A DNA stretch of 64,000 bases from Mesodorylaimus sp. YZB2_4 (lineage: Eukaryota > Nematoda > Enoplea > Dorylaimida > Dorylaimidae), in assembly GCA_030248295.1 (NCBI GenBank), contig JASANH010000938.1:1426001-1490000 (forward strand). Reading direction: 5' to 3'. Shown here in pieces: positions 1 to 64,000 of this stretch. The notes below the pieces were generated by a model that saw only the letters and a list, made by a program, of their open reading frames with translations, was not told the DNA's origin and searched no databases. Both the position numbers and the translations under genes were made by a program. Each line of letters opens with the position of its first letter. The first letter of the stretch is position 1.

Positions 1-3000
1 CGAAGGAATGCTAAATGGCTGGTGTGGGAGGTGACGAATCGAACGACGCTCCCTGGATGAAAATCCACCAGACGTGGCTGACGACGCTGTAGATGGGGTC
101 GGGCAAGGAGTCGACGTGAGGCCCTGCCGATATGGAGTGCGTGAATGGGACGCACCACCACCACCATTCGCACTCGTCCCTCTCAGCAAGTGCAAAATCG
201 TTTCCACGTCTTGATTCAATTTGTTCTCGATGCGTTCCAAGTGTCTAAACAAGAAAACTTGCGTTTAAAACATCTTACCCTGCCCATCGCCAGAGCAATA
301 AAACCTACCTTTCGATGTCTTCCAGCCTTTGGGAAAAATACTTCTGCCTATGCTCGTCTTCCTGCTCAAACTGAGTGGCACCTGTCCGAGGTCGAACGAA
401 TTCAAAGTGTGCATGCTGTTGCTGCGCGGATGGCGATATGGACATAGCTGGAAACAAAAATTACAGTGAGTCAAGAGATAAGCTAGAATGGCAGTAAGGA
501 ATTGTTCAGTCTGCGAGTCAAGCCTCTCGGTCTAATCACTTTAGACAAACCCTTGCGTGGCAGGATAGTTTGGAAGAGGTTATCATGACTCCCACAGCAC
601 TCCTTAAAGTACTAGCGCCATGTACTTACTCGAAGAACTTTTCAACAGCCCGCCAACTCCTGGTTTGCTTGCCGTCATCGAAGCTTGCAGCGAAGGCAGG
701 GTATACCGAGGGCGATGCGCAGCAGTCGTGGCTACCACCGCGGCGCCATCGATGCCACTGACAGGGCGAACGGATGCACGCTTGTTACCACGTGCCGTTC
801 CTTCCTCTCTAACTGGTGGAGGTGGAGTCGCGTCGATATCGCCCTGTGATTGATGTCTTAGTAACGGGACGATCTCCGGTTGGCTGCGCCTTCTGTGCAG
901 AATATGGTTGAACGGGTGCGCTGCCGTAGTCACAGTCAGACCGCTGTGTCCGCTGATACTACCTGAATGATAAGGCGATATGATGTAACTTATACAAATA
1001 ACATAGGTAAAAGCTGAGAGGCTCAAGCACGCACGGACGACTTGAAAAAAGATAGTAAGCTGGCGGCTTTACCTCCCGTATTCCGACTACGCTCAACGAA
1101 AGTTGCAGTGGTAGACGAAGCACGAGGCGCTGTCAAATCACTGACGCTGCGTTTGAGCAGGTCAAGCATTCCTAAAAGAAGCCCCACAAATGGAAAAAAG
1201 AATGTAACAGATGGGAGAGGATGCTTCAAGGCTTGCGATGCTTCAAGGCTGACAGAGAAGAACCTATACAAGCACATCCCTGCCCCATTGCTGCCCCTCC
1301 CAAAGCAGCCGGCTCAAACCAGGAAAACCAAGAAGCCAAGCCGTTCGTACCAACTAAACCACGCGATCCGAGCCGATCGCGGAAATCAAAGTTAGCCGGC
1401 GTCACGTCCTGACCCGCACGAATCGGGGTAAATTCCAGGATTCCCGTACCCGAACGCCGTCTCTCTATCCTAGCCACAGTGGTACCGATCTGTTGAGCAC
1501 TCGAACTTGATCGGCCTATTCCACTGGGGGAATGCAGTTGATGATGGTCCGCCTCGTCGCTGACAACACTTGCCGCTTTCGCAGCCACAGGGCTAGTCAC
1601 AGCCATCTCGACTATGAGTTCATTAGCATGATGATCTTGCTCAGCCGCCTTGGCTTTGGACGCCGCTGCAGCTGAGGCGTACCGATAGCTCCGACGCCGC
1701 CAAATACTGCGTGTACGATTCAATGGTTCGTAGTCTACAAAAGAGAAGATAGGAGGAAAATCAACAAAAGGAAAACAGCGTGACTCACCGTTGCCTTCCG
1801 GTGATCCCTTTCGACATCCAATATCGCCTGGAACATTGGTCTGCAATTCATCCTGAAGCACGGTGGCTCATTACGGTCATTAAATAGCTATCTCAAGACG
1901 AACAGATGTACGAGTGCACGTTGGGGAACACGCTTGCATGGGCGGAGTACATCGAATGGAGCCTGTTAGCTCCAGCCTGCTGCGGGGACCTGGCACAAGA
2001 CCAGTCTGATGAAATTAGGCAGCAGAAGCGCGTCACAAAGGAAGGTTAGCTCAAGATGTCACTCACACCATCCGTAGACTCAGAGAAAAGCCGCATACGA
2101 CGGTTTCGTCTCATCATAGACCCTTGACGCGTTAGTTTTTCCTGTGTGATGAAAACATAAAAGAGCAAGTGTTGTGCAAGAATGACGTGGTGGGGCGACA
2201 GGTAAGATGCTAGGTTTTTCGGGGGGGGGGGGGGGGGGGGAATGGGTGTAGGTACGATCACAACCCGACACACTACAGAAACATTTCTCCATCTTGACCA
2301 GAATGCTGGGCGTGAAGCCTAAGATGGTCTACGAATATCCGATACGTTCTCAGCTTACATCTCGCAGATTAAACGTGATCTGAAGGTTTTGACAGAAGGT
2401 GTCCGCGAATTCGGGGTACATGTCCACGACGTCCAAGAAGTCGTCCCGAAGGATTTTGTGTAAATCGCAGTAAGTCAAGGCGCGAACGTTGCACGACGAC
2501 TTGCCAATAGTGTCGAATAGGAGAGGATTCTCACCAAATACGTCGTCTTTGCCTGAAATTGCAAGCACGTTTAGAACAGATTAGGCGGATTGAGGGAGAT
2601 GCGATGTGGAAGTGGGCTGGTGTAGTTACCCCTAGTAATTTGAAGACGACTCATTCCCATGAGCCAGTAACTTACAGTAAATTATCTCTTTAGTACGGCC
2701 TACCCATGCGCCTTACCCAATATAGCCATGACCATGTCGTCCTTGAGTATCTCGACAGACCCCCGTGCAATAAAATACAAGGCTGTCAGCACATCCCCTC
2801 GGTGCACCAGTGTGTCGCCTGGTGGCGCGTGTGTCGTCCTGAATCTAAAACCAAAGAACGCCAGCATAAGACGGTCCATACTCAACACCAAAAAGGGGTC
2901 TCATACCTCATGCTTAACGCACGCAAGCAGCCGGGGCTGGCGCCAGTGAACGCTAGCGAACTATTGAGCAAAATACGATTTAAATGGAGGCATATATCCG

Positions 3001-6000
3001 CTTGCAGGCACTCGGGAAATTGTTTTAGAACCTGAAACCTAACATTGTGATTTCTGCAAAGTAGAAAAATCAGAACTACTGAACTGACCATGTTCATGTC
3101 AATTCCGTTGGTGTATGTCCAAGCATGCTGGAAGTACTCTTCCAAGCGTTGGCGTAGCGGATTGGGAATTTGGTGAAATCGAATAAACTCGCGCAATCGA
3201 TTCATTTCCGTGTGATACCTGGCCGTGCCCGAGTACAGCCTCTGGATAATAGCTGATACATTACCGAACACGCTGGCGTACATCAGAGCTATAATGTAGC
3301 ATTGGTAAGAATAAGTATCATAGTCAAGAGCCAGACTTTCGCACCAGCCAGCATAGCCCGCCCACCACCAAAGGCATGCAAATCAAGCAAACCGAGCAAG
3401 TGCAAGGACATAACAGAACACGCTGGCGCCACACTCATGCATTACATCCTGTGTCGGAGTGACGGACCAGACCGAGCAGTAAGGGAAGCAGCGCATAAGG
3501 CAACCCTCCTCAAGCAAGGTTGAAGAAAAGAGGTGCGAACCGAGCCAGGATCAGGTTTGCTGGTTCCCGTTAGCAGGCCGCACGCAGGGAAAAATATGCT
3601 TTCTGCGGTACCGTGTTCACTGCTAACTTACAGCCTAACATCATCACGCATATGCCAAACACTTTCTCATTGTCCGTGGTCGGGGCTATGTTTCCGAACC
3701 CGACACTGGTAAGAGTAGAAACGACGAAATAGAGGGCGGTCGTGTATCTCGATCGAAGAGTGGGCCCACCGCCTGTGCGATTTTCATAAGGCGCATTCAT
3801 GTCAGAGGCTAGAACACCAACGAAAAGCATCACTCTTCTCCCCTTGCCTGCACCCGTTATCTGATCTGGCCTGGTCTTGGTCACTGGGTCAGCCTCTCCC
3901 TCTTGCGAGAAACAGAACCACGTGCACTGTGCTCACATATCGAACAGGCCGCCGTGATCGACACGTCTACGTGGAGCAAAGTTCTATTGCAAGCGGTGCC
4001 TCGGGAAGCGCACTCGTGTGCAAGTGCAGAGGCGCACTTACAGCCCAGGATCATCATGATAATAGTGAATATCTTCTCGGAGTCAGTGTTCGGTGACACA
4101 TTGCCAAAGCCGATACTGGTGATCGTACTCAGCGTGAAATACAAGGCAGTCACGTAGCGAGATCGTAGCGACGGCCCGGTGCCGTTCGAATAGGGTGTTT
4201 GCAGATTCGTAGCTGCGATGGGCAGGGCAGGTTAGAGCACAGCATTGAGAACAGGATGAATCGATAGACCAGGGAAAAACATCAGGCTACACAGCAATTT
4301 GCTAGAAACAATTTAAGGCTTCCGCGAGTCTTTCCTGGTTTTCTCCAAGGATGCCCATGTTGCTCAATAAAAGACAAAAGCGTTTTCCGCGAGCAGAACG
4401 GCCTAAGATGGGGCTCACCATGACTTGGGGTGATGAGCGTGTATGGCCAAAGGCCCTAAGTCAAACCCCAGGGAGGAAACCTATGCAATCAATAGTAGTT
4501 AAAGAACTCGAGAGAGGCCTTTGTGGCCGCTTACCTAAGTGATGAAGCCAAGTGATATTGTGCTCGACTACGGTCAGTTCGGTGGCTCCGATAGCGTACC
4601 ATATGCAAGCTAGCCAATGGGCGATGAGGGCGAACGTGGCCATGAGTAAGAGCAACACGGCTGCACCATATTCCGAATAGCGGTCTAATTTGCGTACCAC
4701 GCGTACCAATCGAAGTAATCGCGCTGTTTTGAGCAAACCGATCAAGGTGGTCGTCTGAAAAAGAGATCGATGAAAGAGACCCTCAGGTACGTTTTAGTGC
4801 AGCGAGTAGGGCACAGGGTTGGTTACTAGGGACGGACAAGGAGGACGGAAGCCGCTGCAGCGCATCCTTGCACTCATCTGTCGTACTGTACTGCTACGAG
4901 TATCTACTCCGGTGCGTGTGAATTCCATTCCTCAATTACGGTACATGGGCGCAATCTCTTCGATAGTGTGTAGTCTAGCAAACGACGGCCCCTAAGCGAG
5001 CATGCCCAATCGGCGAGCCATGTTGCACAGAGTCGTTCATGCAAAGCCTAGGCGAATCTACGAGAACACAACATGCTTTCTTCTAGCCATCTAGCCGTAA
5101 GCGCACAAGGAAAATACGTAGGGACGTGTTTGGCTAAAGAATGTTTTCCTGACTTCATTAAATCAAGTGCCACTCTGTTCAATCTACCTGAGCAAGCACC
5201 ACGCGCTGGCACTGCCAGACCTAATCAAATAGGGAGACTCCTGTTTTTATGATCGTTTCAGTGACACGCACGAGATGAAATACTAGCGCTGATAGAGAAC
5301 GAGCAGGGACAAGCCCTGCTTTGTCGGGTGGCAAACTCTCCTCAGTTTCCTCGTTCAGGTATGTTAGATACGAAAAATGATTGCCCCTGATTTTGAAAGC
5401 CGGTTGCTGAAAGTCGCGCATGCGTATGAGCACGCTCTTTTTCCATTTGTTAAAAACCTATCCGCTAACAATCTTGGGCGATGGGTTTGGTATGTTGCCC
5501 GAGCGACGGTAATCACACGAGTGCTCGCATTCGATGAGCCAAGTCGAGCAGCACATGATGAGGCCCTGGCGGAAGCGGAACGATGCACTCTGACGAATGT
5601 GCTAATCGGGGTATCGATTTCGATATTATCGACTCGGACGGGACACTCGATTCGATTGTGTAGACACCTCGCACAACAATGCACCTCGCCTATTTGCTCC
5701 GTCTCATATTGCAATCGTGCGAGCAGCGCCTCACTCGTCTCTCGTTTCCGGTTGCAGACATAGTTGGATGGACGACGAGTCCGTTTTTTATGGGCTTAGC
5801 AAAAGACCAAAGTACGAAGGACTGTACGGCCAAGCACACAAGCAAGCTGAACCATCCAAATTGGGGTAACACTGAAAATGGCCAAAAGAGGACTTACACG
5901 ATCACTGTGCACTAGGCCAAAATCCTGAAACGCGTAGAAGGTGACCAGCCGAGTGCCAGACACGACCCCGGCGACACAAACCTACCTCGTCCGTATGAGT

Positions 6001-6734
6001 ATTAAATAATAATAAATCGAATGGAATGGCCGCCACAACATCGATTATGAACCAACCCTTGAAATAATGCACAGCTATTTTTCCTGGATGCGATACGACC
6101 TCGTCGTTGTCGTTGACGTAAGTGGTTCGAAAATTAATAATTATGTCCACGATGAACATTATATCCACGATCAGATCGACCACTTCCAACGGGTCGCTAT
6201 ACTTGTATTGCCGCCTCGATACGCTGTCCTGAAACATAAAAAAACATCAGTCCCTCGAATTCGAAAAAGGAACATGACCCCCTTGCAAATTCACGAGCAG
6301 CCATGGAATGTGAGCGTTCAAGGTGCAGCAGTTGAAAGAGGAATGCTCGAATTCCCTGACGTCCCGAATTTCGGCACATCGCTTCCGTTTTGAAGCGTTA
6401 TCGAGGTTCAAAACCACTACCCTCCCCCCTCCGAATATTTAGGTCCAATTTACACATCTTCGGGCTGCCTTGCATAGTCAGGAATGCACCCCACCGAAAA
6501 TTCTGCGTCCCCCGTCATTCTCTGATTTACATAAAATTCAAGCGGCCCCAAACTTACTTCCCGAAGAAGGAAAGCGGCCACGTATGGTGTGGAGATAGCT
6601 GTGTATATGACTAGTAGCAGAATAACCCAATCCCAGACAGCCTTGAAGGGGGAGTAGTGCAATATTGTACAATGGTGGATTCGGGTCGGCTGCAATTTGT
6701 ACTCCGGAAGGACATCAGCACCTAGCGAAAGAAC
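1..6734 (-). CDS. erg: ERG-type voltage-gated potassium channel (KCNH2/6/7 class), partial
   Basis: Voltage-gated K+ channel subunit of the plasma membrane. Exons read on the minus strand: 6558-6734 (pre-S1 and S1), 5986-6228 (S2-S3), 4535-4754 (S4-S5, with the Arg ladder [18 protein letters not shown]), then pore exon A 4042-4212 or B 3632-3808, 3089-3288 (end of S6 and C-linker, [19 protein letters not shown]), 2907-3031, 2717-2838 and 2359-2552 (cyclic-nucleotide-binding homology domain, [22 protein letters not shown]), 1789-1852, 1351-1734, 1073-1171, 630-962, 309-447 and 1-244 (tail; coiled coil [20 protein letters not shown]). All junctions are GT-AG and phases agree throughout, giving 905 codons with one pore exon. 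The last exon is still open at base 1, so the stop lies outside. No start codon or PAS domain was recognised upstream of 6734. The resemblance to hERG from S1 to the CNBHD is unmistakable. The tail exons are less conserved, and their assignment rests on phase and on the coiled coil. Confidence 0.93.
2221..2240. repeat. Homopolymer tract of 20 G
   Basis: Uninterrupted run of 20 G on the plus strand, in the 506-bp ERG intron between the exons at 2359-2552 and 1789-1852. On the transcribed strand it is a C run. The open frames that cross it encode only polyproline and are not genes. Confidence 0.95.
3632..3808 (-). other. Pore exon B of the ERG channel, homologous alternative to exon A
   Basis: 177 bp with the same phase 1-1 boundaries as exon A, bounded by acceptor TTCTAG and donor GTAAGT. 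It encodes a second complete pore loop: an NRT glycosylation motif in the turret, [11 protein letters not shown], the filter GFGN followed by IAPTTDNEK, and the start of S6. It is open, has intact splice sites, and keeps the residues a pore needs, so it looks functional rather than decayed. The hERG-631 position is Ala, as in EAG channels. The intron between the two pore exons is 229 bp. Confidence 0.85.
4042..4212 (-). other. Pore exon A of the ERG channel (pore loop, selectivity filter, start of S6)
   Basis: 171 bp, entering and leaving in phase 1, bounded by acceptor ATCGCAG and donor GTAAGT. It encodes the turret with an N-glycosylation motif (NGT), the pore helix, the filter GFGN followed by VSPNTDSEK, and the start of S6. 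The residue two after the filter Asn (hERG position 631) is Ser, as in inactivating ERG channels. The upstream exon ends at 4535 and the next common exon starts at 3288; both accept this exon without a frame change. Confidence 0.9.
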
Positions 6735-9700
6735 CTGAAAGCAGAAGAAACATATTACATGTGGCAATGCGAGAAAGGGCATGAGAATGGTTGTTGGGCA
6801 AAGAAGAGGTTTATCCTGCAGATTAGTTCAACGATCGGACACAGACCAAACCGTGTCGAAAGTTGGTTCAGTCGGGAAGGCTATAGTGCCCGTCTCACTT
6901 ATGAGCAGACTGTGTGGGCCTCGAGGGACTCTCTTAGAAGGGCTATTTCATCAAAGGAACGTGCTCCTAGTGAGTAGAAAAGTCAAAAAAAGGAAACAAT
7001 ACTGCGCTTCGTCGTTTGGCGTTTCCGATGGGGTTCATTCAAGTCGGCGAGTTCGCCTCCGGCCGTCAACAGGTGGGACGGTGGATGGCGAGCAGAGCGA
7101 TCATGGCCACTGGCTGCGGGACTCATCTACGCGTCTACGCGTCCATTGAGCATGTCCATAATGCTAGAGCTGGCTCATTGCTATTAGCGAATGGGTGAAA
7201 ATGGCAGCGCGAAATCCAATGCGGCCTCGTCGCCTTGGAGTGTCCATACTGGAGCCAAGAAAAATGAGAGTAATGTTCGAGTAGCGTTTCAGTAAGAGTA
7301 ACGAGGAAAGAGAAGAAGCCCGATTTCCGCTCCAGCAACCAACGTTGACTTTTTCGAGCAGACGACACTCAAACGTCGCTAACGCGCAAAAAACGATGCA
7401 GCGAGCCGCTGTTCGATACCGCAGCCGTATAAGGGCACGGGCGCCACCCTTCGACAAAGACCTCTTCCGACCGGAAGAGCGTCTTCGCGGGCGGCGAACA
7501 GAGACAAGTAGCTATGCGTCTCTCATCGACTACCGAGCGAACAGGCTCCCCGGCGACGAATGAGACGAGCATGAAATACGTTAGCCGCTTCTTGAATGCA
7601 AACCAAGCCAAACAGCCGAGACCATATCCCTCGAGCCGCCGCGAAGTCAGGTGAAAACGGACCCGCACCTCCTCCGGGCCCGCACATACCGCCCAGCTAA
7701 TCCTCGGCTTAGTCGGTCCTACACCCTCGGGACACGAGGCCAAGAAGTGCCGAGCTGATTCCGACCTCAGATTAATGAAACTTGGCCTGTCTTGGCTCTA
7801 AATCGCACACTTTTTTGTGGCCTCCAGGGAAAAAGGTCGTTGATTAACGAATGGAGGAGGCTTGGGGTCGACAAGAAAAACCAGCGACGGCACTGTTTAA
7901 TCCTGAAAACTATGTATTAGCCAGACTGTGAAATTGCGTTTAAGCACGAGTAATCTGAACAAACTCGGTCTTGCCATCCTGCTCACCATCCGTCATCCGT
8001 AATTTCTATGCAATGCGCCGATCCAGAAAGCGAGACGGCATCGAAGCATCCAACCAAATGGGACAGTCCGGAGGGTACACTACTGCCGACCAGAAAAGTC
8101 TGACACTCAAATGTTCAAGTTGCACTGCAGGTTTTTCAGCCAATGAACAAATGAACGTTATCGATGGGCGTGAATCGAATTTGTGCAATCGCAAGGTTTC
8201 GTGCCGCGTGCCCTAACAAGGCCTAGTGTCGAGTCGGCAACGAACAGAAGCCGCAATAAGAGTGTCTCAAAAGGGACAAGCCAAGCTGGACAAACAAGAA
8301 TTTGCGCTTTTCTCGCTCTCTCTCGAATTCATAAGCATCTTTTGCGTACGAAGCCGGTAATGAATGCGTCATTATGACGGGCTTTGTTGCGAGGAATTGA
8401 TCGGGTCGGATCGAGAAATCGCCCAGAGCAGGACCTGGACATGGATATGGGCTAAAGTTTCAACCGCTTGTATCCGAGCGCGAAAGAAGTGGCGAATGGA
8501 GAAGGCATTGAGGTAAAAAGGGAGGAAGACTGAAAGCGAGCCAACAGTTCCCAAAGGAAAGCAAAAACCGAAAAAAGCCCTCTTCTTTTCATGCCTGTGT
8601 ACGAGGCTCATAAAAGGCGGGCAGGGCTAACATAAGGGAAGGACATATTTTTTGCCATCCTTCTCATCTTCAACCAGGCCGAGCTGGGCCAGCTTTCACC
8701 TGCCTTTTGAAACAGCCGGACCGTTTTTCTCTCGTTTTCCTAATAGGCCAGCCTCGGCATGCTAGGTTGGTTTGGCCGCATATGTGGACCTGTGGATGTG
8801 CCTTACTCGTCACAAATTCATCAGAGAGCTTCTCATCAACCGCCATTTGCCCGTTCACACGACTCCCCACTAATGTCCCGATGACAACATGCTCAACGCA
8901 TTATAGCCAACACAAACTAACCAGCCACGAGCTTATCACACATCAGCGCCTCTTATATGCTCGCCCTAGTTGATACCATTCTGTAGGTGGGATTTGACCC
9001 TCGCAAATTCAAGATAAAAGTCCGCGTCCCAAGGCGTGTAAGAGCTGGGGCAGAATTAATTAGGTGAATTAAGAAGGATATGAGCGGGCCAAATCTGTTT
9101 CCAAATGTACAATGGAAAGGAAGTCATCTACGACAGGTGTGGAGAGAGCATGGCCTCTCGTCAGGATACTTATGGTTGGTATTGCCCATTATAAACAGCG
9201 ACAAAATAATTCTCGCTCTTTCCGTCAGGTGGACTGTCCTTCAAGCACTTTGCCTCCACCAAGACAACAAACGCACCTTGAATGAATTGGTGGCCAAATG
9301 CAAAACTTGAAATTTTTTTGATTCCTGAGGTCCCTTGATGGCATGTTTCATTCGACAAGGCCTGAACATGGCAAGCAGTGGGTATAGAATAGAGAATACT
9401 TTCCCAGACCACCTGGTTAGAAAGGCTGAGTCATAAGTGACAGCAACGAGCAGCGGGGATGTCGGTTGCGTAGCGAAGGCGCGGTCAGTAGCGGCCACTG
9501 AGTACCGTGGCTTGTCATCATGAGCTCATCCACGGCACTCGCCAATATATGCGTTGAAGGTGAAAAATCGAGTGGTGGAATCAGCCACGTTTATACGAAT
9601 CCAGAGTTTGGCTTTAATCACTAACGTACGGATAAGTGAAAGCTCGGATCCGACGAAGCTGTCCATGGGTGACGAGCGAATGTGGATGCTGCCAATTCGG

Positions 9701-11448
9701 CCAATTCGATAAAAGCGGTATTTGCCGAATGGAATGGAAGATGATGCTAGTACTTATTTGCCACTCCACCAGTAGACTTATTCGAAATATGATACGCTTC
9801 TTTACTTTCGCACGCGACGCCCCGGTGCTATTTCTAGTTTGGGACACTATAGTGAGCGAGTAAATGTCATGCGGAGGGAATGGAGTCAAACCGGACAAGG
9901 CATTCGATCCTCTACACCCAAGTTGACAAAACGAATCAGCATATTTTTAGCGGTAAAATTAGGAAATGGCCTAGCGAGTCGATGGTGGGAGGAACTTAGC
10001 ATTAGTGGACCTGGCACCAATTCAAGAGACTTGTAAGTCTTGAGCTATCCTTGTGCACAGCCAAGAGATGCAAAATCTAGAAAACACACTGGCGCATCAG
10101 ATGAAGAAAGACATCAGAGTGTAGCTGCTCCGGCAGAGATAGTGAGCCACGGCATATGTTGCCTGACGGGACAAACCTGTAATTACGATACACTTCCTGC
10201 TGATCGAGTTGGCGACGAAGGGCTGACTAGAAGAAACTGTTTCCTTTACACGGATATGCCTGGACTACCTACGCCGACGAGCATGAAACGTTGCTGAAGG
10301 CAACTATGGCGTTGGGAAAAGTCGCCTTTCAAGCGTATCACTCATCCAGTCCGTACCTGAAACCGTTCACCAGTACCACTTCTCGGGACGGGTGTAGGAC
10401 TCGGCACGAGTAGTTTATACTTAGTTCGGGATCGGCAGACGACAGTTTTCGTTTTGGTCGAGTTGATGGCGGAGGAGCTGGTGGCCAAAGTGACACGATT
10501 CGACTTCCTTCTCATTACGCATCACCAGCATAGGTATGCGCTCGGGCCGAGAACCACACACGCCTCTTCCTCCAGAGTATCCACTTCTCCAATACTAAGC
10601 ACGAGACTTGCAGGCGAAAGGAGGATGTCATTACACGGGATTGGGTAATAAACTCGGCCATAGCGTGCCCGCGATTCAGTCCCCACGAGACTGGCAGCCA
10701 CACTTATTCACCAGACCGACTTTAGTATCTCCAAGACGAGACGAGGTCATTTCGAGGCCCGACTTAATTAATGAAAAAGGCTGCTTTTGGTGATAATTTT
10801 CTTGAAGCAAAGTTAAAAATTGAAACAAGAATATAGAGGATCGGTGGCTAGCCGCTGATCGGTGGACGGCAGGAATCTCTGTTGCTCTCAGCCAAGCAGA
10901 TGTGCGCGACTGGAATTGGAAAAATACAAAGCGTTCAGGACTGAAAGCGGATGCAAATGCTTTTGTCACCTTGTTGGGGTATTAATTTTGAATGTGATCG
11001 ATACACGAAGTGTCTCAGACACAGACGACCGCGTTTAGTAGTCCCGTCAGGAAATGAAAATGCTTGCTGAAAAACCGACCCCTAGTGGAATAGAAATCTG
11101 GCAGCACGGACTTTTGTAACTAAAATAGAGTGAGAACCTCAGGATCTATGGATGTGCCAGTAGCACCAGTAAGGCGCTGAACCGCGAAAGACTCGTCCAA
11201 GAGTGAGCGATAAGGAACAAAGAAAATCAGAGGCCTTGTCATCAGAATATAAGAGATGTAAGGAGGTGTAAAGATAGGAATTGTAAAGCGCAAATCTGAG
11301 AAAATCGCCAAAGCGAGGTACTTATATACGTCACCTTCATATGGTCAGATGTGCCATTGACGTGACTTTACAACGCTTCGTCCTCGTGAACACACAGCGC
11401 AGGGTACGCCATCAGTTAGTCTCTTCGAAGTTGCGCTGAGATGCGATC
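6735..11448. other. Stretch without a supportable gene (upstream of ERG S1 exon and of the serpin)
   Basis: About 4.7 kb. The missing 5' exons of the ERG channel are expected on the minus strand here or further right, but I found no PAS domain and no exon with convincing splice sites. Open frames of 60-125 codons occur on both strands and resemble nothing I know. The last 100 bases precede the serpin start and presumably hold its promoter and 5' UTR. Confidence 0.6.
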
Positions 11449-12895
11449 ATGAACTTGGTTGGCCAGTCGTCGTCCATGGCTTCCAAGCACTATTTAATCA
11501 TGATCGTCATCATCGTCGCCTGTTGCTTGTCCCTATCGATTTTTGCTTGTATTTGTTTGAAACGTTCCAAGAAAGGCCGCGACGGGAAAGAGAACGCCAC
11601 GCCTTTGGTGATTGGAGGGGTGGGCAGTCGATATCAGCAGGTGGTTGTGAGCTTCGCTCTCGATCTACTTGCCCGAATATCATTTCCGACGGTCAACGGC
11701 GCCCGTACTCCGAGCGGTCTCATCTCGCCCTTCGCCTTGCAGTCGTCGTTCGGCGTGTGTACGCTGGGATCGCACGCGAAGACGCAAACCGAAATGGTTG
11801 AGACGGTATTCCCAAAGTCGGGTTCGATCACTGGGGTGGAGACTGTCCTCAAAAAGATGATCCAGTCCGTCGAATCTTGCTCCCAAACTCGCGTCTTTCG
11901 TCCGTTCTTTCGAGTGTACGCTCATTCAGGTATTCGATACTCGACTGAATTCCGAGAGGCGGTAGAGGCAGGCTTCCACAGCGCTAAGTCGTTCACCACC
12001 ATCGATTACCGCAAATCGCACGGGAACATCATGGCCACCACGACACACCAGTGGTTGGCAGCAATGACGCTGGGACAACTGTGCAAATTCGACTCCACGT
12101 CATGGCAACCGGTCGACCAGCGGCAATCCAGTCTGTGTGTCGTGAGCGCGGCGAGTTTGGACTGTGGACTGAAGATCCCATTCCATAAGCACCACACGAG
12201 ATCCAAGTGGCCGTTTTTTGTCGACGCTGGTGTGTCAGTCAGGACGGAGATGATGAGACAAATCGGTACATTCGGCTACTTGGAGAACGAGCAGATGCAA
12301 GTGCTGCGAATGGAGTACCGTCAACCGGGCCTGTCGCTCTACGTATTTCTTCCACGGCTACTGAGCGGACTGGCATTGATGGAAAAGAAGATGACGGCCG
12401 ACTACCTGCTCGCCCTTTGCCAGGCTGCCATGACCCGCAACCAACTGATGGAAGTAAGTCGAGAACAGACCTCCGCGCGTCCACGAATCATTCTTTTTTC
12501 AGGTATACTTGCCGAAGTTTAAGATGGAATGCGAAGTCGCCGATTCGCTAATGATAGCCATGGCCTCGTTGGGTTTGGCCAGATCGTTTAAGAAAGGGGA
12601 GGCCGACTTTTCTCACATGCTCGATGACACCGTACCAAACGCGTATTCGCTCTGGATCAGTGGTGCTGTGCACAAGACCTTGGTCGAATTCGCGGACGAG
12701 TCGGCCCAAGTAGTGGGCGAGGTGAAAAGCATATCAATGGTTCCCAGCGATCACACCGTCAGCAGCAATTTCAGCATACCGTCGTACAGAGAGAGCGGTG
12801 TCGAAGTTTTCTTGGCCGATCACCCATTCCTCTTCTTGGTCGCGGTCGAACCCCAGCTGACACCTTTGTTCATTGGAAGGTATTGCGGGCCATGA
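11449..12895 (+). CDS. Serpin with N-terminal membrane-anchor segment
   Basis: Serine-protease-inhibitor fold protein, 465 aa, from two exons: 11449-12453 (335 codons, phase 0, donor GTAAGT) and 12503-12895 (acceptor TTTTTTCAG, stop TGA). Serpin landmarks in order: SPFALQSSFGVCTLG (helix B), LSLYVFLPR, VYLPKFKMECEVADSLMIAM directly after the splice, the reactive-loop hinge around VEFADESAQVV, and the C-terminal signature FLADHPFLFLVAVEP...LFIGR. Two things are odd. Residues about 14-37 are strongly hydrophobic (YLIMIVIIVACCLSLSIFAC) and are followed by KRSKKGR, so the protein looks membrane-anchored. The hinge departs from the EEGTEAAAAT consensus of inhibitory serpins, which suggests a non-inhibitory or unusual member. 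Start chosen at the first in-frame ATG; the next in-frame Met (SMASKHY) would keep the hydrophobic segment. Confidence 0.92.
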
Positions 12896-13144
12896 CAAAA
12901 ACTTTGGTGATTCGCGCGGACGCACCTTATGTGTAGAGTGGCCAATACGAGTCACCAGCTATGTGTCGGGAATACATGCGTAAGATAAGTTCGGCGAAAA
13001 ATCGAAGCTTCACTGTGTCAGAGCGGACAAAAGCCTATTGTAGATCACGCTGAGTACATTTTTGGCATGTCAGACAAAGCTAGTAAAGGGCTGCCCGATC
13101 AAAAAGGAATCCCTGTGACTAAAAATGGAAAACAATGGTCAAGG

Positions 13145-13150
13145 AATAAA
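13145..13150 (+). terminator. Candidate polyadenylation signal of the serpin gene
   Basis: AATAAA about 250 bases after the serpin stop codon, the first such hexamer in the expected range. No transcript evidence. Confidence 0.4.
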
Positions 13151-14021
13151 AAACTGATACGAACCCGATTAATTCGACCCAAATATACGGTCGAATTCAG
13201 AAGTTTAGCTGCAGCCAACGAAGTCGGGGGAGGGTGACGTAAAATTTCTGGCATAAGGGAACCCTGTCGGCTGGGCCAGCTAGCGGCACCTTCCAATTTT
13301 GACACAAGAGATAGTTTTGGGGCAAACATTTTGAACGGTTCATAACAGCGCATTCAGCATGCGGTCAGCGTGCCACAGATTCCGAGTGACATAATCTTTG
13401 AACTCGAATCGTCGTCTGAACGCTTGCTGGGCAGGGCATCCGAGTAAAGGATAATGAGCCCGTGTCGATCGCAATTTCGTTATTCCTTTGCTCCAGCCCT
13501 GGCCTCACCCGCATAGGTCCTCTACAAGTCCAAGCCTGCGTCGTCTCGGCGTCTCTACCCCGCTCGATGTCGGACTTGTAAAAAGACCCAATCGCATTAG
13601 ATGCTGGGTTTGACAAGACGGAAGTTTGGAGGAACAGGGTTCTAAGAAAGCCAAGTAGAAGATTGGGGACGGAAAGGAGTGATAGATGGGAGCGTAAGGC
13701 GAAGGGTAAACAAAGAATATGCCGATTGCAGACATAGAATGCCCCACCCAATGGCCAGGGGAGGGTACCACTCCTTAAACTTGTTTGTGACAAATGTTGG
13801 CGTGAGCTCAAGGAGTCACTTATTCAAGTCATTGGGCGGTGTGCGTCAAGACGCGTTCGTCCAATGGACACGCGAAATGGCCATGGCTGTCTTGGTGCAA
13901 TGACTGATGGCGCATGAGAATGACTGATTCTCGCCTCTGTCGTAAACTTCGTATTAACCTGGACGCTGAAAAGTGCTTCACACGAGGCAGACCGATTCAT
14001 TCCGACTAATGGTTAGTGCAA
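13151..14021. other. Intergenic, convergent 3' ends
   Basis: Lies between the serpin (plus) and the unidentified minus-strand gene. It holds overlapping open frames on both strands up to 148 codons with no recognisable product and no splice support. I see nothing else in it. Confidence 0.5.
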
Positions 14022-17000
14022 CTAACAAACCTTTTTGGCCTTTTCAGGGAAGTGTAATCCAGGCTTCATTCGACGGTTGGCCAATCGACGTCGTCGATTT
14101 TGGGATATAGGAGAGCTGGTGTCGAATCGGTCGACCTGTTTGTCTGCTGGCGCCGCACTATACGAACCGTAAGGGTCGTGAGTGTCAAGAGTAGAGTCCG
14201 AATGAAGCGATGACTGATGAACTAGTGCTGACTTGAGATGGCTGCGCTTGAGTTCGGCGATCCGAGGGCTCGCCTCGCCGTACGCCACTGATTCGGTCAC
14301 CGAAGGTCTCTTCAAATCGATGTTAGCTAGACTCCAATGGGGAATACTATTCAGACGAACCCGTTTGGCCGGTATTGTGTCGACAGTGAGTGGCGGGTGA
14401 TTGGGCACGAGTGACGGTTGTGTGACCTGTCCCGTAGCTGCCCTCAAGGCCATCCCCGCGGCCATGACAGCCCACTGTTCGGTGAGTGTGTAGCGATGAG
14501 CGAAGCGACGTCGACGGGAAGAATAGACTTTACTTGAGACACACTCCATAAACCGAGGAAGAGATGCTTTTCTAACATTCGCCCCAGAAACGATTCATTC
14601 GTCAATCAATGCCTCAGCGATTTAGTCCATGTTCCATTCGGCAGCGCAGTGTCACCTGGACACGACCCTGGGAGTCAACAGCCGCGTTTTCCGATTTGGT
14701 TCGACGGAGTGAAAGGAAGGCTTGTATTGGCTCACTGGCTGACAACAGGTGCCGAGCATGTAAGAGCACTCATTACTCGAGCACAATAGTCAATATCCGC
14801 CGGTCAACTGGCACCCACCTGCCCCGCGCCCAGCTATCTGCTTGTTATATAATAATGGGAAAACGATAGTCCCCACACCTACCATTGGCTGACAAAGACA
14901 AATGCCACTGGCCCGTTATCAAAATGCTAAAAGCCAAACGCGACTTTCGATTCAAGCAAGGCGCGAGACGAGGTATATCCTTCAATACCTCGAGATTACC
15001 ACATACATATGTATATGCCAGCTACTCTACTCACTCGCGTAGCAGGCAATTAGTCATAATGCGGCCTATGGCGCGACTTGAACAGGCCTACAGAAGGGGC
15101 ACGAACGCTCCAGTTGAGTTGAACACAATGCTAATTATATGCCAGCTTGTATCTGCCCGCTGGCCTACATGGTGCCAAACACGCGTGTGCCAGTCAAAAG
15201 TCCAACGCTTTTGCATCTCCCGTATCTCACGATCAGTTAAGCGTGGCGACAGGCTCTGCTGGCCTGGAGATGATTCGTACTGGCCTCCTGACTCACAGGA
15301 TTCTGGTCAATATTTAGGCATGGTCCGTGATAGCTTACGTCAGAAAATTGCAGGCTAGCCCAGCTGAACAATCAATCAAACGCCAAGCCTAGCCTTGTCC
15401 AGCCCATTTGACCCGCTGACCATGAGCGATGCACTCTGCTTCAAATGCTCCCTTCCTGCAATGCCTCAGGCCCTGTGCTCACAGTTCTATCTACATTAGA
15501 GCAGTAAAGTCATACGTACATTTTCAGCGATGATAGCCGCCTTTTTGTGATGGTGATGAGGGCGTGTGGAATGATGCGTCGCACTATCACGCCCCTCGCT
15601 TATGACACTTCTGTGCCTACCGAGGGCATCTGCGCCGTCGTTGTTGTTCTTTTCCCCAGGAGTACGAAACACGAACAGCTCCTCTTCACGATCGTCTCGA
15701 ACTGCGAAGCAGTAGTTGCAAATATCTCGTATTTGGTTCACGCATCTCATCACCAAGGCGCTATTGACAAGTGAATAGGGCATGGCGGATTCTTCAGTCA
15801 AGAATTGAGCCTGCTAACCATGAGTCATTTCGCGGACATGCAGATGCAAAGGCCAATGGAGAGCAGTCCAACTAGCGACTAGCTCTCAATCCCGACCTGT
15901 TGCTACCGGTTCAAGGTGACGAGTCCACTCGATCACTAGGTATACTCCGAACGACAGCAGATCGATACGGATGCCATTGGTATCGTAAACGAATCAAGCA
16001 ATCTAGTCGAAAATGGATGATCGAATGGATAAAGGAGAACACAAGCAGCCCGGTTTCGAGTCAGAACCTAATCACATGGGCCAGCCATCAGTCGTATGTT
16101 GGGCGGAGGTGGCAAGTCGGGGGAGTCGAAGCTGAGCTCGCTAGTCCCTTCTACCAGCCACAAGACGCAATCAACGACCAACTGCCGGAGTTAACGCGAT
16201 TTACATTGGAGGCGTTGAAAGCACAAAATCCGAGCACGACTCCACTTTCCTTTTGTTGTTTTTTTCTTTGACTTATTCACTCGAAACTTTTTTCTGAGGC
16301 AAGCACACACGACTCTAACCATTAACAAAAAACAGGGTCAGCTATTGCAAAACAAAAATCGAAGACGAAGAGCCCAGATTAGTCATGCGCCAGACAACTG
16401 AATAGAAGCCTTCCCAGTTAGCTTTTTATGTTTACCAAATAAGGTTTTCTCGGAATCAATCCTACTTCCCCTTTCTTTCAAAAGAGGTCAAGCGAACCTG
16501 CGGCTTTCCAGAACAGCCTTGATGTAAGATCAACGGCGCTAATATACGGACTGTATGTAATCGGGCAGACATGAGGGGCAGAGTTTGACTCGGAAATACA
16601 AATACTCATAGCTGAGCGAATAAGCTGGGGGCTGCAATGCTTAACACAATTGGAAGAGCATTATGGACTTGCGGTTTCGAAAGGTGGCGGTATAGCCCTC
16701 TCGACGTTGTAATTAAATGGCTTACTGAGTCATTATGATTACAGAAAAACATTTCCGTCGACACTAAATCTATGATACTGTTCGTGGTAAATTACCTACG
16801 TACTAATAAGAAAAGCTTGTCTTATACCTCGAACATGGAGTCGTACGGAGAATCGCATAGCGCTAAGTTGATAATCGTTAATGCTTGGTGTCCCCCCCCC
16901 CCCCCCAGGAAATGCTGACAAATGCTGTTTGAATCAGTTAAACGAGTCTGTTCTTGGCTGGGAAGGTCCTGTAACCATATACGAGTGAGCTGGCAGACCT

Positions 17001-20000
17001 GTCAGTTAGTCTGCGAGGAAAGTTGAACAAGCGGCGTGTAGTCCAAAGTTCCCCCTCGAGAACCAAGGCACACAAATTGACCTCGAGATCACTCATGGGC
17101 TCATATGCTCCTCGCAACCGTTGAACAGGTACAAATCCTGAGGCCCTGATTACTTACCGTGCGCATGAAAACTGTTGAGTAGCTCAGCGAATCGACTGAA
17201 TTATCTGGGGTCCTCTTTTATACTCTGGCAACGGATGGTAATGCCGAGGCAATAATAAGCGATTCAGCGGGGCTTGTAAACTCCGAACAGTGGGAATGTC
17301 TTCCTAATACAGGTGGTTCTTGAAGGAATGGTGGACGTAATCTGATGGTGAGACATTCTGAGACCAGTACTTTAACTGATAGGTACGGTGTATATAACGA
17401 TCCATTATCAAACGTCATGAGCGTTGCAGAGAAGGCGGGGTGACTAAGCGCTCATCGTTGCTGTGGTTAGTCCTAGCCCTTTTGTCACCACAACCCGCGA
17501 CCCACTACCAAAAAGCGGCAAGTGGTTGACGGGGGTCAAGGCGTGGAAAATGGCCAGCATCCGAGAACCAGACTAACGAAGGTGCATGGTCGGCGCTACT
17601 GGCTCATAAGTACGGTCCCAAAGGAGCGAGAGGGAGCAATTATCATTTATGGACGCTGTGCTTACAGGAGAGGACGAAAAGCGAGGGCGATATATTTCCA
17701 TTTTCGTATCTAGGTAACTAGCGTGGTTGAACGATGCCGGACGCAGGCCGGAACTCGTCTGGTCGAGGGGGAATTCGAGTTAAACTGGGCCCAAATAACC
17801 TATCATTTCACAATACGCTTCCGTGCCCCCATGACGAGAGCAAAACCTAAAAATGCGAACGCCCTCCCAAGATCGCTCTGTGCGAAGATAGCCAGACGGG
17901 CAGAGGACGCCCATAAAACACATAGCCAGGTCGGGGAATTCGATACGGGCCTCACGTACATATCTGATGCAGACTCTCCCAGCAAGGATAATGGATTGCT
18001 CCGATGAACAGCAAGACTGATAAGGATTTCAATTTTTGAAAACGTGCCGACACTGTTTCCGATTTTGGCACTTTCGTGATCGTGCTCGAATCGGGGTGAT
18101 GAAATGCTGGAAATTAGGTTCAGAAGTGGAACAGATGAGATGCACCAATGCGGCCTGTTAAAAGGTACAGTTGGGGGGGGGGGGAATGTGAAGGAGGCCC
18201 TAGATGGGTTACGAATCAATGAGTCTAGAATGATCATGAGGCAACAGGATATATGTGGGAAGTGGTCGACTAGGGATTTGGAAATATGACGCTACGTGGC
18301 CAAATTTGACACAAATATTTGAGCAAACGCACAGATTACATAGGACCAGCAAGGGATAAATGCTCGTGCCTAACCAGCCCCACTTTGAAGGTGCGAATCA
18401 CTCAAAGACCTTAGCAGGTTTAATCGTCAGTTTGTGTAAACCAAAACGTCTCTCAGAGAATCCACTGCAAAATTAAGGAGTGTTGTTTTATAGAGCAAGG
18501 GAAGAAGACTCCATCAACAAACACTACGGCCTGGCAAAAAGTGACCTTTGGGAGTGGAGATGATTTAGCTAAACCATAAAACCACAAACAGAAACACCAG
18601 TCATGCGAGACAAGGCACGCTAATGAAAGGCAGTGAGGCCCACGTAAGGCGAGGGCGAGAAGGCAATAGCGAAGATCAAAAGGGAACGACTGTGAAAACA
18701 CAGTGAGCGAAACAGAAGAAAAAGAGATGGCAACCAGTCTGATAAAGGCTAGTCTTCTGGCTGACATAAGCTGGTCTAAAATGGCCGAGTAGAAGAATGC
18801 ACTTGGTCTGGGGGAACAGATGATGTATGCGGGATCAGAAGCGGGATCACCTAAGACTGTAATCCCACAAGGACAGTGCGGAGGCGTGGATCGATACTGG
18901 GCAATTAAGATATGCAGGATTCGCGTAAGAACAAAGCTACACCAGACCAGTCTGCCGTGTTGATTCCATTTAGCCATTACTGGCGCCAGCTCAACCCGAG
19001 GACTCGTCGGGATTGTAAACGCGCAAGGCCAGTGTAGAACAGGCGAATGGGCATTCCGAGACGCACCAACAACTATTCTGTGAGCACTGTCGATGGCTCC
19101 GCTAACTGCCAATAGTCGCCTTTGCACCTCGCCGCGTTCCTGAGGCGCATATTAAATCTGGAATCGGAGTCTTTTTATGGGCCACAGCTACCCGGGCTGC
19201 TGTAGAAAGAAAGACCCGTTTTGATTGGATTTATGTTAGAGATCGAAGCGAGCACACTTCAAAAGGAAGCATAGTAAATTAGGCGGATATCGGAGCGTCA
19301 AAGCTTTGAAAGTGCTCTTCTCTTTCGTAAAGAGATCGTAAATCTTGTACGCATTGAAAGGAAAACGGGAGCGTAAAGGTTAGAGAAATGTTTTTGCACG
19401 TTTCAACACGACTCGGGGATGAAAGTAGACAAAATGAATGCAGCATTCCAAACAGCTGACGCTAAAGGCTGCGAGTCACAAGCGGGGATTTTGTTTGAAT
19501 ATGTTCGATTTTCATCAAATTCTTTGACGAACTGCGCCAAAAGATTCGAGATGATGAGTTTACGTGTCCAACACAGCACACATTGCTGGCCAGTGGTCAA
19601 GGGAGGGCTGACTTTATACGACCTATCACACAGGAACATGCTAGTGAGGGTGGACGGCGTCGGAGCATGGCGATGACGTAAAACGCTGGATGCCTGACTT
19701 ACGGCCGCAAATTTCTCGCCCAAGTGAAATTTGGAGTTATGCGTTGACGAGGGTACATCCTTATTGCCAGTGCTGTTGATCACCGAAGTCCGATCCGAAG
19801 CTGCGCCACCTCCCACGCCGATCAACGACCCGCTTTGAGCCGTGCTGAATATTTTGCTGCTAAAAAAGAAGAGGTCTGTAAAGAGGGGAGGTCGGAAAGT
19901 GAAGCCAAACTTTGCTTAAATTGTTGTCGAACAGACCGGACAATACCCTGGTCACAAACATGGAGCTAACTTCGAGCAAGGTAACAGCGCACTGTATGAG

Positions 20001-22294
20001 CAAGGATCTTGAGGGCCTAGCAGTGGGGCATGCTTAGTGGACTATCAGAAAGCACGAAGAGTACTAGGGAAAAGCGATCCCGAGAGGACCTGAGCCGGAC
20101 ATTGTCCTAATCCATAATGGCCCGATTGCACTCATATGCTGCATGATTCACGAACGTGCTGGAGGCTACGGTTTCACTGTGCCGTGTGATATACATGGAG
20201 TGATAAAAATACTGATAAGGTGTCATTATACTCAAAATTATGCAGCAACGATGCTGTGCACGACCTATTGATATACATGTACAGTATGTGTACCTCATCA
20301 CTATTTTTATCGATGGTTATTAATCGATTAGAAAACGCTACACGCCGTGCAGTGCACGTGCAACATTTCGGTGGCGACCCCATTCTTTCAGCGATCATGG
20401 CCCTAGTGATGTCGCTCTTCAGAAAAACTAGATTACTCATAATGGGTGTCCAAATGGAGCCGATTATTCGAGGCGATCCATATCTCGTAATAGGAGGGCC
20501 TGTTGTTGTATCGATCCGACATATCCAAATCGCTATTGCCGTCATTATGGCCCTGGTGCCTTTTGGGGTAATGGCAGTCCAATGACGATCGACCGACCTC
20601 ATGCTGACCAGACATCTTCAATGTTTCTTTTCGTCCTCGCGCCACTTCCATTTCCTGACTCACTCAATTTCGTCACGAAAAAGCTAGATTTTCGAGGTTA
20701 TGCCAAACACCGGCGTTTTATGTCCTTGAGTCTAATATTACCGAAGAAGAAGGAAGTTCTTTCGTGAAAGGAAAGAGGAGTGTGAGAAAACGGCTCGTCG
20801 CTGCGAGCCGAGACAAGAAAAGCGAGACAAGAGTCGCTTGGAAAGTGTCTAATGAAACTGGCGTGGCCGAGGTAGATGAGCAACGAGCAGGGTACGATTA
20901 TGGAAATCAGAAAAGAAAGGAAGCAACGAGCCCACACCATAATGCCTCATTAGATAGATGCAGTGATGAACCCTTATTCAACCAATGACCTATTCTTCTC
21001 ATGAAAAGCCCAGTCTCAAGCCTGTAAGCCGAGACGAGGAGGGCGGATAAAGTTGGAGAGGGGAGCAGGTGAGGTAGCAAATCCGGGTGTCATGTTCGAG
21101 AGTAGGCGGCTGGGTAGGTTTCAAGGAAGACAGCGATGCGAGACGGGAGATTGGATAAGATGGGTAGGAGGGCGAGAGAAACAGACACGGCTATGTATGA
21201 CCAGGGGTAACCGACAGCCTTTCCCACTGTACTTTTTATGTGCTAAGGCCCGCTTACTCTTTATTCGCGGCTGAGTTATACCAGTCGAAGCCTTCCGTCA
21301 TCACGCCACAGGCCAAGACTTACTCGAAGAACTGATGCTCATCCAGCGACAAAATATCATTCTTGTTATCGTTGGCCTTCCTTCTCTCCACGGCAGCGCC
21401 CTCGCTTCGAGCACTACTCGGTTGGCGGTTTCTGGTCAGGCATTCCAAACTGGGTGAAATAGCTTTCCGTCTCGAGCAGTCTCCTAAAGTGGACACTCGG
21501 GGACGCCCTCTGCTTGAGAGAGCTCTCGCTGTAGGCAATGAATACAATGACAACGTATAGTCCGACGTGGTGGCACAAGATACCGCATTCAGAATCATGG
21601 CATTATCGGTGTTATCAGCTCGCGAAGCTGCCATGGTGAGAGGAAGAGCGGAATACGACTGTACTGATTTCGATAATGAATCCTCCAACGAACGGACCTG
21701 AGATGCAATTCCTGAAACCACGAGGCGTGCGTGCAGAAGTTAATGATGAGTTGATTACCTTCGTTTGAGGACTCATGGCTGGGCAGAAAACTTAAAACAG
21801 TGACTGAAACGGTGAAAGCGCCGTGGGGAATGGGCTAGCAATAACTTGGAAGAGGATAGGAGGAAGGGTGGGTGGTACAAAACAATGCTGTCTGACACAA
21901 GGCCATTGTGCTGCAAATTTCTCAGGTTTAAAATCCACGCATCTGTGTTCAGGGTGGTCGTCGCATCTTATACCAGCAGGATCTCTTGGCCTCGTTACTG
22001 AATAAGTCGAAGGGTCATCAGTTCTGGTTATATAATATACTGCAATGCAATGCAAGGAACAACTGGATGTGATTGATAAACTATCAGGCGTGATGTATCT
22101 GATCAATTAATGCTCACCTACTGCGCACGGAGCGTCCTAATTAGGACCTACATATGCAGCAACCACACACAGTGCACAAACCTACCTTGGTCTAACGACG
22201 ATGCCCTCCTCATGCCCATTTTCATTAAGCGATTGATCGAGGCGGAAAGCATTTGCAATTGATATCGCAACGACCAGAATTGGCTTGATTGCGT
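14022..22294 (-). CDS. Unidentified multi-exon gene, Ser-rich product with short coiled coil
   Basis: Not recognised. Four consecutive exons have good GT-AG sites and matching phases: 22186-22294 (ends phase 1), 21324-21711 (2-in, ends phase 2), 19703-19859 (1-in, ends phase 0) and 15520-15810 (phase 0 both ends). A further open exon, about 14022-14571, ends at a TAG; its best acceptor (ATGTTAG before 14571) needs a phase-2 donor, so a small exon between 14572 and 15519 is missing from this model or that boundary is wrong. About 500 residues are visible. The first part may form a coiled coil (YQLQMLSASINRL, RSLEDSLSKSV) and carries a PKA-like RRAS site. The middle is Ser/Thr-rich. The 15.5-kb exon has a Cys-containing ordered stretch (LVMRCVNQIRDICNYCF) and a His cluster. 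The last exon has basic runs (SRRRRF, NRRRRL). The 5' exon(s) right of 22294 were not found. It could be the C-terminal cytoplasmic region of a larger protein. Confidence 0.5.
16892..16906. repeat. Homopolymer tract of 15 C
   Basis: Run of 15 C on the plus strand inside the 3.9-kb intron of the unidentified minus-strand gene. Confidence 0.95.
18173..18184. repeat. Homopolymer tract of 12 G
   Basis: Run of 12 G on the plus strand, in the same 3.9-kb intron as the 15-C tract but with opposite polarity. Confidence 0.95.
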
Positions 22295-24021
22295 CTGAAA
22301 GAAAGGCGACACGGTGGTACAGTCAGGATGGTGAGGAGCATGGGGTTGTGGGATTATCTAGTCGCCAGTTGATAAGGCGTGAAGTGATGAACAGGAAAAC
22401 AATCAGCGGGTGTGACATGGTAGTGATGAAAATATTCCTTAGTGTCCGAATAGGCGCAGTAAAATCAAAATAATCTTGTGCCACCTCGATATGAGAGATC
22501 ACTGCCATAATACTTATCGTTGACCACTTCAAGAACAGCAGCGCAAACGCAAAACCAAGCTCGCAACTTCCGCCTAGTCTTCCAAGCCTGCGCTACCCTC
22601 CTCTTCGGTCGAACAAACTCATAACCATGTATCTTTAGCAAATTGGTAAACAGCCTCTCTGCCGTTTGCATCCGTCTCAGTCCGTCTCGTCCTCCAACCG
22701 AGTCAATAAGCTCGGTCGCAGAAAACCCCAAGCCAAGTCATTATGCAACACAGACTGACCCTATCTTTCTTTTGTGAGCGGAAAAACATCTAGGAGGCCG
22801 TCTGGCTTACGATTAGTGGACTCTCGCACCCTTGAACAAAGACAGTGAAAATCGAATACGAGTTAACGAAGGAGCCAAGAGAAAAAGTATGATAAGCCCG
22901 CTGGACATCTTGAGCCCAGGCCACTGCTAAATGCAAGTCAACAAAAGCTGACATGTCGCTCTAATTTACAAGACCAGTGATAGAGTAGTTTAGTCGTGCC
23001 AACGAGACTGATCATGAGACACGAATGGACATGTTGGCCCCTTGCCACCAGTCGGCTATAAACGGCCCATGTCGGTTCGAAGCTCACACGCCACAAACAC
23101 CGCCCCCACATGGAACATGAGATGCTGGGTGTCCATTTTTGGGCGAGAGTAAGTGCGGTCGATTCGAATTTACCACTGGCTGCTTGGCTCTCCTGTCAAA
23201 ACACGCGCCTGCGCATAAATATGGACATCCTCAGAGATGAACCTTCGGATGGAAAGGAAGGGTTGTTTTTGTCAGCTGACGGGAAAGTTTGGTAGGCTTA
23301 TTTGAGGAGCTACAAAACGTATGGCAGAGCACTCGTGCACCAGTGGACTTATTTCAGACGACGGGGCAGTTGGTTGAGACATAAGCAAAATACATTGTTA
23401 CCCAATAGTTTCGTGTTGTGGCCCTACATACTGTAGATGACACCAGTTCATGCGCGACTAACGGAGAGCGTGGTCCACAGATGACATGTATATCACAGAC
23501 ATATCATGACATACAGGATCACAGGCTCGTAATAGATTATCATTCGGCGATCATGCAGGAAGGTCATGACTCATCCCTGCTCCTCCGTTTTCATATCATC
23601 TTCTTGATTATCGATCACTGGAATTACATGATAATGATTTCTCAATAATGAGGTATTGGCAGTAGGCAGCCGCACTTACCGGTATGGTGCAGCACGGAAT
23701 ATCAGCTGACAGTCCATCCAGCGGCAGCTTGCCAGCCAGTATGCGGCCGAATATCGCTTAATGGCTGGCATGTCACATATATGACCATAATCGATCAGTC
23801 ATTTTTTGTCAGATATCAATCAGAGACTGAATTGAGTAACGATCGCAGACAGATCCTCGGGGAACCAGACAAACTAATCCAATATTAGATCACTTACCAA
23901 CACGCATTGTGAGTGATCAGTAGCGATCACCATGAGTTCATGATCATTGTGATCAGTTGAAAACCCATTTTTCGACGATGACTCGTCGATCATAAAGTAC
24001 TGATCATCAGTGACAATACAA
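22295..24021. other. Stretch with no assigned gene; possible 5' part of the unidentified gene
   Basis: A minus-strand open frame at 22465-22731 has protein-like composition (VRPKRRVAQAWKTRRKLRAW), but I found no donor in the phase needed to join it to the exon at 22186-22294, so it is not called. The right end, from about 23870, is dense in TGATCA-like words. TATAAA at about 23055 is an isolated match. Confidence 0.4.
23880..24020. repeat. Cluster of TGATCA/GATCAT palindromic words
   Basis: Within about 140 bases GATC occurs nine or so times, mostly as TGATCA, GATCAT or CGATCA, just downstream of the GPCR stop. It is neither a tandem repeat of fixed period nor a single clean hairpin. The density is well above chance for this composition. 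Confidence 0.55.
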
Positions 24022-25185
24022 TCATCGATAGGCAACAAATCGCTTGAGACAAAGCCTTTTGAACTCTTCCCTAATCGATGCACTTAACCACAGGTACAAA
24101 TAGAAATTCATACTCCTCGATAAACACTCCAGGACATAGGCAACGAATATACTCGAACTGATGTACACTTTGCCGTTCACAAATGCCCGCAATGTTCCGA
24201 TCGAGCTTTGGAAGTCAATTGACGTCATTTCTTGCGCGAACCTCTGAAGAGCGTACAGGCAATAGCCGAATTGGCAAAGCAGATAAAGTACGACGAGTAT
24301 GACCAGTAGGCGGAGGATGGCCGTGGTTTGGTCTTGCCTTTCCTGCTGCTGTTCAGTTGATACCGTACTCTTCATACGGGCTTTGTTACGTGAGAAAGTG
24401 GCGCAGGCGATTCGTGCTGAAAAACCTATCATGAGTAGTAAGAGAAGGAAAGGTAAGATCACTTCGCTGAAGAAAACCAGGCCGGTATAGAGAGGGCTAC
24501 TGGTGATATGTGTGGCCAGTTGGCCAGTGTATTTGAGTGGACTGGTGTCATTCTCGTCAGCTGGTTGTTCAACAATGGTGAATTCGAGAGCACTGCGCAC
24601 AAAACGGACGCTGCTAATCGCAATGACGACAATACCTCCCACTGATCGATATAGATGTGCGTGGATCATCGGAGCTGTCGGCTTACACACGCCGATATAC
24701 CGTTCTATAGTCAGTGCCAGAATACAAAGATCGGAGGCGAGGGAGAAAGCGGAGGTGAAGCCTGGTAATATGGAAGCAATGACCATACCCGTGTAGCTGG
24801 GTTCATAAATATTGTGCACAACTTTGCCGTTATCGTAGCCGAGAAGCAAGGGTATGTAAAGTAGACTGAAGAGCAGATCGGCCAGCCCGACCAAGAGCAT
24901 CCAAACAAAGAAGTGCTCTTTCCTTGTGATTGCACGTCTCCACACAGCTGCGACACTGAAAATAGAACCGATGGCGCCTAGAGGGGAGATGGCCAACAGG
25001 ATGGGCTGCACATAGTCTAGTAAAGAGTGGGCGAAACGGAAACGAGGCTCTAATCCCTTCCATTCTTCTTTTGTTACGTTTGTCCAAGGCCAGCATTCCG
25101 ACTTGGTAAGGTCGATGTCATAGAACCGAGCGGCATAGTACAGCCACACATCTTCGTCTCCGAGTTCGAGGTGACATGTGTCCAT
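24022..25185 (-). CDS. Rhodopsin-like (class A) GPCR, peptide/FMRFamide-receptor-like, intronless
   Basis: Seven-transmembrane receptor, 387 aa, in one exon from ATG at 25185. TM1 near residues 57-80, TM2 KEHFFVWMLLVGLADLLFSL with the conserved Asp, TM3 ending in ERY (ALTIERYIGVCKP), TM4 GGIVVIAISSVRF, TM5 TGLVFFSEVILPFLLLLLMI, TM6 ILRLLVILVVLYLLCQFGYC, TM7 ending SRSMNFYLYLW, then a short basic tail. ERYxxVC-P and the NFxxY form of NPxxY are typical of invertebrate FMRFamide-type receptors. Two standard features are missing: the Cys at the top of TM3 and its ECL2 partner, and the CWxP motif of TM6 (here CQFG). The extracellular N-terminus (about 55 aa) has one N-glycosylation motif (NVT). 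The ligand cannot be told from sequence. Confidence 0.85.
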   Translation of the reverse strand: MDTCHLELGDEDVWLYYAARFYDIDLTKSECWPWTNVTKEEWKGLEPRFRFAHSLLDYVQPILLAISPLGAIGSIFSVAAVWRRAITRKEHFFVWMLLVGLADLLFSLLYIPLLLGYDNGKVVHNIYEPSYTGMVIASILPGFTSAFSLASDLCILALTIERYIGVCKPTAPMIHAHLYRSVGGIVVIAISSVRFVRSALEFTIVEQPADENDTSPLKYTGQLATHITSSPLYTGLVFFSEVILPFLLLLLMIGFSARIACATFSRNKARMKSTVSTEQQQERQDQTTAILRLLVILVVLYLLCQFGYCLYALQRFAQEMTSIDFQSSIGTLRAFVNGKVYISSSIFVAYVLECLSRSMNFYLYLWLSASIREEFKRLCLKRFVAYR

Positions 25186-26113
25186 CGTTCAGTACTGAAT
25201 GTGCGCAACCTGTGTTCTTCGAAGATTTGACAGGTACGAGCACGATCGGAGAGGCTGGCTCACCGCAAGGAAGCGGAAACGGGGGTAAGTGAGGCCAGAA
25301 CTGTGGTGCCCAAATCACCTCAGTCAAGCTTACAGACTCATAAACTGTTTAATCCAACAGCACGGCATGGAGAGCAACGGCAGCCCTCAGAACACGTGAT
25401 ACGTATCAGTGGCCATGACGTCAGCGTAAGCTCAGGCCACATCGCAGCCTACTTATACCACGGCCTGAATGGTGCAATATAATAATACAGATATGTAATA
25501 AAGACGCAGAATGGTTATGAGTATCTGGCATCTGAGGGTGCGCGACGACAATCGGGTGCAACTATAAGCTGCGTAATTGCAAAGCAAACAGTGGATCGAT
25601 AAGCTGGATGGTGTATCAAGTTACCATTTAAATAATACGAGCATATTGGGAAACATACCGTTTGCGTCGCCAAGATGTACTTGCTATTAGATTAGTCTGA
25701 CATTCCAGTTATGTCTGTATTTGCATGGCTTAGTTTCCAAACGGTTCTGCGATATCCTGCCATTTTTCTATCCAGTTTCCTTCCTTCGCGAGATACCCAG
25801 GATAATCTAGTATTTATATGATGCCTAGGGGCGCGTTTTCACCTTCACTTTACAGCCGTGGTTCTGGTCCGTGACGGTTGTGTCATCTATGTACATCAAC
25901 AGGCGCGGTAGCTGCCTGTTTAGCCCAGCCACACAGACGCGCAATGTTAAGCGGACAACTTTGATCGTTCATAACTCGACAACAAATCAACAAAAATGCA
26001 CAAAATTTTGGGGATGAGCTATGTTTACCATGGCCAATAATCGTGCAAAATTTTGTTGGAAACGGTTCAGCCGTTCTCGAGATCCAAAATGCACGTTTTG
26101 CTGTTCCAGAGAT

Positions 26114-26139
26114 GACGACGACGACGACGACGACGACGA
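26114..26139. repeat. GAC trinucleotide microsatellite
   Basis: About 8.7 perfect copies of GAC on the plus strand. Confidence 0.95.
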
Positions 26140-26587
26140 AGTACTTAAGTCCTGTCTGCAGCAATAACCACTAAAGCTACGGACAAAAGAGTTGGTTTTT
26201 CTGAAAGCTCTCATGGCGCGAAGTATTCTTTTGAGGGTGTGATTTTAAGATTCGAGCTAATTAATTTTTTAACCTCCAAAAACTGAATTTTAAGGCATAC
26301 CTCCAGCAGGCGGAATATTTTTATTAGCCGTGCGGCGCGCGCTGATTCCGTTAACCGTAGTTACCCTTCGTTAAAATTACTTACTACTGGCCGCCGGCCG
26401 AGCCGAGACGAGTGTTCTGTTCTGTTCTGTTTGGTTTGGTTGAATTTTTTGCTTTAGTTTGGCGGATTAGTTGGCTTGCTTTTTAATGTTTTGATTTATA
26501 AGCCCTAAATTCTTGAAAAATCTACCTGCGATCTTTTGCTCATTCTCTGCAGCAAAGAATATTTGCTGCGGAAATTGAGGCTGTTTG

Positions 26588-26626
26588 CCACCAGAAAATA
26601 TTACTGCCAGCAATATTTTCTGGTGG
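26588..26626. repeat. Perfect 15-bp inverted repeat (hairpin)
   Basis: The arms CCACCAGAAAATATT and AATATTTTCTGGTGG are exact reverse complements separated by 9 bases. The AT-rich segment that follows repeats GGTAA(T/C) and TAATATT words. Confidence 0.9.
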
Positions 26627-26915
26627 TAACATTAATTAATTGGTAATATTGATTGGTAACAGTAATATTAATAACGGTACCGCCACAAACGGCAGTGGAG
26701 TGCTTACAATTGAAAACCCCCTGCCTAAAACTGCCACATTAGTTGCCTGTTTAGCCGAGCCACTCTGGAACTTATGCGCGGTATGCTACAGTGACAGAGC
26801 ATAACGTGGGAATCTTCTTTGTACGACATTTGCGTCAGCACAGGAGGACTAGACGACAAATTTCTTCCATCTATTCTCAATTTCTAGCCCAAATGTAGGT
26901 GCGAAAAAGTACTAT

Positions 26916-27683
26916 TATTTCTAAAAAAATCTGTTATCAGACAACGAAAAGGTCAGCCCAGCCACCCTACTCTAACCAAATGCGAGGCGAGACGAGGTTG
27001 GCTGGGCTCCCTCGGCGGCGTTTGTAGAAAAATTGTGATCAAACAGCATTGCTACTGTCACTAAAAAGTGTAACAGGGCGTCCCCTACCTTAGCCCTCTT
27101 CATTCAGGCAATAGAGAGATGGAAACACAAGGCCCGATGGTCGTACATACTAATGCTGAGGCTTGTACGCCTAAAGCTATTAGCATGCTGGCTACACAGA
27201 AGCTGAACTTCCTGTTCTAGTGTCACTGAGTAGGTGCTACACATGCAGTACTCGTGCTGTCACGGCAGATGCAACCTTACTGCGGCAAGTCCTCACTGTT
27301 TTCCAAGAAAGTTCGAGGTAACAGAAGGGGATCGTATTCCAAAACTTCAAACTTCAGTACTTACTCCAAAATACGAATAAGTGTTTTCATCTGGGTGTGC
27401 CTTTGGTGAAAAACAGAATAACATCCCGCAGGGAGTCGATCCCACGACTCCACGAGGTACCAAGTACATCACAGAGACATACGTTGTGGGTGAGTGTGGG
27501 AAAACGATTGTGAGCCTCGCCCTGAAGGCAACATAAAAGATATATCACGTCCACATAAGTATAACCCACTCAAGCATGTGGCGCCGAGGGAGCCCAGCCA
27601 ACCTCGTCTCGCCTCGCATTTGGTTAGAGTAGGGTGGCTGGGCTGACCTTTTTGTTGTCTGATAACAGATTTTTTTAGAAATA
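26916..27683. mobile_element. Element with 102-bp terminal inverted repeats, non-autonomous (MITE-like)
   Basis: The arm at 26916-27017 is the reverse complement of 27582-27683 with a single mismatch. Outer ends begin TATTTCT, inner ends are CCTCGGCG, and the two arms diverge abruptly beyond both limits. The 564-bp interior has no transposase-like open frame. Each arm also contains its own 10-bp inverted repeat (AGCCCAGCCA / TGGCTGGGCT). I see no clear target-site duplication, so a local inverted duplication is an alternative to a MITE. The near-identity of the arms implies recent origin or gene conversion. Confidence 0.7.
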
Positions 27684-28980
27684 TCTCCTTCGTTTTTGTG
27701 CCCTTTGTGTATTGTAATAAAAAAAGAAAGTACTTGCTTTGTCCGACTCAAGCACAACATCGTCAACTACCTCCACCACGGCTTCCACATGTCATACAGT
27801 CATTTCATTGCGTTCACGACAGTTTTTGCATCACACGGTCGGATCGATGCCATTGTGACTGATGGCTGTCGTTCGCTTCAGTAGTCATTTGCAAAATGCT
27901 ATTTGAATTCTGTTTAAAGATTCGATTGACGCATGAGATCAACCTTTTTTTATAATCAGCCAGTAGGTGGTTTATGATCCACAAGTGGGTTCGTTTGAAT
28001 GCTCACTTCAGTCTCGTGGTCCATGGATATAAGTTAATGCAGTGACGAACTCGCAGAAGAGAACATCACAGACCACAGCGCGCCTAGAGTATACCAAAAA
28101 CCACCTACGTTTGTATCATAGAATATTTGTTCCAAGGATGTCAGAGCTGATCGCACGGGGTAGTAAGTACAAACCTTTGACTGTTCGTAGTTCTATAAAA
28201 TCCATTGTTTTGCAATCAGCGGTATCACATGTGTTGTGTAGCACTCCATACTTTTCCGTATCACCGTGATCATAATGAGCACAGGAGCCAGAACTTTCCG
28301 TATTTTGGTTTGTCATCATTGTTTTTTCTGTCATGCCCGCGCTGTGATTGCTGGGTACCCTGGGCTAAAATGTGACGACACCAAAGATGAAACTCAGCGC
28401 TTATAACTAAGCTGGGATACGGTATTCGTAATATGATAAGTTCGGCAGGCTTTGTGCGATTGAGTTTCTCACAATCAGTAGAACTTATGCAAACAGGGAG
28501 CCTATGATGCTTGTATAAGGATCGAGCACACAGTATACTGTAAGGAGCTGATAATGGCAAAGTACTACATTAGGTCTCGAAAGACCCAGAAGAGGAAAAC
28601 CGTGGGTTTAAAAGCAGGAGAAACAATGACTAGGAGTAAATGCAGTTCTGTCTAGATTGCATTCCTATCTCCTAGAATTCAATGCCCGATTTTACATACT
28701 TGGCGACATTGTGCAGCGGCAGCACGCATAAGGACTCCTTATAGAGCTCCATTGTGGCCGGAGTCAACATGGCTGAGCTCGGCGAAATGTGAACCTCACA
28801 GCCACCGTTGAACTACAAAATGTGTGCGTGTGACATTTAAGTCCTTCGCCGAAGTACAGTAAGGCATTCGCTAAGAGCACAGCTGACTGACTGCAGTGTT
28901 CATTACACTGTGTATGCTCTGGAGCAGGGTTGGGTCAGTCGGATTTTTGCATGCTTCGTGGTCGGTGGGCTGCGGGGAAG

Positions 28981-29532
28981 ATGGGATCGTGGAAGAATCG
29001 CGTGTTCATTGTGCCCCGTGATGCCCTTATCTTGAACAAAGAAAAATCATCGGCCATGCATATTCTGAACAATGGCCCAGTTCGCTTGGCGTTCAAATTG
29101 AAATCGACTCGCAGTCGAAGTTTGAAACCGACCATTTCCAGTGGTTTCCTTGCGGCCAACGGTGGGTGCGTGAACATCATCCTCACTTTCAAGCCCGAGC
29201 CCGCCGATAAACCGTTGAATAACACCGATCGACTTAGCGTCCTGATGACACCAGCGCCCGAAGGAAGTGTGGTAGGTTGAGCTATGCCGGATAGTGAGTG
29301 AATAGTGACCAAATAGTGAAAAATTGCTTTCGAGATTCGGAGCAAGACTTTTGTGCGAATTAGCTGTGCATTGAGACATGCTTCATTTCAGAATTGGGAA
29401 TCATGCCTCGCAAAATCTGGAAAACGATACGAGCGCTACGTGGTGAAGCTCCGTGCACCAGGGGTGCCACCGCCAGACGAGAAAGACGTTGAGAGTGAGA
29501 GCGAAAGCGCCAACGAGGAAGATGAAGACTGA
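28981..29532 (+). CDS. Small single-domain MSP (major sperm protein) family protein
   Basis: 143 aa from two exons: 28981-29271 (donor GTAGGT, phase 0) and 29392-29532 (acceptor CATTTCAG, stop TGA). The immunoglobulin-like MSP fold is recognised from HILNNGPVRLAFKLKSTRSR followed by LKPTISSGFLAANGG and the C-terminal strand KRYERYVVKLRAPGVPPP. The second exon completes the domain and ends in an acidic tail (EKDVESESESANEEDED). Single-domain MSP proteins are sperm cytoskeletal components in nematodes and also occur more widely; which role applies here is unknown. In-frame ATGs at 28951 and 28981 both precede the domain; 28981 (MGSWKNRVFIVP) was chosen because it starts right at the domain. Confidence 0.82.
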
Positions 29533-32500
29533 AACGAAAAAAGAATGATGGAGTGATTCGAAGAATCTTTGCAATCTCGGCTCATTTTTGTCATGTCTTG
29601 CATGTGCCCTGGGTGAATATGACGGGCCAAAAGTGTGATAACTGTACTGTACGGGGTGAGTTGATGGACAAGAAGGCTTCACTTCATGCACGGAACATGT
29701 AGACCTGATCACTAAATAGCACTGATCGTGAATGTCCCCTGACGCATGCTACCACAGTGCGCAGCGCAAATTGTCAAGTATGTAGCACAGCCGAGCCATA
29801 GCATTAGTCGCGCTCATTTTGCATTTTCCCGACGTCACAGTCGCCCTTTTTTGCCAATTCCCATAACAATAATCATCAAATACCAAGGCCAGCAGCCCAC
29901 AACTTTTTATTCCCACCCTGGCCGTCCTTGCTCGTTTCGCACCTGCCGTGTCAAACGTACTCGAGTCAGGGATGCGAATGTTTGTGCATGCACTCCATTC
30001 TCGTCTGGTCATGTGCCGTAAGTGAATTGAAGAACACGAGTCGACTCGATCGTGCTTCATTTAGGTGCTAGCTGTGAAGTGCAAAAACTCAACTCCCTAC
30101 TTTTTGTGTCAAGTGTATTCGAGAGGGGTGAACATGAAAAATGGCCGTGCCTGGCCCTGTGTCACCCACGATTGCGTCAAATGCGAGGAAACAGTGTCAA
30201 TGTGTCCACTGGCCTCATTCCCAACCTGCCTCATCGTGGCTAATTTGAAGGGGAAAGCGAGTGATTTGCATGCAATTATACTCGCCCTTCATTCATTCCT
30301 CTTCTGGCCGCATCCATTGAACACATTCAGCCTAATTTTCGATTTTTACCGACGCATTGCGCGAAAAAGTTGAACGGAAAGGGAGGCTTTCCTATGCTGT
30401 AGTGGACTCAATGCGCCTCGCGCACCGGCCACTGGTCAACGCGAGCCTTCAGACAGGGACGAGGTTGAAAGGTGGACGACCCGTAAACAGGGTCCATCAT
30501 CCTCTCCCTCCCGTCGACCAGAGCGTCCTCCGTTTCCGAACGGGAGAAAATCCTTTTCGTTTTCTCCAGTCAACGACCTATGAAGGGACGTGAGTTTCGT
30601 TGACCAACTTTCCAATATTTTTCGCCTCCTTTTAAAAATGGCTCTTTTCATTTTTCAAAAACTGCCATTTTTCCGAATCTTAGTACTCTGTCTCCGATTT
30701 CGAGGTCTTCTAGAACGCGAGTGGGAAAAATCCGTTACCGAAATTTCCCCATGTAAACTATTCGTGTTAGTGCTACTTTGAAAATGTAGTTTTACAAATA
30801 TTTTCACGCGAAAAGGTGATTTATCGAAATATGATGCACAAACAATTTTGACTTTTTAAATGGATACTTGAATTTATATTTATGATTTTGTGAACGGCTC
30901 ATTTCCGACACGACCAATGTGAACGACTGGTGGAGGGCGTGCAAGCGTTGGCCGTGGCGAGGAGGGTCGCCAATCTCGACCCCTCGCTGATCGCCTTATT
31001 TGGAGAAGGGATATTCGGGCCTCGGGTCGGGCTGGTCTAATGAGAAACCGCTTTGTCTTGCACGCTTTCCTTTTTTGGCCCCTTCGGCTTCTTGAACGGC
31101 GTTTATTAGAAAACGGTGGTCTCGTTTTAGTGGGGACGTTTTACCATGTGCGTGTGTCCTGGTTCCCTCACTCGCTGCCCGTGGTAGTCCCTGGTCCAGT
31201 GATCGATGAATGTACAAACCTCAATCGCGATTTCAAGATTTTGAAAGAAGGAAATGGAGGTCGAAGTGGAGAAAACTCTGTCACTAAACGGTCGTCGTGG
31301 CGAGTTTTAATCCAATTTCCTTACCTCGTCTTGAGAGTGACCTCGACACCAAATACGGGCGGCAGCCTTTGCGGGATGAGGAGACTGGTTTCGCTCAATT
31401 CGTCTGATGGCCGAGTCGACTTTTCAAATCGAAGCCGTGACTCGTGGTTGGGATGGGAACTGGTGGCCATTGTTGTTCAGTGAAAACTACACGACTCGGA
31501 TGAGTAAGGCCATATTCGTTGGTAGGTGTCTGGCCCGTAACGAGCAGCTGTCATCAACAGACAGGCAAGGCGGTTTACGAGATTATTCAAGGCCCAACTT
31601 TTTGTCGTCCAAATTTGATTGATCGGTTTTGCTGTCACTTTTTTCAGTCACCAGGACCAGTTTGGCAGCTGCGTGGATCGATCGGCCGAAACCCCTAATC
31701 CCCTCCCCCTCTCGTAGCGCACTAGAACCGATTAGCGATTCCGACTGGTCGTGTCTCTATTTTCGAGGCGGGCGCATCTCGCTCGGCTCGTCGATCGATG
31801 CCCATACAAGGAGACACGCCTCGCGTCGGCCGCCTGTCATCCGCTGCTCAGCCAATTTGGCCTGGGCGTAGCGAGAGTGGTTACCACGCGCTCATTGCCC
31901 TTTTTTGGTTAGTAACGTGTTTGGCGCCGTGATAAGAGCTTTTCTCTGTTTCTCTATTCAACTCGATCAGCAGCTGCCCCTGGCCTGGGCCGCTAAAAGT
32001 ACTCGGTCTGGCGCCAGTCTGGGGCTGGTAGGTAGGCGAGGTGCTCGTACTATTTATCGGCCAGTTGATCGTTTCGACGTTGGGGCCTTGGAAGAAGGCG
32101 AAAGAAGCTTCGTTGGTGTTTACCCGTGCTCGGCCTAGTCTGCATGCGAGTCATCGGCGCCCTAGTCGACTCGGCTCGGCTTTAGCTAGCGTCTGATTCA
32201 GGAAGGTGGCAGCGGGCTGGTAAGCTCATCTGTTGCGAGCTAGCTGGCCGGCCCGAGGGACAATCCTTTTCTTTCTTCGACCTACTTTTTCTGTTCCGTT
32301 CTTTTTCACAGTTCTATTCTATTATTTAAAAATCCCTAACAGGTGCATTTTGTTGAGTTTTCTAAGTTTTTGCATTTAACGTTGAGCAAGGTGCTGGCCC
32401 TGACTCCGAGTACCTATCTCCGCCTAGTTAGAGTTTCGCGTAAAAAAGTTTTTTATTTTTATTTGGATCATTTCAGGATTGGACAATGCTGGAGTGGTGA

Positions 32501-32629
32501 GAAGAGTGATGGCCGTTCTCGCGCTCAACTCGTCGACTCGACCACTCGACTAGTCCTCATTCTAGAAACCGATCCTCTCTCCTCGTCCTCCTAAACTTTC
32601 ATCGCTCCTATTCCTCCCGTCCCTCCCAA
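29533..32629. other. Intergenic and probable 5' region of the PTPN4-like gene
   Basis: 3.1 kb without a supportable coding exon. From about 31.7 to 32.6 kb the sequence is rich in CpG and TCG words and pyrimidines, and it probably includes promoter and 5' UTR of the phosphatase gene. The longest open frame (31040-31483) has no recognisable product. Confidence 0.5.
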
Positions 32630-51711
<19,082 letters not shown>

Positions 51712-52059
51712 GGGCGAAGTCTTTCTATTGTACAGTCCTAGTGGAGAGCCCGATTCGTGCTTGTATCATGGACGAATTGGGAAAGTTTTATGCAAATTTT
51801 ATGGTAGTCTGATTGTGTGGTGTGCTTGATATGTCTATGTTAAGCTGTATAGTGAGGGAAAATGCGGCTGGGCTTTATTAGGAGTTTGGCGAGTTGCATT
51901 GGCTCTTCCTATTTTTCGATCCTTGCTGTTCCCCGAATTCGCTGCCGATTTTTAATTTTCCATTGATTGTTACTTTCGTGCTCTTCAGGCTTGATCGCTG
52001 TTAGTGTACAGAATGGAAATCCCTTACTGACGTTTTAGAACGATGTAAATGGGAGAATG

Positions 52060-52065
52060 AATAAA
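52060..52065 (+). terminator. Candidate polyadenylation signal of the PTPN4-like gene
   Basis: AATAAA about 350 bases after the stop codon at 51709-51711. Confidence 0.45.
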
Positions 52066-54285
52066 TGGTTGAATTTGGTTTTGGTTTAGCCTTAGCTTGC
52101 CAAAATGGGGGGAGGGTAGGGCCAACAAGATATCTTTACTAAAGGGTACCGTTTATAGTCTTTGAGTGTGAGGACGAACCTCGTAAGCGAATGTACCGAT
52201 TATACCGCGGAACAAGGAACTCACGATCAGATTCAGGGCAGACACGTAGTTTTGCACTGGAAGCCCCTTGAGAGTGGGGACCTACTGTCAGAAGGACCCG
52301 TGTGGACGATTCGTCCCGAGGAAGTTTTGTCCCGTTTCATGAGGTCAGTTGTCGAATCGAATCTGTCCATGGCCACAGAGCCGACCTCATTCCTTAGACC
52401 GCATAAAGGAACATATCATGAACGAAAGATTTTTCGCATTCCCTTTGCTGTGCAGTTGCATAGCTAGACCTCTTCGTCCTCATTCAAACTATTGTTGCGG
52501 ACGAAGTTCGCAGGTACCACGATTTTAAGGTTTTGTGGTTACAGTGTCACTGGCTGAGGAATGCAAACCCATTTTCTTTTGAGATGGACTTTGCATACAG
52601 AACGAGAGCATGCGGCATGTAAAGTAGATACGAACACGATGGGCCAGCCGGTGACTTCATTGCCATCGTCGCTGTTGGATGATCGCTCCCTCCAGCTTCG
52701 AAAGGACCACCGCTCTCGCCCTCGACTTCTTGGCTGAGGGTATAGTTTCCGTCATGGTTGTTGTTTCGACAACAGTCTCTACATTGCGAAAGCGAGATGA
52801 TGCTGCGTGGTATAGTTTTCAGTGTAATCGGTCTTGAATCCACACTCTGTGGTGGGTGATGGAGATGCAGGTGACCCTCTCTGGTCCCGTACTTGGAAAT
52901 GTTCAGTTTGACAACGACTGAGATAATCATTTCACCACGCTGAGATAATCATTTCTTGTGACTGCTTTAGGTCATGCCTTTTCCTTAAAGGGCGGGTATA
53001 TCGATCAGTGGTCGCGTGGTCGCGCACTTTCCCGCTAAGTGGTCGCATGGCCGCGCACATACCCTTTGAGGTGACGCCAGGTGCTCCGCCTCCAATCTCG
53101 GCCAATCAGACGCCAGGGAACAAGTCGCCCACCCCTGACTGGTCTTCTGGTCATTGAGGAGAAGACGGGAAAAATAGTCGCAGCTCCTGCCCTATACCCG
53201 CGCTTTAAGCAAGCTCGCAGCATGAAGTTCTCTCAAGAGACACCATGAGCACCATGAGGCAGTATGACCCATGAGTGACACCATGGGGCAGTATGAAGTA
53301 TGATCTTTTCATGCATGCCATACCTGGCTGTACCTGGACATACTAACGTTTTTAGTCTGGTCTGGTCACAGTTTCTCCTCAGGCCGCCTAGAAATCCAGA
53401 TGGTACCAGACCAGAACCTAGAACTGAGGGCCAGATTACCAGGTGCCGTTCACGCCTGGTTCAAACGGCACCGTGTAATGTGACACCAATGATGATCATG
53501 AAATCACTTATGCCAAACCGAACCGTTTGGGGTTTTTGATTCTTGAAATCAAAGGTTTTCGGCAGCAATGAATTAGCAGTCGCCAGCGTGGTTTGTGACC
53601 CTCTAAAACAAGAGCCTCATACAGATGCTGTATGTCTTATGCTGCGGCCAGAAACCCAGTCGGGGTGGATAAGTTGTCGGGGTAACAAACAGATGACTCA
53701 GGTACACTAACAGAAGAAAAGTGCGAGTACGGATGATGAATTACCAGACATGGCCACGACCACGTCACAGAGGTCGACCGGAGATTGGGAGACCTAAACT
53801 CAAGCAGCGACAGTTGAGTGAGGGTAGGACTGCACATACCCCAGCCCAGCAGCACTCACAGTTCTCACGCTAGGTGCGCACTTACAAGGGACGCTTCGAC
53901 TCCCGGCTGGTAAAGATTATTGTCGATTTATGTGTTCCTTAGCCCTCGAGTGAGCTGCATGGTGCTGGGCTGTGGATAAAGTATGACATGATACGAACAA
54001 CATTTGTTCAAAAAGCTCAACAGCAGAATAACTTGATCCGTCAAGAGGTTTTTTCATATACACAAAAATTACAAAAGATACGAATTCATGCAAAAATAAA
54101 TACCACATTCTCAAAATTTTATGATAAGAACCTCGTGTTTGACACCCGTTCTGTCATAAATATGGGAGAATGCCTATCATGCTAAATTGTATGTACCTAG
54201 ATACAAATCATAACGCTATTGCCTCTTGAAAGCGCACAAGCCTCCCCCGAAAGGCTAGACGATGGCACATGGCGACAATAGCCAG
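52066..54285. other. Intergenic between convergent PTPN4-like and CD36-like genes
   Basis: No supportable gene. At 52162-52467 a plus-strand frame of 101 codons and at 52547-52930 a minus-strand frame of 127 codons are open but resemble nothing known. Two imperfect direct repeats lie at 53010-53062 and 53247-53300. Confidence 0.5.
53010..53062. repeat. Imperfect direct repeat GTGGTCGC(G/A)TGG(T/C)CGCGCAC
   Basis: Two adjacent copies separated by a short spacer. About 190 bases further on, CACCATG(A/G)GGCAGTATGA is also duplicated (about 53250 and 53280). Both look like small tandem duplications in non-coding DNA. Confidence 0.7.
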
Positions 54286-56965
54286 TCAACTCACGACTAC
54301 ACTTGACGCACTCGACGGGTCTGGTAAGATGGCCCACTGACCATCCGATTTTTCCGACCGTCTCTAAAAGGATCGGAGTCAGTCAAAAGTTGCGATTGAG
54401 TAAAATGACGCTACTTACGCCTCGGATAAACCGATAAATGAAGAACACCACGATTGCAAGGACAAAAACTGACCCAACGATGATTGCCGCGTAAGCTCCG
54501 ATACGCGCAGTTCTTTGAGCAACGACCACACTATCGTAAATGTACTTGAAAGTACTGGCATCGATTTCTACCGACTCGTTTATCCAAACGATTGGAACGA
54601 CGACTGACTTCATTCGATTGAATGCTCTAGACCTGAAAAGTTAGAGGTTATGACGGAGAGGATTTCAGGAACAACCCGTTCAAGACATTCAAGAGTATTC
54701 CTTTTTTGTATCTCACGATCAGGCGTGATAGGAGCCCATGTCGGAGATACTGCAAATACCAATCGGTCACCTGACTACGAGTCAATGATGACTGGAGCTC
54801 AGAGAATTTTAGTGCTCCTATAACGAGCCCGCTCATACTGTAAGCAAAACACTTACGCGGCTTTTCCAGGGTCTGTATACATAGCAATATTTAACTGAAC
54901 TTTTCTCGAGCCCGCCAACACTACGCCCGTTGTCTGAAAGTAAATAACGTCATTCATAAGCAAGGTCCCGAACTAACAACACGTACAGGCTCCAAGTCCA
55001 GATACGTATCATCCTCTTCTTCAGTAGCAACCTTCAAACCGCTCACTGAATCCTTCACCTCGTCCGGACAGAACAGGAACTGCGGCGATGATACGACGAC
55101 TGGTGCACCTGAGAAATGCCACAGCATGAGACGACAACCCGCGATCGATCTCGACAGTAGACCATACCATTCTGGCACTTAGCCACATCTAACAGGCCCG
55201 ACGGCAAGCACCATCCACTTGCCTCTCGCGGCTGGTCCTCGTAATAGCGTTCTTGGGATGGCCAGCAAAAACCTCGATTCTCAACCGCATCCGCACTAAA
55301 TACTCTGGCGGGTACTTTGAATCGATAGGCAAGCAATCCTTGGAAATCTATATCCGATTTGTAGGTTACATAGACAGACCTAAGCCAGAGAGCTGAAGAA
55401 GCGGGTCAATCACTCGACACGGCTCAAATACCTGCATATGTCGCTGACAAATATGGGCAGCGAGTCAGTACGCTTAATGAAGGGGTGGTAGACGGTGCCA
55501 TCTAAAAGACAAACTCATTCACAGTGAGAACCAAGTAATGCGCTAACTGCCCATACCCTCTGCGTCGCATTCACTAGCCCTCTGTGCTATCCCTAGCTAG
55601 GGGCCTTCCCAGAAAGCGGCAATGGGTGCTTGCTTCACTCACCCGTTCCATTAATCATACTTGACTGCGGGAATTCGCGTCTCCACCAGCCAGTCCAAAG
55701 CAAATCGCTGCGGTTCTTCCAGTCAACGATTCGGCCAACAGAAACAGTATCGTCGATGCCAGTCGATATTTCATATTCACCATCGTCCGATGAATTCTTG
55801 CCGTAAAATAATCCCATTCGATCAGGCACTGATCCTTTCTTGAACAAATTGAGCAAATCTAAGATTCTGTCCTTATATCCCTCGAATATCAATTGCTTGG
55901 CTTGGATGTTGTGGGCGAACGGACCTTCCCCAATCGAAGTAAGAATCCACTGGACCAAACGAGAAGGCAAAGAAAAACCTGGGGTCTTTTCACGAATCAT
56001 CTTTAAAACTGTCTAAAACAAAAAACTTTTCAAAAAACGATCAGAAACAGAGGCAGTAAAACTCTTGACGAGCTCCAAAAGCAGAACATGATAAATTTTT
56101 AAAAAACCAGGACGGTGTTCTTCACTTACCAAATAGGGAATATTAGGCACGGTAAATCTATCCGATTCGAAGCAATTGGTACACGAAAGATTCCGCTCGA
56201 AGAAATAGTCTTTTCGATTCATATAAGACACTGTGGTATTCTGATCAGAATATTTGATATTGTACTTCCGTTGCTCTTCCCTAAAAAATGCAGTCACTCA
56301 CACAAACCAATTCTTTCCTTAAAATCCAGCAGCAGGTACCTAAATCCATAAGGCCCTTTTTGAATCAAGGCAGGTTTCGCGCCGTATTGCAAGACTTCGT
56401 TGGCGTTTGTGACGTTGAAAATCCAGAACTGCAGTGAGATTTTGTACGGTGGTGCTTGCCAGGTTTGTTCCGCAAAGCTACCATTGGTTAAAGCCACTTG
56501 CTGAAAAGGAAAGGTGAACATAGAATGCAGCGGCTGAGCACACCGATGCAATGAAGGCTCATCTTATGACTCACACAGCATTAGCACAGCGAAGCTTACA
56601 TGGCAAACTTTCTAACACATTCGGCTTTCATAAATTGGTTCTCACACTTACTGAACGATTATTTTGGACACGACTACAAGATATTCGTTCACGCCACAGT
56701 TACAAGAAACAGTTTTTTCAGACCAGTTCAGTCAATCCACAGAAATCAGCTTGAGCGATTGATCCACAACAGCAAGCTACGGGGTTGGGAACGGGGATGG
56801 ATGAGAAAGATGCCAAAATAGTAATAGCCTTACCTTGTCGACGAGTCGTTTCACAAGTCCAGGCAACAAGGTAAGGATAATAACTCCAGCGATCAAGGCG
56901 ATCAGACCGATGGCTCCCACCACGCCGCCACAAATTTTCTCGCGTCTCCTCGTCATTGCTGTCAT
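54286..56965 (-). CDS. SCARB: CD36 / scavenger receptor class B family membrane protein
   Basis: Two-pass membrane glycoprotein that binds lipids or lipoproteins in this family, 528 aa. Ten exons on the minus strand: 56834-56965, 56340-56500, 56130-56280, 55643-56012, 55432-55501, 55168-55379, 54987-55108, 54857-54933, 54419-54632, 54286-54363, all GT-AG and phase-consistent from ATG at 56965 to TGA at 54288-54286. TM1 lies near residues 11-36 (GAIGLIALIAGVIILTLLPG). The ectodomain has the family landmarks QKGPYGFREEQRKYN, MINGTDGTVYHPFI, FVSDICRSVYVTY, a Cys-rich stretch (RGFCWPSQERYYE, GWCLPSGLLDVAKCQ), PQFLFCPDEVKDSV and TYLDLEP. TM2 lies near residues 475-500, followed by a short tail ending SSVVVS. 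Eight N-glycosylation motifs are visible. A TTTTAG acceptor sits directly before the ATG, so a 5' UTR intron is likely. Confidence 0.95.
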
Positions 56966-57675
56966 CTAAAACAGATCATGAAAAGAGCCATTCTTGATGA
57001 CCCACTTTTATACGAAAAAATCCGACATGGGCGCTAACTTTGAACGCATTCTACAAGAATGAGCAACCAGCTAGAGCTGATAAGCAGCGTGCCCGTAAGT
57101 CGGGCAAAGGGACAAAATGCTGTGACTGGCCCGGAAAAAGGGTGAAAGTACGCGCCCAACGAAGATCATAGTACAAATCGTGGGAAGAAGGGCGGGATAA
57201 ATCACCTTTCGTAATCATTGCCAGCACAAAATGCAAAACGATACCTCAGCAAAGTCACATCATAAGCATGAAGTTAAGGAAAGCGCTAAAAATATTATCA
57301 CTCCAACAAAAACTTGCTTGTCTCGGCCTCTAGCCTAGCTGACGCGAATGACGAGTCGCACTGGGTCGACGGAATCGTGATGCTTAAAATATTATAATCT
57401 GATTCATACGCGCATGGGCACACATCCAAATCCAAAACCGAACTAAATCAAAGCAGCAACCCTGATTCAATAGAATTTTTTTCGCGCGAGTCAATAAAAC
57501 TCCCGCGCAACTGCAGACATCATAATGTGCTAAAACTGTTTATGACAAAATTGAAGATAAAATCTCCCGCAAAAAGAATCACGTAAGAGAGTTACGACCA
57601 AGACCAAGGGGATGAGAGACGACAGTGGACTTTGGTCAACGTTGTTGTAGTCAATATACTCGCAGGCAGGGAATT

Positions 57676-57749
57676 GGTGGTCAAGAGGAAGGTGGTCAAG
57701 GGAATTGGTGGTCAAGGGTGGTTGGTGGCTGAGAAAACTGGTGGTCAAG
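57676..57749. repeat. Four copies of GGTGGTCAAG
   Basis: Copies begin at 57676, 57691, 57707 and 57740, separated by purine-rich spacers of 5, 6 and 23 bases. A degenerate minisatellite. Confidence 0.8.
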
Positions 57750-59384
57750 CTGGCAGACCTGTGCGACCTCTGAAAGTCCAAGATCAAAGGTCGATGTACG
57801 AAGATCAGTCCTGAATATGCTCACTAATCATGGCTTTTCTAGCTCATTAGGGATGGTGTACTAGAGAGCCACAATGAGTGCGTGTAAGATGATGTACAGC
57901 ATGTAGTTTCGTCTAGACGTCGTGTCGGAAAGACTGGCTCCTGGGCGTTGGTGTCAGCTTTGAACATGTTGTGAACTATTTGAAACTTGGAGGACAGCAT
58001 ATTTGTGTCAGACGATAAGTTGCTGTTTTCGCGCTGGAAGCAAACTTGGCTGCTTAGCCTCTTATGTTTTCGCTGAACGTGCCTTTGTCCTAGTGGCCAA
58101 TACTTCGAGTACAGAGCCGAGCCTTGCCAAGGACATTAGTCTGTCGCGCTTGTCATGTCATTTACTGTCGCCAAGCCTCGCCAAAATACACTCCTGGGCG
58201 TAGTACTTGTGGTCCTTATTAGTTGTGGCTAGCCTGGGGGCCATAACGTACTCTATGAACAAGTTGGGTTCCAAGACTTGTTTCGCCGCGGACGGATTTA
58301 AAATATTGCGCAAGATAAACTGTCAAGGTCACCATCGGGCTTCGGCTGTATGACGGCTGTGGAACAGACATTCTTGGCCAGCCGTTTGTAAGATAAGTCG
58401 GTGAAGCAATGAGTAGTCTCATTCTGCAAGCACGGCAGGGGTGCTTTGTTGGCTGATGCATATGGAATCGATACCATGGCACGTTGGCGCGAGCACTAAG
58501 CTCTCGACATTGAGGGCGATTCACAGACCTAAGCAGCTGTCTCCTCCCCAGCCAATATGCCAGCTATCACCCTGAACAGATCAAGTCCGCTTTTACGTCT
58601 CTGAATACTTCTCCAAGCACCTGTGCATTATGCCACCGGCCAATCTAAAGCCACTGAACCGTTGGTTCAGCGCTCCCCGATTGACCATACGAACCTCGTT
58701 GCCAGCTCTCCCACCGCCTGATTCCAACTAGGATTCAGTATCGCTCAAGATTAGGTCAACGGACTTTATTGCTTTTTTCTCGACACTAGGCAAACAAAAT
58801 CTTCGTTCGCTCATGTTTTTTGCAGCTGGGCAATGCTCTCGGCACTTATATCATGTAAATCCTCCTGCGGCCTAAACAGTTATACCCGATTGCGCTGGCA
58901 CGTGGTCGGTACGGATCGTCCACTGACGAGTCCTTAAACCTAATTTACGAATCCGAGCACGAAGCGAAAACGGGACGGGCTGAACAGACGGGCTCGTTCA
59001 GGTTGTGTTCTTCGATGCCCTTGACGTCACTCAGATCTCTTCTGCCTTGTGACCCATTCATGCGTGTGTACCCAGATTAGAATGCATCCCTTGCTTCAGT
59101 TCAATGGTAAGGATTTCATGGAAGCTTGTCCGTCTTGCACTTATGAAACAAGAGATGCATTAGACCAGTTTCGATTAACAAATAGTCAATAGGCGCGTGG
59201 ATCAAAGGGTGCAGTCTCCATGGGTACATTCATGCCCGGGCGGGCTTCTCGTCGATACGCTATCCAATCCGTATCATAGGCCCAGACTCAATAACAGGAG
59301 GCAGAATTATATAACCAACGTCATTGTGATCAGGAGCGGACCTAGAAAATGAAGCCTAGTTAAACAGAATTATGTTTTTCCTCT

Positions 59385-59398
59385 CCCCCCCCCCCCCC
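59385..59398. repeat. Homopolymer tract of 14 C
   Basis: Run of 14 C on the plus strand preceded by a pyrimidine stretch (TTTTTCCTCT). Confidence 0.95.
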
Positions 59399-59490
59399 AT
59401 CTTTTTACGAACGCCTTCGCGGCCGCGATGTTGATCATTAGCTTTCTTAAATGAGATTGTCAGCACAAACCATTCTGCTTATCAAACATT

Positions 59491-59496
59491 TTTATT
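59491..59496 (-). terminator. Candidate polyadenylation signal
   Basis: AATAAA on the minus strand, about 150 bases after the stop of the probable terminal exon. Confidence 0.4.
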
Positions 59497-59642
59497 CATC
59501 GGTCTCCCTCCATCGACCGAAAATTGACATAGCTTATAAAAGTGTCATTCGAGATGAGTGTGTGGTCTCCTCCTCTCCCTCCTCCGTGTTCCCACAGCGT
59601 CCATCGTGAGATCTTTGACGACGCTTTCAGCTTTTCGCTCTT

Positions 59643-59747
59643 TCATCTGGACATCCCATACTTGCGCAGCTGTTTGTTTAGTTCGTGTCCAAATTTAATT
59701 TCCTCGTCGCAAAAGTTCCTCTGGTCGGTTTCAGACTGATTGGAAGA
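59643..59747 (-). CDS. Probable terminal coding exon of an unknown minus-strand gene (partial)
   Basis: Reading leftward from 59747 the frame encodes a charged, protein-like sequence (RNFCDEEIKFGHELNKQLRK then YGMSR) and stops with TGA at 59645-59643. An AATAAA lies on the minus strand at 59496-59491, about 150 bases downstream. Two CAG acceptors 12 bases apart (before 59747 and before 59735) are both in frame and would differ by four residues (SSNQ). No upstream exon is firmly identified; a minus-strand frame near 60352-60465, with a GTGAGG donor in phase 0, is a possible partner. Product not recognised. Confidence 0.4.
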   Translation of the reverse strand, partial: SSNQSETDQRNFCDEEIKFGHELNKQLRKYGMSR

Positions 59748-61076
59748 CTGATTGTCTTCGATTGCTATCGGTCAAGTTACAGACACGAGCAGGTACGAAG
59801 AGAGGGACACGCACGTAGTTGGTTCCTCGAAAAGGCGTGTAAGCGAGGTTAATCCAAGCTTCCTGTAAACCTAAGGGACCAGTGGGACCTATCGGTCATA
59901 GCGGGGTTTCGGAGACAAGACGACTAATGATGTCACGAAATTTCTAGCGTGCAAGATGGGTGATCACTAATGAGGGCGTGCGAATGATTGCGACAGGTGA
60001 CCAGAAAAGGTCAGCCGGAGCGAATGGATGGTCAGAATGACGGCAGTGGCTCAAACTGAGCAGTCTATTCCTATCCACGGGTCTTTTGGGTTCTACAGTA
60101 CTAGTTTAGAGGATGACGTAGGGTGCTGCGACTTTGTCTGGGGTGGACGGAGGGGTACTTTGATCAACTGAAGAGGGGAGATTCGCCCAAGATTGCAAAG
60201 TGTTTTGTGAATGCGTTACGTATTTAGGGGGACAAAATCGGGACATGTAGCATCAGCGGTAGACCAGCCTTATTTCAGTAGGGGTTCTGTACTAAATCTG
60301 GCTTCTTTCCTCATTTGGCGAAGAATCCTCACTGGCGACCTCACTATCTTCTGCAAGGCATGCCGCATTGATGATGTGATCTGACAGGTAAAACATTCCT
60401 TAGCAATCCCGCTCATTGTGTGTCTCTTCTGGCCACCCACGCTATTGGTCAAGGCATGAAGCATCACGGTGAGCGAAACCAAAAAAGTTCATTCATTTTC
60501 TAATCTTCAAATGGAAAACTGGAAAATTTAAATTGTTTTACCAAGCTAAGCCTACTGTTCAAGCGGAAAATCGCATTGACTCGCTTTCATTGCCCCCCAA
60601 CATATGTTTGGGAATGCTCGACAAGGTACGATCATTTAGCAGTCAGGACGAGCCTGAGGCCGGGAAGAAGAATGATCCCTTCGACAGGATTCTGGCTGAC
60701 ATGACGTCTCTTGGCAACCGAAAGCCGGCTGTCTCTCGGTCGCTCTCTACCGGGTTCTGTTTGGCGTGATCTGTTTTATGGGTGTCATTAGCTAAATACT
60801 GTCCCTATCCTGTTCTTGAGTGTCCTAATTAGGCCCGCCTGTCTATTTGCGGGTTGCGGATACTTTTACTCAATAGTGCTCGCGAGAGTAGTGCCTAGTC
60901 GATTGTTCATATGCGCCTAATTGGTGCGAGGGTTGGGTTCGACTAGAGGCCGAGAGGTATCCTATTTGTACCTCCAGGTTTCAAACGACGACTCAAATCT
61001 CACTGGGTTGATCATTTGTGGGCAAACATCTGAGCGAGCAGTCAGTCAGTCGAGCCTTCATTACGCCTTGGCAGTG
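59748..61076. other. Stretch upstream of the second GPCR, no firm gene
   Basis: At 60533-60769 a plus-strand frame (DPFDRILADMTSLGNRK) has coding-like codon use but no ATG at its start and no clear acceptor. The minus strand at 60270-60482 is also open. These could be exons of the unknown gene ending at 59643 or of another gene; I cannot decide. The segment just before 61077 is probably the 5' UTR of the GPCR. Confidence 0.35.
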
Positions 61077-62246
61077 ATGTGGAACGTAAGCAGCTATCGA
61101 TACGACGAATTCCTGGTCGACTTTGAGAACGTGGACCGCAGTAAGCTTCCGGGTATAGGATATCGGATCGACCGTCTGCGGGCCGTGCCCCTGGTGGCCT
61201 ATGTGGTCCTGTTCATCGTAGGTGTGTTTGGCAACGTGTGGGTCACGTGCGTGATCGGATGTATAATCGGTCGATCTAGTACGAGGGCACCGAGAAGTGT
61301 GCAAGTCTATATTCTGGCCTTGTGCTGCTGCGATTTGGTAGTTCTCATATTTTCACTGGCCTTGATCGTGGACCTGTTCTACGGCGAGTGGTTGGTCGAG
61401 TCCAAATTCCTGTGTCTGTTGTACCTGAGCAGCGAAAGTTTGAACAAATTTTGTTCACCTTTCCTGTTGGTGGCGTTGAGTTACTTTTGCTACGCTAAAA
61501 TATGCCGACCCACGGGCCACTCCAGCTTCCCTTCCGCCTCTTCGTCGGCCGGTCAGTATCAGTTTTTCGATGGCGACATTCGTTCGACCACGCTGGTGGC
61601 CCTCGCTTGCGTTGTTTTGTCCTTCGTGGCACTGACCCCCGTCTATATCTACGGCGACTTGCACTTTATCGTTTACGAGAATCACTCGAAACTGTTAGAC
61701 ATCATCACCAAATGCGCATTCGAACCCAACGATCCCAATGTGCTGACCATATTCACCATATACGGCTTTGCGCTGGGCTACGCGGCACCCACCCTCATGT
61801 TCACTTGTTTCCACGCGGCCATCGTCTGGCGAGTTCACCGCCAGCAAGCCGTGCGAACCAACATGACCAAACGAGCCACGGCCAAGTTTCTGCGCGTGAC
61901 AAGAACCATTATGGGACTGGTCATTTTCTACATCGTCTGCTGGTCACCATATTGGTCGCTCATTCTTTATCAGGCCGTCACTCCTCTCGAGGGTCAAGGC
62001 GAACTATCAGACGTCGGTGTCGTGGCCACGTATTTCATACACATGCTGCCCTATATCAACTGCACGGGCTACCCCATCATCTACACCCTGGCCAACAGAG
62101 ATATTCGGGAAGCTTACAGTCGAGTCAAAGCTAAGCGCGAAGCCAGCCGACTTTTCTGTTGTAAGAATGGTTCAGTATCAAACAACGAGAAAAGATCTGC
62201 GAGCAAGGCCTCCAAGGACGACCTGAACGAGTCCACTTTGCTCTAG
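61077..62246 (+). CDS. Rhodopsin-like GPCR with degenerate activation motifs, intronless
   Basis: Seven-transmembrane receptor, 389 aa, single exon. Start chosen at ATG 61077 (MWNVSSYRYDEF); the frame is open further left but with no ATG between its left end at 60921 and this codon. The N-terminus has an NVS glycosylation motif. TM1 VVLFIVGVFGNVWVTCVIG, TM2 YILALCCCDLVVLIFSLAL with Asp2.50, TM3 beginning with Cys3.25 (KFLCLLY) and ending ALSYFCYAKICRP, an ECL2 Cys (TKCAFEP), TM6 IFYIVCWSPYWSLILY with an intact CWxP, TM7 INCTGYPIIYTLANRDI, then a Ser/Lys-rich tail ending ESTLL. The fold is peptide-receptor-like, but DRY reads FCY and NPxxY reads YPIIY, so two activation switches are lost. The ligand is unknown. 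A weakly similar class of orphan neuropeptide-type receptors in invertebrates is the likeliest home. Confidence 0.85.
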   Translation: MWNVSSYRYDEFLVDFENVDRSKLPGIGYRIDRLRAVPLVAYVVLFIVGVFGNVWVTCVIGCIIGRSSTRAPRSVQVYILALCCCDLVVLIFSLALIVDLFYGEWLVESKFLCLLYLSSESLNKFCSPFLLVALSYFCYAKICRPTGHSSFPSASSSAGQYQFFDGDIRSTTLVALACVVLSFVALTPVYIYGDLHFIVYENHSKLLDIITKCAFEPNDPNVLTIFTIYGFALGYAAPTLMFTCFHAAIVWRVHRQQAVRTNMTKRATAKFLRVTRTIMGLVIFYIVCWSPYWSLILYQAVTPLEGQGELSDVGVVATYFIHMLPYINCTGYPIIYTLANRDIREAYSRVKAKREASRLFCCKNGSVSNNEKRSASKASKDDLNESTLL

Positions 62247-63004
62247 TGTGCTATGATGATAAGGATGATGAGCTTGTGGCACAAGAACGGACCGTTCGGG
62301 TATCCTGTTTGTGTTATATGCTCGCAAGGTCGGCTGCCTGGCTTTCATGCAGCTGTTCGATGGATGGGCGGACGGCTGGATCGAACGGAGCTCGTCAAGG
62401 TTTCCTATCACGCGTATTCGGTATTGTGTACAGTTCCGTTCACTGATAATTCATCAAAGTTAATGTCAGCTAGTAAAATTTTATGACTGCCATTCTGTTC
62501 GATGCACAGGGTCACGGGCATAAACGATAACTGCCTCACTTGCTCGATTAGTGTGGTCAATAGTTCGCGTGATTGTTCTTCAAAACTGGTCGGAAATGCG
62601 TCATATAGTCAGGAGACACAGTCTGGTACGGAAGCAAGGATGGTCGTATAGGAGCAGACAGCTGTATAAAGTGCTGCCACACACAATGACATGCTGAGGA
62701 ATAAAAGGAGTTACCGGGCGCAGGTTTTCACGATTGATCAAGCTTTTGATGCAGCTCCTGGTCACGCCAGTCTTTAGGCGGCAATACATGCCACGGCATA
62801 TTTTAGCCTGATGAAGTTGAAGTCTGATGAATTCAGCCACAGACATGTCAACCGACCACATTGCTAATATCTTATGTAAATGTTCAGGCGAAGCGGAATG
62901 CTAAGCAGCTCGAGGATAGCAAACAGCTGTACAGTAGGTCAGTTTCTTTCGAGCCGCTGTCTATGATGAACAGATGTGAGTGATCTGGAAAACATCGTTG
63001 TTTT
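62247..63004. other. 3' region of the second GPCR and intergenic DNA
   Basis: No supportable gene in about 760 bases. Open frames are short and unrecognised. Confidence 0.5.
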
Positions 63005-63250
63005 ATGAAGCGTCATTTATGCATCGAAGATCATTACAAATTACATGCAAGGTGGGACTTGGTCAAAGCGACATCAGAGGAGACATCTGGCCTAATCAAC
63101 TTCAGTACCACGCTAACAATAAGTCTGCCCGCGCAAGATCCAACAATGAAAGCCATTACTGAGGACAGCATTGACTTGAGACAAGCTGTCCCGCTTCCTT
63201 ATTTTCTGTCGTTTCCGAGCAGAGGCATTAGAAAACTGGTGATTTTGTAT
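63005..63250 (+). CDS. Possible coding exon, first copy of a duplicated segment
   Basis: Open from ATG 63005 to a GTAAGA donor after 63250. Its last 40 residues (from PAQDPTMKAI through DLRQAVPLPYFLSFPSRGIR) recur in diverged form at 63889-64000 in the same frame. Differences between the copies fall often at third positions (TTG/TTA, GTC/GTT, CTT/CTC, CCG/CCT), which argues for translation. The family is not recognised. The upstream limit is uncertain. Confidence 0.35.
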
Positions 63251-63735
63251 GTAAGACGTGTATTTCTTTAGTCTGGACGAGGTAAACATATGATCCGAGA
63301 TTACTACTAATTTAGCTAAGCTTGTTAGATAAAATAGAGAAAAGTACTAAACCTAGAACAAACGGTGGAAGTAAAGAAGTGTAATTTGACTACATAATTG
63401 GTTGTGACCGTGCAGCCAAGTCAGGATAAACACGTCCCAGAACAATGATTGTGATATTGTGGGGGCACGTACCATGAATGTCGGGGACATTCGTATAAAG
63501 CACGAAGATGAATATGAAGAACGGCAGAAGTACCCGAGTACGTATCGGGAAAGTGCAGAGGAGATCACGAACATACAGTACGAGTAGACTACTCCTACTG
63601 TATGCGTGCAGCCCGTCACGTTGTCGTCTAACGTGACCACTATACTGTCTGTAAGGACAACCAACTCGACTTTTCGAAAGATAGATATGCTATCGGTCTC
63701 TCGAATGCTCGCTTTCCTTTATCTGCCGCCGCCGT

Positions 63736-63769
63736 CTATTGTACTGCCAGCGAGCAAGCAGTACAATAG
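63736..63769. repeat. Perfect 12-bp inverted repeat (hairpin)
   Basis: CTATTGTACTGC and GCAGTACAATAG are exact reverse complements with a 10-base loop. They lie between the two copies of the duplicated segment. Confidence 0.9.
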
Positions 63770-63888
63770 AGTACACTTCGTAAGTTGTGCTTACTGGCTC
63801 GCGGGGAGTAGGTACCCCAGTAAAATGTGGCTTCGTTGCCATTTTGAAGAGAAAAGCACTGAAGCGAAATAGCACTGAAAAGAAAGTC

Positions 63889-64000
63889 CGCGCAAGATTG
63901 GAACAATGGAAGCATTGACTTAAGAATAGCTGTTCCGCTCCCTTATTTTCTGACGTTTCCTAGCAGAGACCTTAGAAAACGGGTGACTTTGTCAACATCA
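63889..64000 (+). CDS. Second copy of the duplicated coding-like segment, cut by the window edge
   Basis: The frame AQDWNNGSIDLRIAVPLPYF, then LTFPSRDLRKRVTL, matches the first copy with conservative and synonymous changes and is still open at the last base. Relative to the first copy it lacks about 5 codons near its start. It could be an alternative exon or the beginning of a tandem gene copy. No acceptor was identified with confidence. Confidence 0.35.

Follow-up and report, generated by a model that had tools for sequence, protein, structure and literature searches.

A predicted pair of mutually exclusive pore exons in two paralogous ERG-type potassium-channel genes of a nematode

An ERG-type potassium-channel gene lies on the minus strand in the first 7 kb of the DNA analyzed here (a 64-kb stretch of contig C2, referred to below as the window), and it carries two tandem, homologous pore exons, A and B. 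The arrangement of these exons argues that a transcript very probably takes either A or B, and that both exons are used as alternatives. They have equal phases, lengths divisible by three, and intact splice sites, and their conservation as a pair under selection is indicated by a paralogous ERG gene on contig C146, by the pattern of substitutions among the four pore exons, and by the dN and pS values between the two genes. We therefore propose that A and B would form a mutually exclusive pair in both paralogous genes. As a whole, an explanation that combines this exclusive pair with splicing control by an RBFOX-type protein and/or an RNA stem and with a resulting change in channel inactivation appears likely to us. 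The original prediction concerned the exon pair of the window; the C146 gene, a serine/alanine difference at the position of hERG residue 631, UGCAUG motifs after exon B, and a conserved element after exon A go beyond it.

When the upstream constant exon, exon A, and the downstream constant exon are spliced together, the best match of the resulting protein is human KCNH2 (E 2.9e-99), and the same is true when B takes the place of A (E 8.5e-100). The second-best family is KCNH1, with E values of 7e-61 and 2e-62 for the A- and B-spliced proteins, respectively. Thus, the proposal that A and B are interchangeable between S5 and the C-linker holds, as either splice matches KCNH2 at an E value of about 1e-99. 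The gene also encodes a filter of the SVGFGN type (SIGFGN in A), segments S1-S6, and a cyclic-nucleotide-binding homology domain. By these sequence features it is an ERG (Kv11) potassium channel and, given its nematode origin, one of the UNC-103 type. An eag/PAS domain was not matched in the window or in the other examined loci at a threshold of E 1e-3, and a genome-wide search at E 1 gave no match on C2 or C146 and matches only in the EAG genes on contigs C181 and C190; the probe was a human sequence, and a divergent domain could escape detection with it. Full-length vertebrate ERG has an N-terminal eag/PAS domain and short ERG isoforms do without it, so the missing domain does not refuse the gene membership in the ERG family. 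By best match, C. elegans UNC-103 and human hERG belong to the same channel family as the window gene, and UNC-103 isoform a is described as having a short N-terminus, of 79 residues, ahead of the membrane part that served in a chimera (PMC6158242).

The features of the two genes are collected in Table 1.

Table 1. Features of the ERG gene in the window (window positions) and of its paralogue (positions on contig C146)
Feature	Position	Strand	Remarks
Exon, start of S1	6558..6734	-	tblastn with hERG piece, 81% over 64 aa, E 7e-30; 3' boundary by eye
Exon, S2-S3	5986..6228	-	tblastn with hERG piece, 80% over 70 aa, E 1e-34; boundaries by eye
Putative 27-nt mini exon (DFGLVHSDR)	5898..5924	-	between S3 and S4 exons; sole evidence an open frame with AG/GT flanks; boundaries by eye
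Upstream constant exon, S4-S5	4535..4754	-	phase 1 at end; 93% protein identity to C146 paralogue
Pore exon A, 171 nt	4042..4212	-	turret, pore helix, filter SIGFGN, Ser at hERG 631, S6 start
Conserved element after A (GCACTTGCACACG...)	4008..4027	-	about 20 nt, 14 nt into intron; local alignment against paralogue's intron
Intron between A and B, 233 nt	3809..4041	-	322 nt in paralogue
Pore exon B, 177 nt	3632..3808	-	turret, pore helix, filter SVGFGN, Ala at hERG 631, S6 start
UGCAUG (RBFOX-type) motif 1	3436..3441	-	intron after B
UGCAUG (RBFOX-type) motif 2	3375..3380	-	intron after B
Downstream constant exon	3089..3288	-	rest of S6 and C-linker; 98% protein identity to C146 paralogue
Cyclic-nucleotide-binding homology domain exons, whole span	2359..3031	-	tblastn with hERG piece
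C146 upstream constant exon	170621-170840
C146 pore exon A2, 177 nt	171173-171349
C146 pore exon B2, 183 nt	171672-171854
C146 UGCAUG, three copies	171911, 171982, 172009		intron after B2
C146 downstream constant exon	172264-172463

The two complete pore exons are found on the minus strand at exactly the coordinates predicted for them, and the equal boundaries and intact GT-AG sites ascribed to them are likewise seen in the sequence: both exons have phase 1 at entry and at exit, carry AG just before and GT just after them, and read through without stops in the correct frame. Frame 1 of either exon, which is the non-coding frame, contains stops. At the protein level, A and B of the window gene are 60% identical, and a tblastn search with A against the window and three other loci matched B at E 6e-22, indicating that their likeness is not due to chance. 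A third pore exon was not seen in the window with four pore queries, whose remaining tblastn matches there had E values of at least 0.28. The tblastn queries for the S1, S2-S3, and cyclic-nucleotide-binding homology domain exons were pieces of hERG; the last of these domains was matched in three pieces (3031-2897, 2855-2712, and 2568-2359) at E values from 4e-32 to 5e-26. The 27-nt mini exon is a possible exon and the least secure piece of the gene model. At positions 2221-2240, inside an intron of the gene, the plus strand reads 20 consecutive G, which are C on the strand of the gene.

The second ERG gene, identified on C146 by a genome-wide search, has the same exon order, the same phases, and GT-AG splice sites. 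Between the two genes, protein identity is 83% for A with A and 85% for B with B, and comparisons of A with B give 60-64%. Of 13 informative sites, 12 pair A with A and B with B, one is crossing, and none groups the exons by gene. Because A resembles A and B resembles B more closely than A resembles B, and because the site patterns agree, the exon duplication is, as judged from these comparisons, older than the duplication of the ERG gene. That the two genes are two haplotypes of one locus is ruled out by a pS of 0.62-0.76 between them. A mixed-species assembly was also considered and was thought unlikely, the strong FOX-1-like match in the assembly being single, an argument that draws on one gene. 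A pattern search for relatives in other collections returned 17 stretches in viral contigs and 121 in genome contigs, none of them confirmed as a relative; both collections hold few or no animals and are uninformative on nematodes.

Several further observations concern the genome as a whole. ERG (C2 and C146) and EAG (C181 and C190) are each present in two divergent copies, which could reflect an old large-scale duplication, and the two EAG genes have one pore match apiece. The 145-Mb assembly has 133 matches to Col_cuticle_N, the nematode cuticle collagen family, and none was found in 14 control genomes, those named among them being prokaryotes. The cox1 family has fifteen matches over scattered contigs (C73:251445-254668, C273, C741, C47, and others), most of which contain stops under the standard code and resemble mitochondrial DNA copied into the nucleus. 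One copy reads sensibly in the invertebrate mitochondrial code, as judged against conserved positions. From the collagen matches and this cox1 copy the genome is judged to be that of a nematode. PF00379, taken as a test for an arthropod, gave 0 matches, but it gave none in its control either and was set aside.

Given that a tandem duplicate may simply decay, one reading of the locus is that B (or A) is a non-functional copy, and the original prediction had named a relic B as the outcome that would overturn it. Between the two ERG genes, pS is 0.76 for A, 0.62 for B, 0.67 for the upstream exon, and 0.75 for the downstream exon, so that synonymous sites are at or near saturation, and the corresponding dN values are 0.119, 0.124, 0.06, and 0.019. 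The pore exons are slightly less constrained than their neighbors, chiefly in the turret, and A and B are constrained alike. The filter, the splice sites, and the reading frame of both exons have remained intact in two genes despite near-saturated synonymous sites, and a dN of 0.12 for A and for B alike also speaks against a decaying duplicate, which we consider highly improbable. Since the protein has been conserved through synonymous saturation, both exons are, on this measure, under selection and B is no relic. Two functional exons might nevertheless be used without a strict either-or, with skipped and doubled products being lost through failed protein folding. The absence of frame control is in keeping with this reading, as the four splice outcomes (A, B, A and B together, or neither) are all in frame in both genes. 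However, a product with both exons would have another pore loop inserted into S6, one with neither would lack the pore, and we regard such loose usage as unlikely. The preferred reading is still that of mutually exclusive exons, as originally proposed on the basis of the window gene and now supported by the parallel conservation of the pair in the C146 gene.

How, then, would the two exons be kept apart? The claim that nonsense-mediated decay is powerless against double inclusion is borne out in both genes, as exon lengths of 171 and 177 nt in one and 177 and 183 nt in the other are multiples of three and the A-plus-B product is open. With all outcomes in frame, neither the frame nor decay can enforce the choice. 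Steric crowding, in which the 5' splice site of A lies too near the branch point of B, or incompatible classes of splice sites could in principle block the joining of A to B. The branch point of B could be a distant one, like that in alpha-tropomyosin. Both crowding and class incompatibility are listed for other exclusive exons (PMC3585155). On the other hand, the introns between A and B, at 233 and 322 nt, are ample for ordinary splicing, and no mixture of U2 and U12 splice sites was seen in the two pairs, all six introns of which begin with GTAAG and end with AG. Because these six introns belong to one ordinary class, class incompatibility cannot enforce the choice, and we judge a block of either kind to be improbable. 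With frame, decay, and splice-site class excluded in both genes and crowding unlikely, a direct regulator is to be expected for the exclusive pair, in agreement with the direct splicing mechanism that had been called for.

A candidate for such a regulator is suggested by UGCAUG, an RBFOX-type motif that is present in two copies in the intron after B of the window gene and in three copies in the corresponding intron of the C146 gene, and that none of the remaining four introns in the two pairs contains. Against a local background of 62 copies in 178,000 bases (89 kb counted on both strands, with the five intronic copies included), the Poisson probabilities are 0.0066 for two copies and 0.00043 for three, or 8e-6 jointly. 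Shuffled sequences reached two copies in 66 of 2000 trials and three copies in 4 of 2000, and reached both jointly in none of 2000. Some hexamer or other reached two copies in both introns after B in 545 of 2000 shuffles; taken blind in this way the hexamer test is weaker, and the case thus rests on UGCAUG being the known motif. Among sliding windows of equal length, at least two copies were present in 27 of 3512 and at least three in 12 of 3496, counts that include the site itself. Further copies are found in the region of the window gene (one, at 5043-5038) and downstream in the locus of the paralogue (three more). Between the two genes, the introns after B show no conservation that could be aligned (P 0.34). 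On contig C404, the genome encodes a FOX-1-like RNA-binding domain (58802-58921, 83% over 40 aa; 58976-59074, 64% over 33 aa), so that a shared motif above chance near the exon is accompanied by an encoded protein of the RBFOX type.

Elsewhere, a UGCAUG downstream of an exon often favors the exon that precedes it. In C. elegans, the exclusive pairs of unc-32 (exons 7a and 7b) and egl-15 (exon 5) are controlled by the RBFOX proteins ASD-1 and FOX-1 through intronic UGCAUG (PMC3585155). In unc-32, the motif lies after the second exon of the pair, as in the ERG genes, is needed for exon choice, and favors the upstream exon together with UNC-75 (PMC3585155); neither the unc-32 nor the egl-15 exons are channel pores. 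We give about even chances to direct splicing control of the ERG pair by an RBFOX/FOX-1 protein acting through UGCAUG after B, the favored exon being either A or B. Such a protein would direct exon choice against a default that is set by access to the splice sites.

The default itself may involve a conserved element in the intron after A, whose alignment between the two genes scores 30, as compared with a maximum of 27 in 500 shuffles. Among the three introns, only the one after A contains a conserved block, the first of the other two giving a P value of 0.95 and the second being the intron after B. In both genes, GCACUUGCA of the element can form 9 bp with UGUAAGUGC, the 5' splice site of A itself, and comparable stems reach at most 4-5 bp at the remaining four donors. 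The length of the stem at the 5' splice site of A has P values of 0.016 and 0.043 in the two genes; the mean pairing of this site is not significantly above that of shuffles (P 0.19 and 0.11). Since the stem does not differ in sequence between the genes, no covariation is available as a test. Inter-intron duplexes, examined with a crude method, did not rank below those of shuffled sequences in both genes, the second and third introns giving P 0.01 in the first gene and 0.99 in the second. We consider it possible, although somewhat doubtful, that a conserved stem, or a protein site at the element, masks the 5' splice site of A; if so, it would set default access to the exons.

At twelve positions the residue is constant within each exon type in both genes and different between A and B. 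With residues given in the order A, B, hERG, these are L, M, I at hERG 593; V, T, V at 612; T, V, T at 618; L, V, F at 619; I, L, L at 622; I, V, V at 625, in the filter; V, I, V at 630; S, A, S at 631; S, N, S at 636; and, at the start of S6, T, G, S at 641, M, V, V at 644, and I, M, L at 646. At 631, both A exons have serine and both B exons have alanine, and alanine is also found at this position in the two EAG genes of the same genome. Among solved structures, B matches 5va3 best; this entry has alanine at 631 and leads the serine sequence by the small gap of 335.5 versus 334.2 bits. The hERG substitution S631A, whose alanine is the EAG residue, "largely eliminated inactivation," with a shift of its voltage dependence that came to +102 mV in oocytes and to about +88 mV in mammalian cells; activation changed little, and the substitution has been found in human short QT syndrome (PMC6119704). 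Given the serine/alanine difference and this effect in hERG, the choice between A and B probably switches inactivation, which is predicted to be hERG-like with A and weak with B.

A channel that received A, and with it Ser631, would accordingly be expected to inactivate fast, as hERG does, and one that received Ala631 together with the eleven other B-type residues would show weak, EAG-like inactivation and a sustained outward current; in this specific form we place the prediction slightly above even. With eleven further type-specific sites, including 625 in the filter, gating cannot be read from one residue, and the assignment stays a prediction. The exons might instead act mainly as a pharmacological, trafficking, or turret switch, through glycosylation, turret length, or the start of S6, with inactivation being secondary. 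The turret lies inside the swapped exon and differs most both between A and B and between the genes, and the differences at 641, 644, and 646 would also fit this reading. However, when exons of one type are compared, no part is less conserved than the turret, whereas the differences in the pore helix and filter are fixed within each type, and we hold a mainly non-inactivation role to be rather unlikely, if appreciable, in comparison with the predicted switch in inactivation.

We know of no alternative pore exon in C. elegans UNC-103 or human hERG, and searches of mostly open-licence literature returned none for either. Among the matches listed in searches of mostly open-licence literature, alternative pores were not described for ERG or for any KCNH channel, so that the original statement that no ERG channel with pore-exon choice had been described stands to this extent. 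Choice between pore exons is known in NALCN and reported for Shaker; in the ERG family, and with a difference at residue 631, it was not to be expected. Kim et al. in 1997, cited in PMC2727049, reportedly described alternative exons for the pore-forming region of Shaker (Kv1) in the spiny lobster, which like the ERG pair would concern the pore of a voltage-gated potassium channel, but in another channel family. In NALCN of invertebrates, the exclusive exons 15a/15b and 31a/31b swap the pore together with the selectivity site (PMC4436565). NALCN is a four-domain cation channel in which exon choice alters sodium/calcium selectivity, whereas the ERG pair keeps a potassium filter and is predicted to change inactivation.

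We tentatively suggest, as a picture that we would put at somewhat less than even, that an old splice switch operates at the ERG pore in nematodes of this lineage, in which A (Ser631) would give a fast-inactivating, inward-rectifying, IKr-like channel and B (Ala631) a weakly inactivating, EAG-like outward rectifier, the switch having been kept through gene duplication and being steered by FOX-1 and UGCAUG. The A/B pair would offer a clean system for splicing, in which in-frame exons are separated without decay, crowding, or splice-site class and a candidate regulator can be named. Residue 631 of hERG is among the best-studied determinants of inactivation, and if the suggestion is true, evolution would be using as an exon choice the very substitution that was engineered to abolish inactivation. 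Natural pore cassettes that differ at 631 on an otherwise identical channel, in two genes, would provide a ready-made test of how inactivation is built and of why animals would tune it by tissue.
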